A DNA stretch of 64,000 nt, taken from the NCBI GenBank assembly GCA_003650125.1, contig QNFX01000006.1:1-64000 (forward strand), in the 5' to 3' direction. The stretch is from Campylobacterota bacterium. Lineage in GTDB: Bacteria > Bdellovibrionota > Bacteriovoracia > Bacteriovoracales > Bacteriovoracaceae. Position numbers and translations under genes: made by a program. How positions within the stretch are numbered: the first letter of the stretch is position 1; each line of letters opens with the position of its first letter. Shown here one piece after another: positions 1 to 64,000 of this stretch. The notes under the pieces were generated by a model, which saw only the letters and a list, made by a program, of their open reading frames with translations, was not told the DNA's origin and did not search any database.

Positions 1-741
1 AAATATATTACCCGTCCTAGACATATTGAAGTTCAAATAATTGCAGATCATTTTGGAAATGTTATTCACCTTGGTGAAAGAGATTGTACGATACAGAGAA
101 GATTTCAAAAAGTTTTAGAAGAGTCACCTTGTCCGATCTTAAAAGATGAAAAGCGCCAAGAAGTTTTAGATGCCGCCGTAGAACTGGCCAAATTTGTAGA
201 TTATGATTCTGTCGGTACGGTCGAATTTTTATACGATCAAGACGATGATAAATTTTATTTTATTGAAATGAATACTAGGATTCAGGTTGAACACCCAGTG
301 ACGGAGCAACGAACAGGAGTTGACCTAATTGCTCAACAAATAAAGATCGCTCAAAATGAAAAACTAGAGTTTGATCAAAAAGATATTGTATTTACCGGAC
401 ATGCCATGGAATGTCGTTTAAATGCTGAAGATCCCTTTACTGGCGCCCCTTCGGCAGGAAAAATACTTTACTATCATCGCCCGGCAGGAATTGGAGTCCG
501 AGTAGATGATTTTATCTATTCTGGCTACGATGTGCCTCCTTATTATGACTCTATGCTTGCTAAAATTATTGTCCAGGCCCCTACTCGCGAACTCTGCTTA
601 GATCGGATGAAAAGGGCATTGGATGAGGCCGTAATAGAGGGAATTAAGACCAATAAAGAGCTTCATTTAAAGATCCTTGAGCACCCTAAGTTTAGGGGAA
701 ATAATTACGCTACGTCCTTTCTAAATACCCATTTGCAGTAA
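1..741 (+). CDS. accC: Acetyl-CoA carboxylase, biotin carboxylase subunit (C-terminal part)
   Basis: Open from the first base, so the N-terminal ATP-grasp region lies outside the window; 246 residues are visible. The enzyme carboxylates biotin on the carrier protein with ATP and bicarbonate, the first step of fatty-acid synthesis. Seen: RPRHIEVQI at the start, HLGERDCTIQRRFQK, and the strongly conserved EMNTRIQVEHPVTE at about residues 89-102, which holds ATP- and metal-binding and catalytic residues, then HAMECRLNAEDP. The C-terminal lid and beta-barrel part follows and ends at TAA. The internal ATG at 268 is not the start, because the family homology continues upstream of it. The subunit is soluble and pairs with AccB, presumably encoded just upstream. 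Confidence 0.95.
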   Translation, partial: KYITRPRHIEVQIIADHFGNVIHLGERDCTIQRRFQKVLEESPCPILKDEKRQEVLDAAVELAKFVDYDSVGTVEFLYDQDDDKFYFIEMNTRIQVEHPVTEQRTGVDLIAQQIKIAQNEKLEFDQKDIVFTGHAMECRLNAEDPFTGAPSAGKILYYHRPAGIGVRVDDFIYSGYDVPPYYDSMLAKIIVQAPTRELCLDRMKRALDEAVIEGIKTNKELHLKILEHPKFRGNNYATSFLNTHLQ

Positions 742-802
742 AATTTAATAGAGGAACTGTTTCTTTTCTTGCCCTATTTAATCGAGGGTAGCAGGGGTTT
801 AT

Positions 803-2248
803 TTGGAATTTTTTGGAAAGGTAAAAGAGCAATTTTTAAAATTTCATTTTAAAGATTCTTTAGAAAATGTCCTTAAATCTTTCAAATTTGAATCTCTACC
901 CAAGCAGGCAGAAAGAGAACTATTAGAGATACTTCAAACTTTATTTGAAGAGGAAGAAAATAGAATCGAATTCTTTGAGCAGTTTTTTAAGATAGGGGAA
1001 TTTTATTTTGAAAAACAAAATTATCCTAATGCTTTAAGAATATTTGAGGGCCTTATGCCTTTTTGTCTTGATAAGAATGTAGAGAAAAATTTATTTTATA
1101 TATTTATCTCATCGGCCTATATAGGACAAATTCAGCACAGCAAAGAAACAGCAGAGAAATTACTTCATTTACGCTATAAGATGAAATACCTCAAGCGAGG
1201 CCTAGAGTTAATAGAACAGATCAAGAGTTTTAATATAGGTGCTGAACTCGTTCAAGAATATACTATTAAATTTGCACTTCTTAAAAAAGATATAAAAACT
1301 TTTAATACAGTTTTTGATCAACTAGGTCTCGAATATGACAGTAATGACTTCTATAAGTACTGCATAGAAGTTGAAGCAAACATTCAATCAGAATCTAAGG
1401 ATTGGATGGTTGCTAAAAATTATTTAAAACTCAGCACGGTTTATAAGTTATCAGAGCTAGTTAACCAAAACATTTCGGATCCAATAAAAAGAAAAGAATT
1501 TGTTTATTTAATTTATCAATACAAGATTAGATATCCCACAGATCTGTTCATATACCCCCTACTTCTTGAATATGCAGTTTTTTATGAAAGAGTAAAATTA
1601 GAACAGGTCATATCTTCTTATTTTGCGCGTAATCCAAATAAGTTTAAAAAAAATACAAAAGTTAGAGATAAGATATTAACTCTTTTAAATGGGCCGAGAC
1701 TTCAATTCAAAGAAGAGACAGACGCGATTAAAAGATCTGCTAATTTAAAAGAGCCTATTAGAGAGCTTAATTTAAAACCAAAAGTTGATGTAAAGTTAGA
1801 CGATTTTGCTGCCGTAAGTGAAAGAGTAATGATAAAAGCAGTAGAGCTACTAGATGAAGGAATTTTTATAAATTATTATAAGGATCTTGTTGCTTGCTTT
1901 GCAGTAATGGAGTTCTATCAAGCGGCACTTTTTATATTAGATAAAGCAGGAAATATTCTAGGCAAAAAATTAGGAATTAAAGATTCCTTAAATCTTGATT
2001 ACTTGAGAATAGATTTTTTTATAAAAACAGGAAAATATTATGAGGCCATCGCTATGGCCGATGATGCGGTCTTTTATCGGCCCCTCGATTTAAAAGAAAA
2101 ATTAGGCTTTTTATATCTTAAAGCAGAGGCCCTTATGATGGTTGGAAAGCATTATAAGGCAGAAGAAATTTATAAATTAATAAAAGAGAAATTTCCAAAT
2201 TTTAGATTGGTCAAGGGAAGGTTGAGAGAGATTGAAAGTCTTAAATAA
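803..2248 (+). CDS. Helical repeat (TPR-like) protein upstream of tamB
   Basis: A 481-residue protein starting at TTG; an AGGGG Shine-Dalgarno at 793-797 sits five bases upstream and no better ATG is in frame. No signal peptide or membrane segment is visible. The sequence is almost all alpha-helical, with spaced aromatic and small residues that look like irregular TPR-type helix pairs, for example around residues 65-110 and 370-475. It overlaps the next gene by 17 bases, so translation is probably coupled to the TamB-like protein. I do not recognise a specific family. A role as a cytoplasmic scaffold for envelope biogenesis is inference from context only. Confidence 0.75.
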   Translation: MEFFGKVKEQFLKFHFKDSLENVLKSFKFESLPKQAERELLEILQTLFEEEENRIEFFEQFFKIGEFYFEKQNYPNALRIFEGLMPFCLDKNVEKNLFYIFISSAYIGQIQHSKETAEKLLHLRYKMKYLKRGLELIEQIKSFNIGAELVQEYTIKFALLKKDIKTFNTVFDQLGLEYDSNDFYKYCIEVEANIQSESKDWMVAKNYLKLSTVYKLSELVNQNISDPIKRKEFVYLIYQYKIRYPTDLFIYPLLLEYAVFYERVKLEQVISSYFARNPNKFKKNTKVRDKILTLLNGPRLQFKEETDAIKRSANLKEPIRELNLKPKVDVKLDDFAAVSERVMIKAVELLDEGIFINYYKDLVACFAVMEFYQAALFILDKAGNILGKKLGIKDSLNLDYLRIDFFIKTGKYYEAIAMADDAVFYRPLDLKEKLGFLYLKAEALMMVGKHYKAEEIYKLIKEKFPNFRLVKGRLREIESLK

Positions 2249-5200
2249 ACCGACATTAATTTTTCTATTTGTAATTGTGATTATCTTTTCTACGATATTT
2301 CAGTTTTTACAATCGCCTAAATTGGCAAGTCTAATATCAGAGCACGTAAACAGCAGAGTTCTTGCCCGAGAAGGACTTAGAGTCGATTTTGAAAGGGTTG
2401 ACTTGAGAATATTTCCCCCGACTACATACTTTAAAAATGTAGAGATTCACAAAAAAGACAAAGATGGTGTGGAACTATTTCTAAAGGCAAAAAGGATAGG
2501 CTTTCATTTTGACCTGGTAGATTTCTTTTCCAGTAAATTTATTATAAGCAAAATAAGCATTTGGGATGCTTTAGCGAAAATTTTAATTAAAACAAAAAGT
2601 GGCGAAGCGTTTAAGCTTTCGCTCAAAATATTAAAAGAATTCAAAATAAAAGAACTTCAAGAACTCTATGTTGAGAAGATAGTAACAAAATTGCCATTTA
2701 TCCTTCGAAAGTTAGAATTGGATGAAATCGATGTGAGTTTAAACGATCAAGATTTTTTGTTAGATCGTTTAAACTTCAAACTTTTTAAACGAAGTTTTAG
2801 GCTAGAGGGAAGGCTGGAGGAATTTAAGTTTTTTAAATTGACCGGTTGGAATCCTCATGAGCAAGAATTAGATTTTGATATCAATATAATTAAAGACAAG
2901 ATTAAAATTGATAGACTCGATGTGAAAAACAAGGAAGACAGCATTGGGTTTAGTGGTGAGATAATTAACGGGCCGCTAGTTACCGGTGATCTATCTCTAA
3001 CGGGTAGGACTGAGAACTTTTCTAAAAACTTCGGCCTGCTTAAAGGAAAGGACTTGGTTAAAGGTTTTATTGAGGCAAAGATATCTTTGGCAAAAGATAT
3101 CTTTAATCCTGATGCTGTTATTAAAGTTAGGGTTCACGATGTGGTATCTAAGTATGGAAATGTTCAAAGATTTTTGCTCGGTGGAGAGAAAAGAGGCAAT
3201 AAGTTAACAATAAAGAAATTAACGATTCAAGATAAACGCGCAGAAATAGCTTTAAGAAATGACTTAGTTATCCTCGACTATAAAAGAATTGATCCTGATA
3301 AAATGAAAGCGCGATTTAAACTTAAAAATCTTCCGACTAAAGATGCGCTCTATTATGTAAAGGCACTTAAACCAATTAAGGGGAAAATCAATGGTGAACT
3401 GGAAGTTTTTATTAGGGATAAAGATATCTTTTTTAAAGTGCTCAAAGGTTTTAGATTAGATGATTTTAGACTTTGGTTTCCGGGAACAAAATTACCACTC
3501 TTAAAAAATAAAGGAATTACGGCCAATAAAGGTGAGGTGATTGTAAGAGATAATGGAGATGTAATTGTTGACTTTGATTTTAGTTTTCCCAATTCACGGA
3601 TAATCGTAGCGGGGGAGGTTTTAGGTAAAAAAGAATCACTTATATTTAAAACTAAAGAAGGAACAACAATTGATTTTAAAATGCTTGGCCCTATTGCTGG
3701 AGTTAATATTGAAGGGAGCGGCCCCACCGAGATAGAGGTATCCGGCCCTTCAGATAATATAGTGATAAGTTTAAGGCCAAAGCTTGATAACTTTAACGTT
3801 TTGGATTTTAAACTTGGCAAGGCAGAAGGAGAAATTGATTACATAATAAATCAAGAAAAGTTAGATATAAAAAAATTAGACTCTACGTTTGGAAATACAG
3901 TCATAAAAGGAAAAGGGAATTTAACTTTTGGTGATTCGCCAACGATAGACCTTAGTATTGAAAAGCCACAGGCCACTTATCAAGATTCTTTGAGGATGTA
4001 TCATGTTTTGGTTAAGGATATAACTCTCATTCCTAGAGATTTAGATTATGATTATGCCACAAAATTTCAAATTAAAGGGCCTTTAAATCTTCATAAAATG
4101 GCCATTGTAGGTCAGGTGAAGAGTGGCGCGAATTCATTATACTGGGAAGATATAAATTCCTCTGAATTTAAATTTAAATTTCAATATAATAAAATAAAGA
4201 TTTTTGATTTAAAAATATTAGAAGGGAACGGTACGCTAACTGGAGAGTTGGAGTACGATTTAAGGAGCTCTGATATAAAGTATCAAGCTAAAATAAATAG
4301 AATTCGCACTACGGATATCGAAGTCATAGCTAAGGCCAATTTAGGATTTGAAGGATCTTTTGAAGGTGAGTTATCTGGCGTAAGGAAAGATAATTTTTTT
4401 AAATCTAAGATGCAATTGGATATCGTAAAAAGTACAATAGGTGATGTCGATGTTGCTGATTCTAAAATAGAGGTATCAATTGAAGGAAAGAAGGCCTATG
4501 TAAGAGGAGATTTCTTAGGTCAAAAAATAACTTTTGAGTCATTTCTAAATTTCAACAAAAGAGAAACTAAAAATCTATCTTATTTAAATTTCCTTGTTAA
4601 ATCTGAAAATATCAAAGATCTATTAGGCTTTTTATCAACTCATAACATGGTAGATAATAAGTTGGAGGGAGAGGTCGAACTCGACTTTAGTTCTAGCTTT
4701 AATCTGTTTGATATTAAGAAGCTTGATGCAGAATTAAACTTAAAGAAGCTTAATCTAAAAAAAGGCGAGATCAAATTATCGTTAGATGAGAATGCCAGGA
4801 AAATATCTATAAAAGATGGCAATATTAATATCTGGGATGTGGCGTTAAAGGATGAGGTGAATTCCCTAACATTCAGGGGCGACGGAAATTTTTATAATAA
4901 GTTTAAAATTATTGCCGCTCATAAGATGGATGTAGGAATTTTCAAACTTTTCAGCCCCAATTTAAAAATAGCGAGGGGAGTCTCCGAAGGCAAAATGATG
5001 TTTTTTGGGAATAAAGATGGAATTCTAACTAATATTGTATTGGCGGGAAAACTCGATAAATTAAGTATTTATGGTGTTCCAAATTATTTTGAGGATATAG
5101 ACTTTAATTTATCCTTAGAAAATAAAGATCTATTGATTCAACGTTTTCATGGTCGGTATGGGAAAGGGGAACTTGATCTTTCTGGAGATATAACTTTAAA

Positions 5201-6290
5201 TTATCCAATACCTAGGGTTGATCTTGATTATCAATTTAGTAATATTAGATTTCCTATAATGGATTTAAAAAAGTCTTATGTGCTAGTTTCAGGCAGGGGG
5301 TCACTCGATGGTAATGAAATCCCCTATGATTTAAGCGGGAAATATTCAATAGTCTATGGTGATCTCAGAAATGAGATAAATGAATACTACGCATCGGTTG
5401 GGCCCTCCACATTTTATGAAAAATATCTTCCGAAGGAGTTGATAAAGAGGAGGTTTCCATATTTTAATTTTGATTTAGGTGTGAATATCACGACTCCTAT
5501 TGAAATGAGGAATAGCTTAGCAGAAATTTTATTTGATGGTAGCATAGAGGTGACAGGTAATAGTCAAGGCCCTATTTTTAATGGAGTTTTGAGAGTAGTT
5601 CCAAATAAGAGTAAAGTCGTTTTTAAAGCGAATGAATTTAATATACAGGTAGGAGAAGTTAGATTAAATAATGCTCCAGTTGAAAACCCAGAAATAAAGT
5701 TTGCGGGTACTGCTAAAATAAAAGAATATGATGTTAAATTTGAGTTTGAAGGGGCGACAGACAATATTTCGATTGATTTCAGCTCTGATCCATTCCTTTC
5801 CAAAGAGGATATTTTATCTTTATTAACTATTGGAATTACATCTGAAGATGCCCAAGGATTAAGTGAGTCAGAAAAGCAGGCAATTACATCAGTTGGCCTT
5901 GGTACCCTTTTAGCTGATCAGCTAAAAATTAATCAGGGGCTCTCTTCTGGGTTGGGACTAAGGCTTAGTGTTATTCCTGAAGTTGAAGAGGATACAGATT
6001 ATAGTGGAAGCGAACAAAGAGAAGGGGTGATTAGCCCTTATGCTACAAGATATAAATCTGCAACTAGTGTCCAAGTTAAAAAATTAATAACTAAGGATTT
6101 AAATCTATCAATTTCAAGTAGAGTTGGTGGGTCTATTGATCAAAAACAAAGAATGAGTGCTGATTACTATATTAATAAAAATATCTCCTTAGAAGGGGTT
6201 TATGAAATAAAGACAACACAAGATGCGAATATCTCAAACGTATCTAATGCATTCGGTGCGGATTTAATTTTTAGATGGTCGTTTAAATGA
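2232..6290 (+). CDS. tamB: TamB-like translocation/assembly module protein (AsmA-like, DUF490)
   Basis: A 1352-residue protein with one N-terminal membrane anchor (about residues 7-27) followed by a very long run of beta-strand-rich sequence, the TamB/AsmA-like architecture that spans the periplasm. The C-terminal part (about 1120-1250) has the typical TamB end, including a strand-rich stretch and then DPFLSKEDILSLLTIGI. TamB family proteins work with an Omp85 partner and are implicated in outer-membrane protein assembly and phospholipid transport. The start is TTG at 2232, with GAGAGAG just upstream, inside the preceding gene. It overlaps the Omp85 gene by four bases (ATGA), which supports a TamA-TamB pair. 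Confidence 0.88.
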   Translation: MKVLNKPTLIFLFVIVIIFSTIFQFLQSPKLASLISEHVNSRVLAREGLRVDFERVDLRIFPPTTYFKNVEIHKKDKDGVELFLKAKRIGFHFDLVDFFSSKFIISKISIWDALAKILIKTKSGEAFKLSLKILKEFKIKELQELYVEKIVTKLPFILRKLELDEIDVSLNDQDFLLDRLNFKLFKRSFRLEGRLEEFKFFKLTGWNPHEQELDFDINIIKDKIKIDRLDVKNKEDSIGFSGEIINGPLVTGDLSLTGRTENFSKNFGLLKGKDLVKGFIEAKISLAKDIFNPDAVIKVRVHDVVSKYGNVQRFLLGGEKRGNKLTIKKLTIQDKRAEIALRNDLVILDYKRIDPDKMKARFKLKNLPTKDALYYVKALKPIKGKINGELEVFIRDKDIFFKVLKGFRLDDFRLWFPGTKLPLLKNKGITANKGEVIVRDNGDVIVDFDFSFPNSRIIVAGEVLGKKESLIFKTKEGTTIDFKMLGPIAGVNIEGSGPTEIEVSGPSDNIVISLRPKLDNFNVLDFKLGKAEGEIDYIINQEKLDIKKLDSTFGNTVIKGKGNLTFGDSPTIDLSIEKPQATYQDSLRMYHVLVKDITLIPRDLDYDYATKFQIKGPLNLHKMAIVGQVKSGANSLYWEDINSSEFKFKFQYNKIKIFDLKILEGNGTLTGELEYDLRSSDIKYQAKINRIRTTDIEVIAKANLGFEGSFEGELSGVRKDNFFKSKMQLDIVKSTIGDVDVADSKIEVSIEGKKAYVRGDFLGQKITFESFLNFNKRETKNLSYLNFLVKSENIKDLLGFLSTHNMVDNKLEGEVELDFSSSFNLFDIKKLDAELNLKKLNLKKGEIKLSLDENARKISIKDGNINIWDVALKDEVNSLTFRGDGNFYNKFKIIAAHKMDVGIFKLFSPNLKIARGVSEGKMMFFGNKDGILTNIVLAGKLDKLSIYGVPNYFEDIDFNLSLENKDLLIQRFHGRYGKGELDLSGDITLNYPIPRVDLDYQFSNIRFPIMDLKKSYVLVSGRGSLDGNEIPYDLSGKYSIVYGDLRNEINEYYASVGPSTFYEKYLPKELIKRRFPYFNFDLGVNITTPIEMRNSLAEILFDGSIEVTGNSQGPIFNGVLRVVPNKSKVVFKANEFNIQVGEVRLNNAPVENPEIKFAGTAKIKEYDVKFEFEGATDNISIDFSSDPFLSKEDILSLLTIGITSEDAQGLSESEKQAITSVGLGTLLADQLKINQGLSSGLGLRLSVIPEVEEDTDYSGSEQREGVISPYATRYKSATSVQVKKLITKDLNLSISSRVGGSIDQKQRMSADYYINKNISLEGVYEIKTTQDANISNVSNAFGADLIFRWSFK

Positions 6291-9178
6291 TAAGAGTCTT
6301 TTTGACTACATTTATGCTTTTAATACCGGCCTTTGGTTGGGCGAAGAGCTTTCAAATAGACAGCATTAATATTGTCTGTGATCAGACGAATATCTGTAGA
6401 CGCTTTGAGGATAAATTAGGGTCTTTAAAAAAGGAAATTTTAACCCCCAAAAAATTACAAATTAGATTAAAGCCTTACCTCTTTGATAGATCTATTGCTA
6501 CATTTTCTTATGAAGTTAGAAACACACATATTGGAGTGGTGTTAAAAGTCGATATCACCAGTAGAAAAATAATAAATAATATTTCCTTTGAGCTGCCAGC
6601 AGAGAGCATCAATACCAGTAGTTTAAAAAACCTTCTCCCTTATGATGAAAACGAATATCATAATCCAGGTCTAGATGCTGAAGCAGAGGCCAAAGTATCT
6701 GAATTTTTAATTAATGCGGGGATTGCAGATCCTATGGTAACCATCGAGTTAATACCATCAGATGGTATAGTTGATTTGAAATTTAAAATTAATTATACAA
6801 AAACTATTTTAATAAAAGAGATTAAAATTAATTACATTGGCAACAAGGATATAACTTCAATAAACAATCGTTTAAATGATTTAAAAGATACTATCTATAA
6901 TAAAAAAGAAATAAATATTGTAACGAACGAAATATCTAACGAAATATACGAGGAAGGATATTTCTTTTCGGAACTGGAATTAATTTCGCCTAAATTTAAA
7001 AATGGTGATGATGGGATAACTCTCGAGTTCAACCTTGATCTAAGTGTTAAGGTGAATCTTAGCTTTTATGGGAATAGGGTGGCTTCAAGAAGTGATTTGT
7101 TTAGTTTAGTCAAAGAGAATATTAGAAGCATGGGGACAACTCTTGAGCCAGAATTAATAGTTAAAGAGATTGAATCCTTCTATAGAGATAGAGGTATATA
7201 TTATAGTAAGATTAAGTTTTCTAAACGAGAGGGCAAAACTAAAGCAGGCGGGGTACTTCACTCCTATTTCTTTGAGATTAAAGAGGGATCTAAAATAAAG
7301 ATATCCTCATTAAGTTTTCAGGGAAATAGGCTTGTAAACAATAAAGTATTGAAAAACTTATACCAAGAGAAAGGTACTTCTTTGGCGAGTAGCTACTTTT
7401 TGGATGAAAGCTTTTTAGCTAAATTTAAGCAACTGATTCAGGAAGAATATCTTAAGCATGGTTTTATATCCACCAAGATTTCGGATCCGATTATAGAAAA
7501 ACAAGAGAATTCAACAAATGCTTCAGTTTTATATCGAATAAAAGAATCTCTGATTTGTGAACTTAAGGCGATAAAATATTTTCGTCCCGTAGGTGAAGAG
7601 GTTAAAGCATTTATTTCGAAGGCCCTTTCCAATAAAGTGGGTAGTGCATTTAATATTTTAAAATTAGAGGAGGAATTAAAAAAGATATTAGAAGTAACTC
7701 GAAATAATGGTTATTACTTTTCACAAATCCTTAATAGTGAAGATCGTAATCTATTAAAATTCTCTAAAGATTATAAAAGTGTAGAGATTATCCTTGATTT
7801 GGATCTAGGGAAAAAAACTTACTTTAATGAATTACAAATTTCAGGAAATATTAAGAGTAAGGATAGAGTGATTCAAAGAGAGTCTTTCTTTGTAACAGGA
7901 GACATCTTAAAATATTCGAATGTGGAATTTTTTAAAGGACGTATATCCTCTCTAGGGCTTTTTAAGACAGTAAAGATCTCACCTATCATTGCAGATTCAT
8001 GGAAAGATGAAGGTGAATTCAAACAATCAGTGAATTTATTAATTGAAATTAAGGAAAGAGATTCTATAACTATGGCAGTAGGTCCTGGTTTTAGAACTGA
8101 TGCTGGGGCCAAACTTTCCTCAAGAATTAGATTTTTAAATATTGGTGGGATGAATCGTAGGATCAACCTTCTTGCCAATGCCAACTATAGAATATCTTTG
8201 CAGACTCTTGATGAAGAGAGGAGAAATAAGGGTTTAAAACTTTTAGAATATAGGTTTAGGGTAGATTATGAAGAACCGTATTTTTTCCATTTGCCATTGG
8301 AGTTTGATATTTCAGGAACTGCCTCTCGAAACCGATACTTTTCATTTGATGCTGATATTATGACTGGGACTATGGCATTTTCCAAAGATTTTTCTAAATC
8401 ATTTAGTTCCTCGATTAAATATCAATATGACAATATCAAGCAATTTAATGCCAGTTCTAGTAAGGATGAAGGAAATTTTGTCGTAGGTGCTATAACTCCT
8501 AGTCTCACCCTAGATTTTAGAGATAATCCAGGAGTTGCTAGAAAAGGGTCTTGGTATGGCCTGTCTTTGGAGTTTGCTAATCCGGGGCTCGGTTCAATAA
8601 ATATTGAAAATTTTGAAGTAAACTATCTAAAAATACTCTCTAGAAATAAATGGTATCTTAAACTGGCAGAAAAATGGGGGTTAGCAGCATCTTTGGTCTT
8701 TGGTTGGGAGAAAAATTTCGCCGATGATCCCTTATTAAATGAGGATGGAGATCCTAGAGTTGTTAATGGCCAGGTAATTACCAAGGGATATATCCCCTCG
8801 GTTAAGGTTTTTAGGATTGAAGGTATTGATATTGTTAGGGGATTTCAGGAGACTGAGATCAATCGGCTGCCCAATACTGGTGATGACATCTTAAATTATT
8901 TCGTTAATAATACGGCCTACTACTCAGTATTTAAATTTGAAGCGAGGCATTACTTTAAGGATAGCTTTGTTATTGCCGGATTTTTTGATGCTGGACGTGT
9001 TTTTGTCAATAAATTCAATATCTTAGATCTTCGGACCTCTGCGGGACTAAGCTTTAAGTTGCTCACCCCAGTAGGCTCACTAGATCTAGATTTTGGGGTT
9101 AAGCTGAAACGTGAAAGCTATGATGATGGGGACACAGACAGCTTTGGTCGCTTCCATCTCCTTATTGGCTATTTCTAA
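6287..9178 (+). CDS. tamA: Omp85-family outer-membrane assembly protein (TamA/BamA-like)
   Basis: A 963-residue protein with a Sec signal peptide (residues 1-20, ending in FGWAKS). Several POTRA-like modules follow (about 20-560), recognisable from repeated patterns such as LSFYGNRVASRSDLFSLV and LSFQGNRLVNNKVLKNLY. A C-terminal bacterial surface antigen beta-barrel (about 600-963) carries the lid-lock signature VRGF near residue 850 and ends in phenylalanine, as outer-membrane barrels do. Because it directly follows tamB with an ATGA overlap, TamA is the better reading, although its length and number of POTRAs also resemble BamA. The ordinary bamA could be elsewhere in the genome. Confidence 0.85.
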   Translation: MIRVFLTTFMLLIPAFGWAKSFQIDSINIVCDQTNICRRFEDKLGSLKKEILTPKKLQIRLKPYLFDRSIATFSYEVRNTHIGVVLKVDITSRKIINNISFELPAESINTSSLKNLLPYDENEYHNPGLDAEAEAKVSEFLINAGIADPMVTIELIPSDGIVDLKFKINYTKTILIKEIKINYIGNKDITSINNRLNDLKDTIYNKKEINIVTNEISNEIYEEGYFFSELELISPKFKNGDDGITLEFNLDLSVKVNLSFYGNRVASRSDLFSLVKENIRSMGTTLEPELIVKEIESFYRDRGIYYSKIKFSKREGKTKAGGVLHSYFFEIKEGSKIKISSLSFQGNRLVNNKVLKNLYQEKGTSLASSYFLDESFLAKFKQLIQEEYLKHGFISTKISDPIIEKQENSTNASVLYRIKESLICELKAIKYFRPVGEEVKAFISKALSNKVGSAFNILKLEEELKKILEVTRNNGYYFSQILNSEDRNLLKFSKDYKSVEIILDLDLGKKTYFNELQISGNIKSKDRVIQRESFFVTGDILKYSNVEFFKGRISSLGLFKTVKISPIIADSWKDEGEFKQSVNLLIEIKERDSITMAVGPGFRTDAGAKLSSRIRFLNIGGMNRRINLLANANYRISLQTLDEERRNKGLKLLEYRFRVDYEEPYFFHLPLEFDISGTASRNRYFSFDADIMTGTMAFSKDFSKSFSSSIKYQYDNIKQFNASSSKDEGNFVVGAITPSLTLDFRDNPGVARKGSWYGLSLEFANPGLGSINIENFEVNYLKILSRNKWYLKLAEKWGLAASLVFGWEKNFADDPLLNEDGDPRVVNGQVITKGYIPSVKVFRIEGIDIVRGFQETEINRLPNTGDDILNYFVNNTAYYSVFKFEARHYFKDSFVIAGFFDAGRVFVNKFNILDLRTSAGLSFKLLTPVGSLDLDFGVKLKRESYDDGDTDSFGRFHLLIGYF

Positions 9179-9212
9179 GGTGGAAAACTTATGCAATTTA
9201 GGCCTCCTATAG

Positions 9213-9242
9213 TTGACTTGTGGCCCCAACTTCCGATATAAC
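9213..9242 (+). promoter_or_regulatory. Promoter of rplM-rpsI
   Basis: TTGACT at 9213-9218 and TATAAC at 9237-9242 are separated by 18 bases, a good sigma-70 type match in the 108-base gap before rplM. The expected transcript start near 9250 leaves a leader of about 37 bases. It separates the ribosomal protein operon from the tam operon upstream. Confidence 0.65.
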
Positions 9243-9286
9243 ATCGAGACTTTTTCGTTTGAATTTTAAGCAATTAGGAATGTTAT

Positions 9287-9727
9287 ATGTATACGCAAAA
9301 GAGCTTTGTATTAAAACCAGCAGACACAAATAAGAAATGGCACGTGATTGATGCTACCGATAAGGTAGTTGGAAGACTTGCCACTGAAGTAGCTGGACTT
9401 CTAAGAGGAAAAAATAATCCTCAATATACTCCACACACTGATTCAGGTGACTACGTAGTTATAGTGAATGTTGAAAAAGTTAAATTCACCGGTAAGAAGT
9501 GGGATGACAAAGTATATTACAGACATGAGCCTGGATTTGTTGGAAATCTTAAGCAGAGAACTGCTAAAGAGCAGTTGGAAAAACATCCAGAGCTAATTTT
9601 ACATAAGGCCATCAAGGGAATGCTTTCAAAAAATATTTTAGGAAGAGAACAACTTGGTAAACTTAAACTTTATGTAGGTCCACATCACCCACATACAGGT
9701 CAAAAACCTGAAAGTTATTCTTTATAA
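9287..9727 (+). CDS. rplM: 50S ribosomal protein L13
   Basis: 146 residues, normal for L13, which binds 23S rRNA early in large-subunit assembly. Diagnostic stretches are WHVIDATDKVVGRLATEVAGLLRGK near the N-terminus (residues 13-37), then HTDSGDYVVIVN, and a C-terminal KLYVGPHHPHTGQKPE. It starts at ATG 9287 and is followed 17 bases later by rpsI, the usual bacterial pair. A separate promoter lies upstream and a terminator follows rpsI, so these two genes form their own operon. Confidence 0.97.
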   Translation: MYTQKSFVLKPADTNKKWHVIDATDKVVGRLATEVAGLLRGKNNPQYTPHTDSGDYVVIVNVEKVKFTGKKWDDKVYYRHEPGFVGNLKQRTAKEQLEKHPELILHKAIKGMLSKNILGREQLGKLKLYVGPHHPHTGQKPESYSL

Positions 9728-9744
9728 TTAAGAGGAAAATATAA

Positions 9745-10158
9745 ATGGTTACTAAAAAGAGTGAAGGAAAAAAATATTTAGCGAACTCAGTAGGAAGAAG
9801 AAAATCTTCAGTTGCTCGTATTTATTTAACGGAAGGATCAGGACAGATCAAGATCAATAAAAGAGACATTAGAGATTATTTCCCTAAGGCCACTAACCGT
9901 TATGTAATTAACCAACCGTTAAATCTAATGAAGATATCAAATCAATATGATTTAAATATCAATGTAAAAGGTGGGGGAACTACTGGTCAGGCGGGAGCTA
10001 TCCGTCACGGTATCGCTCGTGTCTTAGTTGAAATAGATAGTAATAGCAGGCCAGAACTAAAGGCCGCGGGATTTCTTACTCGGGATGCTAGAAAGGTCGA
10101 AAGGAAAAAGGCCGGTCTTGCAGGTGCCAGAAAGCAATTCCAATTCTCAAAACGTTAA
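9745..10158 (+). CDS. rpsI: 30S ribosomal protein S9
   Basis: 137 residues. Seen: VGRRKSSVARIYL near residue 17, the central GGGTTGQAGAIRHGIARVL, and the basic C-terminal tail RKKAGLAGARKQFQFSKR, whose last residues reach the ribosomal P site in the known family. AGAGGAA upstream of ATG 9745 is the ribosome-binding site. Second gene of the rplM-rpsI operon, followed directly by a terminator hairpin. Confidence 0.97.
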   Translation: MVTKKSEGKKYLANSVGRRKSSVARIYLTEGSGQIKINKRDIRDYFPKATNRYVINQPLNLMKISNQYDLNINVKGGGTTGQAGAIRHGIARVLVEIDSNSRPELKAAGFLTRDARKVERKKAGLAGARKQFQFSKR

Positions 10159-10164
10159 TATCTC

Positions 10165-10191
10165 AAGGCCCGACTTTGGGCCTTTTTTTTT
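10165..10191 (+). terminator. Intrinsic terminator after rpsI
   Basis: AAGGCCC (10165-10171) pairs with GGGCCTT (10178-10184) around a six-base loop and runs into an uninterrupted T tract (10183-10191). It begins seven bases after the rpsI stop. Confidence 0.9.
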
Positions 10192-10281
10192 CCATAAAAT
10201 TTATTTAAAGACCTGACTATTAGAGTCAAGTTATCCGTCTTATCTGCCGAAAATCATTAAAACTTTTTGTTCAGGGTTTTA

Positions 10282-10995
10282 ATGAGAAATCTCTTTATTT
10301 TTTTAGGATTAAATTTATGGGCCTTATCATCTATGGCCACTATTTTTGTGCCTATTCCTCTAGAAGACCAGTTCAAAGAGGCCGATAGTGTAATTCATGG
10401 AATCTTTAAGGGAAGTGTCTCTAAGAAATTACCAAATGAAGAGATCGTCACTGAAAATACTTTTAAATTGCTTAGTAAATCTGGTCTGGACGCGGGTCAT
10501 ATTATTAATGAGGAAAGTTTTAAAGTCCTAACACCAGGGGGAGTGTGGCAAGGATTGGTCTATCATATTGAAGGTACACCCACTTTTACAAAAGGAGAGA
10601 AGGTAATTCTTCTTTTGCAGAAGGGAAAATATGGATTTGAGGTCTATGGGCTAGGAGTCGGAAAATACAATATTAAGGTGGTTGATCGGCGAACCATTAT
10701 CTATTCCAGTATTTTTCCCAATCATAAAAAACTTGGAAATATCACAGTAGAAGATTTCAATATCCTGCTCAATAAAGTCTATGGGGAACCCCTACAAAGA
10801 CTTAAAGGGAAGCATTATGTCTACAAAAAGGATGAGGTAAAAAGAGATATTGCATCCATCAAAGAGGTCGATCAGGGCCTTAGAACACTTGGAACAGAAA
10901 AGGGAGAGGAAGATGGAGGAAGTGCACCTCTTGGAGGAATTCTATCCTTCATATTGATGATCGTTGGGATCGTCTATTTTTTAAATAAAACATGA
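10282..10995 (+). CDS. Exported protein with C-terminal membrane anchor
   Basis: I choose ATG 10282, five bases after AGGG (10273-10276), over the in-frame TTG at 10267. The product is 237 residues. Residues 1-20 form a Sec signal peptide (MRNLFIFLGLNLWALSSMA). The body contains a beta-rich region with no family I recognise. The C-terminus is tripartite: an acidic, glycine-rich linker (EEDGGSAPLGG), about 18 hydrophobic residues, then NKT. It overlaps the metzincin protease gene by four bases (ATGA), so the two are likely co-expressed and possibly act together at the cell surface. The similar tail on the protease suggests shared anchoring or sorting; that is inference. Confidence 0.72.
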   Translation: MRNLFIFLGLNLWALSSMATIFVPIPLEDQFKEADSVIHGIFKGSVSKKLPNEEIVTENTFKLLSKSGLDAGHIINEESFKVLTPGGVWQGLVYHIEGTPTFTKGEKVILLLQKGKYGFEVYGLGVGKYNIKVVDRRTIIYSSIFPNHKKLGNITVEDFNILLNKVYGEPLQRLKGKHYVYKKDEVKRDIASIKEVDQGLRTLGTEKGEEDGGSAPLGGILSFILMIVGIVYFLNKT

Positions 10996-12797
10996 AAAGT
11001 TTAATTTTATTAATTTTTGCTTTTAATTCCCATGCCTCACTACAAAAAATAGGTGGCCAGGGAAGAGCTTTATCTTGGTCTCAACAAAATATAACCTATG
11101 AGTTTAATACTAATGGTTGTCAGCAAGATATCAAAAGTGAGTTCTTATCAATATCTCAAGAGTCAGCATATCAGTGGTCAAGTAATTCTTCTCTCAATCT
11201 TTCAATCAGATCAACAAGTAATGGCCCTTCCAGTTATAGAAACGATATATATTGCTCTTCAGATTTATCCTATATGGAGAGTTCTGCGGTGGTGGGGGTG
11301 ACGAGAGTTATTTATAACAAAGACAATGGACAAATTATTGAAACGGATATCATCTTAAGTAACAACATAACTTTTTCTCTCCAGGCGAGCAAAACAAACT
11401 ATGTGGGAAATGTTTTGACTCATGAACTGGGGCATTCAGTAGGCTTTGATCACTCTGAGGCCTTTAGATCGACCATGTTTTATTCTCTATTTTTAGGACA
11501 ACACACTCTATCTTTTGATGATAAGGCCGGAGCATACTCTATTTATCCAGAAGGAGGAGCGAGAGGAATTATTATAGGAAAAGTGATAGGTGGCACGGTT
11601 GATGAACCAATAGGAATTTTCGGGGCGTATGTTCAGGCCTATTCCACACAAACAGGAGAGTTAATGGGTTCTGTAGTCACTCGTGATGATGGGACTTTTC
11701 AAATTAGGGGACTTGCTAAAGATGATCAATATTTTTTATATGTAACACCGTTGGATAAGCTCGATACCATCTCTAAATACTTCTCCTCGGCCCGTACAGA
11801 ATTTTGTGGTGTTAATTTTGCGGGGAATCCTTATCGAGGATCATTTTTTACTACTTGTGATACGACTTCTGGATATCCTCAGGGAATTAATCTTGAAAAC
11901 GGAATAGTCGATGTAGGTTCAATTTCGGCCTATTGTGAGTTGCGAGAAATAAAATTACAAAGAGAGGATATTCCTGCAGTAAATAGTCGAAGTATTGCCA
12001 GTTTTGTAGATTTTGAACTTCATGGTTATGCAACAGATATAGATTTTGGAAGCACTTTTGTAAGCTACTTTACGCCAAATGAATTAAGTCTTAGCGGTGA
12101 GGCATCAAGTACTGTAATTCAAGAATTTGACGTTGACCTATCTTCCGAGGAGATCTTTGGTGATAACGACTATTTAGATATAAAACTAACTTCGCAAAAT
12201 TTTTATTCACAAATTCAGTTAGAGATGAAGATTTTAAATACGGTAACTGGAGCTTCAGAAACTTTTTCAAGTGAATATCAAGATAGTGAGGGAAATATAC
12301 AAATAAAGATAAATGATGATGGAGCTCCAGAGCTAAATTTAATAGGTCGAGCTCTATTAGATGCAATTGATAGCAGTAATAATATATTTAAAGTTTTAAT
12401 ATCGGCAGTAAAAGTTGATTTTAGTAAATATACTAGTTTTAGTGAGAATGATTTCTTTCCAGATAATAAAAACTTTATCGACGAGATAGGCTTTTATTTG
12501 GGAGTTATCTCTATCAGCGATGGGGATAATAAGACAGTTATGCAAAAGGATTACGGGGGAATTAGGGATAATCTAAGTTGCCCTGGGGCCCCATATGCGC
12601 TTCCCGTGGCGGCCATTGTAGATCCAGCATCTAATCAGGATGAAGATGATGGTTTTTTCTCTTGTAATTCTATTGAACCAAAAAATGGTGGAGGGAAGGG
12701 GCCATTTAATTTAGGTTTAGGGTTTTTGTTAGCTCTATTGGTAAGCAGGGTAGGCCATGATAGCCTTAAAAAAAGAAAAACTCATGGAGGAGATTAG
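10992..12797 (+). CDS. Secreted matrixin-like zinc metalloprotease with C-terminal anchor
   Basis: 601 residues with a signal peptide (about 1-15). The zinc site HELGHSVGFDHS places His144, Glu145, His148 and His154 in the metzincin pattern, followed by a possible Met-turn (STMFYS). Next comes a carboxypeptidase-regulatory or transthyretin-like beta domain (about residues 195-255, GIFGAYVQAYSTQTGELMG then DDGTFQIRGL). A long unrecognised beta-rich region follows. The C-terminus has a cysteine (FFSCNS), a Gly-rich segment (NGGGKGP), one hydrophobic helix and a basic tail (KKRK), like bacterial CTERM-type sorting tails. Likely an exported, surface-attached or surface-released protease; its substrate is unknown. 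Confidence 0.85.
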   Translation: MKSLILLIFAFNSHASLQKIGGQGRALSWSQQNITYEFNTNGCQQDIKSEFLSISQESAYQWSSNSSLNLSIRSTSNGPSSYRNDIYCSSDLSYMESSAVVGVTRVIYNKDNGQIIETDIILSNNITFSLQASKTNYVGNVLTHELGHSVGFDHSEAFRSTMFYSLFLGQHTLSFDDKAGAYSIYPEGGARGIIIGKVIGGTVDEPIGIFGAYVQAYSTQTGELMGSVVTRDDGTFQIRGLAKDDQYFLYVTPLDKLDTISKYFSSARTEFCGVNFAGNPYRGSFFTTCDTTSGYPQGINLENGIVDVGSISAYCELREIKLQREDIPAVNSRSIASFVDFELHGYATDIDFGSTFVSYFTPNELSLSGEASSTVIQEFDVDLSSEEIFGDNDYLDIKLTSQNFYSQIQLEMKILNTVTGASETFSSEYQDSEGNIQIKINDDGAPELNLIGRALLDAIDSSNNIFKVLISAVKVDFSKYTSFSENDFFPDNKNFIDEIGFYLGVISISDGDNKTVMQKDYGGIRDNLSCPGAPYALPVAAIVDPASNQDEDDGFFSCNSIEPKNGGGKGPFNLGLGFLLALLVSRVGHDSLKKRKTHGGD

Positions 12798-13283
12798 ATG
12801 GGAAAGATTATTTTAACATTTTCCTTGTTTCTTATGATGAATACTGCCTTGGCCCAAAACCTCATGGGTGAGCGGATTCGAAAATTACAGGGGAGAAAAA
12901 CAGGAATATTTATTGATAAGGGGATATTTCATAATGGGTCGATAAAGTCATCTTCCTCGCTCTCATCTCTAAGACATTTCTATGATAAATCAAGTAAAAG
13001 TGAGCGGATAGTATTTGATTTTTCAACTAAGCAAATACCCAAGGTTTATGGGCTTATTTCTCGTAAGGAAAAGAAGATATATATTGACTTTTTTGCTACA
13101 GAATTGAAAGGTAATGTTGGTACTTTTGGGAGTAGTCATTTTGTGGACAGCATTAACTTTTATCCTTGGAATGACGGTTCTGTTTCTATTGAAATGACAT
13201 TTAAAGAAAATATATCGTATGACTTATTCTATTTAGATACTCCTGGAAGGCTAGTTCTTGATGTAAAAGGCCTTTCAATTTAA
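12798..13283 (+). CDS. Exported AMIN-domain protein
   Basis: 161 residues. A signal peptide (about 1-19, ending ALAQ) is followed by a linker and a single AMIN-like beta domain (about 60-160: SERIVFDFSTKQIP, IYIDFF, LDTPGRLVLDVKG). AMIN domains in the known families (AmiC, PilQ) target proteins to peptidoglycan or to secretins at the envelope. Here the domain stands alone with no catalytic partner. ATG directly follows the stop of the protease gene, with GGAGGAG in that gene's end as ribosome-binding site. Its operon position suggests a periplasmic helper of the protease, but this is inferred. Confidence 0.75.
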   Translation: MGKIILTFSLFLMMNTALAQNLMGERIRKLQGRKTGIFIDKGIFHNGSIKSSSSLSSLRHFYDKSSKSERIVFDFSTKQIPKVYGLISRKEKKIYIDFFATELKGNVGTFGSSHFVDSINFYPWNDGSVSIEMTFKENISYDLFYLDTPGRLVLDVKGLSI

Positions 13284-13307
13284 TGATGAAAAGGTCAGGG
13301 AGATTTT

Positions 13308-15767
13308 ATGGCCAAAGGGCAACCATCTTTTGAAGTAAAAGAAGATAATATAAACGACCAAGAAAAAAACTTTCCTAAAGAAGTTGTTATAATTCCTATA
13401 ATGAATAGTCCCATTTTTCCTGGGATGATAGCTCCTATAATTTTAACAGAAGATAAATTTACATCGGATTTAGATCAACAGATTTTAAAGTCTGGTTTTG
13501 TCGCATTAAATCTAGTGAAATCAGAGCTTGCTGAAGTTGATAAAGAAGAAGATATAGAAAGCTTTGTTGATGGAGAAGAGTTACCTGTTAGCGAAATTTC
13601 AGGTAGTGATATTTATAGAGTAGGGGTTTTATGTAAGGTTGTTAAAAAACTAAAACTGCCAGATGGTTCAATCAATGTTCTCGTTCACGGAATTAAAAGA
13701 TATAGGGCGACAGAAATAATATCTGAGAGCCCAATTATTAGGGGAAAAGTTGAAGTTTTTGATGATATTTTAGAAACAGATGAAGAACTTGATGCTTACA
13801 CCAGATCGGTAATTAACCAAGTTAAAAAATTAAGTGAAATTAACCCCTATTTTAATGAAGAAATGAAACTTGCAATGCTGAACTCCCCTTCTCCTGGGGC
13901 CTTAGCAGATTTAGTGGCATTTGCTCTTTCTTTAGATATTCCAGAGGCCCAAGATTTTTTAGAAACCTTGGTGGTGAAAAAAAGATTTGCAAAACTTTTA
14001 GTCTATCTAAAAAGAGAAAAAGATGTTGCCGATATTCAAAAGAAAATCTCCGATGAAGTATCTGAAAAAGTTAATAAATATCAAAGAGAATATTTTCTAA
14101 GAGAACAATTAAAAGTAATTAGAGCAGAACTTGGTATGGATGAGGATGAAAAATCCCGAGAGCTCAACAAGATGCGTGAAAGTATCGATTCTTTGGGTCT
14201 GCCCGAAACAGTTTTAAAATCTGTGATCGAGGAAATGGAACGACTCGAGTCAATTCCCGACTCCAGTCCGGAATATAATATTTCTAGAACCTATCTAAAG
14301 TGGATTTTTGATTTGCCTTGGAATAAATCCTCTAAAGAAAGGATTGATATTGATGAGGCAAAAAAGGTTTTGGAAAAAGACCATTATGGACTAGACCGGG
14401 CCAAGGCAAGGATTTTAGAATTTTTGGCAGTAAGAAAACTTAAGCCAAACTATGATGGCACTATTTTATGTCTATCAGGACCTCCAGGAGTTGGTAAGAC
14501 GTCCGTTGGAAAAAGTATTGCTAAATCTATTGGAAGAAAATTCTATCGCTTCTCTCTCGGAGGAATGCGAGATGAGGCGGAAATTAAAGGGCACCGAAGA
14601 ACTTATGTAGGGGCCATGCCAGGTAAGATTATTCAGGCCTTAAAGAGAGTGGAAGTAAACAATCCAGTCATCATGCTAGATGAAATTGACAAGTTGGGAC
14701 AATCCTTTCAAGGAGATCCGGCCTCTTCTCTTTTGGAGGTATTAGACCCTGAACAAAATGGTTCTTTTATCGATAGTTATTTAGATATTCCTTTTGATCT
14801 TTCAAAGGTTTTATTTATTGCAACCGCAAACTATATTGATGCGATTCCAGAACCGCTTTTAGATCGTATGGAAGTTATTGAACTTCCAGGTTATTCAATT
14901 GAAGAAAAAATATCTATTGCCTCTAAGTGGATTATTCCGAAGCAATTGGTCAAACATGGTCTAGCAAGGAAAGATTTTTCATTAAATAAAACTGTTTTAA
15001 AAAAATTGATCTCTGATTATGCCAGAGAACCTGGTGTTCGGGTTATGGAACAAAATATTGCTAGGCTTTGTAGAATAGCGGCGCTGGATAAAGTGAAAAA
15101 GGCCAAAAAATATAAAAAGTTTTCCCCTTCTCAGTTAGATCTTGAAAAGCATTTAGGTGGAGCAAGATTTAGCAGTGATAAGGTAGAGGGAGGACTCAGG
15201 CCTGGAGTTGTAACAGGACTTGCCTGGACCTCTTTTGGTGGTGAAATTTTATTAATTGAAACTCTTCCTTTAAAGGGAAAAGGTGAATTCAAGCTTACAG
15301 GTCAACTTGGGGATGTCATGAATGAATCCGCAAACCTTGCATATAGCTATGTAAAAAGTATTTTACAGGAAGAACTAAATAAGAAAAAAGGTGAACAGGA
15401 GGATGACTTTTTAGCTAGTCATGAAGTCCATCTTCACTTGCCGGCCGGAGCTACTCCTAAAGATGGCCCCTCTGCTGGTATCACCATGGCCTTGGCACTT
15501 TACTCACTGGCCAATAATAAAAAGGTTAAATCCAATGTGGCGATGACAGGAGAGTTATCTCTAACGGGAAAGGTTCTTCCAGTTGGTGGAATTAAAGAAA
15601 AAGTTCTCGGTGCCAAAAGAGCAGGAATTAAAGAGATTATTCTGCCTAAGAAAAATGAGAAAGATCTGTTGGAAGTTCCTGAAATACACCGTAGAGGGAT
15701 AAAGTTCTATCCTGTTGAACACTTTGATGAAGTCTTAAAAATAGCTCTAGGAAAAAAGAAGAATTAG
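13308..15767 (+). CDS. lon: Lon ATP-dependent protease (copy 1)
   Basis: 819 residues, close to the bacterial LonA length. Domains in order: N-terminal substrate-binding LON domain (about 25-220), a coiled-coil region, an AAA+ module with Walker [10 protein letters not shown] (about 390) and a Walker B-type LDEIDKLG, and a C-terminal protease domain with Ser722 in DGPSAG and Lys765 in GGIKEK, spaced as in other LonA enzymes. CAGGGAGAT precedes ATG 13308. It degrades misfolded and regulatory proteins in the cytoplasm. A second, clearly different lon lies at 42809-45202. It ends four bases into the convergent rpoZ gene. Confidence 0.97.
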
Positions 15768-15976
15768 AATTCTTCTGAATCGTACTCTGAAATTGGAGCG
15801 TGCTTAACTTTCCCGGCAGCAATCTCTCTAAGGGCAGTTACAATGGCCTTATTTTTAGTATGAATTAGAAAGTCTGCACCTTCTTTTATTTGCTTAACTC
15901 TTTTTATGGTCAAGTGAACAAGCTCATAACGGTTTTCTACTCTTTCTAGACAATCTTCAATCGTAATTCTGGCCAT
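15764..15976 (-). CDS. rpoZ: RNA polymerase omega subunit
   Basis: 70 residues, normal for omega, which stabilises the beta-prime subunit of RNA polymerase. Typical motif order: [20 protein letters not shown], then the basic region KRVKQI, then [23 protein letters not shown] sits ahead of the start. It overlaps the convergent lon by four bases. A sigma-70-like promoter lies just upstream, and the usual gmk, spoT or rlmN-type neighbours are not present. Confidence 0.93.
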
Positions 15977-16009
15977 AAAGCTTCCTCTTAAATTTAAATC
16001 GAACTAAAT

Positions 16010-16038
16010 GAAATATTAAAAAAATCGATATATGTCAA
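16010..16038 (-). promoter_or_regulatory. Candidate rpoZ promoter
   Basis: On the minus strand, TTGACA (16038-16033) and TATTTC (16015-16010) are 17 bases apart, 34 bases before the rpoZ start codon. The -35 is perfect and the -10 weak. It lies in the 140-base gap between rpoZ and the next minus-strand gene. Confidence 0.5.
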
Positions 16039-16116
16039 AATTTAACATTGGTGACGCATAACACAAGCAGCGTAAGCCTTTGAAATTACGAAATTTGGTC
16101 GTAGCTATGGAAAAAA

Positions 16117-16503
16117 TTATGGCCTAATGGTTACAGCGACGACGTCTCCGATCATAAAGTCATTGTAGTCAAATTGGGGAGAGTCTTTTTTGGGAATTAA
16201 GTTTTTCATGATTCCAACTGCTCGATCACCTTCAGAGTGGACAATTTTGAGCTCACCCAGTTTTACCTGAAAGTTGCTTTTCTCCAGTGTTTCCCGTGGA
16301 TGGACTATTGAAATTACTCTAAATACATTTAAAGTGGAGCCTTTAAAAACCCCTTGGTCTCTACCTATATTGATATAATAATTTTTGCGAATAATTTCAT
16401 TTTCTTCCCCCATAGGAAGGTCTTGTGTAACGCCAAAAACAAAATATTGCTGACTAAAGGCCTGTAGTGGCAGAAAGAGAATAAGAAAAAAAATAGTTTT
16501 CAT
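16117..16503 (-). CDS. Small exported protein, FlgT-C-like beta domain
   Basis: 128 residues with a clear Sec signal peptide (residues 1-17, ending QAFSQ). The mature part is beta-rich and contains INIGRDQGVFKGSTLNVFR and a late IGDVVAV, a pattern I associate with the small beta-barrel at the C-terminus of FlgT and related periplasmic proteins, which typically reads G-x-x-x-G-V-x-x-G-x-x-x-x-V. That link is from memory and weak. AAAGGAAT precedes the start. It stands alone on the minus strand between rpoZ and the OppA-like gene, with 110 bases upstream. Confidence 0.65.
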   Translation of the reverse strand: MKTIFFLILFLPLQAFSQQYFVFGVTQDLPMGEENEIIRKNYYINIGRDQGVFKGSTLNVFRVISIVHPRETLEKSNFQVKLGELKIVHSEGDRAVGIMKNLIPKKDSPQFDYNDFMIGDVVAVTIRP

Positions 16504-16614
16504 AGGAATTCCTTTAAATTTTAAGGACCTCCATATCCAAAATAATTTCTTATTTGCTTATCGAAAAACAGATTAAATTAATTAAGAATTGAATAGATTG
16601 CGGAAAATTTTTCC

Positions 16615-18258
16615 TTAGTATTTTGATTTTAAATATTTAAGACTGTTATTGATTAGTCCAGAGGGCCTATAGTTTTTAATTTTTTGATGGAATAAAATAA
16701 AATTAGAATCATAATAGAGCATAATCCATGGCAGATCATTTTGAACTACCGTTTCCATTTTTTTCATTATTTTCGATTGATCAGTTGTATTCATTGAAAA
16801 TTGTTTAAAAAGATTTTCTAATTTTTTATTGTAATAATAAGTGGCGTTAGGTCCTGGGGGATGATTCTTTTTTAAAAGTAGTTGAATAGTATTCTCAGCA
16901 TCGGGATAATCCATCGCCCAGCCATCAAACCAAAAGTTTAATTTTCCTTTTCGGGCCTTAGTTAAAAAGCGGGGAAAAGTGTTGGTATTTATTTTTAAAT
17001 TAATTCCTATTTTGGCCAATTCATTTTTTATAAACTCGGCCTGTTGACGGGACTTGGCCTTGGTAGATCTGGTATCAAAGTTAAATTCAGGTAGTCCCTT
17101 GCCATCGGGATATCCGGCCTGAGCGAGAAGTTTTTTGGCCTTATTCAGATCATATGTATAGGGCAGTTTAGAGGAGCTGTTATAACCAGGTATACCGGGA
17201 GGATAGATAGAGTTGGACAAAACTCCAGTATTGTTTGTAAAAAGGTTCAAATATCTTTTTCGATTAATGGAATGAGCGATGGCCTGTCTTAAGAGTTTAT
17301 TTTTTCCTAGGATAGGATCTTGCATATTAAAAGATATCCACCAGTAAGTTAGAGTTGGGGATTGAATTAGGTTAATTCCTTTGCTTTTGAGCTCCTCGCT
17401 TAGGATCCCCTCTTTAATAGCACTAAAAAAATTATCAATTGGTAAGTTAATAATATCTATTTTTTTGGATAAGAAATTAAGCCATCTGGTTTGGTCTTCT
17501 TTTATGAGTCGATAATTGATCTTTTTAAAATCGGGCAAGTCACTATGATATTGTTCAAAGCGTATAAAGTCGGCGCCTTGAAGAGGTCTATAGTTTTTTA
17601 ATAAGAAGGGGCCTGTTCCCACTAATGTTGTGGAAAAGTCATTATTATAAAATTCAATTGCCTCCATTGGAGAAGGTGCAGTAAAACTCATGGCCAGGGC
17701 AAAAATCATTTGCGGAAAAGGTTTAATTAACTCAATTTCAAGCGTGTAATCATCAATTGCTCGCAGGCCAGAGACTTCTAATTTTTTAAATAAATTAAAA
17801 CTATCTCCGGCCTTTTTTCGAAACTCATTAATTCCTTTTATTTTGCCATCAATAAGCCACCAACCTGAGCTTCTTGTAGGGATAAATGCCAGTCTTTTAA
17901 ATTGATTGATAAAATCGATAGATTTTAAAAATCTTTCACGCTCTTTAAAGGCAGGGTTGGGGTGAAACCTAACACCTTTTTTAATTTTTATTAGGTATTT
18001 GGTACCATCCTTTGAAATTTGCGGGAGACTTTCCGCCAGGAGAGGTTTTAAGCGGTAAGGTCTTTTGTAGTAATCGTATTCATAGAGGGTTTCTAGACTT
18101 TGATATACAAGTTGTGCTGAGGCCCCATCGTAGGAAACCGCTGGATCTAGTGTTGAGATATTGGTAGATAAGGCCAGATTTAGAGTTTTAAGATTTTGTA
18201 ATGAGTTTGTTTTTTTTGAACAAGCAATTATAAATATTATTAAAATCAGAATCTTCAT
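16615..18258 (-). CDS. Peptide/oligosaccharide ABC transporter substrate-binding lipoprotein (SBP family 5)
   Basis: 547 residues. The N-terminus MKILILIIFIIACSKK is a lipoprotein signal with Cys13 as the lipidation site. The rest matches OppA/DppA-type binding proteins: LNLALSTNISTLDPAVSYDG near the start, the loop LVYQSLETLYEYD, LAESLPQISKDGTKYLIKIKKGVRFHP, then LRQAIAHSINRKRYL and LLAQAGYPDGKGLPEF. It would capture peptides in the periplasm for an inner-membrane permease, but no permease or ATPase gene lies nearby, so this is an orphan binding protein here. No convincing ribosome-binding site precedes the ATG. It follows recX on the same strand, 22 bases away. Confidence 0.88.
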   Translation of the reverse strand: MKILILIIFIIACSKKTNSLQNLKTLNLALSTNISTLDPAVSYDGASAQLVYQSLETLYEYDYYKRPYRLKPLLAESLPQISKDGTKYLIKIKKGVRFHPNPAFKERERFLKSIDFINQFKRLAFIPTRSSGWWLIDGKIKGINEFRKKAGDSFNLFKKLEVSGLRAIDDYTLEIELIKPFPQMIFALAMSFTAPSPMEAIEFYNNDFSTTLVGTGPFLLKNYRPLQGADFIRFEQYHSDLPDFKKINYRLIKEDQTRWLNFLSKKIDIINLPIDNFFSAIKEGILSEELKSKGINLIQSPTLTYWWISFNMQDPILGKNKLLRQAIAHSINRKRYLNLFTNNTGVLSNSIYPPGIPGYNSSSKLPYTYDLNKAKKLLAQAGYPDGKGLPEFNFDTRSTKAKSRQQAEFIKNELAKIGINLKINTNTFPRFLTKARKGKLNFWFDGWAMDYPDAENTIQLLLKKNHPPGPNATYYYNKKLENLFKQFSMNTTDQSKIMKKMETVVQNDLPWIMLYYDSNFILFHQKIKNYRPSGLINNSLKYLKSKY

Positions 18259-18280
18259 GGCGTCATTTTTAGCACTAACT

Positions 18281-18754
18281 TTAAAGAATTGTCTCTAAAT
18301 AACTTATTCCATCATCTATATTATGACCTTTACTATGAAGATGGCCTAACAGCTTTTTCATTAGCTTTTGTTTTTCTAAAGGATTTACTGGAGAGTTAAA
18401 GTTGGTCGGGAGTTTTTTACTGATTAAGTTTTTAATTTGTTTGTTGTGAGTTAATTCAGCTTCTTTAAAAACAGCTTCGATTTCAACGAGATCAATATTA
18501 ATTTCTTCTAGCTCTAATTTTTTCTGGATATAGGACGTAGAAAAACCCTTTCTCATATGTTTGCGAATAAATTGGTCTATATAACTCTTTTCTCTTAATA
18601 AATTTTTTTCTTTTAAATTAGAGATAGCAAATTGTATCTGTTTTTCATCCATCCCCGCCGCCTGAAGCTTTTGCTTCAAGCGGGGTTCAGAATAATCTTG
18701 TTTGCTGAGAAGTTTGATGGCCTTTAAAAAGGCCTTATTCTCTACGATATCCAT
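18281..18754 (-). CDS. recX: RecX regulatory protein
   Basis: 157 residues, the common RecX size. RecX binds RecA filaments and limits strand exchange. Seen: repeated three-helix units with YSEPRLKQKLQAAGMDEKQIQFAISNLKEKNLL (residues about 20-52) and IRKHMRKGFSTSYIQKKLE. Its start codon is three bases after the recA stop, and no separate Shine-Dalgarno is evident, so translation is probably coupled to recA. The recA-recX order is the standard arrangement. Confidence 0.85.
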   Translation of the reverse strand: MDIVENKAFLKAIKLLSKQDYSEPRLKQKLQAAGMDEKQIQFAISNLKEKNLLREKSYIDQFIRKHMRKGFSTSYIQKKLELEEINIDLVEIEAVFKEAELTHNKQIKNLISKKLPTNFNSPVNPLEKQKLMKKLLGHLHSKGHNIDDGISYLETIL

Positions 18755-18757
18755 AGA

Positions 18758-19864
18758 TTAGTGGACGGCCTTTTTACTTCTTTTTTTCTTAGGTTTTGTC
18801 TCTTCAATGATCTCACCTGTAGATGTATCAACATTCTTTTTTGTTTCTGCTTTTTCTTCTGTGAGTCCGTTTTTAAGCAGAATTTTTCCTTTTATCTCAG
18901 TAAGGATTTCAGGATTGGCCTGAAGGAATTTTTTAACATTCTCTCTTCCTTGACCAATTTTACTATCATTATAGGAAAACCATGATCCTGCTTTTTCAAC
19001 GATCTCTTCTTTTACCGCAAGATCTAGTATGTCTCCTTCTTTAGATATCCCATGGCCATACATGATATCAAATTCAACAATTTGAAAGGGGGCCGCAACT
19101 TTGTTTTTAACAATTTTTACTTTAGTACGATTTCCAATAAATTCATCACCATTTTTGATGGCACCAATTCTTCTGATATCAATTCTTACAGAGGAATAAA
19201 ATTTAAGGGCATTTCCACCAGTAGTGGTTTCTGGGTTACCAAACATTACGCCAATTTTCATTCGTAGTTGATTGATAAAGATTACAGTGCAATTAGATCT
19301 TGAGATAGAACCAGTCAGTTTTCTAAGGGCCTGAGACATAAGTCTTGCTTGCAGTCCCATGTGGGAGTCACCCATATCTCCTTCAATTTCAGCACGAGGT
19401 GTGAGGGCCGCTACAGAGTCTATAATGAGTAAGTTAACTGCTCCTGAGCGGATAAGCATATCAGCTATCTCTAGCGCTTGTTCTCCACAATCTGGTTGAG
19501 AGACCAAGGTATTAGGAATATCAACACCTAAATTTTGTGCGTACTTTGTATCCAGCGCATGTTCGGCATCGATAAAGGCAACTGTTCCACCTTCTTTTTG
19601 GCATTCGGCAGCGATGTGTAGGGTTAAGGTCGTTTTACCAGAAGATTCAGGGCCATATACTTCGATAATCCTTCCTTTAGGAATTCCGCCAATACCTAAG
19701 GCCAGGTCTAAACTTAAACATCCTGTAGGTAGAGCAGGTATATTCTCAGTTGGGGTATCGCCCATTTTCATTATTGACCCTTTGCCGAATTGTTTTTCAA
19801 TTCCGGCAATGGCCAAATCCAGGGCCTTTGTTTTTCCTTTATCATCCGTAGCATTTTCTTTCAT
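18758..19864 (-). CDS. recA: Recombinase RecA
   Basis: 368 residues. Walker [10 protein letters not shown] is near residue 70, then [10 protein letters not shown], and the L1/L2 DNA-binding loop regions ([22 protein letters not shown], then [26 protein letters not shown]). The C-terminus is lysine-rich ([12 protein letters not shown]). RecA forms filaments on single-stranded DNA for recombination and SOS induction. AAGGAG precedes the ATG. A strong promoter with overlapping direct repeats lies 136-165 bases upstream, and a hairpin sits just ahead of the ribosome-binding site. recX follows immediately. Confidence 0.98.
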
Positions 19865-19879
19865 AAACTGTTCTCCTTG

Positions 19880-19914
19880 TTTGCAAAGATTAATTTTGTA
19901 TCAGTCTTTGCAAA
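19880..19914 (-). promoter_or_regulatory. Inverted repeat in the recA leader
   Basis: A perfect 10-base inverted repeat, TTTGCAAAGA (19880-19889) and TCTTTGCAAA (19905-19914), with a 15-base loop, sits directly upstream of the AAGGAG of recA. In RNA it would form a hairpin next to the ribosome-binding site; as DNA it could be an operator. Function is not known. Confidence 0.5.
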
Positions 19915-19999
19915 AAAATAAATCTATAATTAAAATAAGGGCCTTAAATTAAAGACGATAAAAATAATCATCGTTAATTTCTTCTATTCATATATAAAA

Positions 20000-20028
20000 A
20001 TTTTATGCGTAAGTTTTGCGTAAGTCAA
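20000..20028 (-). promoter_or_regulatory. recA promoter with overlapping 9-base direct repeats
   Basis: On the minus strand TTGACT (20028-20023) and TAAAAT (20005-20000) are 17 bases apart. The spacer and its edges contain two identical copies of ACTTACGCA (20025-20017 and 20014-20006), exactly 11 bases apart, which also reads as TTAC-N7-TTAC. This is where a LexA-type repressor would be expected to bind. The -35 overlaps the pgpA stop codon, and the leader would be about 130 bases. Confidence 0.6.
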
Positions 20029-20525
20029 GCGACCTTCGGCAGGATATTTAGATATGAAATACCCAAGTAAACAAGTCCTGCAAAAAGACCGGCCACTACA
20101 TCGTCTAGCATTATTCCCAAACCATTCTTCATGTTTTTATCGATGTGGCCCACAGGACCTCTCTTAACGATATCAAAAAAACGAAACAAGACTAGGATTA
20201 TCAAGTAAGAGACCCAGTGATGATCAGATATAAAGGCCCATGCCACAAAAACCCCAAGGAATTCATCTATGACTATCCAAGAGGGGTCATGAACCTGATA
20301 AATTTTTTGTATATGATTTATGAGATAAATTGAGATGGTAGTCAAAATAACTAAAAAAGGGACAAAGAGAAAAAATGGAATGTTTGCATTGCCAAAAGGA
20401 TAAAGGATGGCAATTGTCGCAACGCTCGCAAAAGTTCCTGGGGCCTTAGGGAGAAAACCAATGCCTCCCATAGATAAGAAAAAGACTTCAGGTTTTTTTA
20501 AGGATGGAGGATGTTCTTTTGTCAT
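20025..20525 (-). CDS. pgpA: Phosphatidylglycerophosphatase A
   Basis: 166 residues with three or four membrane segments. PgpA dephosphorylates phosphatidylglycerophosphate to phosphatidylglycerol in the inner membrane. Family signatures: FLSMGGIGFLPKAPGTFAS at the N-terminus, HDPSWIVIDEFLGVFVAW near residues 78-95, and NGLGIMLDDVVAGLFAGL near the C-terminus, with the acidic residues expected for metal binding. It ends inside the recA promoter and is divergent from the RelA/SpoT-like gene, with only 43 bases between them. Confidence 0.92.
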   Translation of the reverse strand: MTKEHPPSLKKPEVFFLSMGGIGFLPKAPGTFASVATIAILYPFGNANIPFFLFVPFLVILTTISIYLINHIQKIYQVHDPSWIVIDEFLGVFVAWAFISDHHWVSYLIILVLFRFFDIVKRGPVGHIDKNMKNGLGIMLDDVVAGLFAGLVYLGISYLNILPKVA

Positions 20526-20532
20526 GGTAAAT

Positions 20533-20553
20533 TAGTTTCTCAATTTGAAACTA
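20533..20553. promoter_or_regulatory. Inverted repeat between divergent genes
   Basis: TAGTTTC (20533-20539) and GAAACTA (20547-20553) form a perfect 7-base inverted repeat with a 7-base spacer in the 43-base gap between pgpA (minus) and the 20569 gene (plus). Neither gene has a clear Shine-Dalgarno. The repeat is well placed for an operator affecting both; nothing identifies the regulator. Confidence 0.45.
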
Positions 20554-20568
20554 GAGTAAATTTTTTAA

Positions 20569-21822
20569 ATGGAAAGACCAAGTTATTTATCAAAATATTT
20601 ATTTGACTGGGAAGTACTGGAAGTATTTCTTGAGGGAAAGTCTGCTCTAGACACTGCGCATTTCGTAGGTTCTGTTAATGATAAAAAGGAAGCAGGAAAT
20701 CTTCTTAAAGGATATGGATTTAATCCTACTGATCCTGTTTTGATGGCCGAATTATTTGGAAACTTTCAGGAGGCGCTGCAGTTCATAAAGAGGTATTTTT
20801 TAAAGGAAGGTACCCCTTTAGGTGTTGATCTTAAAATACCTCCTTCTATCTTTATGATTACAGATGTTTGTGAGCTTTTTGTCATGGCATCTGCAGAAGA
20901 AAAAGATATAGAAAAAAAACTTTGGGCAGAAATAATTTTAAAGGTTCTCCACACAATAGTACATGTTGATAGAGATTGGAGATCGTCCTATTTTTCTGTA
21001 ATTCAAACTCAAGTTTTTGATCGTTTTTATAAACAGATATTTCGTGATTCAGAAAATGAACTTTATGTTGCAGAAAAAAGAGATTCAGAAGATAGAATTC
21101 CTTTAATCGATTTTTCAGTAAAATCTCGTAAATCTCGCGATAGTGTTATTTTAAAGTTATTACATAAGGCAGATAATGTTGCAGAAGAGCTTTTTGATCG
21201 AGTTGGTGTAAGGTTTATTACAAAATCCTCTTTTGATAGCTTACAGTTGATAAAATTCCTAACAGAGCATAACATTGTAATGCCTCAAAATATAAAACCT
21301 AGTCGTTCTATAAATACCATTTTTGATTTAGAAAAATTTAAAAATTCCTTTAATGACCTTATAGAGAAGGCATCTCAGGAAAATTACAATGAAAAAAGTT
21401 TTCTAAAAAAAATAGATGAAATAGCGGGTGATTGCCAATTTAGTGAAAATAATATTTCTAAAAATGTTCATTCAAGCAAGGCCTACAAGTCTATTCAGTT
21501 TACTGGTAGGCAGCTAATTAGATATCAGAATCCTTTTTTCGAAGAATTTAATTCCTTAAGGCAAGATGCTAAAGCAGAGACAGGAAATCCTCTGGCGCAA
21601 AAGATATTATCTATGGATATGTCACTTATCGCTAGAGATATTCGTTTTTTCTTCCCTTATGAAGTTCAGATTGTTGATGGTAAAAATAAACAGATAAATG
21701 CTGAAGGCGATGCCTCTCATCAAGAATACAAGAAGGGACAGCAATTAACTTCACTTAAGCGTTTATTTAAACCATTAATGGAACTGAAAAAAATAAGCAT
21801 AGATGAATCATTTATTAATTAG
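20569..21822 (+). CDS. Divergent RelA/SpoT-like nucleotidyltransferase-fold protein (TIGR04552-like)
   Basis: 417 residues, no signal peptide. I believe it belongs to the deltaproteobacterial TIGR04552 family of unknown function (from memory, moderate). Its second half carries, in order, motifs that parallel RelA/SpoT synthetases: SVILKLLHKADN then ELFDRVGVRFI (Asp210, Arg215), AYKSIQFTG (Tyr306), EVQI (Glu365), and NAEGDASHQEYKKG (379-390). In (p)ppGpp synthetases the matching Asp and Glu bind metal and the Tyr stacks on the guanine. The usual RT after EVQI is missing (VDG instead), and the spacing between motifs is longer. Whether it makes (p)ppGpp, another nucleotide, or nothing is open. 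It stands alone and overlaps the convergent FHA gene by 15 bases. Confidence 0.7.
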   Translation: MERPSYLSKYLFDWEVLEVFLEGKSALDTAHFVGSVNDKKEAGNLLKGYGFNPTDPVLMAELFGNFQEALQFIKRYFLKEGTPLGVDLKIPPSIFMITDVCELFVMASAEEKDIEKKLWAEIILKVLHTIVHVDRDWRSSYFSVIQTQVFDRFYKQIFRDSENELYVAEKRDSEDRIPLIDFSVKSRKSRDSVILKLLHKADNVAEELFDRVGVRFITKSSFDSLQLIKFLTEHNIVMPQNIKPSRSINTIFDLEKFKNSFNDLIEKASQENYNEKSFLKKIDEIAGDCQFSENNISKNVHSSKAYKSIQFTGRQLIRYQNPFFEEFNSLRQDAKAETGNPLAQKILSMDMSLIARDIRFFFPYEVQIVDGKNKQINAEGDASHQEYKKGQQLTSLKRLFKPLMELKKISIDESFIN

Positions 21823-22242
21823 ATCTTCAAGATTCCCCAATTCATTTTCAATTTCATCTATGACCTCCCCCTGATGGGAGTATTTTTTCATGGTATTTTG
21901 GTAGGATGATTTTAATAATTCATCAGGATCAGTTTTTTTCTCAACTGAATAGTTGATGATCTCAAAAGAAGTAGTTCCAATTTTTATTTTTTCATTTTTT
22001 TGATGAATTTTTTTCCCTTTGTATAATTTCTCATTAGAAAGATAATCTCCTTCAATATTTGCATTCCAACAAATTAATCCATTTTTTGTGAGTTCAATAT
22101 AAAAATGAATTCCAGAAAGGTCTTTATCACGAACAATTATGTCATTTTGTGAGGCACGCCCGATGGAGATAACATCTTTTAAAGAAATGTATGGGCCAAT
22201 AACGGCGGGATCACAGGAATCTAATATATTTATTTCAATCAT
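21808..22242 (-). CDS. FHA-domain protein
   Basis: 144 residues. A forkhead-associated domain occupies about residues 15-90: ISIGRASQNDIIVRD with the Gly-Arg pair, then LSGIHFYIEL with the Ser and His expected for phosphothreonine-peptide recognition, then NEKIKIGTTSFEI. The C-terminal 45 residues are charged and helical. FHA proteins read Ser/Thr-kinase signalling; no kinase gene is close apart from the UbiB-family gene at 25748. It is 12 bases downstream of recG on the same strand. Confidence 0.85.
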   Translation of the reverse strand: MIEINILDSCDPAVIGPYISLKDVISIGRASQNDIIVRDKDLSGIHFYIELTKNGLICWNANIEGDYLSNEKLYKGKKIHQKNEKIKIGTTSFEIINYSVEKKTDPDELLKSSYQNTMKKYSHQGEVIDEIENELGNLEDLINK

Positions 22243-22254
22243 ATCAATATTCTA

Positions 22255-24291
22255 TCATATAGTAGAAAAGATTTTAAAATCCTTAGACATCGAATCTAGT
22301 TTTTTTAGTATTTCAGGATGATTCTCATCAATTAATTTTATTAGATCAGCTCTTGCATTTATTAGCAATGCCTCATGTTCTATGGGACTTGCTAGCTTTT
22401 TCGAAGAGTCATGTCCTGATTGGTGTTGTCCGAAAAGATTCCCTTCACCTCTTATTTTTAAATCCTCTTCAGCAATTTTAAATCCGTCTGTGGTCCCTTC
22501 AATGATTTTTAACCGCTTCATAGTTTTATCGGTCAATTCGCCTAAATTGATCAAAAAGCAAAAACTCTGTTTGTGCCCCCTACCAACTCTTCCTCTTAAT
22601 TGATGAAGAGAGCTAAGGCCAAAGCGATCCGGTCCAAAGATGGCCATGATAGTGGCATTAGAGACATCGATACCAACCTCAATCACCGTAGTGGCAATTA
22701 AAATTTGAATTTTGCCAGTATTAAAATCCTCCATAACCTGGGCCTTTTCACTCGCGGGTATTTTTCCATGCAATTGGCCGATATTTAGATGGGGTAGCCA
22801 TTTTTTAAAGCTGGGATATACTTTTTCGAGATAAATCATTGTTTCTGATTCATTGATGGCCGGGACAACTACAAAGGCCTGCTCACCTTTTGATATCCTA
22901 TGATTTAGAAATTTAAGAAATTTTTCAAATTTATCTCGTTTAACTATTTTAGTTTTAATAGGCAATCTATTGGAAGGAGGACGATCAATTATTGAAATAC
23001 TCAGATCACCATACTGGGTTAGACTCAAGGATCTAGGTATGGGAGTCGCGGACATAATTAGACAATTTGCCCCCAGGTACTTATTTACTAATTTAAGTCT
23101 TTGATTTACTCCAAATTTATGTTGTTCATCAATTACAAAAAGTCCTACGCTAAAAAAATCTACATCATCTTGAATTAAGGAATGAGTGCCAATGAGTATC
23201 TTGGTTTTACCTGTTAGGAGTTGTTTTTTAATTACTTTTTTTGCCGATGTTGAAGTAGATGAAGTTAGAAGAGAAATCTCAATATCTTTTAATAGCTTTT
23301 TTAAATTAAGATAATGTTGAATAGCGAGAGTTTCAGTTGGACACATAAAAACTGCTTGATGGCCGGAAGCTATCACCGTTAGTATCGCTAAAATAGCAAT
23401 GGATGTTTTTCCTGAACCTACATCCCCTTGCAGGAGTCTCATCATAGGGTAATCAGATGTCAGGTCTGATAACACTTCCTCAAGAACTTTTTCCTGAGAT
23501 TTAGTTAACTCATATGGAAATACTCTAAGTAGAGAATCAAGGTCTTTGGGATAGTCGATTTCTGGGGGGGACAAGGAAATTATTTTTCTTTTACGGGCCT
23601 GAATTTGTAATTGTTCAAGAAAAAACTCTTCATAAATAATGCGCTCTTTTGCCTTTTCAAAAAGTTCGTCAGAGTATTCTTTCGTTTTTCCGTGAATTAT
23701 TTTAAAGGATTCACTCAGAGACATTAAACTGTCTTTCTCGGGAGCATGACCTTTAATTTGATCCCACAAATCATCAGGGATTTTTTCAATAATTTTTTTA
23801 ATATATCTTCCCTCAATAGAATTAATCGTTGGATAGGTGATTTTCTTTTTGTCCTCATCAGAGATAAATTGAGGTGAGATAATTTGTAGCTGTCCTTTAA
23901 AACTGGAGATGGTACCAGTAAATTTAACATCACCTTCTAGACTTTCTAATTTTTTAATGGCCGAACTGTAGGCATTAAACCATCGGAGAGTAATGGTCTT
24001 GTTAGAAAAAGAGTCTTTGGCCTGGGCAGTTATATTATATAAACGGGCGCGATTTTTTCCTTTTGCACTGTAACTGGGCCAAGATTTTAATTCTTTCAAG
24101 GTGCCAAGGCCGGTAAAGGGCATATCTTCCTCTATTTTGGAGAAACTTTCTTCAGGAGGAATTTCTTGTAGTTTTAGAGGGAAAATCCAGAGAAGGTCCT
24201 CTAGTTTTTCCATTCCTTGGTCAATTAACTTCTGGGCCGTTTTTGGAATTTTACTTTTATAAAGTTGGGTTATTTCGGAGTTCCATTCCAT
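22255..24291 (-). CDS. recG: ATP-dependent DNA helicase RecG
   Basis: 678 residues, normal for RecG, which reverses stalled forks and branches Holliday junctions. An N-terminal OB-fold wedge domain lies at about 50-160. The helicase core has Walker A LLQGDVGSGKT near residue 290, the DEQH box (VIDEQHKFGVNQRL), MSATPIPRSLSLT, then HGKIPASEKAQVM, TTVIEVGIDVSNAT and the QLRGRVGRG box with the RecG TRG region after it. The start codon abuts the greA stop, so the two are probably co-translated. Confidence 0.97.
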   Translation of the reverse strand: MEWNSEITQLYKSKIPKTAQKLIDQGMEKLEDLLWIFPLKLQEIPPEESFSKIEEDMPFTGLGTLKELKSWPSYSAKGKNRARLYNITAQAKDSFSNKTITLRWFNAYSSAIKKLESLEGDVKFTGTISSFKGQLQIISPQFISDEDKKKITYPTINSIEGRYIKKIIEKIPDDLWDQIKGHAPEKDSLMSLSESFKIIHGKTKEYSDELFEKAKERIIYEEFFLEQLQIQARKRKIISLSPPEIDYPKDLDSLLRVFPYELTKSQEKVLEEVLSDLTSDYPMMRLLQGDVGSGKTSIAILAILTVIASGHQAVFMCPTETLAIQHYLNLKKLLKDIEISLLTSSTSTSAKKVIKKQLLTGKTKILIGTHSLIQDDVDFFSVGLFVIDEQHKFGVNQRLKLVNKYLGANCLIMSATPIPRSLSLTQYGDLSISIIDRPPSNRLPIKTKIVKRDKFEKFLKFLNHRISKGEQAFVVVPAINESETMIYLEKVYPSFKKWLPHLNIGQLHGKIPASEKAQVMEDFNTGKIQILIATTVIEVGIDVSNATIMAIFGPDRFGLSSLHQLRGRVGRGHKQSFCFLINLGELTDKTMKRLKIIEGTTDGFKIAEEDLKIRGEGNLFGQHQSGHDSSKKLASPIEHEALLINARADLIKLIDENHPEILKKLDSMSKDFKIFSTI

Positions 24292-24765
24292 CTATTCAAA
24301 GGTAAATGATTCTACTTCATATTCTATATTACCTTTAGGGGCGCGTACTAAAATAGTATCTCCTTCTTCTTTGCCTATCAATGCTTTTCCAATAGGGCTA
24401 GCATAGGAAATTTTACCACTTTTTATGTCAGACTCTTCCTGACCTACAATTTTATAGACCACAACTTCACCTTCTTCGTTATTAAGCGTAACAGTTGCTC
24501 CGAAAACGATTTTATCACTTTTGATTGATTTAATATCAATCACTTGGCAAGATGCGAGGATTCCCTGTAAGGTGCCAATCCGACCCTCTAAGAGCGCCTG
24601 TTTTTCTTTTGCAGAATGATATTCAGCATTTTCTTTAAGGTCCCCTAGTGCTCTCGCCTCAGCAATAACTACTTTGAGTTCTTCCCGTTCGACTTTAATA
24701 AGTTGTTCAAGTTCTTGATTTAATTTATCAAAACCTTCTTGAGTAATGGGAGTATTTTTTTCCAT
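24292..24765 (-). CDS. greA: Transcription elongation factor GreA
   Basis: 157 residues when started at ATG 24765, which has AGGAAC eight bases upstream; a longer in-frame ORF to 24849 is rejected because it would overlap the previous gene and precede the conserved N-terminus ITQEGFDKLNQELE. The N-terminal coiled coil (residues 10-75) contains the acidic tip region LKENAEYHSAKEKQ, which reaches into the polymerase to trigger transcript cleavage. The C-terminal FKBP-like part ends with ISYASPIGKALIGKEEGD. Part of the minus-strand run 25594 to 21808. Confidence 0.95.
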   Translation of the reverse strand: MEKNTPITQEGFDKLNQELEQLIKVEREELKVVIAEARALGDLKENAEYHSAKEKQALLEGRIGTLQGILASCQVIDIKSIKSDKIVFGATVTLNNEEGEVVVYKIVGQEESDIKSGKISYASPIGKALIGKEEGDTILVRAPKGNIEYEVESFTFE

Positions 24766-24778
24766 TTTATATGTTCCT

Positions 24779-25087
24779 TTATTTCTTAAAAAGAGAGTTT
24801 GCCATATCGAGATGATCTTCTTTCTTTTCATGTTCTCCATCATCTCCAACTAAAAAGAAAAATTCGCAAAAATTTGCCTTTTCTTTGTCGACGATTCGTT
24901 CTGCTATTGATTCTCTACATTCATTGTAAGCACTAGGATCATAATATTTACACATTTTACAACAATGCATATTGGCCCCACAGGTAGGGCATTCCTCATG
25001 GCGAAGGATTTTTCTACCAACTTCTAATTCAGTGGGGTTATGGCATGAAAAACATTTAGTATCATTTTTAATAACTTCATCGGCCAT
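24779..25087 (-). CDS. Small cysteine-rich, zinc-ribbon-like protein
   Basis: 102 residues with an ordered set of cysteines: CFSC near residue 12, CPTC about residue 34, then MHCCKMCKYYDPSAYNEC, and later NFCEFF. The CxxC pairs suggest bound zinc, perhaps two sites. The later motif (CKYYDPSAYNEC then EKANFCEFF) recurs in small uncharacterised proteins as far as I recall, and no function is known to me. Its ATG follows the previous gene's TAA without a gap, and it is upstream of greA and recG. Confidence 0.75.
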   Translation of the reverse strand: MADEVIKNDTKCFSCHNPTELEVGRKILRHEECPTCGANMHCCKMCKYYDPSAYNECRESIAERIVDKEKANFCEFFFLVGDDGEHEKKEDHLDMANSLFKK

Positions 25088-25594
25088 TTAAAAGCTCCAG
25101 GATTTTGAAAAGACTATTTTTTTATGAGCGACAATATTTTGGGTATTTTTATAAGATAATGGGCCTATATTTATTTGAGGATTGTTACGTTTATTGTATT
25201 CCTCTATCGCCCTATTTAAGTTTTTTTCATTGCCATGTTTAAGTGTATAACTAATTAAAAAGTTAGCGGCAATGAGACTTGATCCTGAGATGATAGTTGC
25301 CATTCTTTGTTTAGAATCTAAGTTTGCCAGGATGCCTGCGGCCACTAAAGCAGCGCCAACCGTTCCTATTGCAGCATCATACCAATGAAATTCATTTCCT
25401 TTTCGATATTTTTCTAAATACATCGAGGATATAGGATCTTTTTCTAAATAATTCCTAAGCCCTTCACCTTTTTGGTTGCTGTTTAAATCAATTAAGATTT
25501 CTTGATTGTTGACCTTGGCCACCCGGCTGCAAGGCTCACTTGCTTGGGCAATCTGCATAAAAAGTAAGGTTAGCATTAAAAGTATTTTATTCAA
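25088..25594 (-). CDS. Exported or membrane protein of unknown function
   Basis: 168 residues with a signal peptide (residues 1-18, ending AQASEP). Two hydrophobic segments follow at about 75-95 and 100-118 (AAIGTVGAALVAAGILAN and MATIISGSSLIAANFLIS), with a short charged C-terminal tail. No family recognised. First gene of the minus-strand group leading to greA and recG; the 153 bases upstream, shared with the divergent UbiB-family gene, show no convincing promoter to my eye. Confidence 0.65.
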   Translation of the reverse strand: MNKILLMLTLLFMQIAQASEPCSRVAKVNNQEILIDLNSNQKGEGLRNYLEKDPISSMYLEKYRKGNEFHWYDAAIGTVGAALVAAGILANLDSKQRMATIISGSSLIAANFLISYTLKHGNEKNLNRAIEEYNKRNNPQINIGPLSYKNTQNIVAHKKIVFSKSWSF

Positions 25595-25747
25595 GTTTTC
25601 GCCTTAAGGGGTAAAGACCATTTATTTAACACTTTAGGGGTCACTTGCCTACTCAAATATGCCCTGCGTAGCAACTCAATCTAGCTAAAATTCCTTAATT
25701 TATCTAAATCTTTACTATTTATCTCCCGAGAAGCATTTGGGAAACAT

Positions 25748-27460
25748 ATGGACTTTTTTAAAACTGGTGTAGGAATATCAAAAACCTTTAGAAATGTGGG
25801 TAGACTCAAAGAAATAGTCTTGGTCTTTGCACGTAATGGTTTTGATGAAATTATCTCCTTACCTATTGCTTCAAAAATACCTAATTTTGTAATTCCTAAA
25901 TCAAAAATTAAGATTCGAGAAGAATTAAGAGGACAACAGGGAAAGAATCTATATGGAGTTTTAGGGCTTAGACTTAGGTTATGCTTTGAAGAACTCGGCC
26001 CAACTTTTATTAAATTTGGCCAGCTTTTAGGTTCGAGGGAAGATCTTTTTCACCCAGCCTTTATCGCTGAAATGAATAAATTACGAGATAGTGTAAAGGG
26101 ACTTCCCTTCTCTAAAGTTCGATCTTCAGTCGAAAAAAATTATGGAAAAAAAATCTCAGAAATTTTTAAAAACATCGAGTCAGAACCTATTGGTACTGCT
26201 TCGATAGGAATAGTTTATAAAGCAGAACTTCTGAGTGGAGAGAAGGTAGTTTTAAAAGTTAGAAGACCAAACATTGAAAAAGAAGTAAAACGAGATTTGG
26301 CCTTAATGCAATTTCTAGCTGAATCTGTAGAAAAAAGAATCGAAGAAGTTAAGTATCTAGGGATATCGAGAATTTTTAAAGATTTTTCTATCAGCCTTAA
26401 AAATGAACTCAATTTTAATATAGAAGGTATTAATGGAGAGAGACTTCGTAGTGTAATTTCCAAATATGATAAGGATGAGATTTTTTATATCCCCAAAATT
26501 TATCGGAACCTATCTAGTGAAGATATTCTGGTAATGGAACTGATTGAAGGAATTAAATTTACTGATAAAGAAAAGCTTGATGAATTAAAGAAAAGAGTTG
26601 CCCCTAGGATAGATAAAGTTGTCCAGATTTTTCTGAGAACTCTGCTGCAGGACGGCTTCTTCCATGCTGATCTTCATGGTGGGAATTTCTTTTTAACTAA
26701 AGATAATAAAATTGCTCTAATTGATTTTGGACTTATGGGAAGGCTTGGATATAAAAGTCGAATAAATTTTATTTCCATAATTCATTCGATTATTACTTAT
26801 AACTATGAAAATATAGTATTTGAATTTTTAGAAGTAGCAGAATATGACTCAATTCCAGATGTTGATCAGTTAGTAGCTGATGTTCGAGATGCTCTATCAC
26901 CATTTATAGGTTTGACAGTTCAAGAGACAGACCTAGCAAGAGTTTTTAAAGCGATTATTAAAACTTTAAATACCCATAAACTTTATCTCCCTAGGGAGTG
27001 GATTATCGTTTTTCGGGCGCTGATTACGCTTGATGGGGTCGGCAGATCACTGGGGATTGACTTAGATATCTATTCTATGATGGAAAAAGATATCAAAAAT
27101 ATATTAAAAGAATCTTTTAACAAAGAAAAGATAATGGAAGAGGCCATGTTGACGGTTAAGGATGTCTTCCAGTCATCAAGAATATTTCCTCGTCATATAA
27201 AATGGTTTTTAAAAGAATGGGCCAAGAGAAAATATGCTTTTGAAATAATTCATACCGGCCATGAGCGTTCGATGGAGCAAATTACTGCTGGGGTCATATT
27301 TTTAGGTTTTGCCATTATTTCAGCGGTTTTTTTGGCCAGTGGTGTTTTCGTTTTAGGTACTACACAGATCTTAAGTATCAAAAATATTCCGATTATGACC
27401 TGGATTTTTTGGTCGTTTAGCTTTCTTATATTTCTTCTTGGGATTAAAAGGATTCGTTAA
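25748..27460 (+). CDS. ubiB: UbiB/ABC1-family atypical protein kinase
   Basis: 570 residues. The UbiB signature FIKFGQLLGSRED (KxGQ type, about residue 90) is followed by a modified nucleotide loop IGTASIGIVYKAEL, VVLKVRRP, and the catalytic-loop equivalent HADLHGGNFF with LIDFGLMG (about 305-330). Two C-terminal membrane segments (about 515-565) are typical of the family. In Proteobacteria UbiB assists quinone biosynthesis as an ATPase. Which quinone this organism uses is not shown here, and the family also includes non-Ubi members. It ends four bases into the convergent GNAT gene. Confidence 0.88.
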   Translation: MDFFKTGVGISKTFRNVGRLKEIVLVFARNGFDEIISLPIASKIPNFVIPKSKIKIREELRGQQGKNLYGVLGLRLRLCFEELGPTFIKFGQLLGSREDLFHPAFIAEMNKLRDSVKGLPFSKVRSSVEKNYGKKISEIFKNIESEPIGTASIGIVYKAELLSGEKVVLKVRRPNIEKEVKRDLALMQFLAESVEKRIEEVKYLGISRIFKDFSISLKNELNFNIEGINGERLRSVISKYDKDEIFYIPKIYRNLSSEDILVMELIEGIKFTDKEKLDELKKRVAPRIDKVVQIFLRTLLQDGFFHADLHGGNFFLTKDNKIALIDFGLMGRLGYKSRINFISIIHSIITYNYENIVFEFLEVAEYDSIPDVDQLVADVRDALSPFIGLTVQETDLARVFKAIIKTLNTHKLYLPREWIIVFRALITLDGVGRSLGIDLDIYSMMEKDIKNILKESFNKEKIMEEAMLTVKDVFQSSRIFPRHIKWFLKEWAKRKYAFEIIHTGHERSMEQITAGVIFLGFAIISAVFLASGVFVLGTTQILSIKNIPIMTWIFWSFSFLIFLLGIKRIR

Positions 27461-28467
27461 ATCGAATCAAGACCTGAAAAAAATAATTTACAGGCAATAT
27501 CTTTAAATTCATCTGGTGGAAAAGGTCCAAAAATATATTGTAAAAAATCACTGGTATTCACAGAATATCTTATCTTTTTAAGATTAAAACTAACTTTATT
27601 TTTTTTATAATGAGTTAATATTAAATCACCATTGCTTCTGATCTTAAGGAACTCCTTTAGGAAATTTATATTTCCTATTTTAAAAAGACCTAAATATTTA
27701 AGATCTCCAACTGCGCCAAGTGTTGGCGTCCAGAGCCTGAGTGATTTTAAATCATTTAAAACCTTTTGATGGCCATTTTTTAAATAACCGATCTCGTGTA
27801 CGACGCCTTTTAAATCCCCACCTTTATTCATGCAAAAATAGTTCTCAATCTCACCTTTTTCATCCCTACTGAGATATAAATCTGTTGAATTTATTTTTTT
27901 TATTTTTTCCCAGTCGTCATTTGATCGTTTAAAAGTGAAATATTTATGGCATAAAACATCGGAGTAAATACCTTTTACTCTATCTAGATCATGGGAATCT
28001 AGAGCATTAAATTTAGTCTTTATAAATTTTGTTGGAACGAGACCTTCGGATTTACTATCTAAAAAACATCCTGCCGGATAAAAACCAAACTTTTTATATA
28101 GTTCTATCAGGTCGCTCCATAATATAAAAAGCGCCACCTTTTGTTCATATTTTTTCAGAAGGTTATTTAATAATTTGTTTAATAGTCCTTGTCCTCTATA
28201 AGCTTCTTTTACTGCTACACCACCAATTAAGGCGACCGAAAGTTTATGATCTCCGTTGATGATTTCTCTGAAATTGATTCCAATATGGGCCATAACTTCA
28301 TTAGTTTCATGATTAAAAAGGATATGATTATTGTTGAAATTTTGGGGATTCATAATGGGGTAAAAGTCTACTGAAAAGCTTTCACTTTGCGGGTAATTTA
28401 GGGAGTTTTCTATAAGTGTGTAAGTTTCTTTAAAAAGATGCGGGAAAGATGAAAGTGTAGTTTGCAT
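27457..28467 (-). CDS. GNAT-family N-acetyltransferase
   Basis: 336 residues. The N-terminal half is a GNAT fold: the acetyl-CoA binding motif IGGVAVKEAYRGQGLLNKLLNNLL (about residues 81-104) and the following ELYKKFGFYPAG. The C-terminal 180 residues are less clear and could be a second degenerate GNAT or an SCP2-like domain as in the Eis group; this is inference. Substrate unknown. It is convergent with the UbiB-family gene and divergent from flagellin. Confidence 0.8.
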   Translation of the reverse strand: MQTTLSSFPHLFKETYTLIENSLNYPQSESFSVDFYPIMNPQNFNNNHILFNHETNEVMAHIGINFREIINGDHKLSVALIGGVAVKEAYRGQGLLNKLLNNLLKKYEQKVALFILWSDLIELYKKFGFYPAGCFLDSKSEGLVPTKFIKTKFNALDSHDLDRVKGIYSDVLCHKYFTFKRSNDDWEKIKKINSTDLYLSRDEKGEIENYFCMNKGGDLKGVVHEIGYLKNGHQKVLNDLKSLRLWTPTLGAVGDLKYLGLFKIGNINFLKEFLKIRSNGDLILTHYKKNKVSFNLKKIRYSVNTSDFLQYIFGPFPPDEFKDIACKLFFSGLDSI

Positions 28468-28522
28468 AAAATCATTCTAACAGGAATATTTTTCCCTTTC
28501 TTGATATTAAAACTTTTTTGTT

Positions 28523-28550
28523 TAAGAGGGCCTAAATTTTTAGTCGATAG
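28523..28550 (+). promoter_or_regulatory. Candidate sigma-28 promoter of flagellin
   Basis: TAAG (28523-28526), a 16-base spacer and GTCGATAG (28543-28550) resemble the flagellar sigma-28 consensus TAAA-N15-GCCGATAA. It lies 49 bases before the flagellin start. A similar site with an N15 spacer occurs at 39570-39596. Confidence 0.45.
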
Positions 28551-28599
28551 ACTTCTTAGGAAATAAATTTCCCAGGAACCCTAAATCAAGGAGGATTTT

Positions 28600-29448
28600 G
28601 TGGGACTTAGAATTAATACCAATGTGGCCTCTTTAAACTCCCAAAGACACTTGGGGAAGACAAGACTGGCATTAGAAAAAACTCTGGAAAAATTATCGTC
28701 AGGTAGTAGGATCAATCGATCTGGTGACGATGCTGCAGGATTGGCAATCTCAGAAAACCTCAGGGCCCAGATTAGAGGTCTTGGGCAGGCAGAAAGAAAT
28801 GCTGAAGATGGAATTTCTTTGGTACAAATTGCAGAGGGTGGATTAGCAGAGCATTCTAATATCTTAATTAGACTGCGAGAACTTGCCGTGCAAGCTGCTT
28901 CGGATACTGTCTCTAATACGGAGAGGAAATTTCTCAATATTGAATTTGAGCAACTTCTTGAGGAGATGGATCGGATTGCCAATTCTACTGAATTTAACCG
29001 TGTACCTCTTCTAAATGGAACAGGGGCAGTATTTGATATTCAGGTGGGAACAAGAAACGATCCCTTAGTGGATAGAATTACTTTCGATGCTGGCAGCGCA
29101 GATGTAAATACTTCTGCTCTTGGACTTAATCTTGCCTCAGTTTTGGATAAGATTTCGGCACAAAATTCGCTAGCGACAATAGATGATTCAATTTTATCAG
29201 TTAACGGTATGAGAGCAAACTTTGGTGCTATGCAGAGCCGGTTGCAATCTACGATCAACAGCATTCAGATCAGTAGAGAGAACTTGTCCGCTGCTAAATC
29301 TAGAGTTCAAGACGCAGACATAGCGAAAGAAACAGCTGAGTTAACTAGATATAATATTTTATACAATGCGGGAACTGCAGTTCTGGCACAAGCGAATAAT
29401 ACGTCTAGAAATGCATTATCACTGATAAATGCATCGACTAACATGTAG
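28600..29448 (+). CDS. fliC: Flagellin
   Basis: 282 residues starting at GTG, with a near-perfect AAGGAGGA at 28588-28595. The N-terminal D0/D1 part reads MGLRINTNVASLNSQRHLGK, then LEKLSSGSRINRSGDDAAGLAISENL, and the C-terminal part ends ETAELTRYNILYNAGTAVLAQAN then ALSLIN. Almost no variable D2/D3 region is present, so this is a minimal flagellin. It polymerises outside the cell into the filament after type III export. A candidate sigma-28 promoter precedes it. A decayed second copy follows at 29579. No other flagellar structural genes are nearby. Confidence 0.97.
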   Translation: MGLRINTNVASLNSQRHLGKTRLALEKTLEKLSSGSRINRSGDDAAGLAISENLRAQIRGLGQAERNAEDGISLVQIAEGGLAEHSNILIRLRELAVQAASDTVSNTERKFLNIEFEQLLEEMDRIANSTEFNRVPLLNGTGAVFDIQVGTRNDPLVDRITFDAGSADVNTSALGLNLASVLDKISAQNSLATIDDSILSVNGMRANFGAMQSRLQSTINSIQISRENLSAAKSRVQDADIAKETAELTRYNILYNAGTAVLAQANNTSRNALSLINASTNM

Positions 29449-29450
29449 AT

Positions 29451-29510
29451 AGAGTGATTTTTGCAATGGATATTTAAAAAAAAATCACTTAATCCTGCAC
29501 AGAGTGATTT
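29451..29510 (+). repeat. Short repeats after flagellin
   Basis: AGTGATTTTT (29453-29462) and AAAAATCACT (29480-29489) form a 10-base inverted repeat just after the flagellin stop; without a following T tract it is a weak terminator candidate. AGAGTGATTT also recurs directly at 29451 and 29501, 50 bases apart, which may be a footprint of the duplication that produced the second flagellin copy. Confidence 0.5.
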
Positions 29511-29578
29511 GTAAGTAAAAAATTTTATACAACTGATTCTAATTTTTTTCAGGAGGTAGATAAAAGGATATTAAATAA

Positions 29579-29885
29579 ATGGGCCTTTTTCGAGTAAGTA
29601 TCAAATATTTTAATTAGAATGAGGGAGTTATCTATGCAAGCATCATCTGACATCATAGGTAATATTGAATTTCATAATGATCCTATGCTTGCTCGAGCTT
29701 ATTGGAGTGGATCCAGGATATCTTCTGGACAAACTTTAAGAATTAAAAATGGCACACAAATAATTATTGATAAGGTCTATGAGACAGCTGAACTAGAGAA
29801 AAGTAATATTTTATATCAAACGAAAACTTTTATTTTGGTCCAGAGTAATGCCTATCCAAGCATTGCTCTAAGACCGATTGGATAG
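29579..29885 (+). pseudogene. Decayed second flagellin copy
   Basis: A flagellin relic. AGGAGGT (29551-29557) is a perfect ribosome-binding site ahead of ATG 29579, which begins MGLFRVS and then stops at a TAG around 29615-29617. One frame over, from 29601, the sequence reads SNILIRMRELSMQASSD, matching flagellin SNILIRLRELAVQAASD residue by residue. After an unrelated or highly diverged middle, ETAELEKSNILYQTKTFILVQSNA aligns with the flagellin C-terminus. So the start, one internal helix and the C-terminal helix survive, while most of the D1 domain is gone and a frameshift separates start from body. An 88-residue ORF could still be translated from ATG 29619; it has only a GAG-poor upstream region. 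Confidence 0.8.
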
Positions 29886-29900
29886 GTTGTATAAAATTCA

Positions 29901-29940
29901 TGTCCTTTGCTTTGAATAAAGCAAGGGCATTTTTTCTTTT
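29901..29940 (+). terminator. Intrinsic terminator after the flagellin relic
   Basis: TGTCCTTTGCTTT pairs with AAAGCAAGGGCA (one bulged base) around GAAT, then T-rich sequence from 29930. It ends the flagellin region before the epimerase-like gene. Confidence 0.75.
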
Positions 29941-29984
29941 TAAGACTTCTCTTTAGCGTTTATAATTGTAAAGAGAGGTTTAAA

Positions 29985-30947
29985 ATGGCAAATGATCACA
30001 AAACGATTCTCATCCTGGGAGCTTCTTCCTTTTTAGGATCTAATCTAGCAAAATTTTTAAAATCAAATTTCAAAGTTATTGGAACATATCATGGAAGTCC
30101 AGTGAATATTCCTGGCGTTTTTACTTTCCCTATGGATATTTTTAATCGAGATGAGTGCCAACTTGCCTTTCACAATTTTCGGCCAGATTTTACCATTTTT
30201 TGTGCAGGTATTTCCTCTCTTAATGAATGTGCCAAAGAAAAGAGAATGGCGGAACTTTTAAATACAAATGGTTTGATCTATCCCACGGAATTTTGTCACC
30301 GTTATAAATCCAGAATAATTTATCTTTCGAGTTCAGATGTTTTTTCAGGGTCAAAGGATGAATATAGAGAGATTGATCTTTCGGATTCTCATACGGTGCT
30401 TGGAAAAACACAATCTGCGGGTGAGTTTTATTTAGAAAAAAACTCACTTGATTATTTAATATTTAGAACGTGCCAACTTTATGGTCGAGATTTTATGACA
30501 GGGGGATCAAATTATTTTGAATATATGCAAGAGATGCTTATAAAAGGAAGAGAGATTTCTTGCGATGAACTTACTAGCTATGGACATTTAGATATTAACT
30601 ATCTTGGTATGGTTATAGAGCTAGCAATTAAAAGAAATCTTAAAAACCATTTATTGCAGGTTTGTACCAAGGATATATCCAGCTTTTTTGAGTTTTCTAA
30701 GGCCTATTGTAAGATATTCGGAGAAAACGAAAAGCTTATAAAACGTGGACGATGGAATTTTCCGGTTATTAGAGACTTGGAAAAACCTGAAGATAAAGAG
30801 CGAAAATTTAAAATGATTGTGGAAAACTTGGAAAATTATTTGGATATTACTATGCCAACTATCGCAGAGTCTTTAAGTTATACCTTTAAGCGATTTAAGG
30901 GACAGGAAAGAGATCATTTAGCGGGCAGAATTACGGATAAACTCTGA
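29985..30947 (+). CDS. RmlD/NAD-dependent epimerase-like protein with altered catalytic motif
   Basis: 320 residues. An N-terminal Rossmann fold GASSFLGSNLAKFLK (about residues 11-25) and the strand IIYLSSSDVFSGS match the extended SDR/RmlD sugar-nucleotide reductase group. The expected YxxxK catalytic pair (usually VYGxxKxxGE) reads VLGKTQSAGE here, with Leu for Tyr and Gln for Lys, so normal dehydrogenase chemistry is doubtful. A TATAAT at 29961-29966 may be its -10. It lies after the flagellin genes, so a link to flagellar glycosylation is conceivable but unsupported. The 3' end overlaps the convergent 30918 gene by 30 bases. Confidence 0.78.
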   Translation: MANDHKTILILGASSFLGSNLAKFLKSNFKVIGTYHGSPVNIPGVFTFPMDIFNRDECQLAFHNFRPDFTIFCAGISSLNECAKEKRMAELLNTNGLIYPTEFCHRYKSRIIYLSSSDVFSGSKDEYREIDLSDSHTVLGKTQSAGEFYLEKNSLDYLIFRTCQLYGRDFMTGGSNYFEYMQEMLIKGREISCDELTSYGHLDINYLGMVIELAIKRNLKNHLLQVCTKDISSFFEFSKAYCKIFGENEKLIKRGRWNFPVIRDLEKPEDKERKFKMIVENLENYLDITMPTIAESLSYTFKRFKGQERDHLAGRITDKL

Positions 30948-31433
30948 GAGATAGTGGCGAACCATACTATCTAGTTCTAAGTCTTCGCCCTGAAATTTCC
31001 AACTGATATTATTAAAAGACCCTACATGTGCCCTTATTTCATGGAAGGGATCATCACCTTGTCCTGGGGAATTGAGCCTTGGGGTATAGAAATTTTTTCC
31101 ACTGGCCATAAATCCTACGGTGATTAAGTCATTGGTCTTACGGGAAAAAACTAATCTTAAAGAGTTTCTAAAAAGCATAAAGTCATTGATGGTATTGGAA
31201 ATCTTAAAGATCTTTATTTGAGAGTGTCCGCTTTGGTCACTACGGTATTCATTGAATTTTGCGACATAGTATTCAACCTGATCCCTTAGCTGATTCATAA
31301 AATCAATAGAGGATTCCTCTAAAAGGTGGACAGGGTTTAGATGATCATCGATATGAACTACTCCAGACTCATCCATATTGAGCTCTTCGAGTGCCAGATT
31401 TTCTATCCATGAAGTTGTGAGGCCTTTTTCCAT
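30918..31433 (-). CDS. Unknown cytoplasmic protein, possibly leaderless
   Basis: 171 residues, no signal peptide or membrane segment, acidic N-terminus. Central stretches such as IKIFKISNTINDFMLFRNSLRLVFSRKTNDLITVGFM look like alternating strand and helix. I recognise no family. There is no Shine-Dalgarno before ATG 31433. Instead a perfect -35 (TTGACA) and a CACAAT -10 place the transcription start at or next to the ATG, so the mRNA may be leaderless. Divergent from the Tad pilus locus. Confidence 0.7.
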   Translation of the reverse strand: MEKGLTTSWIENLALEELNMDESGVVHIDDHLNPVHLLEESSIDFMNQLRDQVEYYVAKFNEYRSDQSGHSQIKIFKISNTINDFMLFRNSLRLVFSRKTNDLITVGFMASGKNFYTPRLNSPGQGDDPFHEIRAHVGSFNNISWKFQGEDLELDSMVRHYLSEFIRNSAR

Positions 31434-31439
31434 AATTAA

Positions 31440-31468
31440 ATTGTGAAGGGGACTTGGATTCTTGTCAA
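31440..31468 (-). promoter_or_regulatory. Promoter of the 30918-31433 gene
   Basis: On the minus strand TTGACA (31468-31463) and CACAAT (31445-31440) are 17 bases apart; only six bases separate the -10 from the ATG at 31433. The -35 lies in one arm of a 10-base inverted repeat shared with the plus-strand promoter at 31516. Confidence 0.6.
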
Positions 31469-31521
31469 ATGAAAGGGCCCTACCCAGGTAAAAAGATATG
31501 GTTTCCGCCCGTCATTTGACA
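31463..31521. repeat. 10-base inverted repeat carrying two divergent -35 boxes
   Basis: TGTCAAATGA (31463-31472) and TCATTTGACA (31512-31521) are perfect inverted copies 39 bases apart. Each contains a consensus TTGACA reading outward, one toward the 31433 gene and one toward the Tad locus side. A shared regulator or simply two similar promoters would both explain it. Confidence 0.55.
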
Positions 31522-31543
31522 GGTGGCCGCGATAGATAATTAT
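31516..31543 (+). promoter_or_regulatory. Candidate promoter for a structured leader or small RNA
   Basis: TTGACA (31516-31521) with AATTAT (31538-31543) 16 bases later. The -35 is perfect and the -10 only fair. No ORF of note begins before 31915, so its product would be a long leader for the pilin gene or a separate small RNA beginning near 31550. Confidence 0.4.
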
Positions 31544-31552
31544 TTTAGGCTT

Positions 31553-31690
31553 CTCACTTCAGTTCTCCCTAGGGAGAAAGGTGAGCTTGCACACCATAAT
31601 CAGGGATCGCTCCATAAAATCACTTGTAGGGGCGAAACACGTTTTCGTTTTCACCGGGTAAAACCCAAGATCATTATAACAAATAATTTT
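31553..31690 (+). other. Possible structured non-coding RNA region
   Basis: Within the roughly 480-base gap 31434-31914. CTCAC (31553-31557) pairs with GTGAG (31581-31585), enclosing TTCTCC-CTAG-GGAGAA (31563-31578). GGTG (31580-31583) can instead pair with CACC (31592-31595), so two folds exclude each other. Further on, CGAAA-CACGT-TTTCG and GGG-TAAAA-CCC add small hairpins. I match it to no known riboswitch, SRP RNA, 6S RNA or tRNA. The rest of the gap holds only the promoters listed. Confidence 0.35.
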
Positions 31691-31768
31691 TAATATGGCG
31701 TCGAAAATAAACTAAATCAGTTCGTCTTTATAGGCATTAAATTCAATAAAAACGGATAGTTGCCCTTA

Positions 31769-31797
31769 TTGCTACGCATAACTAACCGAGTTATAAT
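31769..31797 (+). promoter_or_regulatory. Likely promoter of the flp pilin gene
   Basis: TTGCTA (31769-31774) and a perfect TATAAT (31792-31797) are 17 bases apart, giving a leader of about 110 bases before ATG 31915. This is the best promoter candidate for the Tad locus. Confidence 0.6.
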
Positions 31798-31914
31798 ATT
31801 ACATAGGGAAATGAACAAAGGAAAAAAGCAAATTGCTAAGTTATTAAAAATTCAAGGTTATGCGGGAAAATTCCGAATGTTAATCCAATCAGATTTTCCT
31901 GTAGGAGTGTGCCC

Positions 31915-32103
31915 ATGAAAAAGATATGGGAATATCTTAAGAACGAAGAAGGTCAAACTTCCACTGAATATATCCTTTTAGTGGCGGTAGTGGCGCTTAT
32001 TGTTTTCAAGTTCAAAGATGTTGCGACTGAAAAACTTGGCAAAATTACTGAAGGTGTTTTCTCTAATGCAGAGAACTTTGTTGATGAAATGGGAAACCCC
32101 TAA
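31915..32103 (+). CDS. flp: Flp-type major pilin
   Basis: 62 residues from ATG 31915; TAGGAG (31902-31907) is correctly spaced for it, while the in-frame GTG at 31909 is too close to that site. A short charged leader ends in EEG, followed by QTSTEYILLVAVVALIVF. This is the Flp signature: cleavage after Gly, Glu at mature position 5 and Tyr at 6, then a hydrophobic helix. The mature pilin would be about 50 residues, as in type IVb Flp pili. It is the first gene of the Tad locus and is followed by a possible attenuating hairpin. Confidence 0.93.
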   Translation: MKKIWEYLKNEEGQTSTEYILLVAVVALIVFKFKDVATEKLGKITEGVFSNAENFVDEMGNP

Positions 32104-32135
32104 GAATCTCAGAGATTTTCTTCAGTTTTCTTTTG
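32102..32135 (+). terminator. Possible attenuator after flp
   Basis: AAGAATCT and AGATTTTCTT (about 32102-32122) can pair, with a small bulge, and are followed by T-rich sequence to 32135. A partial terminator here would let the major pilin be made in excess over downstream assembly proteins. The hairpin is weak. Confidence 0.35.
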
Positions 32136-32212
32136 TTAAGAGAGTTGCTTTCTAAGCTTGGGAAGAATATACCTGTCTGTCCTTTTATCCTAGATTTAAC
32201 TACTCTAAAAAT

Positions 32213-32428
32213 ATGAAGTTTTTAAAGACCAAAAAAGGCCAGGCCCTTTTGGAGTATATTCTTATATTTGGAATGATGAGTTTTGTGGCCATGAGTTTTG
32301 TTAAGGCCATTTCAACTTTTATGAGTAATTCTACGGGATCACTATCCTATTCTCTCACTCAAAAATTGACCACTGGTAGTTGTGCAAGAAACTGTTTCTA
32401 CAGCGCCTACGGAAATGGGGTTCAATAA
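32213..32428 (+). CDS. Second Flp-type pilin-like protein
   Basis: 71 residues. MKFLKTKKG then QALLEYILIFGMMSFVAMSF gives the same Gly-cleavage, Glu+5, Tyr+6 pattern as Flp. The C-terminal part is longer and contains two cysteines (SCARNCFYS), absent from the first pilin, which could form a disulphide outside the cytoplasm. No Shine-Dalgarno is clear. Its stop overlaps the start of the peptidase gene (TAATG). Possibly a minor pilin. Confidence 0.85.
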   Translation: MKFLKTKKGQALLEYILIFGMMSFVAMSFVKAISTFMSNSTGSLSYSLTQKLTTGSCARNCFYSAYGNGVQ

Positions 32429-32928
32429 TGCCTCTGGGGGGTTACATATTCTTAGGCATTGAACTACTCATTGTTGGCTATATCGATTTCACTAAAAAAA
32501 AGATTTCAAATGTTTGGCCAATTTTAAATTTCCTCATATTTATTGTAGTTGCAATCTTTTTTAGAGATAACTTTTTTGTAGGTTGGGAGCATTTCTTGTT
32601 TCCTCTAGGGATTTTGGCGGTTGGTTTTGTTCTTTTCCTTTTTAAAGTTATGGGCCCAGGGGATAGTAAGTTTCTTTTTTCCCTTTTTCTACTGCTTCCC
32701 TTACCTGATCAAAAAATCATGTTTTTATGCCTGATATATATAACTATATCAATCGGTTCAATTTTACTGCTCATGCATCTAATCCAAAATTTTGGTAAAA
32801 TTATTATGGCGTTTAAAACATATAGTTTCGCCCCATTAAAGGGTGCTTTTGGTACTAAATTTTCTTTTGCACCTTTAATATTATTGGCCTGGATTTGGTA
32901 CGGATGGAAAATAGACATTTTAAACTAG
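32428..32928 (+). CDS. cpaA: Prepilin peptidase CpaA/TadV
   Basis: 166 residues when started at ATG 32428, overlapping the pilin stop; a longer ORF start at 32380 lies inside that pilin gene and is rejected. Several membrane helices. The two aspartates of the family's catalytic pair are Asp20 (GYIDFTKKKISN) and Asp79 (MGPGDSKF, the GxGD-type motif). It cleaves the leader of Flp and TadE-like prepilins at the cytoplasmic face of the inner membrane and lacks the N-methylase domain of PilD, as is normal for this family. The five GQ-type prepilins around it are the likely substrates. Confidence 0.9.
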   Translation: MPLGGYIFLGIELLIVGYIDFTKKKISNVWPILNFLIFIVVAIFFRDNFFVGWEHFLFPLGILAVGFVLFLFKVMGPGDSKFLFSLFLLLPLPDQKIMFLCLIYITISIGSILLLMHLIQNFGKIIMAFKTYSFAPLKGAFGTKFSFAPLILLAWIWYGWKIDILN

Positions 32929-33218
32929 CGGGAAATGAAGGGCAGAGTGCATTGGAATACATTTTACTTCTAATGGTCGTTATTTCTCTAGGTATGACAC
33001 TTTTTAAAAGTGATGTCTTTAAAAATTTTATGGGACCAGATTCAGTGTACTTTGAAACTTTGAGAAAAAGATTTGAGTATACCTATCGTTATGGTTCGCC
33101 TCCAGTTACTGGTACGGAAGAGGGAGACTCCAATGGCTATGCCTCAAGACACGACAGTTATTACAATTCAACTAGGGGACAGACAAGATTTTTTACCCCT
33201 GTGGAATCCTACCCCTAA
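32904..33218 (+). CDS. Third prepilin-like protein (Flp/TadE-related)
   Basis: 104 residues from ATG 32904, overlapping cpaA by 25 bases. A leader of 12 residues ends NEG, then QSALEYILLLMVVISLGMTLF, again with Glu+5 and Tyr+6. The C-terminal 65 residues are hydrophilic and rich in Tyr, Ser and Gly. The hydrophobic segment is pilin-like but the tail is longer than an Flp pilin, so a minor pilin or pseudopilin is likely. Its 3' end overlaps the next gene by 86 bases in another frame, if the start I choose for that gene is right. Confidence 0.78.
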   Translation: MENRHFKLAGNEGQSALEYILLLMVVISLGMTLFKSDVFKNFMGPDSVYFETLRKRFEYTYRYGSPPVTGTEEGDSNGYASRHDSYYNSTRGQTRFFTPVESYP

Positions 33219-33723
33219 TGAAAAAGGGCAATCCACTATTGAATTTTTATTGTCGTTTATTTTTGTTTTTACTTTGATCTTTATGATTTTTAGAATAGGT
33301 GTGACTTTTGCCAACGGTTTTTTAGTTCATTATGCAACTTTTATGGCCTCTAGAACTTATCTGGTAATTGATAACAATAGTAATAGCTCTAGTGGAGGGG
33401 ATCAAAACGCGAGAAATCGTGCCAGCATAGTGTTTGAGCAATTCCCTATGAAAAAGACAATTCCTGGATGGAATTCTTTAATCAAGATTAACCATCCGGG
33501 GTCGGTACCAAACGCATTATTTATCGGGGCATGGAGTGAGTATACTGAAAATTTTGGTATCTCGGATATAGTAGGTGGAATAAAGCCTGTGGCCCTTCGA
33601 TCAGAATCTTTTTTAGGAAGAGAGCCGACGCGGGCAAACTGTCTCGAAAGAATTTGTCGGGCAATGGAAGAGGTCGGTGGTGATTGTAATGTCCATACTA
33701 CCTTCTTTGATAATGGGTGCTAG
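33133..33723 (+). CDS. TadE-like pseudopilin
   Basis: 196 residues from ATG 33133, preceded by GAGGGAGA (33119-33126); the longer ORF start at 33073 has no comparable site. An unusually long leader of about 32 residues ends NEKG, then QSTIEFLLSFIFVFTLIFMIF, the GQxxxE motif with Phe+6. The exported part has four cysteines near its C-terminus (NCLERIC, GGDCN, NGC). TadE-like proteins are processed by the Tad prepilin peptidase and help assemble Flp pili. Its stop is two bases ahead of the next pseudopilin gene. Confidence 0.82.
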   Translation: MAMPQDTTVITIQLGDRQDFLPLWNPTPNEKGQSTIEFLLSFIFVFTLIFMIFRIGVTFANGFLVHYATFMASRTYLVIDNNSNSSSGGDQNARNRASIVFEQFPMKKTIPGWNSLIKINHPGSVPNALFIGAWSEYTENFGISDIVGGIKPVALRSESFLGREPTRANCLERICRAMEEVGGDCNVHTTFFDNGC

Positions 33724-33725
33724 TT

Positions 33726-34223
33726 ATGAAAAAACTAAAAAACAATAAGGGTCAGGCAGTATTTGAGTTTATTGTTTTTTTGCCTTTTTTTCTTATTTTA
33801 CTTTCGGTCTTAGTTACTATGGGTGGTGCCATAAATGGTTCAATCAATCAAAATAAGGCAGTAAGAGGATATTTCTATTATCTGGTAAAAAATAATTCCA
33901 CTCTTCCTCCGGCCGAGGATCTAAATGCTTTGAAGGGGGCCGTCTCAGGTATAGGAATGTATTCAATTGGTTGGAGAGATTATTCCGCTGGTAATACCCC
34001 TTTTGGCCCTTGTTATAGGCTCCTGTCTTTTGCCACCGGGGGGGAGAAACGAGAAGAAAATTGTGGCGATAAAATGCTAGGAGCGGAAGGGATATCCACA
34101 TTTGTAAAAGTATTCAGTGTTTATGGGGTTTGTTCTTCATCTTATTTTGTGGGACCCTCAGGAAATATGGAACTTAATCCCCTAGTGAATACCTCCATTT
34201 CTGGTGATTGTAGTATTCGGTAG
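33726..34223 (+). CDS. TadE/TadF-like pseudopilin
   Basis: 165 residues from ATG 33726, two bases after the previous stop; a GTG at 33717 is a possible alternative. Short leader MKKLKNNKG, then QAVFEFIVFLPFFLILLSVLV with Glu+5 and Phe+6. The exported domain is about 140 residues with four cysteines (GPCYR, ENCGD, GVCSS, GDCS), probably disulphide-bonded. Fifth prepilin of the locus. There is no separate TadG-like von Willebrand protein in the window. Confidence 0.82.
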   Translation: MKKLKNNKGQAVFEFIVFLPFFLILLSVLVTMGGAINGSINQNKAVRGYFYYLVKNNSTLPPAEDLNALKGAVSGIGMYSIGWRDYSAGNTPFGPCYRLLSFATGGEKREENCGDKMLGAEGISTFVKVFSVYGVCSSSYFVGPSGNMELNPLVNTSISGDCSIR

Positions 34224-34299
34224 AATGTTCCTTTTAATCCCACAAAATTTTAGAATTTGATAAAATAAAAAGGCAAATACAGCGTTCTTAGGAAAGGCC

Positions 34300-35100
34300 A
34301 TGAATACTCGAGCATTTACTTTAGCATTAGTTATATCTCTTATCGCAATGTTTATGGTGTACACCTACATGGAGGACCAAAAGGCCGCCATGATTAAACG
34401 ATACGGAACGGAGAGTTCGGTAGTAGTTGCGAAGGTTAATATTAAAGAACTGGAACTTATTGATGATTCTAAAATTCAAGTTAAAAGTGTTCCGCAAAGT
34501 TTTTTGCAACCTGGACATTTTAAATCGATGAAAGAATTAGAAAATACGATCGCGACAGTTCCGATTCTGAAAGGTGAACAGGTAACTAAACCACGAGTTA
34601 CTTATCCAGGAGCAAAAACGGGTCTTGCAAGACAGGTTAGTATTGGAAAAAGAGCTATGGCCATAACGGTAACAGAAAACCAGGCCGTTTCAAAACTAAT
34701 CAGGCCTGGAGATCGAATAGATGTCTTAGTGGCAATGGATTATGCGGCGGGGAGAAAAGATAAACAAAAAATTGTAACAGTTTTGCAAGATGTTTTAGTT
34801 TTATCAACGGGACTTTCGATGACTAATGAAATCCCCTTAATCGGTATCAAAACTCCAAGTGTAATCAGAAAAATGAATCTTAATACTTATACTCGATATA
34901 ACACGATTACTTTGGAGCTAGACCCTTTTCAAGTACAAAAGCTCACCCATATTCTGACCTTTTCTGGTAGGCAACCTATTCTTACCTTAAGAAATAATAG
35001 TGATAAAAATATAGTGGCAATCCGAGGTACCGGTCTATTTGATATTTTAGGTGGGGATTCGAGTGAAGCGAAGGTCTTCTTTAAAGAGAGATATAAATAG
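34300..35100 (+). CDS. cpaB: Flp pilus assembly protein CpaB/RcpC
   Basis: 266 residues. One N-terminal membrane segment (about 5-23) is followed by a SAF-like domain starting VVVAKVNIKELELIDDSKIQ (about 42-110), then the CpaB core: RAMAITVTENQAVSKLIRPGDRIDVLV, and TITLELDPFQVQKLTHILTF near residue 205. CpaB sits in the periplasm with the secretin and stabilises it. AGGAAAG (34289-34295) precedes the ATG. Two bases separate it from cpaC. Confidence 0.92.
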   Translation: MNTRAFTLALVISLIAMFMVYTYMEDQKAAMIKRYGTESSVVVAKVNIKELELIDDSKIQVKSVPQSFLQPGHFKSMKELENTIATVPILKGEQVTKPRVTYPGAKTGLARQVSIGKRAMAITVTENQAVSKLIRPGDRIDVLVAMDYAAGRKDKQKIVTVLQDVLVLSTGLSMTNEIPLIGIKTPSVIRKMNLNTYTRYNTITLELDPFQVQKLTHILTFSGRQPILTLRNNSDKNIVAIRGTGLFDILGGDSSEAKVFFKERYK

Positions 35101-35102
35101 AT

Positions 35103-36584
35103 ATGAAGATATTAGTTACTTTTATGTGTCTTTTCTCTCTTTCTCTACACGCTCAAGAACAAGTTGAAGAGCAGCAAATTGATATGGTTTTAGGGATTGA
35201 TAAAATAGTGAAGTTAGATTTTGTAGCTCACACTAAATTGCAAGTGGGGAACCAATCTCTAGTGGGATACACGCTGATCCCTCAAAAGAAAGAAATTACT
35301 TTTAAGGGATTGAAACCAGGTAGAACTTCAGTGACTGTCAGAAATACTGTGGGTGATATTAAGGCCCGCTATCTTCTAAATATTATTGCTTCAGATTTAT
35401 CCAATTTAGTTTTGGAATTAAAAGAATTTTTAGCACAAATTGAAGGGCTTGAGATTGGTATTAAGGGAGATAGTGTTTTCCTTGGTGGACAAATTGTTGT
35501 TCCCGCAGATTATGGACTTATAAATCTTGTTTTAAAGAAATATTCTGACAAAGGTATCCTCGATATGGTGGAACTCTCACCGCAAACACAGAGGATGGTG
35601 GCACAAAAAATGCAGGAGGAGATCCACAAAAATGGAATGAAGGATGTATCCGTTAGAATCGTCAATAAGGCCTATTGGCTTGAAGGTTTTGTAATTTCAA
35701 AGTCCGAGAGAAATTTAGCAGGTAAAATTGCGGTTGCCTTTATGCCAGAAAATGTGGCATCTCTAGCAGAGAGAGAGGGAGCGGTTCAAAAGGCCGGTGG
35801 TAAAAAAATCCTTCACGATTTCATTATAGTAAATGCAAAAAGAGCAGCGGTGCCAATTCCTAAGCTAATAAAAATAACGACTCAGTTCGTGTTGTTAAAT
35901 AAAGATTATACTAGGGTCTTTGGTTTTAAATGGATCCCGGTATTAAGTGGTAATGGTGCTCAGATTAGTTTTGGTAAAACCTCCGATGATGGGGCATCTA
36001 CTCAGGGTGGAGATTCATTTTCAGGAACAATTTCAAATCTCCTTCCTAAATTAGCATCTGCTAAGAGTGCAGGCTACGCCAGGATTATTCAATCTGGTAT
36101 TGTTGTAGTTAAAAATAAAGTTCAAGCACAACTAAAAAAGAATTTAAAGCAACCTTTTTCTATTGGTTCAGGAGAATTTACCAGAGCAGAAGAGGCCAAT
36201 GCAGGATTTGACCTTAAGGTTACTCCGACAATTTTATCTAAAGAAAGAATTGATATGAATATTGGGGTTTCAGTGAGTGCGACTGAAGGAAATCCTCCTA
36301 ATACACAGGAACAAACTGTAACCACTCATTTAGTAGTTAAATCAAAAGAGTCTGCCGTGGTTGGTGGCGTCTCAGTACAACAAACTACCACGGCCTATGA
36401 TAAAGACCCCCCCGGCGGCGAAGATGATTTTGAAGATGTTCAACCACTCTTTACTTTTATTAGGAGTAAGAATTTAAAATCTAGTCGAAACCAATTTGTA
36501 GTTTTTGTAACTCCGGAAATTATTGATAATGCCCATAAGGGTACCGAAGATATTTTGAAGAAATTTAGGAGAAGGAGCAGATAA
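35103..36584 (+). CDS. cpaC: Flp pilus secretin CpaC/RcpA
   Basis: 493 residues with a signal peptide (1-15). The N-terminal beta domain (about 35-100) matches the pilus-formation N0-like domain (LVGYTLIPQKKEITFKGLKPGRTSVTV), followed by a BON-like region (about 105-215). The secretin domain fills the C-terminal half, with LDLK-type strands, SAVVGGVSVQQTTTAYD, and the signature end NQFVVFVTPEII. It would form the outer-membrane channel for the Flp pilus. The stop is followed four bases later by the CpaE-CpaF fusion gene, preceded by an AGGAGAAGGAG ribosome-binding site. Confidence 0.93.
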   Translation: MKILVTFMCLFSLSLHAQEQVEEQQIDMVLGIDKIVKLDFVAHTKLQVGNQSLVGYTLIPQKKEITFKGLKPGRTSVTVRNTVGDIKARYLLNIIASDLSNLVLELKEFLAQIEGLEIGIKGDSVFLGGQIVVPADYGLINLVLKKYSDKGILDMVELSPQTQRMVAQKMQEEIHKNGMKDVSVRIVNKAYWLEGFVISKSERNLAGKIAVAFMPENVASLAEREGAVQKAGGKKILHDFIIVNAKRAAVPIPKLIKITTQFVLLNKDYTRVFGFKWIPVLSGNGAQISFGKTSDDGASTQGGDSFSGTISNLLPKLASAKSAGYARIIQSGIVVVKNKVQAQLKKNLKQPFSIGSGEFTRAEEANAGFDLKVTPTILSKERIDMNIGVSVSATEGNPPNTQEQTVTTHLVVKSKESAVVGGVSVQQTTTAYDKDPPGGEDDFEDVQPLFTFIRSKNLKSSRNQFVVFVTPEIIDNAHKGTEDILKKFRRRSR

Positions 36585-36588
36585 AATT

Positions 36589-38685
36589 ATGGCACGAGGG
36601 TATATTATTTGTGTTTTAGGTGGAAAAGGTGGATCTGGTAAATCTCAGATCGCCGCAAACTTAGCATTTGCCTTCTCAGCTGAAACAAAAAGCAAAACTC
36701 TGTTACTGGATTTTGATCAAAAAGCGGCAGGTGATCAAAATATCATTACAGGACTTAAATCAAAAAAAGATCTAAAAGAGCTATCGGAGTTTACAGGAGC
36801 AATTGAAGCTCGGGCGCTGCAGAATTTTGTTACTTCTCACCCCTCAGGTGTGTCCTTTATTGGCATGCCAAATGATCCGATCTCGGCAGATGCAGTAAAT
36901 GTTGATGGGCTAGGCAAATTTTTAAAATCGGTTACGAGTATATTTCCACTTATTGTAATTGATGGTGGAAGTGAATTGAATGAGCTTGCTCTTAAGGCCT
37001 GTGAGTTCTCTACTATGATTATGTTAGTAGTTAATGCTGACGTATTGGCCGTTAACCAAACGAAGAGAATGTATTCTGATCTTATTTCAATGATGTTTCC
37101 CAAAGATATGATTCAAATAGTTTTGAATATGGCCGACAAAGCTCACCCAGTTAATCCGGCCTTTGTGGGTAAGATGATAGGCAAACCTGTATTTTCTTCT
37201 GTACCTAAGGATGAAAAAACTTGTACTCAGGCATTAAATGCTAAAAAAGTAGTTCTTACGGTTGCTAAAAATAGTCCCTTTGCGAAAGGGGTTACTGAAA
37301 CTGTAAGAAAAATGATTCAAAAAAATGTTCTTAAAGTCCTTGCAGGTATTCAAAAGTCCCCTGAAATAAAGAAAAAAGAAGGGGCAGAAGCGGTAAAAGG
37401 GCAGAGTTTATGGACGGGGTTAAAATCTAGACTCCATAAATCCTTAGTAGAAGAGTTAGATCTATCAAAGGCCGATGATAATGACTCAAAATCAAAGATC
37501 ATCTTGCGGGAAAAAACTAAAAAGTTAGTAGTAGAACTACTCGGGAAGGAAGACACCAAAGGAATTGTCGACACCCGAGAAGATATGAACAAAATCGTCA
37601 AAGAAATTATTGATGAGGCCTTAGGGCTTGGGCCCTTAGAAGATCTTTTGGCAGATAAAACTTGTTCAGAAATAATGGTTGTTGGCCCCTCAAAAATATT
37701 TTATGAACAAGATGGAAAAATTAAAAAATCTGAGACGATATTCACTAATGATCGGCAAGTTTTAAATGTTATCGAAAGGATTGTGGCACCTATTGGTAGA
37801 AGAATTGATGAAAAAACGCCCTACGTTGATGCCAGGCTTTCTGACGGTTCCAGGGTTCATGCCATTATTCCTCCTTGTGCCTTAGGTGGTGGAGTTATAA
37901 CAATAAGAAAGTTTCCTGAAAATAGACTTACCTATAAAGATTTGATTACTTTTGGTTCAGTTACTCCACGGATGGCCGATTTTTTAAGAATCGCCGTTCA
38001 GTCTCATAGAAATATCGTAGTAAGTGGAGGTACAGGGTCTGGGAAAACGTCTTTAATTAATATTTTAGGTGGGTTTATTCAGGCCAATGAAAGAGTTATC
38101 ACTTGTGAAGATTCTGCTGAACTAGACCTACCACAAGATCATATAGTGAGTTTGGAAACCAAGCCGCCATCTCTTGAAGGTGAAGGTGGGGTGGATATTC
38201 GTTGTCTAGTTAAACAGACTCTTAGAATGAGGCCCGATAGAATTATTGTTGGGGAGTGTAGAGGTGGAGAAACCCTTGATATGCTTCAGGCGATGGGAAC
38301 AGGGCATGATGGATCTCTAACCACTGTTCACTCCAATAATCCAAGAGAATGTGTCGGGAGATTAGTGGTGTTATGCCAATATGCGGGAGCAGGACTTGAG
38401 CCAATGGCCATAAAAGAAATGATTTCAAAGGCAGTTCATATGATCATTCAGGCCTCAAGACTTGATGATGGTTCAAGGAAGACTACCTTTGTAACAGAAG
38501 TCCAAGGGATGCAGGGTGAAACGGTGACTCTGCAAGATATTTTTACTTTTGTTCAAGAAGGTCAGGATAAGAAAGGGAAAATTATAGGAAAGCATAAGGC
38601 CTCTGGTTTTATTCCTAGTTTTATCGAAAAACTTGAAAAGAAAGGAATAAATATACCTAGAGGGTTATTTAAAGATGAGGATTAA
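36589..38685 (+). CDS. cpaF: Fused CpaE/TadZ-like (ParA/MinD) and CpaF/TadA pilus ATPase
   Basis: 698 residues in one uninterrupted frame. Residues 1-235 are a MinD/ParA-type ATPase with deviant Walker A GGKGGSGKS (11-19) and LLLDFDQKAAGD. A Lys-rich linker (about 235-290) leads into CpaF: LGPLEDLLADKTCSEIMV, Walker A GGTGSGKTS (about 480-488), LRMRPDRIIVGECRGGE, and the His box GHDGSLTTVHSNNPRE. Elsewhere TadZ/CpaE, which positions the machinery, and TadA/CpaF, the hexameric motor, are separate proteins, so here localisation and motor are covalently tied. The CpaE receiver-like N-domain is absent. ATG of tadB follows its TAA immediately. Confidence 0.93.
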   Translation: MARGYIICVLGGKGGSGKSQIAANLAFAFSAETKSKTLLLDFDQKAAGDQNIITGLKSKKDLKELSEFTGAIEARALQNFVTSHPSGVSFIGMPNDPISADAVNVDGLGKFLKSVTSIFPLIVIDGGSELNELALKACEFSTMIMLVVNADVLAVNQTKRMYSDLISMMFPKDMIQIVLNMADKAHPVNPAFVGKMIGKPVFSSVPKDEKTCTQALNAKKVVLTVAKNSPFAKGVTETVRKMIQKNVLKVLAGIQKSPEIKKKEGAEAVKGQSLWTGLKSRLHKSLVEELDLSKADDNDSKSKIILREKTKKLVVELLGKEDTKGIVDTREDMNKIVKEIIDEALGLGPLEDLLADKTCSEIMVVGPSKIFYEQDGKIKKSETIFTNDRQVLNVIERIVAPIGRRIDEKTPYVDARLSDGSRVHAIIPPCALGGGVITIRKFPENRLTYKDLITFGSVTPRMADFLRIAVQSHRNIVVSGGTGSGKTSLINILGGFIQANERVITCEDSAELDLPQDHIVSLETKPPSLEGEGGVDIRCLVKQTLRMRPDRIIVGECRGGETLDMLQAMGTGHDGSLTTVHSNNPRECVGRLVVLCQYAGAGLEPMAIKEMISKAVHMIIQASRLDDGSRKTTFVTEVQGMQGETVTLQDIFTFVQEGQDKKGKIIGKHKASGFIPSFIEKLEKKGINIPRGLFKDED

Positions 38686-39579
38686 ATGGAAGTAGTTCTA
38701 AATATTTTAGGACAGACCGGGATTTCTACTGTCATTGGACTGATGATCTTTATTCCTATCTTTAGAAATGCCCAAAAATTATTTGATTGGATTGAAAATC
38801 AAACTATTGGTGTTAGAAATTTTATTTTGGAAAGTTTGGAAAAATTATTTATAGAGATTTCCCCAGAAAAAGTGACCTATGGGTTAATTGGTATGGCCAT
38901 TTTTTCATTTATTTTTATGATTATCTTATTTGGTCTGGTTATGGGATCTTGGGGAAGTTCAATTTTATTAGGGGCCCTGGCCGCTTTTTTCTCTTTTAAA
39001 TTACCCAAGCCAATTCTTAATTATTTAATTGAAAAAAGGATGAAAGAATACTCAGGTCAGATGGTTGATGCTCTTACTCTTTTATCAAATGGAATTAGGG
39101 CGGGTCTTTCCATGCCCCAGGCCTTGGGAATGGTGGCAGCGGAAATGCCTGCGCCTACTGCTCAAGAATATAATTTAATTTTACAACAACAAAGAATTGG
39201 GGTCCCACTTGAGGAATGTTTAGAGAATTTAGCAGCGAGAATTCCCACAGAAGATAATGATATGTTTGTTTCCGGGGTAAATATTTTAAAGGAAACCGGG
39301 GGTAACCTGGCAGAAACCTTTGATACCATTGTGGATGTTATCAGGGAGAGAGTGCGAATTGCTCAAAAAATTGAACAGTACACCGCCTCAGGGATGTTTC
39401 AAGGGATGACTATAGCAGCGATGCCCTTTGGCCTTGGGGGTCTCTATTTTGTCACTGATCCTGCGTCCATGGAGAGAGTGTTTGCCCATCCGCTGGGAAT
39501 CGCTTTGATGGTCGCCGCAATAGTTCTTGATGGAATCGGTTTTTTTGTTATTTTAAAAATCGTTAAAATTAAGGTCTAG
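38686..39579 (+). CDS. tadB: Flp pilus inner-membrane platform protein TadB (T2SSF family)
   Basis: 297 residues. Membrane segments at about 10-28, 68-110 and two at the C-terminus (240-295) flank the cytoplasmic T2SSF domain, with QMVDALTLLSNGIRAGLSMPQALGMVA and DMFVSGVNILKETGGNLAETFDTI (about 125-220). Other Tad loci have a second T2SSF protein, TadC, downstream; here an RHS-repeat gene follows, and no tadC is present in the window. The last bases carry a possible sigma-28 promoter for that gene. Confidence 0.92.
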   Translation: MEVVLNILGQTGISTVIGLMIFIPIFRNAQKLFDWIENQTIGVRNFILESLEKLFIEISPEKVTYGLIGMAIFSFIFMIILFGLVMGSWGSSILLGALAAFFSFKLPKPILNYLIEKRMKEYSGQMVDALTLLSNGIRAGLSMPQALGMVAAEMPAPTAQEYNLILQQQRIGVPLEECLENLAARIPTEDNDMFVSGVNILKETGGNLAETFDTIVDVIRERVRIAQKIEQYTASGMFQGMTIAAMPFGLGGLYFVTDPASMERVFAHPLGIALMVAAIVLDGIGFFVILKIVKIKV

Positions 39580-39596
39580 TCTTAAAAATCCGATAA
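39570..39596 (+). promoter_or_regulatory. Candidate sigma-28 promoter of the RHS-repeat gene
   Basis: TAAG (39570-39573), a 15-base spacer and TCCGATAA (39589-39596) fit the flagellar sigma-28 pattern better than the site before flagellin does. It overlaps the end of tadB and lies 36 bases before ATG 39632. Confidence 0.4.
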
Positions 39597-39631
39597 ATAA
39601 AAAGTATAAATTTCAAGAAAAGGAACTTGTT

Positions 39632-41254
39632 ATGAAGTTTTTTAAATACTTTTTATTTACTATGGCCCTGCCTCTCACCTCGCAGGCGGGTGTGAATCTT
39701 AAAAATGGCAACTTTTACATAAACTATTTTGATGTAGTCGTTCCAGGCGGTGGAAAAAACCTTGAGATAAGTCGTACTTATAATTCAAAATCGACTACTA
39801 AGGGCTGGTTTGGTTTTGGCTGGGGTAGTGACTTTGAAACGAAGTTAGAAGTAGCAGCAGATCGCTCTGTTATTATCCATGAAAATGGGTCTGGTGCAGA
39901 AACGAGATTTGTTCCTAAAGATCCCATTGATGCCGCCCAGGCAGCTAATAATATTATTGCTGCAATGAGAGTGAAAAATAAAGTATCTGATGAAGTGGCC
40001 AAGAATCTAAGTGAAAAATTAATTAAAGATTCTGATTTAAGACAGGCCTATGCTAAAAAATACAATGTTAGGGCCAATATTAAAGAAGGGGTTGAGCTGT
40101 TTTCAAGTAGCAGAGGGCTTCAAAAGGTACTCAAATTAAGTAATGGATTTAAGAGACGTTTTAATGATGGGAAATATGAACTTTTTGATGAGAATGGAAA
40201 TTTAACTAGTATTCATGATCGACATGGTTATAAAATTTTTCTTAATTATGATGATGGGAAGTTAATCTCTTTAAAAGATTCATTAGGTAAACAGCTTTTC
40301 TTCGAATTATATTCTGATGGAAAGATTAAAAAAATTACAACTACTGGTGGAAAACATTCTTCGTATAAATATGATGATGAAGATTTAGTAGAGTCGACAG
40401 ATATCGCGGGGAACAAATACAAATTTAGTTATGATGGCAATCACAATATGAAGTCGGTTAATTACTCCGATGGTGCGAAAATGGAGATTGTCTATACTAA
40501 AAAGACTCAATTTGTATCGCAAATTAGCAATAGATCTGGGGATGTTACTAAATATAAATATGAAAGTAATTCTAAAAATCCTAACTTCCATTATTGGACT
40601 CTAGTTACTAAGAAGTCTGGAGGGAGAGAAGTTACCAATAGATACGAATATGAAATTAAAGCGAGACCAGATGGTTCACAATTTACGTATAGGACTCTGA
40701 CAGATATTAATGGGTTTAAGACTGAAACAGTGTATTCTGAATGTTGCCAAAATCCAACAAAGATAGACAGGAATGGAGCTGTAACTACATTTTCTTATGA
40801 CGAAGATGGCCTTTTAACTAGAAAGACAAATTCTTCCGGGAAATTTTTAAAGTTGGAATATGATAAAAATATTAAAAAGATAAACAAGGTAACCAACAAT
40901 AGAGGTTGGACTAAGTTTGAATATGATAAAAAAGGCAACCTGTCCAAGGCCAGAAATAGCAAGGGCAAATCAATCCTTTTAATCTACGATTTAAAAGGCC
41001 GTATTAGCAAGATGATTGATTATCAGAAGAAGAAAACGAAAAAACGTGCTCTTACCTTTAAATACAATGCTGCTGGTAAGCCAGTGGAAATAGCCATGAG
41101 TAATATAGGTAGAATAAAAGTTTCCTATGACAGTTATGGCGAAATTAAAGAAGTGAAATCAAGTGCTGGTAGTAAAATGGCAGTTCAGGTTACCAATGCC
41201 TTTAAAAATCTTCTATCAATTGTGAAACCTGCCGGTGTGAATCTAAATATGTAG
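39632..41254 (+). CDS. Exported RHS/YD-repeat protein without a visible toxin domain
   Basis: 540 residues. A signal peptide (about 1-19, TSQAG) is followed by a DUF6531-like opening NGNFYINYFDVVVPGGGKNLEISRTYNS then KGWFGFGWGSDFET, typical of RHS proteins. From about residue 190 on there are many YD-type repeats (for example YKYDDEDLVESTDIAGNKYKF, TFSYDEDGLL, FEYDKKGNLSKARNSKGK, LIYDLKGRI). The RHS core signature and the variable C-terminal toxin are absent; the protein ends in repeat-like sequence. Its position directly behind the Tad locus suggests a surface protein or adhesin. AAGGAAC precedes the ATG. Two small exported proteins follow. Confidence 0.82.
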   Translation: MKFFKYFLFTMALPLTSQAGVNLKNGNFYINYFDVVVPGGGKNLEISRTYNSKSTTKGWFGFGWGSDFETKLEVAADRSVIIHENGSGAETRFVPKDPIDAAQAANNIIAAMRVKNKVSDEVAKNLSEKLIKDSDLRQAYAKKYNVRANIKEGVELFSSSRGLQKVLKLSNGFKRRFNDGKYELFDENGNLTSIHDRHGYKIFLNYDDGKLISLKDSLGKQLFFELYSDGKIKKITTTGGKHSSYKYDDEDLVESTDIAGNKYKFSYDGNHNMKSVNYSDGAKMEIVYTKKTQFVSQISNRSGDVTKYKYESNSKNPNFHYWTLVTKKSGGREVTNRYEYEIKARPDGSQFTYRTLTDINGFKTETVYSECCQNPTKIDRNGAVTTFSYDEDGLLTRKTNSSGKFLKLEYDKNIKKINKVTNNRGWTKFEYDKKGNLSKARNSKGKSILLIYDLKGRISKMIDYQKKKTKKRALTFKYNAAGKPVEIAMSNIGRIKVSYDSYGEIKEVKSSAGSKMAVQVTNAFKNLLSIVKPAGVNLNM

Positions 41255-41263
41255 GAGGCATTA

Positions 41264-41497
41264 GTGAAAAAACTACTTGTTATCGTCCTCTTTGGTCTAA
41301 CTTTTTCGGTCTTTGCTCAGAGAGACTTTGCTGATCAATTGGGAGAAAAGATAGAAGGGTGTCCGGAAGGATGTACTTGTATTACCGATATTAATCGGGA
41401 GTCTAAAGCGAGAAAGAAATTAGGCGAAAGTGTTGATAGAGATAAAACTGGCGTTGAAGATAATAAACGAAGAAGACGCAAAACTAAATCTAAATAA
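41264..41497 (+). CDS. Small exported basic protein with CPEGC motif
   Basis: 77 residues from GTG 41264, with TAGGAGG upstream. Signal peptide about 1-18 (ending SVFAQ). The mature part has EGCPEGCTCI, three closely spaced cysteines, and a strongly basic end (NKRRRRKTKSK). No family recognised. It is nine bases behind the RHS-repeat gene, so the two are probably co-transcribed. Confidence 0.65.
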   Translation: MKKLLVIVLFGLTFSVFAQRDFADQLGEKIEGCPEGCTCITDINRESKARKKLGESVDRDKTGVEDNKRRRRKTKSK

Positions 41498-41510
41498 AAT
41501 TGGTGGCAGT

Positions 41511-41711
41511 ATGAAATTTTTAAGTATATTTTTTCTTTTAATTATTTCGAGTTCTTTGCAGGCCCGTGAATTAGGAGAGGATCCTTCCAACGTAGAGTGT
41601 ACCAATAGCATTCAAAAATCAAGACCTCACATGGCCTTGGTAAAAGTTGAAGTAAAGGATGATGAAATCCCCGAAGTTAAAGAAACCGAAATAAAAACTA
41701 TTTCAAAATAG
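41511..41711 (+). CDS. Small exported acidic protein
   Basis: 66 residues from ATG 41511, preceded by GGTGGCAG; the longer ORF start at 41430 lies inside the previous gene and would bury the signal peptide. Signal peptide about 1-18 (MKFLSIFFLLIISSSLQA). The mature part has one cysteine and an acidic-basic repeat-like end (VEVKDDEIPEVKETEIK). Unknown function, likely co-transcribed with the RHS-repeat gene. Confidence 0.6.
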   Translation: MKFLSIFFLLIISSSLQARELGEDPSNVECTNSIQKSRPHMALVKVEVKDDEIPEVKETEIKTISK

Positions 41712-41713
41712 TT

Positions 41714-41935
41714 TTAGTTAGTTTCTTTAGATACCGTATTTATTAGGATTTTTGCTCCTAATTCCTTTCCTTCTTTTATTTTTTCTTTGGACTCTTTTTC
41801 TACCTTATTAAAGATCACCTTAATATAAGGTTTTAAAGGTTTATGAAGGTGATAAAAAACGGGGTTACCAGAGATGGGAATTGATAAAATTAAAAAACTG
41901 AAAACGAAAAATAGGGAGTACTTTATAATGGTCAT
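41714..41935 (-). CDS. Small membrane-anchored or exported protein
   Basis: 73 residues. Hydrophobic N-terminus (about 5-22) and a Lys/Glu-rich, helical remainder (VEKESKEKIKEGKELGAKIL). Its ATG follows the stop of the receiver gene with no gap (TAA-ATG), so coupled translation is likely. No family recognised; smallness keeps confidence modest. Confidence 0.5.
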   Translation of the reverse strand: MTIIKYSLFFVFSFLILSIPISGNPVFYHLHKPLKPYIKVIFNKVEKESKEKIKEGKELGAKILINTVSKETN

Positions 41936-42301
41936 TTAGTCCTTCATTGTAATGATTTGCTGTAAATAATAGATCGATTTTTCTAAGTCGCTTTTATTCA
42001 GAGGTTTTTCGAGGTTATCACTAACACCTGCTAAAATGGCATCAATTTTTAGTCCTTCTAATGTTAGAAATGAGGTGAGAATAATTCCAAGGTGTTTATT
42101 TCTTTCTTTAAGTGTCCTAGTAAACTCTATTCCTGTCATATCCACCAAGCACATATTGCAATGTGATGTATTAATGAGTTTTTGGGTCTTTTGTATTGAG
42201 TTTGCTTCACCCACCACAGTAAAGCTTAAGTCTTCTAGAAGCCTAACGGTTGTTTTTCGCGAAAAATTATAGGAGTCAACGACAATGATTTTTGGTTCCA
42301 T
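41936..42301 (-). CDS. Single-domain response regulator (receiver)
   Basis: 121 residues, just a receiver domain. Phospho-acceptor candidate Asp54 (MCLVDMTG), Thr76 and Lys99 (NLEKPLN) are present. The usual acidic pair near residue 9 is reduced (VVDSYNFSR rather than VVDD), so metal binding may be weaker. No output domain, and no histidine kinase nearby. Upstream, divergent, is the dCMP deaminase gene. Confidence 0.85.
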   Translation of the reverse strand: MEPKIIVVDSYNFSRKTTVRLLEDLSFTVVGEANSIQKTQKLINTSHCNMCLVDMTGIEFTRTLKERNKHLGIILTSFLTLEGLKIDAILAGVSDNLEKPLNKSDLEKSIYYLQQIITMKD

Positions 42302-42370
42302 TCTTTTTCCTGGAATTGGTGGTACCTTTCTATTTTAGCTTAAAAACAAAATGTTTTAAGGAGTAGTTTA

Positions 42371-42820
42371 ATGGGACGCATTGCTTTTGAAGAAATATAT
42401 ATGAAATTGGCATTTGATCTAGCAAAACGATCAACTTGTATCAGGCTTCAGGTTGGGGCAGTAATCGTTTCCTCTGATTATTCAAGGGTTTACGGAATCG
42501 GTTATAATGGCAACGCAGCGGGCCTACCTAATAAGTGTGATACTTCTACTCCAGGAACTTGTGGATGCTTGCATGCAGAAGATAATGCACTCTTAAAAAC
42601 TAATGGTGGCCCTGAAGTTTCAAAAACAGTGTTTGTTACTCATCAACCTTGTGCTTATTGTGCCAAGAGAATGGTGAATAAAGGTGGGGTGAAAAAAGTC
42701 TTTTACTGTCTTCCTTATCGCTGTCGAGATGGCCTGGATATATTAGAGCAAACAGGTATTGAGGTAGTTAATCTATCGCTTCCAAATAAAGATGAATTGT
42801 ATGAGGAATTAGGCCACTAG
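42371..42820 (+). CDS. dCMP/deoxycytidylate deaminase-family protein
   Basis: 149 residues. Zinc deaminase motifs HAED (His68, Glu70) and PCAYC (Cys94, Cys97) are intact, with the N-terminal LAKRSTCIRLQVGAVIVSSD and GYNGNAAGLPNKCD typical of the dCMP deaminase/ComEB group. The reaction would deaminate dCMP to dUMP, feeding thymidylate synthesis. ATG with AAGGAG upstream. It overlaps the convergent second lon by 12 bases. Confidence 0.9.
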   Translation: MGRIAFEEIYMKLAFDLAKRSTCIRLQVGAVIVSSDYSRVYGIGYNGNAAGLPNKCDTSTPGTCGCLHAEDNALLKTNGGPEVSKTVFVTHQPCAYCAKRMVNKGGVKKVFYCLPYRCRDGLDILEQTGIEVVNLSLPNKDELYEELGH

Positions 42821-45202
42821 AGATTCGGGAGTAATTGTGGTCTTTTTCCACGATCTTTTTTTCTTATCCCAATTGATAAGGGCCAGTTCAATTACTTCAG
42901 AAAAATGTTTTACAGGAATAAAATTTATCTTTTCTAAATATTCTTTTGGAATATCCACTAGATCTTTTTGATTTTCCCAGGGAATAATTATCGTACCAAT
43001 TCCCACTCGCATAGCTGCTAGCGCTTTTTCTTTAAGACCACCTATGGGCAGCACTTTTCCTGTCAGAGTAATCTCTCCCGTCATAGCAATATCTTTATTA
43101 ACCGGGCATCCGGTAAATAAAGAAACGACTGTGGTGGCAAGAGTAATACCAGCACTGGGGCCATCTTTTGGGATTGCTCCGGCCGGTAGGTGAATATGAA
43201 TTTCACTACGTTCAAAATCTGTCTCGTCGATACAGAAAAAATTAGCATTACTTCTAATATGGCCTATCGCTGTCTGGGCAGATTCCTTCATCACATCTCC
43301 TAGCTGCCCAGTTAGAGTGATTCCCTTTCCTCTCATTTTTGTAGATTCGACAGAAAAAATTTGTCCTCCGGCCGAGGTCCAGGCGAGTCCTGTACAAACA
43401 CCAACTTCGTGTTTTTCATTCTTGCTATCTGAAGTGAACATTTTAGGGCCTAGGAACTCAGAAATCATCTCTGGAGTAATAACTGTTTTTGCAGTTTCAC
43501 CCTTAGCTATTTTGATGGCGATTTTTCTTGATAGGGCACCTAATCTTCGTTCTAGGTTTCTAAGTCCTGCTTCAAAGGTAAAATTTCTAACCACAATTTG
43601 CAGGCTTTCTTCGGGGATTTCCACGAGATCATTTGGTACCCCATTCTCTTCTAGTTGCTTTGGGATTAAAAACTTACGGGAAATTTTTAATTTTTCTTCT
43701 TCGGTATATCCGGTTAAAGAGAGGATTTCCATCCGGTCTCTCAAAGGCCCGGGAATATTTTCCAGCACATTGGCGGTAGCAATAAACATTACGTTTGAGA
43801 GATCAAAGGGTAGATTGATGAAATTATCGCGAAATGAATCATTTTGTTCGGCATCGAGTACTTCTAAAAGAGCACTTGATGGGTCTCCTTTAAAATCACC
43901 TCCTAACTTATCAACTTCATCTAATAGTAAAACAGGATTATTTGTTTTTATTTGTTTCAAGGCCTGAATAATTCTTCCCGGCATGGCCCCAACGTAGGTT
44001 CTACGATGCCCTCTAATTTCAGCTTCATCTTTAATTCCACCAAGGGAAATACGAGCGAATTCTCTGCCGGTGGCCCTGGCAATAGATTTCCCCAGAGAAG
44101 TTTTTCCAACACCTGGAGGCCCACTAAAACAGAGGATAGGACCTCTCATCTGACTTCCCTTTAGCTGTTTTACAGCTAAAAATTCAAGGATTCTTTCTTT
44201 TATTTTTTCCAGATCAAAATGATCTTCATCTAAGATTTTTTTTGCATGATCTAAATCGATCTGTTCTTCGCTAGAAACGGACCAAGGTAGTTCAACAATC
44301 CAATCGAGGTAGTTTTTCAGGATAGTTGCTTCCGAGGATTCTGGGTGCATCTTCTCTAGTCTTTGAACATGCTTTAGGACTTCTTTTTCAGATTCTGGAG
44401 GGAGTTTTGCCTTGGATAGTTTATTTCTTATCTCTGTGAATTCATCTTCAATACCTTCTTCTCCAAAATCAGGTCTGAAGTTTTTCATTTGGTCTCGAAA
44501 GTTATTTGTCTTATTAAAATCGTCAAAGAAGTTACTTTGATTATTAGATTGCATATTTTGCACTTCAATTTCACGGGAGAGGATGCTACTGATCTTATTT
44601 AGTCGGTCAATTGGATCAATGGCCTCTAAAATCATTTGTTTTTCGGCAACTCTCAAACTTAGATTTGAGGCCACTAAATCTACCAATCTCCCCGGATCTG
44701 AAACATCTTTAGATATGGGTATCAAATCAGGTGATAGATTTTTACAAATGGTAATATATTTTTCGAGTAAATCTTGTACATGCGATATTTTTAGTTTGAT
44801 TAACGGATCGTCTTCCTCGGTTTTTTCGTCTTCAATGGGGAGTATATTTACTTGAAAGAAAGGCTCGGTTTTCTCAAAATTCTGGATCCTTGCCTTTTTA
44901 ATCCCTTGAACGAGGATTTTTATCCGGCCATCTGGAAGTTTACGCATTCTCATAATCATGGCCACGGTTCCAACCTCATAGATCTCATGTGGAGGTGGAT
45001 TTTCAGTAGTTAAGTCTTTTTGGCTGGCCAATAAGATTAATTTATCAAATTTTTCAAAGGACTCTTCAACAGCTTTTATAGAGGATGCTCTGCCCACAAA
45101 TAGAGGAAGAATCATAAAGGGGTAAACTACCAGATCCCTGATGGGTAAAAGTGGTAGGTTTTCTTTGATTTGTATTTCTTCACCATCGTAATTTGTGACC
45201 AT
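42809..45202 (-). CDS. lon: Lon ATP-dependent protease (copy 2)
   Basis: 797 residues. LON substrate domain (about 15-205), a Gln/Asn-rich stretch (around 215-240), AAA+ with GPPGVGKTS (about 365) and LLLDEVDKLGGD, and the protease domain with Ser683 in DGPSAG and Lys726 in GGLKEK. It differs from copy 1 in length, in the inserted N-rich segment and throughout the sequence, so it is a separate paralogue rather than a recent duplicate. Myxobacteria and relatives also carry two Lon proteins with distinct roles. GGAGATTG precedes the start. The upstream 223-base gap is shared with the divergent glmU-like gene. Confidence 0.96.
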   Translation of the reverse strand: MVTNYDGEEIQIKENLPLLPIRDLVVYPFMILPLFVGRASSIKAVEESFEKFDKLILLASQKDLTTENPPPHEIYEVGTVAMIMRMRKLPDGRIKILVQGIKKARIQNFEKTEPFFQVNILPIEDEKTEEDDPLIKLKISHVQDLLEKYITICKNLSPDLIPISKDVSDPGRLVDLVASNLSLRVAEKQMILEAIDPIDRLNKISSILSREIEVQNMQSNNQSNFFDDFNKTNNFRDQMKNFRPDFGEEGIEDEFTEIRNKLSKAKLPPESEKEVLKHVQRLEKMHPESSEATILKNYLDWIVELPWSVSSEEQIDLDHAKKILDEDHFDLEKIKERILEFLAVKQLKGSQMRGPILCFSGPPGVGKTSLGKSIARATGREFARISLGGIKDEAEIRGHRRTYVGAMPGRIIQALKQIKTNNPVLLLDEVDKLGGDFKGDPSSALLEVLDAEQNDSFRDNFINLPFDLSNVMFIATANVLENIPGPLRDRMEILSLTGYTEEEKLKISRKFLIPKQLEENGVPNDLVEIPEESLQIVVRNFTFEAGLRNLERRLGALSRKIAIKIAKGETAKTVITPEMISEFLGPKMFTSDSKNEKHEVGVCTGLAWTSAGGQIFSVESTKMRGKGITLTGQLGDVMKESAQTAIGHIRSNANFFCIDETDFERSEIHIHLPAGAIPKDGPSAGITLATTVVSLFTGCPVNKDIAMTGEITLTGKVLPIGGLKEKALAAMRVGIGTIIIPWENQKDLVDIPKEYLEKINFIPVKHFSEVIELALINWDKKKRSWKKTTITPESLVA

Positions 45203-45315
45203 TCATCAATCTCCTGGATTACTTATCAATTCGGGATTTTTCTCGTTAGTCTTTAAAATATTTCATTCTATGAATAAGTAATATTTAGGTGATGATGATA
45301 CTTGAAGGACTTATA

Positions 45316-45326
45316 TTGCCGCGCAA
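45316..45326. promoter_or_regulatory. Small palindrome between lon and the glmU-like gene
   Basis: TTGC-CGC-GCAA is a short inverted repeat in the 223-base divergent gap 45203-45425, with partly symmetric AT-rich flanks. It could be an operator for either gene; the evidence is slight, and I see no convincing promoter or known heat-shock element in the rest of the gap. Confidence 0.3.
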
Positions 45327-45425
45327 CATATCAAAACAATCAAATAATGCGTTGTATAAGTTTGAGAAATTGGATAGAAATAGGTAGAAGTCATTAACCA
45401 ACAATTTTCATTTAGGTAAAAAACT

Positions 45426-46076
45426 ATGGTGACCGGAGTCGAATATTGGGAAGAAAGGGGTGTTAAGTTTATCGATAGACGGCACACCTACGTGGCAGAA
45501 GGGATTGAAATAGGCCCTGGATCTATAATTTATCCCAATTGTCATTTAGAAGGAAAAACTAAAATCGGTAGAGAGGTAACTCTTGAGCCCGGCGCTATAA
45601 TTAGAGACTCCCAGATTGAAGACGGGGTTACGATTAAGGCCTATTCCTATATAGAAGACAGCGTCATTAGAAAAAAATCAGTTATAGGCCCTTTTGCTAG
45701 GATTAGACCAGGAACAGACCTTGGCGCCGAATCTAAGATTGGCAATTTTGTCGAGATTAAAAAATCTAAGCTAGATAAGGGTGTAAAGGTCTCTCACTTA
45801 AGTTATGTAGGAGATGCTGAGATTGGAGAAGACAGCAATATAGGATGTGGTTTTATAACCTGTAATTATGATGGAAAAAATAAGCACAAAACTTTGATTG
45901 GGAAGGGAACTTTTGTGGGTTCTAATTCCCAAACAGTGGCCCCGGTAGAAATTGGAGACCGTTGTTTTATCGCTAGTGGAACCACAGTTACAAATGATAT
46001 GCCAAATGAGTCCTTTGCAATCTCTAGAGGCAGGCAAAAGACCAAAGAAAAATTGGCCAAGAAATTTTTAAAGTGA
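45426..46076 (+). CDS. glmU: GlmU-like acetyltransferase half (glucosamine-1-phosphate N-acetyltransferase)
   Basis: 216 residues of left-handed beta-helix, corresponding only to the C-terminal half of GlmU. FARIRPG, GNFVEIKKSKL, SHLSYVGDAEIG with the catalytic-type His124, and TCNYDGKNKHKT are all conserved, as is the acetyl-CoA end region. The pyrophosphorylase (uridyltransferase) half is missing: the protein starts just before the beta-helix. It would acetylate glucosamine-1-phosphate for UDP-GlcNAc, so the uridylation step must be encoded elsewhere. glmS follows seven bases later. AGGT precedes the ATG. Confidence 0.88.
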   Translation: MVTGVEYWEERGVKFIDRRHTYVAEGIEIGPGSIIYPNCHLEGKTKIGREVTLEPGAIIRDSQIEDGVTIKAYSYIEDSVIRKKSVIGPFARIRPGTDLGAESKIGNFVEIKKSKLDKGVKVSHLSYVGDAEIGEDSNIGCGFITCNYDGKNKHKTLIGKGTFVGSNSQTVAPVEIGDRCFIASGTTVTNDMPNESFAISRGRQKTKEKLAKKFLK

Positions 46077-46083
46077 GCAAATT

Positions 46084-47868
46084 ATGTGTGGAATCGTAGG
46101 ACATATAGGATCTAATAATTCAGTTGAGAAAGTTCTAGAGGGTCTAAAAAGACTTGAATATAGAGGCTATGATTCAGCAGGTGTTTGCTTTAAAGATCAG
46201 TCAGGTGAATTATCATTGTATAAAAAGACTGGAAAACTCGTTAATTTAACTAATTTATTAAAAAATATTGATTATGGATCTTCTTCCTCTTCTGTTGGTC
46301 ACACTAGATGGGCCACTCATGGAGCAGTGAATGATATTAATTCTCACCCCCATCTTTATAAAAACCTTGCTATTGTCCACAATGGAATCATTGAAAATGC
46401 TGATGAGTTAAAAAAAGATCTAGTGGCCAAAGGATTTAAGTTTAAATCAGAAACAGATACTGAAGTGTTTTTAGGTCTTTTAAGTTTTGAATTAGAACAA
46501 GAAAAGGATCTTCTTAAGGCCACTTCCAGTGCTTTTAAAAAAATAAAGGGAAGTTCAGCTTTTGTTATTCAATCTAAAGATTCAGATGGCATCATTACGG
46601 TTAAAAATGGTGCTCCTCTAGTTTGCGGGGTTAATGAAATCCTGGGTGAAGCAATGGTTAGTTCAGATCCATATGCTTTAATGGGGTTTGTAGAAAAAAT
46701 ATTTTTTCCTGATGATGATGTAATTTGCTTTTTGAAAAAAGGTGAAATTAACTTTTATGATTTAGATGGAACCCCAAGTAATCGCTACCTTGCAAAGGAC
46801 CTGGAAACTAATTTTGAGGCCACAACTAAAGGACAATTTGAACACTACATGCTCAAAGAAATTTATGAGCAACCAGCGCTGATTAGAAATCTTGTTGATA
46901 ATTATTTTAAAGATATTGATTTAAACCTTGAAAAACCAAAACGACTGCATATTGTTGGCTGTGGAACTGCTTTTTATGCTGGAATGGTAGTAGGACAGAT
47001 TTGGGAAAAAAGATTGAAAATTCCCGTTAGTATGGAACTCGCTTCAGAGTTTCGTTATAAGGATCCTCTTCTCCTTCCAGGAGATCTGGCAATCTTTATC
47101 AGTCAATCAGGTGAAACCGCTGATACCCTTGCCGCTCAGAAGCTTTGTAAAGATAGAGGAATAAAAACTTTTTCTATTGTTAACGTTGAAGGTTCCAGTT
47201 TATTTAGGGCAGTTGATCAAAATTTTTTAATCCATGCAGGTCAAGAGATTGGGGTAGCTTCTACCAAGGCCTTTACTCAACAAGTTTTAACCGGCAGGAT
47301 TATATGTGAGGCCTTTGCAGACAATAAAGATTTTTCATCTTTGAAACAAAAATTTTCTCTGCTCTCCCATAGGATTGATGAACTTTTAAATAAAGCAGAA
47401 CTTTTTAAAGATATTGCCAGCAAAATTTATAATTTTGGAGGATTCTTTTTCACTGGAAGAGGTATCTATTATCCAGTGGCCTTAGAAGGGGCCTTGAAAT
47501 TAAAAGAAATTGCTTACGTTCATGCTGAGGGATATGCTGCCGGAGAGTTAAAGCATGGCCCGATTGCCTTGATTGATGAGCGAATGGTCAATATTGCCAT
47601 TGTAGGTCCAGAACTTTTTGAAAAAACTCTTTCCAATATCCAAGAGGTTAAGGCCCGTAAGGGAGTTATCATTGGTATAGGGCCTGAGGTATCAGAACTT
47701 AGAAATATCTGTGATCTCTTTATTCCTCTTACTTTTGAGGGATTGGAAGAGCTTTCTCCGCTTTATGTCAATGTGGCCAATCAATTACTCTCTTATCATA
47801 TCGCTAAACATAAAGGGACAGATATTGATAGGCCAAGAAATTTGGCCAAATCGGTGACGGTCGAATAG
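46084..47868 (+). CDS. glmS: Glutamine-fructose-6-phosphate aminotransferase (isomerizing)
   Basis: 594 residues. Cys2 of MCGIVGHIG is the glutaminase nucleophile after Met removal. The N-terminal domain has RLEYRGYDSAGV, HTRWATHG and HNGIIEN. Two SIS domains follow (about 275-410 and 445-580), with ISQSGETADTLAA and the C-terminal LAKSVTVE. It makes glucosamine-6-phosphate, the entry to peptidoglycan and LPS amino sugars. Placed in an operon with the acetyltransferase half of GlmU. Confidence 0.97.
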   Translation: MCGIVGHIGSNNSVEKVLEGLKRLEYRGYDSAGVCFKDQSGELSLYKKTGKLVNLTNLLKNIDYGSSSSSVGHTRWATHGAVNDINSHPHLYKNLAIVHNGIIENADELKKDLVAKGFKFKSETDTEVFLGLLSFELEQEKDLLKATSSAFKKIKGSSAFVIQSKDSDGIITVKNGAPLVCGVNEILGEAMVSSDPYALMGFVEKIFFPDDDVICFLKKGEINFYDLDGTPSNRYLAKDLETNFEATTKGQFEHYMLKEIYEQPALIRNLVDNYFKDIDLNLEKPKRLHIVGCGTAFYAGMVVGQIWEKRLKIPVSMELASEFRYKDPLLLPGDLAIFISQSGETADTLAAQKLCKDRGIKTFSIVNVEGSSLFRAVDQNFLIHAGQEIGVASTKAFTQQVLTGRIICEAFADNKDFSSLKQKFSLLSHRIDELLNKAELFKDIASKIYNFGGFFFTGRGIYYPVALEGALKLKEIAYVHAEGYAAGELKHGPIALIDERMVNIAIVGPELFEKTLSNIQEVKARKGVIIGIGPEVSELRNICDLFIPLTFEGLEELSPLYVNVANQLLSYHIAKHKGTDIDRPRNLAKSVTVE

Positions 47869-47881
47869 CATCTCTCCTAAT

Positions 47882-50125
47882 ATGGAATTAAAAGATCTAA
47901 ATCCCAATCAACAGGAAGCTGTCCGTCTTATTAATGGGCCAATTATGATTTTGGCCGGTGCCGGATCAGGTAAAACTAGAACTTTGGTTTCTAGAATTTC
48001 ATATTTACTCAAAGATAAAATGATCAGTCCCTTTAAAGTGTTGGCCTTAACTTTTTCTAACAAGGCCGCACGAGAGATGAGAGATCGAGTTTCCCAGTTA
48101 GTGGATATGGAGCTCGGGGCCTTGCAGATAACCACCTTCCATTCATTTTGTGTGAAGGTGCTTCGTTCTGAAATAGTTCATTTAGGATTAAGTCGAAATT
48201 TTACTATCTACGATAACTCAGAATCAAAGGCGGTGGTAAAATCGCTTCTAGGAAAACGTGGGATTAGTACCAAAGAAATATCTCCCTTTGAAATTTTACA
48301 TTACATCGAAGAGATTAAAAACTTGGGACACTATATAGATAGAGCAGGTGAGTTCGACTATGAGATAGATAGTGATCATGAGTTCTATTCTTTTTATTTG
48401 GAATATGAAAGCGAGCTTCACAAGGCCAATGCTTTAGATTTTGGAGGGCTTATTGCGGGAGTTATTGAGCTTTTTGAAAAGTTTCCTGATGTTAAAACCA
48501 GATATCAAAAAAGATTTGAATATCTCTTAGTCGATGAGTACCAAGATACCAATAAGGCGCAGTTTGAGCTTTTAAAGATGCTTTCAAATGAGAAAGAAAA
48601 TATCTGTGTGGTGGGAGATGAAGATCAGTCCATCTATTCTTGGCGGGGAGCAGATATTAGTAATATCTTAGATTTTGAAAAAATATTTCCCCAGGTTAAA
48701 GTTATTAAATTAGAGCAGAACTACAGGTCTTCAAAAAATATTATAGAGGCCGCAACTTGCGTGATCGAAAAAAATTCCCTGAGAAAGGGTAAAAAAATGT
48801 GGACGGAAAACCCTCAGGGAGAGTCCATTAAGATTGTAGAATGCAAGGATGATCGGCTCGAGGGAAATTTTATAGCAGATGAGATCTTAAGTTTGAAAGA
48901 GGATAAAGTTCCTCTGAGCGATGTCTCAGTTTTTTATCGTACCAATTCTCAATCAAGACTTATTGAAGATAATCTCAGGAAAAAAAATATTCCCTATCGT
49001 ATTATTGGGGGAACTAAGTTTTATGACCGGAAAGAAGTAAAGGATATGTTGGCCTACATGAGAATTGTGGTCAATGATAAGGATTCCCTGGCCATAAGTC
49101 GTATCATAAATGTACCGGCCAGAGGGATTGGTGCCATCTCTCTTAGAAAGTTAGAAGACGAAGCGATAAAAATGTCTTCCTCTCTTTGGGAGACTTTAAA
49201 AGATATTGTGGATAACCTCGAAAAATATTCTCATTTAAGGTTAAGTGCCAAGATTAAATCAGCATTAGGAGAGTTGGTAAATGTCATTTCAGAGGTGAAA
49301 GTTTTAGAAAAAGAAAAAACTTCACCGGTGTTTATCTTTGAAAAACTTTTGCAGGAGACAGGGTATTTTAACTACCTCAAGGCCAATAAAGACTTTGAAT
49401 CTATCGCCAGACTGGAAAATTTAGAAGAACTAGGCAATGCAATTAAACAATATGAACAATCAACCTCTAGTCCATCTCTATTAGGATTTTTAGAAAATAT
49501 TACACTTGATTCTAATTTAGAAAATGTGGAAGAGAAATCTACTGGTGAAGTTTCTCTAATGACAGTTCATGGCGCTAAGGGACTGGAGTTTCCTTATGTT
49601 TTTTTAGCAGGAGTGGAAGAAAATCTTTTTCCTTCTTATAAAAGTTTGGATATGGGAGTTGAAGCACTAGAGGAAGAGAGAAGATTATTTTATGTCGCCA
49701 TGACGAGGGCGATGAATAGACTCTATATAACTTTTGCCCGAGGTAGAATGCTTTTTGGCCAGATTAAATTTAATGGCCCTAGTAGATTTATAGATGAAAT
49801 CCCAGAGCACTATTATAACTGGCAAAGAGAAGGTGGTGAGGATTCCACTTTCGATTTTGGAGGGGATGATAAATATTTTTCTCAAGAAAATACTTATAAT
49901 GATGACCTCATCTATCAGGTGGGTAAGAAAGCACCAAAAGAAATGAGCAGAATTCTTGGTTCCAAATATCACAAAGGCCTAAGTATTTTTCACTCTCTCT
50001 ATGGAGAAGGAAAAATCTTAGAGACCAAAGGCTCCGGAGAGCAGGAAAAAATTCTTATTAAATTTAAAGATGGGGCGAAAAAACGCTTTATGGCGGCCAT
50101 GGCCCCGATAAGTCTTATCGAGTGA
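47882..50125 (+). CDS. pcrA: UvrD/PcrA-type DNA helicase
   Basis: 747 residues of superfamily 1A helicase: LNPNQQEAVRLINGPIMILAGAGSGKTRTLVSRI at the N-terminus (Walker A), VDEYQDTNKAQFELL with GDEDQSIYSWRGA, LEQNYRSS, SLMTVHGAKGLEFPYVF, and EERRLFYVAMTRA. The C-terminal end ESYHKGL-like (GSKYHKGLSIFHSLYGEGKI) followed by a KILIKFKDG strand is typical of PcrA. It works in excision repair and removes RecA or RNA polymerase from DNA in related organisms. It overlaps the next gene by four bases (GTGA). Confidence 0.95.
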   Translation: MELKDLNPNQQEAVRLINGPIMILAGAGSGKTRTLVSRISYLLKDKMISPFKVLALTFSNKAAREMRDRVSQLVDMELGALQITTFHSFCVKVLRSEIVHLGLSRNFTIYDNSESKAVVKSLLGKRGISTKEISPFEILHYIEEIKNLGHYIDRAGEFDYEIDSDHEFYSFYLEYESELHKANALDFGGLIAGVIELFEKFPDVKTRYQKRFEYLLVDEYQDTNKAQFELLKMLSNEKENICVVGDEDQSIYSWRGADISNILDFEKIFPQVKVIKLEQNYRSSKNIIEAATCVIEKNSLRKGKKMWTENPQGESIKIVECKDDRLEGNFIADEILSLKEDKVPLSDVSVFYRTNSQSRLIEDNLRKKNIPYRIIGGTKFYDRKEVKDMLAYMRIVVNDKDSLAISRIINVPARGIGAISLRKLEDEAIKMSSSLWETLKDIVDNLEKYSHLRLSAKIKSALGELVNVISEVKVLEKEKTSPVFIFEKLLQETGYFNYLKANKDFESIARLENLEELGNAIKQYEQSTSSPSLLGFLENITLDSNLENVEEKSTGEVSLMTVHGAKGLEFPYVFLAGVEENLFPSYKSLDMGVEALEEERRLFYVAMTRAMNRLYITFARGRMLFGQIKFNGPSRFIDEIPEHYYNWQREGGEDSTFDFGGDDKYFSQENTYNDDLIYQVGKKAPKEMSRILGSKYHKGLSIFHSLYGEGKILETKGSGEQEKILIKFKDGAKKRFMAAMAPISLIE

Positions 50126-50595
50126 TAAATCTGACGAAAAAGTTAAGAGATTTAATTCAAGGTCATAATATTGAATTTAAAGAACTAGAACATGGCCCCG
50201 GCCAAACTTGTGAGTCTGCTGCCGCGGAAAGAGGCGAAGAATTAAAAATTGGAGGTAAAACCCTACTTCTTAAAGATAAGAGAGGATTTAACCTATTTGT
50301 TCTCTCTGCTGCAAAAAAGGCCGACAATAATAAGATAAGAAAGATATTAAAATCTCAGAAGCTTCGATTTGCCACTAAAGAAGAGCTAATGGAGCTTATT
50401 GGAGTTGAAAAAGGAGCACTTCCACCTTTTGGGCGAGATCTTCTACCATTTGATCTCTATTTAGATAAATCCATTTTAGATAATGACAAGATTGCTTTTA
50501 ATGCTGGTGTTCTCACGACTTCATTTATTTTAAAAGTTGAAGACTACCTAAAGCTCGTTGACCCGATAATCTGCCAATTTTCAAAAGAAGAATAG
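50122..50595 (+). CDS. YbaK/ProX-type aminoacyl-tRNA deacylase-domain protein
   Basis: 157 residues from GTG 50122, which overlaps the pcrA stop. The YbaK/prolyl-tRNA editing fold shows in KELEHGPGQTCESAAAERG, LLLKDKRGFNLFVLSAAKKADNNKIRK, and LMELIGVEKGALPPFG, with the usual Lys and Gly-Ala-Leu-Pro-Pro pattern. Proteins of this family hydrolyse mischarged tRNA; the exact specificity cannot be read. Part of the glmU-cNMP run of plus-strand genes. Confidence 0.85.
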   Translation: MINLTKKLRDLIQGHNIEFKELEHGPGQTCESAAAERGEELKIGGKTLLLKDKRGFNLFVLSAAKKADNNKIRKILKSQKLRFATKEELMELIGVEKGALPPFGRDLLPFDLYLDKSILDNDKIAFNAGVLTTSFILKVEDYLKLVDPIICQFSKEE

Positions 50596-50612
50596 ATTGA
50601 TAAGATACAGTT

Positions 50613-51530
50613 ATGAAAGCTTCCATTGATATAGGATCAAATTCAATTTTACTTTTAGCGGGCGAATATGAAGATGGCAGGTTCATTGAATCGATTAATA
50701 TCGCTCGGGTAACGGGATTAGGTAAAGGGATAGATAAAACTGGGGAACTTTCTCCCGAAGGGATAAAAAGAGCACTAGAGGCCTTAACAGAATATAAAGA
50801 AAAACTTAGCTTATTTGGGATTTCACCTCACGAAACTTTGGTAACAGCTACCGAGGCCTCAAGGGTGGCCAAAAATTTCTCTGAATTCTCTTTGAATGTT
50901 AAAAATAAGTTGGGATTTAGAATTCATCTCTTAAATGCTGAAGGTGAGGCCTATTTTTGTGCCAGGGGGGTGAATTTTGGAGATGATACTATTTTAGAGG
51001 ATTCAGTTGTTTTAGATCTTGGAGGGGCCTCAACAGAATTAATTAAATTTAGCTCTAAGCCTTTTACGTTCAAACAGTATGTCAGTTTGCCTGTTGGTTC
51101 GGTTAGGGCCACTGATTGGATGGAAGAAGGGAGCTTTGAAAAAAATATAGAATTGATTTTTAAAAACTTTGAAATTGATGATTTTAAAAATAATGAAGTT
51201 ATTGGCGTGGCGGGTACCATAACTACTCTTGCCGCCATGATGTTAGATATCTCCTCTTATGCAGATAAGAAAGTAATGGGGAAGATGTTTGAAATTAACC
51301 TTTTCGAGGAATTCATTGAAAGATTGGAAGAAATGTCTCTAGCAGAGATTAGTAAAAGATATCCCGTGGCCGGCAAAAGGGTGAGCACAATAGTCGGAGG
51401 TAGCAAAGTGACTTTAGCAATTTGTAAAAAATTAGAGATGAAAAAATTATTTATTTCTACCTACGGGCTTAGATTCGGGATTATAATAGAAGAAGAAATA
51501 AATCAAAAGTTTTTACAAGTAGAGAATTAA
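50613..51530 (+). CDS. ppx: Ppx/GppA-family phosphatase
   Basis: 305 residues, the short form of the family. ASIDIGSNSILLLAG (phosphate 1 motif), TEASRVAKN, EGEAYFCARGV, DLGGASTELIKF (phosphate 2 motif) and VGVAGTITTLAAM are seen. Such enzymes release phosphate from polyphosphate or from pppGpp. Short forms without the C-terminal HD domain are common in deltaproteobacteria. Three bases separate it from the cyclic-nucleotide-binding gene. Confidence 0.9.
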   Translation: MKASIDIGSNSILLLAGEYEDGRFIESINIARVTGLGKGIDKTGELSPEGIKRALEALTEYKEKLSLFGISPHETLVTATEASRVAKNFSEFSLNVKNKLGFRIHLLNAEGEAYFCARGVNFGDDTILEDSVVLDLGGASTELIKFSSKPFTFKQYVSLPVGSVRATDWMEEGSFEKNIELIFKNFEIDDFKNNEVIGVAGTITTLAAMMLDISSYADKKVMGKMFEINLFEEFIERLEEMSLAEISKRYPVAGKRVSTIVGGSKVTLAICKKLEMKKLFISTYGLRFGIIIEEEINQKFLQVEN

Positions 51531-51533
51531 GAG

Positions 51534-52004
51534 ATGGAAATATTGAAACTAAAAGAAGGTGAAGTCCTATTTGTTGAAGGTGAGATGATAAATGAACTTT
51601 TTATCATCAAGCAGGGAGAGGTTGGTGTCTTTAAAGAAAAAGGAGATCGACTGGATCCTTTTCGAAATATCAATGAGGGAAATTTAGTAGGAGAGGTTTC
51701 AATCTTTACCGGTGAGAAACATCGAGGTGCTACGGCCTTGGCCACTTTAGACTCAGAAATTATAAAAATTTCTAAGGCCGCTATTTTACAAGTTATCAAC
51801 ACCAGGCCTTCCTGGTTGGGAGAGCTGATGCAAGATCTGACACAAGATTTAATATACTCCGGCAAAATGATGAAAGATCAATCAATCTTTCAAGATGATA
51901 TGACCCGGGAGTTTAGGATATTAACTCCTGATGCAGAATCACTCTATTTAAATTCAATTGATGACTATAGAAGAAAATCAGGAGTAGTAAGACCTACTAC
52001 CTAA
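51534..52004 (+). CDS. Cyclic-nucleotide-binding domain protein
   Basis: 156 residues with one cNMP-binding beta-roll (about residues 1-115): LFIIKQGEVGVFKE, LVGEVSIFTGEKHRGATALA (the phosphate-binding cassette with Glu and Arg), then IIKISKAAILQVINTRP. No DNA-binding or catalytic domain; the last 40 residues are polar. Its partner is unknown. It directly follows Ppx/GppA and converges on the FliG-C-like gene with a four-base overlap. Confidence 0.85.
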   Translation: MEILKLKEGEVLFVEGEMINELFIIKQGEVGVFKEKGDRLDPFRNINEGNLVGEVSIFTGEKHRGATALATLDSEIIKISKAAILQVINTRPSWLGELMQDLTQDLIYSGKMMKDQSIFQDDMTREFRILTPDAESLYLNSIDDYRRKSGVVRPTT

Positions 52005-52417
52005 ATGGATTTATTTCGAATTAGATTAATGACAATTTCAGATATTTTATTTTGAGCTCTTTTGATGTGAATAGCATCATCTTTAAGTTGTCCCATCAGA
52101 GTTTGATAGGCCGATTCAGCATATTTTCTTGGCGCTAGTGACAGCACTCTTCGTTGGAAAGTAGTATCTAAATCTCTTAATGCCATACCAAAAACCGGAG
52201 GAGCAACTTTAGGAAAGATACTTTGAATTTCGGTATCCTCTAATCTGGCGATATCTTTGAAACTATAACTATTATGCATTAATTCTTCGGCCAGTTTTGG
52301 ATTTTTAACCTGAATTTTTTGTAAGATATTTGTTCGCTCGTCAGAGTTAAGCATTTGGATAATTTCAAAGGCCTTATTTTTTCCATTGATAAAAATATTT
52401 TTTTTGGCGGTATCCAT
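52001..52417 (-). CDS. Stand-alone FliG C-terminal-like protein
   Basis: 138 residues. From about residue 40 the sequence follows the FliG C-terminal domain: AEELMHNSYSFKDIARLED (FliG has the pattern EIRKRMFxFEDLxxLDD), TEIQSIF, FGMALRDLDTTFQRRVLSLAPRKYAES, then HIKRAQNKISEIVINLI (FliG: VExAQxxII). The N-terminal and middle FliG domains, with EHPQ, are absent. In the torque region an Arg-type residue is kept but the acidic pair of FliG (DD) is replaced by QT. It overlaps the coiled-coil gene upstream (TAATG). Possibly a motor accessory; function is inferred only from the fold. Confidence 0.75.
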   Translation of the reverse strand: MDTAKKNIFINGKNKAFEIIQMLNSDERTNILQKIQVKNPKLAEELMHNSYSFKDIARLEDTEIQSIFPKVAPPVFGMALRDLDTTFQRRVLSLAPRKYAESAYQTLMGQLKDDAIHIKRAQNKISEIVINLIRNKSI

Positions 52418-52863
52418 TATCTTTCCTCGCTGGCAGTTGCAGGCCCAAATTTGGCCCTTTCTATTTTGTATTTTCTAACAGTCTTATCGAGTTGAATTTG
52501 ATGTTCATTCCTAAGCTGTTGTAGTTGGGCCTCTTGATTGGTACGAAGCCTTTCTATCTGGTCGGCATGGGTTTTTCTAAGATCAGAAAGGGTTGTCTTG
52601 GCCGCTTGTTTTTCAGTAATTACTTGCTTTTGAATTTTACCTTGAAACTTTTTAACCTTGTTCTCTTGTCTTTCTTTTAATCCATTAAGCTGGAGGTAGT
52701 AATCTCTTTTAACTGATTTCGCAGCTCTTTGATTTTCTTCTCTCACTTTTATTAGTTCATCTTTGTGAGACCGTCTCATATCTCGAACATTACGTACGTG
52801 ACGCGCGTCTTCAGCAGCTCTTGAATTTTGATTAACGGTTGCTACATGTCTACTAGTGCTCAT
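52417..52863 (-). CDS. Coiled-coil protein, partner of the FliG-C-like gene
   Basis: 148 residues, nearly all alpha-helical and very rich in Arg, Lys, Gln and Glu, with heptad-like spacing through residues 15-140 (RRSHKDELIKVREENQRAAK, QLNGLKERQENKVKKFQ, IERLRTNQEAQLQQLRN). No cysteines, no membrane segment. It resembles FliJ-like or MotB-associated stalk coiled coils only in composition. Its stop overlaps the start of the FliG-C-like gene, so the two likely act together. Confidence 0.7.
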   Translation of the reverse strand: MSTSRHVATVNQNSRAAEDARHVRNVRDMRRSHKDELIKVREENQRAAKSVKRDYYLQLNGLKERQENKVKKFQGKIQKQVITEKQAAKTTLSDLRKTHADQIERLRTNQEAQLQQLRNEHQIQLDKTVRKYKIERAKFGPATASEER

Positions 52864-52931
52864 AGTCCTTCTATTTTACCTATGTTTCTTATATGATACG
52901 CCCGATCGAAAACAATTGGAGGGAGGAAAAT

Positions 52932-54107
52932 ATGTCTAATACTGGAAAAATTTATTTAGTATCAGGGAAAAGGACCCCTTTCGGTTCATTTGGTGGATCG
53001 TTAACTAAGATTAGGCCGGTTGATTTAGCAGTTAATGCCACTAAGGGGATGCTGGAAGAAATAGGTCTCTCTCCTGAGAAGATCAATCAGGTAATCTTAG
53101 GTAATGTGGTTCCCTCTTCTACAGATACAATGTATGGCGGAAGACATTTGGCACTAAAAGCAGGAATGCTTGAATCAACTCCCGGTATAACGATCAATCG
53201 GTTATGCGGTTCCGGAATTGAGGCGATACTCTCGGCCTTTAACTTAATTAAACTGGGGAAAGCAGAATGTATATTGGCCTCTGGTACTGAAAATATGTCT
53301 ATGGTTCCCCATCTTACTTATGGAGCGCGATTTGGAACCAAATATGGTGCTTTAAAATCTGTTGATATGCTACTTGATGCTCTTACTGACCAATACAGCA
53401 ATACTCCCATGGGAATCACTGCTGAAAATTTGGCAGAAATGTATAAAATTACCAGGGATGAATGTGAGGAATTTTCTTTAAACTCTCATCAAAAGGCGGC
53501 CAAGGCCTATAAGGATAATTTACTTCAGGGTGAGATTTCACCAGTTGCCTTAAAAAAGGGAGAGCTAACTCGCGATGAGCATTTGCGAGAAGACGTCTCG
53601 CTTGAAGGGATGAGAAAACTTAGGCCTAATTTTAAAGCTGATGGAGTTGTCACCGCTGCCACAGCTTCTGGAATTGTTGATGGTGCGGCTTCAGTGCTCG
53701 TGGCCTCGGAGAGTTTTGTGGAAAAAGAAGGACTGACTCCACTTGCCGAAATTATAGATGGCCATACGTTAGGGGTGAATCCTAAAATTATGGGTATAGG
53801 TCCTGTACCGGTAATTAGAGAGATGATGGATAAAAATAATTTAAAGTTAGAAGATATAAATCTTTTTGAAATCAATGAGGCCTTTGCTGCCCAGGCCTTG
53901 GCCGTATCAAAGGAGCTAAACCTTGATCCAGCGATTTTAAATATTTGGGGAGGGGCCGTAGCATTCGGTCATCCTTTAGGGGCGACAGGTGTTAGAATAT
54001 CTCTGACCTTGGCCAGACAGTTAAAAGAGCTTAAACTAAAAAGAGGAATCGCATCAGCGTGCATTGGCGGAGGCCAGGGAATCGCAATCCTTTTAGAATC
54101 TATATAA
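52932..54107 (+). CDS. Acetyl-CoA acetyltransferase (thiolase)
   Basis: 391 residues from ATG 52932, preceded by GGAGGGAGG; the ORF start at 52893 is too early, and 391 matches the usual thiolase length. Active-site residues are Cys92 (LCGSG), His347 (GHPLGATG) and Cys377 (CIGGGQG). It could condense two acetyl-CoA or act in the reverse degradative direction; substrate length is not readable. Its stop overlaps the next gene's start (TAATG). Confidence 0.93.
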   Translation: MSNTGKIYLVSGKRTPFGSFGGSLTKIRPVDLAVNATKGMLEEIGLSPEKINQVILGNVVPSSTDTMYGGRHLALKAGMLESTPGITINRLCGSGIEAILSAFNLIKLGKAECILASGTENMSMVPHLTYGARFGTKYGALKSVDMLLDALTDQYSNTPMGITAENLAEMYKITRDECEEFSLNSHQKAAKAYKDNLLQGEISPVALKKGELTRDEHLREDVSLEGMRKLRPNFKADGVVTAATASGIVDGAASVLVASESFVEKEGLTPLAEIIDGHTLGVNPKIMGIGPVPVIREMMDKNNLKLEDINLFEINEAFAAQALAVSKELNLDPAILNIWGGAVAFGHPLGATGVRISLTLARQLKELKLKRGIASACIGGGQGIAILLESI

Positions 54108-55393
54108 TGGAAGATATAAAGTTTATAGGACTAGATATTCAGGAATACCGACGGTGGCTAAAGCTAAATATTTATAGTGTCACTTGGAAGGGTAAATATA
54201 CTAAGGAATTTGAAGAGTTCTGGTCTTTATTTTTTAGTAATAAACAAAACTTAGCTGATGTTACAAAACGTTTTGAGTTTGCGAAGTCTATTGTAAAGAT
54301 AGGCCCTTTAATCTCTTGGTTAAATTTTTTGATGGAGCGATTTTTCGCTTACACTTTCATATATAAGAAAGTATCCCTTTTAGAGCTTTCTCGGCAGTCG
54401 GGTATCCCCGTCCCTAAGATGGCCACTATCTTGAGGAACTTTTTTCTTGAGGCCTTTCCTTATTTTGATGAATATTTTAATAATGTTTTTCATGTGGGAA
54501 ATCTCGCCACTCATAATCTAAACCTTACCTTTGATAAGATCGCCAAAGAAAAAAAAATATCCAAAGATTTTTATGGGCCTGCAGATGATGACATCCTTTC
54601 GAGCTTAGAGGTTACACTCTTTGATGAGTGGCCAGTTTTTATTAAAAAATTAAAAAAACATTTGAATATATCCATAAAGGAATACAAACAGGCCAATGCC
54701 AAAAAGATAATTAAAAATAATATCGGTCCATTTTTAGAAGTAGTGGCACTTTTACTTCTAGGTTATCTTTTAGTTATGGGGACCAAAAATTTTAATAAAT
54801 GGTACGAGACAATCTTAATAGGTAAAATCGAAATCTTTGGGCCACAAAAAAAATGGGAAGATAATAAAATCCTTTTTAAAAAAGTTGATATGAAGGAGTT
54901 GGCCGAGCTTAAGGCCCCGGCCAAAAATTTGGAAGAGATTAAAGGTCTTGAAACCCAAGAGGCGGTTGATGTTGAGTTTGAAACGGAATCAGAAGTTATC
55001 CTTACTTCTTGGAAGGCCCTGCCCAAAGATTTTAATATCACCGACTTAGAACAATCGGAATATGAGGAAGTTAAAACAAGAGGAATTCGAGATACCCGCT
55101 ACGGAAGTAGAAAAATATTTAGGATAATGATGGAATCTGTTCATCCTGAAGGAACTAAGAAGAAATTAGATGATCTTTTATTAAAATATCAGGTAACCAA
55201 AGTGGATAATGTTAAACCGGGAACCTATGTGCCCGGAGGTCTTTATTATAATATTTTTGTTCCTCAGGAATTTTTAAAAGAATTCTTGGCCCAAGTTATG
55301 GAAGTTGAAGAGGCCACTTTCTATGAAACTCGTACTAAAATAAGAAATCCTCCTGGAAAAAGTAGGGTCTTTATTTGGATTAAGGGTCTCTAG
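54107..55393 (+). CDS. Unknown single-pass membrane protein
   Basis: 428 residues from ATG 54107, overlapping the thiolase stop; a longer ORF start at 54059 lies within that gene. The N-terminal 200 residues are cytoplasmic-looking and include LLELSRQSGIPVPKMATIL (about 90-108), which could be a helix-turn-helix. One membrane segment follows at about 207-227, then an acidic linker, then a C-terminal alpha-beta domain (about 325-428: VHPEGTKKKLDDLLLKYQV, GGLYYNIFVPQEFLKEFL). The layout, DNA-binding-like inside and a domain outside, resembles membrane-bound regulators, but that is inference. Confidence 0.72.
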   Translation: MEDIKFIGLDIQEYRRWLKLNIYSVTWKGKYTKEFEEFWSLFFSNKQNLADVTKRFEFAKSIVKIGPLISWLNFLMERFFAYTFIYKKVSLLELSRQSGIPVPKMATILRNFFLEAFPYFDEYFNNVFHVGNLATHNLNLTFDKIAKEKKISKDFYGPADDDILSSLEVTLFDEWPVFIKKLKKHLNISIKEYKQANAKKIIKNNIGPFLEVVALLLLGYLLVMGTKNFNKWYETILIGKIEIFGPQKKWEDNKILFKKVDMKELAELKAPAKNLEEIKGLETQEAVDVEFETESEVILTSWKALPKDFNITDLEQSEYEEVKTRGIRDTRYGSRKIFRIMMESVHPEGTKKKLDDLLLKYQVTKVDNVKPGTYVPGGLYYNIFVPQEFLKEFLAQVMEVEEATFYETRTKIRNPPGKSRVFIWIKGL

Positions 55394-55984
55394 CTACATT
55401 GAATGATCAGAAATTGAAAAAAGAGATTTTAATTTTCTAAGAGTTTTATGAGTTTTACCGAGATAGTACCACTGCCTGACAAAGCCTATTAGCATTGCAG
55501 CAATAAAGCCGTAGGAAAGTCCTGAATGAATATGTTTTGAAACAAGTCCTGTGTCATAGGCGCCGCCTAGTAAAAAAGCAAACATACCAAGAACCAACAT
55601 TAGCATGGTCCAGGGAACGGTTTGTCGCTTGCTAACGGTAGTATCATGAACAAATTGATTTACTTTTTTTAAATATGGCGCAAGATCTGCAGGAGGATTT
55701 TCAAATAATTCTTTTAGGTTAGCGCCCGAGTTTAGAATTTGGTGAATATTATTAACTAATCGCGAAACACCAATAAAATAAAACATCACAAATGCCTGAG
55801 CAAAAATAGTAAATAAAAAAGCTGCGATGGCCAATTTTATATGTGAAAAGGAAAAGCTAATCCAGCCTAAGGCAGTCATGGAGGTTGCTCCGATTAGGAG
55901 CACCATTAAAATGATTAGAGTTCTAAGTAAATAGGCCATAAAATTATCTAGCTTTTGCCTGTTTGTTTTGTTAATTTCCCCCAA
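55394..55984 (-). CDS. Four-helix membrane protein of unknown function
   Basis: 196 residues with hydrophobic segments at about 20-45, 48-72, 122-142 and 150-168, and a 40-residue cytoplasmic loop with NPPADLAPYLKKVNQFVHD. No family recognised. It converges with the 54107 gene end to end and diverges from the HEAT-like gene, 34 bases away. Confidence 0.72.
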   Translation of the reverse strand: MGEINKTNRQKLDNFMAYLLRTLIILMVLLIGATSMTALGWISFSFSHIKLAIAAFLFTIFAQAFVMFYFIGVSRLVNNIHQILNSGANLKELFENPPADLAPYLKKVNQFVHDTTVSKRQTVPWTMLMLVLGMFAFLLGGAYDTGLVSKHIHSGLSYGFIAAMLIGFVRQWYYLGKTHKTLRKLKSLFSISDHSM

Positions 55985-56018
55985 ACTATTAGCAGCGTAT
56001 TAAAAGTAATGCAAGAAA

Positions 56019-56858
56019 ATGGATAAACCTAAAAAACTTTTAGACAACCCCCTACTAGGCAGCCTTGTGATGCCTATAGCCGTAATCCTTGTGGCCTCCA
56101 TTATTATTTTTGGTGGCTCAAAGCTATTGTTTACTGAAAGATCTCATAAAGACCTAGTGTATGAAATGAAGTCTAAGACTTTTGGCAATAGATGGGTTGC
56201 TGCATTTGAGCTTTCAAAACTAATTTCTAGTTCTAGTATCCCTCAAAAAGATATTCCACAGTTAGTAGATGATTTGGCCTCTATATATAGGGTTAGCCAG
56301 GATCCAAGAACTCGAGATTTCCTTATAGTTGCCTTTGGCGCCTTAAAAAGTCCTCAGTCCTTGCCTATTCTCTCCTACTCACTACAAAAAGAGACTAATC
56401 CAAACATTTTGTTTCATACGATTGTCGCACTTGGTAATATGCCTGAAGGTGTGGAGTTTGATTGGGATGTATTAATATCTTATTTAGATCAATCAGATAA
56501 TGGTCTAAAGCATGCTGCTATATTGGCCCTGGCCAATCACCATGTGGAAGCATCTTATCCTAAAATAGAGACTCTTTTAAGCAATGAAGATCGAGGAATA
56601 CGTTTCGCAGCAGCGACTGCATTGATTTCTAGCAAGAATCAAAAGGTTATTCCTGTTTTAAAAGAGATTTTATCACTTAACCAAAATGATAAATTTAAGC
56701 CTCAAGAGTTAACTGGTCTTAAATTGAATGTTTTAAATGAGCTTGAAAAAAGCAAATGGGCAGACGTTAAAAACTTAGTTTTTAAAATGATGCAAGATGA
56801 AGAAAATATTCAATTGAAGGCCAGGGCAGAAGAGGTCTATAAAGATTTGAATAATTGA
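56019..56858 (+). CDS. Membrane-anchored HEAT-like repeat protein
   Basis: 279 residues. A membrane helix at about 13-35 (VMPIAVILVASIIIFGGSKLLF) is followed by alpha-helical repeats typical of HEAT/PBS units: NRWVAAFELSKLI, DFLIVAFGALKSPQSLPIL, HTIVALGNMP, LKHAAILALANH, and IRFAAATALISSKNQ. Such domains usually bind proteins. Directly upstream of the Rieske gene but separated by a hairpin, so its role in the respiratory complex is uncertain. Confidence 0.82.
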   Translation: MDKPKKLLDNPLLGSLVMPIAVILVASIIIFGGSKLLFTERSHKDLVYEMKSKTFGNRWVAAFELSKLISSSSIPQKDIPQLVDDLASIYRVSQDPRTRDFLIVAFGALKSPQSLPILSYSLQKETNPNILFHTIVALGNMPEGVEFDWDVLISYLDQSDNGLKHAAILALANHHVEASYPKIETLLSNEDRGIRFAAATALISSKNQKVIPVLKEILSLNQNDKFKPQELTGLKLNVLNELEKSKWADVKNLVFKMMQDEENIQLKARAEEVYKDLNN

Positions 56859-56900
56859 TTTAATTTTAACATAATTCCTTTTTAGGAAAAATTTGATAGA

Positions 56901-56919
56901 TTAAGGGCTATACCCTTAA
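56901..56919 (+). promoter_or_regulatory. Inverted repeat before the respiratory operon
   Basis: TTAAGGG (56901-56907) and CCCTTAA (56913-56919), a perfect 7-base inverted repeat with a 5-base loop, 34 bases before the Rieske start. A TTGATA at 56893 could be a -35. Either a terminator for the HEAT-like gene (no strong T tract) or an operator for the downstream operon. Confidence 0.45.
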
Positions 56920-56953
56920 TTTATGTATACCCTTGCAAAAAGGTGGAAAGGTC

Positions 56954-57457
56954 ATGAGCAAAGAGACCAAAACCAGTATTAATAGAAGAGAATTTTTTAG
57001 TTATCTAACTGTAGGTTGGATTGCGTTTACCGCTGCTGTTGCGGGCCTTCTAGGCCTCACTTTTAGGTTTACCTTTCCCAATGTCAACTTTGAGCCAGAG
57101 ATGGATTTTCTCGCCGGTGATCCCGCTGATTATGAAGAGGGGGTCGATGAAAGATGGAAGAAGAAATACGGTGTCTGGATTATTAAGTTAGAAGGGAAGC
57201 TTGCAGCTCTTTCTAATATCTGTACTCACCTAGGTTGTATTCCAAACTGGTTGGCCGGTGAAAGAAAATTTAAATGTCCTTGCCATGGATCTGGTTTTTA
57301 TCAAAACGGTATTAACTTTGAAGGGCCAGCACCAAGACCATTAGAGAGATTTAAGATAACCATGACACCAGAAGGTATTATCAAAGTAGATAAGACCAAA
57401 ATTTTTCGTCAAGAGAAAGGTCAGTGGGATAATCCAGAGTCTTATTTGAAAGTTTAA
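56954..57457 (+). CDS. petC: Rieske iron-sulfur protein
   Basis: 167 residues from ATG 56954 (AGGTGGAAAGG upstream; TTG 56933 rejected). N-terminal INRREFFSYLTVGW and a membrane helix resemble a Tat-dependent anchor, though the twin arginine is RR in NRREFF. The [2Fe-2S] ligands are Cys90 and His92 (CTHLGC) and Cys108 and His111 (CPCHGSG), with Cys95 and Cys110 forming the disulphide seen in the family. It passes electrons from quinol at the cytochrome b Qo site to cytochrome c. First of five genes for the bc-type complex. Confidence 0.94.
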   Translation: MSKETKTSINRREFFSYLTVGWIAFTAAVAGLLGLTFRFTFPNVNFEPEMDFLAGDPADYEEGVDERWKKKYGVWIIKLEGKLAALSNICTHLGCIPNWLAGERKFKCPCHGSGFYQNGINFEGPAPRPLERFKITMTPEGIIKVDKTKIFRQEKGQWDNPESYLKV

Positions 57458-57469
57458 AGGGAAGAAAAA

Positions 57470-58261
57470 ATGTTTAGAAATGGTATAGAGGGATTTGCTA
57501 AAAAAGTCCGTGAAACTCAAGTTTGGAAATCTATTTTCCGTCATGGCCCCCCAACTAATTCAAGAAATAGGGCCGCTGTAGTTGCTGGAAATGTCTTTTT
57601 ACATTTGCACCCCATAAAACTTAAAAAATCTGGAGTTCAATTAGGATATACATGGTGTATGGGAGGTCTTACCTTCTTTATCTTTTTGGCCTTAACCGTT
57701 ACGGGTGTTCTTTTAATGTTTTATTACCGGCCTACTGCCGAATACGCTTTTAATGATATTATTGCCCTTCGTGAACATGTGCCTCTTGGAATTATGAGAG
57801 AAATTCACAGATGGGGAGCGCACGCCATGGTTATTACTGTTTGGCTGCATATGTTTAGAGTCTTTATGACAGGATCTTATAAACCCCCAAGAGAGTTTAA
57901 CTGGGGTATTGGTGTTATCCTTTTAATTTTGACACTACTTTTATCTTTTACAGGATATCTTCTTCCTTGGGATCAACTGGCCATATGGGCGATTACAGTT
58001 GGTTCTAATATGGCCAAGGCCACTCCTTTTCTAGGGCATGGTGGTCCTGGCGCAGCTTTGGCGCAAATAGGCGATTTTGTCATGGTTTCTGATAAAAATG
58101 ATGTCCGTTTCCAACTTTTGGCCGGACGTTTTGTCGGAGAACCTGCGCTACTTAGATTTTACATCCTTCATTGTGTTTTTATTCCACTGGTAGTGGGAGT
58201 TTTAATTGCAATTCACTTTTGGAGAGTAAGAAAGGATGGCGGGATTTCGGCCCCACTTTAA
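57470..58261 (+). CDS. petB: Cytochrome b, N-terminal (b6-like) subunit
   Basis: 263 residues with four or five membrane helices. The first haem-ligand helix has REIHRWGAHAMVITVWLHMFRVF; a later LLSFTGYLLPWDQLAIWA is a cytochrome b signature, and the last helix holds ILHCVFIPLVVGVLIAIHFW. The four haem-binding His are present. The C-terminal three helices are in a separate protein, so this is the split b6/IV arrangement, not a single cytochrome b. Eighteen bases to the next gene. Confidence 0.93.
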   Translation: MFRNGIEGFAKKVRETQVWKSIFRHGPPTNSRNRAAVVAGNVFLHLHPIKLKKSGVQLGYTWCMGGLTFFIFLALTVTGVLLMFYYRPTAEYAFNDIIALREHVPLGIMREIHRWGAHAMVITVWLHMFRVFMTGSYKPPREFNWGIGVILLILTLLLSFTGYLLPWDQLAIWAITVGSNMAKATPFLGHGGPGAALAQIGDFVMVSDKNDVRFQLLAGRFVGEPALLRFYILHCVFIPLVVGVLIAIHFWRVRKDGGISAPL

Positions 58262-58278
58262 ATCACTAAGAGGAAGTT

Positions 58279-59358
58279 ATGATTAAAGAGTTTATCAACT
58301 ACATTTCAGATCCCATAAGGTCTTTTCCTATAGTTACGATTCTGTTTATTTTGCAAATGAAGTATTATCGTACCTTTGGAACTAAAAAGTTCTATTTTTG
58401 GCTTATGATCATAGGTATCCCCCTAGTTTTTTTAGCGGCCACAGATCCGAACTTTTTATTAATTTTAACTTGGCCGGATAATGTTCCTATCTCTCTTTTA
58501 ATATTATCTCTTGGTTTTTTTACTTGGCTTAGTTTTCATAAAGCGGCAGTAAATGATGCGCGAATTGAAGCGGGAGAACCACCAGTTGAAGGAACTCCGG
58601 AGATGAGAGAAAAGGTTTGGTGTTGGCCTAATCTTGTCTACACAGAACTATTTATGAGTATTGCCGCCACAGTTTTTTTAATTGGTTGGGCGATTATTTT
58701 CAAGGCACCACTAGAAGAACCGGCCAACCCTACTTGGGCGCCAAACCCTGCGAAGGCCCCCTGGTACTTTTTGGGACTTCAGGAAATGCTTGTCTACTTT
58801 GATCCTTGGATGGCGGGAGTTGTGCTTCCGGGAATTATCGTTGTAGGTCTTTTGGCCATTCCTTATATCGACACCAACCCTAAAGGAAATGGTTACTACA
58901 CGATTAAAGAAAGGCCTATGGCCATGGGGCTATTTCTTTTTGGTTTCTTAGTTTTATGGATCTTTTTAATTATTATTGGGGTCTTCATGAGAGGTCCAAA
59001 CTGGACCTTTTATGGGCCATTTGAATATTGGGATTTCCACAAGGTTGAAGCGGCATTTAATATTAACCTATCAGAATTTTTCTGGGTTAAAGGTCTTAAT
59101 ATGCCTATGCCAAAAAACATTCTCCTAAGAGAGATTGTAGGGATAGTTTTGACCATCGGATATTTAATCCTTCCAGGAACTCTCTTTCTCAGAATGAAGC
59201 AAGGGAAAGAGATGCTTTCAAAAATTGGAAATATTCGTTATTACCTTTTAGTTTTTCTAGTCCTGACCATGGGGACGTTACCTATAAAGATGGTTTTAAG
59301 ATGGCTATTTAGTTTGAAATACATAATTGCCATGCCGGAATTTGAATTTAATTTGTAG
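58279..59358 (+). CDS. petD: Cytochrome b C-terminal subunit (subunit IV-like)
   Basis: 359 residues, longer than subunit IV of b6f, with several extra membrane helices. The region equivalent to the Qo-site PEWY motif reads NPAKAPWYFLGLQEML at about 156-171, so the Glu position is Pro here. The first 100 residues and last 80 residues contain further hydrophobic helices. AGAGGAAG precedes the start. Forms the bc-type complex with the Rieske and b subunits. Confidence 0.88.
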   Translation: MIKEFINYISDPIRSFPIVTILFILQMKYYRTFGTKKFYFWLMIIGIPLVFLAATDPNFLLILTWPDNVPISLLILSLGFFTWLSFHKAAVNDARIEAGEPPVEGTPEMREKVWCWPNLVYTELFMSIAATVFLIGWAIIFKAPLEEPANPTWAPNPAKAPWYFLGLQEMLVYFDPWMAGVVLPGIIVVGLLAIPYIDTNPKGNGYYTIKERPMAMGLFLFGFLVLWIFLIIIGVFMRGPNWTFYGPFEYWDFHKVEAAFNINLSEFFWVKGLNMPMPKNILLREIVGIVLTIGYLILPGTLFLRMKQGKEMLSKIGNIRYYLLVFLVLTMGTLPIKMVLRWLFSLKYIIAMPEFEFNL

Positions 59359-59373
59359 AGAAAGGGTTTTAAA

Positions 59374-62196
59374 ATGACCAAAAAACATGAGCCAGGAATG
59401 GCCTATGATATGAAAAAGTTGAACAAGGTTTTCGCCTTTTTGTCGGTTCTCCTTTTGGTAACAGTCGGATGGGTGTTTCTAGATGATTATCTGAGACCTT
59501 GGAAAAAAGTTCAAATTGAAGCACAAAGTATCAAACGTGCCAAATTGCAGACCAAAATCGATGCTGCAAACAAAAAAATAGATAGTAAGAAATTAGCAAA
59601 ATTAGAAGAAGAACTTTCTGAGCAAAAACAAAATTTATCGCAAAAAAATAAACAAATAGAAATTGCTCAAGAAAAGATCACTCAAATTAAAGGGAAACTT
59701 AAAGCAGAAAATATAGTTAATGGTGTTTTAAATGCTGACGTTGGCGAGATGCAATTTAAGTATGAGACGGCCCATGATAAACATCAGGTAAATGCTGATG
59801 ATTTATTTAAAAAAATGCGCAAGCTTAAAGTTGAGTTTGTTGCCTCTCGAGATAGATTAAAACAATATCAAGGTGAAGAAAAAGCGGCCAAGAAGAACCT
59901 TCTTAACCTTAGTTTTGAAGTGAATAAGTCCAAAGCAGAAATTACCAAGTTGGTTGGTAGTAGAGATTTATTAGTAGCGGCCAAAGAGGGAGCAAAAACA
60001 CTTGATAATCCTATTTGGCTTCTTAGAAATGCTCCAATTATCGACTATCTTGATCCCACCCTTAAAATTTCACAGATCGTTGTCCATAAAGTGAAAGATG
60101 ATCGCTACTTTGTCCAAGTACCTAAAGTTGATCGTTGTATTACTTGTCACTCTTTTATTAATCAAACCGGATATGAAGATCAGGCCAATCCTTTTAAAAC
60201 TCACCCCAAACTTGATTTAATGGTGGGCATGGATTCTCCTCACCCGATGAAAGAAATGGGATGTACATCTTGTCATGGTGGTGAAGGCCATAGAGTAAAT
60301 GATTTTAACGCCGCTGCTCATACGCCAAATGATAAAAAACAAGAGGCAGAATGGGTTAAAAAATATCACTGGCATGCTCCTCACAAAATTCCTCAACCAA
60401 TGTATCGCCTGAAAGATACCGAGGCCTCTTGTATTAAATGTCACCAGGGAGTGGAATTTATTCCAGAAGGAAAAATCGTTAATGAAGGTTATCGAAATAT
60501 TGAAAAGTTCGGTTGCTATTCCTGTCATAAAATAAAAGGATTTGAGCATCGAAGAAAAAGAGCACCTTCACTTAAAAAGATAACGGCAAAAATCAATAAA
60601 GAGTTTTTCAAAAACTGGGTATGGTCACCAAAGGCCTTTAATAAGCATTCAAAAATGCCCTCTTATTTTAACCAGGATAATAATAAAAAGCCTGAGTTTA
60701 TGAAAAAGAATATGGCCGAAGTAAATGCCATGGCCGATTATATTTGGAGTATCTCTAAAAATTATAAATCCAAATATAAATATTCCCGAGGAAACGCGAA
60801 CAAAGGTAAAGAGCTTCTAGGAGAAGTCGGTTGTACCGCCTGTCATGGAATTGAAGGTCTAGAAGAACAATCAAAGAAGATTGGAGCTTATGCAGGGCCT
60901 TATCTAACAGGTATGGGATCAAAAATTAAAAATCCCGATTGGCTTGTTACATGGCTTATGGAACCCAATCATTTTAGCCCAGATACTATTATGCCTTCTT
61001 TTAGATTGACTAAGAGAGAGGCCAATAACATTACGGCCTACCTTTTAAGTTTAAAAAATGAAAAATTTGAAAGACTTAAGTTTGAGCCAATGGATAAAAA
61101 AGAACGGGACGATATTCTTTTAACTTATCTACAGACCTTTGATACCCATGCCTCTGCCAAAGCTGAACTGGCAAAGATGTCGGATGTTGAAAGAACTCTT
61201 GAGCTTGGAAGAAGATCGGTTGGTAAATATGGTTGTTACGGTTGTCACGCTATAACCGGCCTTGAAAAGGCCACGGGTCTTGGGACTAATCTCTCTGAAG
61301 AAGGATCAAAGCCGGTTACCCAGTTTAGTTTTGGACATGTGAAAATTGACCACGATAGAAGGGCCTGGATATTTAATCATCTTAAAAATCCAAGACAATG
61401 GGATATTGGGGTGGATAAATCCTTTAAAGATCTTCTTATAATGCCTAATTTTGACATGAGTGAAAAAGAGGCCGAGTCCATCACCACTGTTTTACTTGGC
61501 ATGGTCAGTGATCAGATTCCTCTTGAAGGTCAAAAAAGACTTAATGAATACGAAACAGTGGTTGCCACAGGTATGAAAGTGGCGAATAAATTTAATTGTA
61601 TTGGCTGTCACCAAATTGATGGTGAGTTTGGGGATATCTTAAAGTACTACGAAGATGAAGATATCAATGCAGGTCCACCAAGACTTGTTGGAGAGGGACA
61701 TAGAGTACAGGCCGATTGGTTCTATCATTTCTTAAATAACGTAACTGAAATTAGACCATGGCTTACAGTTAGAATGCCTTCTTTTAATTTATCTAGCGAT
61801 GAACGAAATAAAATCGTGGCCATGTTTCAGGCCGAGTCAAAGATGAATACTTTTGAAGAAAAATCCGAGAAGATTAGCTGGCTTCGTGGAGAAAAGAGAG
61901 GGGCCATCGCCCTTTGGAAATCATATGACTGTGCTTCTTGTCACACTCAAGGATTTAATAACGACGAGCCATCTGCTCCGAATTTGGCCAATGCTCGGGA
62001 CAGATTACGTGAGAGCTGGATTAGAAAATGGCTCAGAAACCCAGGAGCAATCTTGCCGGGAACCACTATGCCAAATTTTTGGGAAGATGGTGAGGCCACA
62101 GACGACGATATATTTGGTGGCGATGTAGATCGACAGATTAATGCTCTTACTAAATATGTGTTAGAAATTGCTCAAAAGAAGAAACAAAAAAAGTAG
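59374..62196 (+). CDS. Eight-haem cytochrome c with long N-terminal coiled coil
   Basis: 940 residues. A membrane anchor (about 17-35) is followed by a Lys/Gln/Glu-rich coiled coil (about 45-195), then eight CxxCH sites at residues 255, 297, 353, 381, 487, 621, 742 and 853. Several are set in class I cytochrome c repeats, with GCTACHG, MPSF-type methionine ligand loops and W-L helices. It sits after the b subunits, where a one- or two-haem cytochrome c1 would normally be, so it probably accepts electrons from the Rieske protein in the periplasm. The start follows a GAGAAAGGG site. The following gene is a CoxIII-like protein. Confidence 0.92.
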   Translation: MTKKHEPGMAYDMKKLNKVFAFLSVLLLVTVGWVFLDDYLRPWKKVQIEAQSIKRAKLQTKIDAANKKIDSKKLAKLEEELSEQKQNLSQKNKQIEIAQEKITQIKGKLKAENIVNGVLNADVGEMQFKYETAHDKHQVNADDLFKKMRKLKVEFVASRDRLKQYQGEEKAAKKNLLNLSFEVNKSKAEITKLVGSRDLLVAAKEGAKTLDNPIWLLRNAPIIDYLDPTLKISQIVVHKVKDDRYFVQVPKVDRCITCHSFINQTGYEDQANPFKTHPKLDLMVGMDSPHPMKEMGCTSCHGGEGHRVNDFNAAAHTPNDKKQEAEWVKKYHWHAPHKIPQPMYRLKDTEASCIKCHQGVEFIPEGKIVNEGYRNIEKFGCYSCHKIKGFEHRRKRAPSLKKITAKINKEFFKNWVWSPKAFNKHSKMPSYFNQDNNKKPEFMKKNMAEVNAMADYIWSISKNYKSKYKYSRGNANKGKELLGEVGCTACHGIEGLEEQSKKIGAYAGPYLTGMGSKIKNPDWLVTWLMEPNHFSPDTIMPSFRLTKREANNITAYLLSLKNEKFERLKFEPMDKKERDDILLTYLQTFDTHASAKAELAKMSDVERTLELGRRSVGKYGCYGCHAITGLEKATGLGTNLSEEGSKPVTQFSFGHVKIDHDRRAWIFNHLKNPRQWDIGVDKSFKDLLIMPNFDMSEKEAESITTVLLGMVSDQIPLEGQKRLNEYETVVATGMKVANKFNCIGCHQIDGEFGDILKYYEDEDINAGPPRLVGEGHRVQADWFYHFLNNVTEIRPWLTVRMPSFNLSSDERNKIVAMFQAESKMNTFEEKSEKISWLRGEKRGAIALWKSYDCASCHTQGFNNDEPSAPNLANARDRLRESWIRKWLRNPGAILPGTTMPNFWEDGEATDDDIFGGDVDRQINALTKYVLEIAQKKKQKK

Positions 62197-62206
62197 GAGT
62201 TAGATA

Positions 62207-62836
62207 ATGGCATCTCACGCTCAACCAAAAGATCTTACCTATCCCAATGATAAACAATTCGGCTTTGCATCACCGGGAAAAATAGGAATGTGGATTTTTC
62301 TAGTAACTGATGCCATGTCCTTTTCAGGACTTTTAATCGCCTACGCGGTTATGAGAGCACAAAAAAATTGGCCAGATCCTGTTGAGGCCCTCGGAGGTGT
62401 GGGACTTTCTGGTCTTATGACCTTTTTACTAATATGTAGCTCAGTTTCCATGGTTTTTAGTATCGATGCTTGTAAAATGCAGAAAAAAGATAAGATGATC
62501 AAATGGCTTGTGATCACAATTCTTGGAGGACTCAGCTTCCTAGCTCTTCAGGTCTATGAGTATGCCCATCTAATTGGGGAACTAAACATGACCATGACGG
62601 GATTTACTTTTAAAGAAGTATTTTATCCCCACTTTGGATCAACTTTTTATGCCGTAACGGGCTTTCACGGATTGCACGTTCTCTCTGGGGTTATATATTT
62701 AATATACATGCTAAAACTTTCTCTTGATGGACGTTTCGATCATGGAAATTACAATCAGTTGGAGATTGCCGGGCTTTTCTGGCATTTCGTTGACCTAGTT
62801 TGGATATTAGTCTTCACTTTTATTTATTTATTATGA
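62207..62836 (+). CDS. Haem-copper oxidase subunit III-like protein
   Basis: 209 residues with five membrane helices. GKIGMWIFLVTDAMSFSGLLIAY, a central EYAHLIGE, TFYAVTGFHGLHVLSGVIYL (the family's FHGxHV) and the final IAGLFWHFVDLVWILVFTFIYL are all typical of cytochrome oxidase subunit III/NorE. No subunit I or II is in the window, so the rest of the oxidase must be elsewhere or beyond the edge. TAGGAG before the ATG; its stop overlaps the next gene (ATGA). Confidence 0.92.
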   Translation: MASHAQPKDLTYPNDKQFGFASPGKIGMWIFLVTDAMSFSGLLIAYAVMRAQKNWPDPVEALGGVGLSGLMTFLLICSSVSMVFSIDACKMQKKDKMIKWLVITILGGLSFLALQVYEYAHLIGELNMTMTGFTFKEVFYPHFGSTFYAVTGFHGLHVLSGVIYLIYMLKLSLDGRFDHGNYNQLEIAGLFWHFVDLVWILVFTFIYLL

Positions 62837-63027
62837 AAATCTTTCCCCTTTTGCTTTTTTTGTTTTCTGCTCAAGTTTGGGGTTGTCCGGGATGTCTGGC
62901 GACCTCAAAGACAGGAAGCTCTGATGTAACAGTCTATATTTTAGGCATTTTTATTTTGCTTTGCTACATTCCGCTTTATTCACTCTTTAAAACAATTATT
63001 AAATATAAAAACATAAATAATACTTAA
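62833..63027 (+). CDS. Small membrane protein with a CxxC motif
   Basis: 64 residues from ATG 62833, which overlaps the CoxIII stop; the ORF start at 62800 lies inside that gene. Signal-peptide-like N-terminus (1-15), then GCPGCLAT, a membrane helix (about 32-52) and a basic tail. The CxxC just outside the membrane could bind copper or take part in disulphide chemistry, as small proteins next to oxidase genes sometimes do; that is inference. Confidence 0.72.
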   Translation: MKIFPLLLFLFSAQVWGCPGCLATSKTGSSDVTVYILGIFILLCYIPLYSLFKTIIKYKNINNT

Positions 63028-63030
63028 GTT

Positions 63031-63453
63031 ATGATTGATATTTCAAATCTTCCAGGAATTAATGCCACTTTAAATAGCTGTTCGGCCATTTGTTTAGTCT
63101 TTGGTTTTTGGGCCATTAAAAATAAGAAAGTGGAGATTCATAAAAAATTTATGGTATCAAGCTTTGTTTTTTCAGCGATATTTTTATCATCTTATCTTTA
63201 TTATCACTATCAAGTAGGTCACACGGTTTTTCCTGGGTCTGGACTTATTAAGACTATTTATCTAATCATTCTCATTCCTCATATAGTTTTGGCCGCAGTA
63301 ATGGTTCCTATGATCCTCGCAACCTTTTATTTTGCTCTTAAAGGAAATTTCAGTGCCCATAAAAAAATAGCAAAATGGACCTTTCCGATTTGGATGTATG
63401 TTTCCTTTAGTGGAATCCTCATCTATTTCATGATTTATAAGTGGTTTGCCTAA
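63031..63453 (+). CDS. DUF420-family membrane protein
   Basis: 140 residues with four membrane helices. DISNLPGINATLNSCSAICLVFGFWAIKNKKVEIHKKFM, HYQVGHTVFPGSGLIKTIYLIILIPHIVLAAVMVP and HKKIAKWTFPIWMYVSFSGILIYFM match the DUF420 (YozB-type) family found beside cytochrome oxidase genes. Conserved His residues could bind haem or metal. Function not established. Confidence 0.88.
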   Translation: MIDISNLPGINATLNSCSAICLVFGFWAIKNKKVEIHKKFMVSSFVFSAIFLSSYLYYHYQVGHTVFPGSGLIKTIYLIILIPHIVLAAVMVPMILATFYFALKGNFSAHKKIAKWTFPIWMYVSFSGILIYFMIYKWFA

Positions 63454-63506
63454 TTTAAAAATCATATTAAAATAAATTTTGAGTTCTCAAGGAAGGAGAG
63501 TGTATT

Positions 63507-64000
63507 TTGGATCAAAAAAAAATTGAAGATTTTGCTCAACAATTAGATAAGGCCCGCAAATTTAACTGCCCTATAGTTTCTAAGATGTGGCCGATTAATC
63601 TGGAAGAGGCCCAATCTATTCAAGCAGAGGGTTTAAAACTTCGGCAAACTCGAGGTGAAATAATAATGGGCCTTAAAATTGAGGGAATAGGAGATACCCA
63701 GGAACTTTTATGGGGGTATCTAACTAATCAAATGACCTTAATACCCGGTTGTAAATTTTCTAAGGCCGATTCAATCATGCCAAAGATTAGACCTCACCTG
63801 GCCATCTTCATTGATTGTCAGCTGGGAGAGAATGTTTCTCAGGAAGAAGTATTAAATGCCTCTTCAGGAATAAGTGTAGCTCTTGAAATTCTAGATTCTA
63901 GATTTGATAGTCCCTCTACAATAGAGGAAGAAATTTGTGATAATTTTTCTACGAGTTATTATTTAGTTGGAAATAAAAGAGTCGATCCTAAAGAAGTAGA
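63507..64000 (+). CDS. 2-oxo-4-pentenoate hydratase/fumarylacetoacetase-family protein (partial)
   Basis: Open past the right edge; 164 residues visible. TTG start at 63507, with GGAAGGAGAG (63491-63500) well placed and no nearby ATG. The fold is that of MhpD/XylJ-like hydratases and decarboxylases: LEEAQSIQAEGLKLRQTRGE, IIMGLKIEG (the G-x-K pattern), LIPGCKFSKAD, and LNASSGISVALEILDSRF. The usual metal-ligand ExE stretch reads RPHLAIFI here, so an active site difference is possible. Likely acts on a small oxo-acid; the pathway is not visible. Confidence 0.8.
   Translation, partial: MDQKKIEDFAQQLDKARKFNCPIVSKMWPINLEEAQSIQAEGLKLRQTRGEIIMGLKIEGIGDTQELLWGYLTNQMTLIPGCKFSKADSIMPKIRPHLAIFIDCQLGENVSQEEVLNASSGISVALEILDSRFDSPSTIEEEICDNFSTSYYLVGNKRVDPKEV

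Follow-up and report, generated by a model that had tools for sequence, protein, structure and literature searches.

Divergent and probably active RelA/SpoT-superfamily synthetases in a Bdellovibrionota protein family without assigned function

One gene of the window, by which we mean the whole stretch of 64,000 nucleotides analysed here, encodes a 417-aa protein (the window protein) that shares homology and fold with the synthetase (SYNTH) domain of RelA/SpoT homologues (RSH). The family to which it belongs keeps the RSH catalytic residues in order and strongly conserved, carries altered base-recognition motifs and has been inherited vertically within Bdellovibrionota. The reading we favour, to which we assign a probability of roughly two in three, is that of a divergent and probably active RelA/SpoT (SYNTH) member, forming a single-copy core gene of the phylum beside the bifunctional Rel. 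A more tentative extension, which may well prove wrong, is that this phylum-wide core enzyme uses a pyrophosphate acceptor that is neither GDP nor GTP, yielding an undescribed alarmone-like nucleotide or an RNA or metabolite modification in parallel to the stringent response.

A family without function joins the RelA/SpoT superfamily

The window protein is matched over its full length by two NCBIfam models, TIGR04562 (403.5 bits, E 8.1e-121; cut-off 140) and TIGR04552 (387.9 bits; cut-off 125), both without an assigned function, a functional name or a link to RSH proteins; the link of this family to the superfamily is what the present analysis adds. A Pfam scan of the window protein gave RelA_SpoT (PF04607) as its sole match, at residues 188-244 and below the curated cut-off (E 5e-4; 20.8 bits against 27), and found no HD, TGS or ACT domain. 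The first-pass annotation had called the family listed only as hypothetical, which is nearly right: it has an NCBIfam entry, one that lacks a function, and a Pfam match that stays under the cut-off.

For the family alignment we took 45 members spread over many families of the phylum; their identity to the window protein, whose residue numbering applies to all counts below, is 28-77%. When members were scanned one by one (E<=1), PF04607 was matched weakly by 39 of the 45 (best E 7.6e-9), while any other family was matched by at most four; one member exceeded the PF04607 cut-off once its two stretches were summed (36.7 bits). Searched against all PDB sequences, the family profile returned four matches, weak (E 0.08-1.2) and all of them RelA/SpoT-type proteins, and phmmer with the single window sequence returned no PDB match. 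An insert-free core profile aligned with the Rel SYNTH domains of the same phylum co-linearly along its length, scoring 35.8 against a best of 21.1 among 60 column-shuffled controls. With the untrimmed family, hhalign aligned the C-terminal motif alone to Rel, because the inserts break the alignment.

Structure prediction led to the same superfamily. The AlphaFold2 model of the window protein (pLDDT 91.4, pTM 0.85) and the AlphaFold model of a shorter, 365-aa homologue (locus L065; pLDDT 90.9) were compared with PDB using Foldseek. Ranks 1-46 for the window model were all RelP, RelQ, Rel or RelA chains (best E 9.5e-4), followed by a mitoribosomal assembly protein that is unrelated (E 0.92), and ranks 1-46 for the shorter homologue were likewise all RSH (best E 3.1e-4). 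The Foldseek support is modest, with E-values of 1e-4 to 1e-3, large rmsd and whole-chain TM scores of 0.2-0.3 on the query and 0.4-0.5 on the small synthetases; modest E-values and large rmsd are expected because the core is divergent, with inserts and an extra domain. The predicted models establish the SYNTH fold and, given their large rmsd, do not fix the fine geometry of the pocket.

We regard it as almost certain that the window protein is a SYNTH protein of the RSH superfamily. The first-pass annotation had proposed an unrecognised RelA/SpoT-like enzyme carrying the (p)ppGpp synthetase core motifs in order, and had suggested comparison with RelSeq and SAS structures. Homology and fold support the enzyme reading, the motifs are all present in that order with a likeness beyond chance in the Pfam, core-profile and Foldseek comparisons, and the PDB matches at ranks 1-46 consist entirely of RelA, Rel and SAS synthetases.

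Table 1. Position and basis of the gene, its parts and its divergent neighbour in the window
Feature	Position	Strand	Remarks and basis
TIGR04552-family gene, divergent RelA/SpoT-type (SYNTH) synthetase	20569..21822	+	417 aa + stop
N-terminal all-helical domain, residues ~1-172	20569..21084	+	model secondary structure, conservation
syn1 equivalent, K185-K200 (K188, S192, K196), putative ATP phosphate grip	21121..21168	+	aligns with RVKSxxSixxK of RSH
syn2 equivalent, DRVGVRFIT, with D210 (putative metal-binding) and R215	21196..21222	+	co-linear with D..AFRI of Rel
Insert 1, residues ~236-298, helical, PSRSxN (N249 invariant)	21274..21462	+	alignment, model secondary structure
syn3 equivalent, YKSIQFTGRQL, Y306 as base-stacking candidate, R314 invariant	21484..21516	+	conservation and core-profile alignment
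Insert 2, residues ~322-355, helical, between YKSIQ and EVQI	21532..21633	+	alignment, model secondary structure
syn4 equivalent, FFFPYEVQIVD, E365 and Q367 kept, R of QIRT lost (QIxD)	21646..21678	+	conservation
C-terminal motif GDASHQEYKKGQ...R, spacing same as GxAAHWxYK of Rel	21706..21762	+	conservation, profile alignments
pgpA (phosphatidylglycerophosphatase A), divergent neighbour	20025..20525	-	PF04608, 140 bits

Catalytic residues are kept and guanosine signatures are changed

Residues K185, K188, K196, D210, G213, R215, N249, N299 and R314 are invariant in all 45 members, as are P363, E365, Q367, G380, Y387, Q391 and R398; H384 (44/45), K388 and S192 (41/45 each) are nearly so. The RSH core spacing is near-identical, with K-x3-S-x3-K at the ATP site, D-x4-R, E-x-Q and G-x3-H-x2-Y-K. 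The first-pass annotation had singled out a metal-binding Asp210 and Glu365 and a guanine-stacking Tyr306. All three lie at places equivalent to those of Rel in a co-linear core; the two acidic residues are kept throughout, in a metal-binding role that is itself putative, and the Tyr, which occupies the position of the base-stacking Tyr of GYxSLH, is present and nearly invariant but not fully so (Y in 39 members, F in 5, H in 1).

As far as the sequences tell, the family departs from both signatures of a GDP/GTP-specific (p)ppGpp synthetase for which we looked, SxH in syn3 and QIRT in syn4. The former is replaced by (S/A/F)-x-(Q/K), with S308-x-Q310 in the window protein and the His kept in one of 45 members, and the latter by QIxD, which reads QIVD in the window protein. 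The loss of RT after EVQI, noted at the outset, is therefore real (D at position 370 in 42/45). SxH is the guanosine-recognising pair, and SxH and the Arg of the syn4 QIR differ between ppGpp and ppApp synthetases (PMC12226406). Because neither guanosine signature is there, we file the family as a variant within the RSH superfamily and not as a (p)ppGpp synthetase.

The N-terminal domain has the family-invariant residues G23, Y49, G50, P91 and H128 and the near-invariant S25, D28, W119, H132 and D136, and is acidic (median net charge -7). That it might be a decayed HD hydrolase was considered and rejected, since its profile scored no better than shuffles against the Rel HD domain profile. Insert 1 is family-wide, with 50-66 residues in all members, and together with its PSRSxN motif replaces the RFKDYIxxPK stretch that RSH proteins have between syn2 and syn3. 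An expansion between YKSIQ and EVQI had also been claimed; this insert 2 is present in the window protein but not family-wide, being missing in the 365-aa homologue and in some members such as those of Bdellovibrionia type. With a length anywhere between 0 and 43 residues, it marks lineages and cannot define the family.

A vertically inherited core gene beside Rel

Of the 291 genomes sampled from the phylum, Bdellovibrionota, 261 contain TIGR04562, nearly always as a single copy (208/222 when counted in good-quality genomes); it was absent from all 14 control genomes. Among the genomes of the phylum that lack it, many are small and belong to a few families. A single-sequence contig scan retrieved close relatives only, the three named ones labelled Bdellovibrionales, Bacteriovoracales and Deltaproteobacteria. 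Across 25 genomes, pairwise identities of the TIGR04562 protein track those of Rel (Spearman 0.81, with 0/2000 Mantel permutations as high), and we therefore conclude that inheritance is vertical; the median pairwise identity is 35%, against 52% for Rel. A long Rel was present in 33 of the 34 genomes checked. The window's genome has one (G000:C2), a separate gene whose open frame spans 731 aa and in which HD and SYNTH are both matched, and this Rel is the genome's sole match to HD_4 (PF13328).

Other RSH-like proteins were observed along the way. A second, different one of 446 aa (L116, 449-1789, minus strand; G021:C2) has an apparent signal peptide and the syn3 sequence GYTSLN, with SxN for SxH; from its sequence it is possibly a secreted alarmone-synthetase-like protein in Bdellovibrionota. 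Genomes G048 and G229 hold a two-domain small alarmone synthetase of ~345 aa, consisting of SYNTH and an uncharacterised C-terminal region (L114, 343-1380, minus strand; L115, 566-1600, plus strand).

Beyond the phylum sample, a homologue was found at 7875-9092 of locus L118 (MW495066.1, 115540-132622), a record submitted under the title 'Microcystis phage MaAM05'. The homologue lies beside glyS, secDF, acpS and gatD; the record also carries a peptidoglycan transglycosylase gene and looks like bacterial chromosomal DNA, not phage, from outside Bdellovibrionota. When 97 genomes of the phylum were searched for the GlyRS beta subunit of this record, without a positive control, nothing matched, and the family thus probably extends to another bacterial lineage. 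A plasmid search gave no match and a viral contig search no relative; a viral fold library gave weak matches only, the best being a phage RelA/SpoT protein.

Gene neighbourhoods

The gene and pgpA stand head to head in the window, and pgpA is nearby and divergent in 11 of 24 loci (cluster 1). The window region also holds recA, a recX-like gene, an FHA-domain gene, recG and a greA-like gene (recA, recX, recG and greA named by eye from sequence). A PlsC-type acyltransferase gene (PF01553) lies near in nine loci, all of the shorter-protein type and mostly directly downstream, and overlaps the TIGR04552 gene by 4 bp in L066; in other loci an [Fe-S] oxidoreductase pair is found downstream. The possibility that the gene shares a function with pgpA and plsC, both lipid genes, was considered and set aside, as the adjacency differs between classes; it amounts to a weak hint.

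In several other families of the phylum, a set of two genes stands in tandem behind the TIGR04552 gene (L069, 7831-10970, and equivalents; clusters 10 and 8), coding for a 394-aa protein without a Pfam match and a 654-aa protein with Fer4, Fer2_4 and BFD-like domains. Directly upstream of the gene, in several loci with the shorter protein type, lies a gene for a small protein with a lipoprotein-like start and no Pfam match (L065, 6278-6967, and equivalents; cluster 7, six loci).

We found no recurrent antitoxin-like partner among the 24 neighbourhoods and no PADLOC match for the TIGR04552 gene. Together with its presence in 261/291 genomes and its vertical inheritance, this leaves the idea of a toxin-antitoxin or defence gene without support.

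A family member in an evolved Bdellovibrio line

In our literature search TIGR04552 was named in one paper (PMC9888234) and TIGR04562 in none, and no paper linked small alarmone synthetases and Bdellovibrio. In that study, the TIGR04552 gene DOE51_RS08710 carried a 1-nt deletion at a frequency >75% in line B of Bdellovibrio sp. NC01, evolved over 40 passages on Pseudomonas, and four single-nucleotide indels in coding genes are said to cause frameshifts (PMC9888234). The deletion is a predicted frameshift, so loss of function would be tolerated in line B culture; loss was perhaps favoured there, and hitchhiking with other line B mutations is possible. That the gene can be dispensable in culture of an evolved line counts against our favoured explanation.

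Proposed activity and competing readings

As in RSH enzymes, K188 and K196 would hold the ATP phosphates, D210 and E365 would bind Mg2+ and Y306 would stack on the acceptor base, in an ATP-dependent 3'-pyrophosphokinase that passes pyrophosphate from ATP to the 3'-OH of the acceptor. Residue invariance makes it likely that the protein is catalytically active. The least certain step, to which we give about even odds, is that the acceptor would be something other than plain GDP or GTP. Three features lead us to infer this: the loss of SxH in syn3 and of the Arg in syn4, the insert with the invariant N249 that stands in for the RFKDYIxxPK loop, and the new helical N-terminal domain, with its invariant H128, which may cap or select the substrate. 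This candidate substrate change is read solely from motif differences, and swapping such motifs in an Apk2 enzyme left its specificity unswitched (PMC12226406), a point against the favoured explanation. The product would then act in housekeeping, as a signal or a modification, and not as a toxin.

An ordinary (p)ppGpp synthetase is the best placed of the alternatives, and still an unlikely one. The protein would then be the equivalent of a small alarmone synthetase with extra domains, using GDP/GTP despite the altered motifs and supplementing Rel, whose HD domain, the only one of its kind in the genome, could degrade the product. The fold, the full set of catalytic residues and the mostly kept Y306 all agree with it, but the syn3 His is lost in 44/45 members and QIRT has become QIxD, both being tied to guanosine recognition (PMC12226406), and the KDYIxxPK loop has been lost.

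If the protein had kept the SYNTH fold but lost catalysis, and served as a nucleotide-binding regulator or scaffold, this would explain the large divergence (the median identities of 35% and 52% given above) and the changed G-site motifs. We consider this reading improbable, since K188, K196, D210, R215, E365, Q367, G380 and Y387 are kept in 45/45 members, which is the pattern of selection for catalysis. Marginally less probable again is pyrophosphorylation of RNA 3' ends (tRNA CCA), as in tRNA-targeting toxSAS, by a protein acting as a housekeeping regulator. Such activity exists in the same superfamily (PMC11559606), and altered guanine-specific motifs are what a non-GDP acceptor would lead one to expect; yet the N-terminal domain is acidic, against the basic CCA groove described for toxSAS, an antitoxin-like partner is lacking, and the gene is near-universal in the phylum and vertically inherited. 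Finally, a chance likeness of motifs in a protein of another fold, for which the sub-threshold Pfam match of the window protein and the empty phmmer search might be cited, is contradicted by the PF04607 scans, the PDB profile, the core profile and two Foldseek runs, which independently give the RSH synthetase fold alone, and is very improbable.

A function-less family with one copy in nearly every sampled genome of a predator-containing phylum is now linked with the alarmone synthetases. It has retained the catalytic machinery and changed the guanine-recognising parts, which poses a testable question: what is pyrophosphorylated? A new nucleotide signal, should that be the product, would enlarge the small set of known products of the superfamily (ppGpp, ppApp, modified tRNA), and the family would be one of its few housekeeping rather than toxic members. 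The high-frequency 1-nt deletion in the evolved predator line offers a ready link to growth on prey.

Comparison with known systems

With toxSAS (FaRel2, PhRel2, CapRel) the family has a single SYNTH domain in common; it differs in having no adjacent or fused antitoxin and no PADLOC match, and in being phylum-wide and vertically inherited where toxSAS are patchy and mobile. The (p)ppApp synthetases (Apk2tox; Tas1) belong to the same superfamily and deviate at the same syn3 and syn4 positions. The Apk2 signatures are GxN at syn3 and YH at syn4 (PMC12226406); neither occurs in the 45 members, which have (S/A/F)x(Q/K) and x-D instead, and the TIGR04552 gene comes without a toxin delivery domain or immunity gene. 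The SYNTH domain of long Rel (RelSeq 1vj7, 24io; the Rel of the window's own genome) shares the co-linear core and the identical G-x-x-x-H-x-x-Y-K spacing; compared with long RSH (Rel/RelA/SpoT), the window protein is devoid of HD, TGS and ACT and is encoded by a separate gene that coexists with Rel. The best structural matches to the family models are RelP and RelQ (S. aureus RelP 6ex0, B. subtilis RelQ 5ded), which share the ATP-site lysines, the catalytic Asp and Glu and, mostly, the Tyr. Identity to the window protein is ~10-15%, with SxH and QIRT altered in the latter, and unlike RelP and RelQ the TIGR04562 family carries an additional helical domain at its N terminus, together with insert 1 and, in many cases, insert 2.
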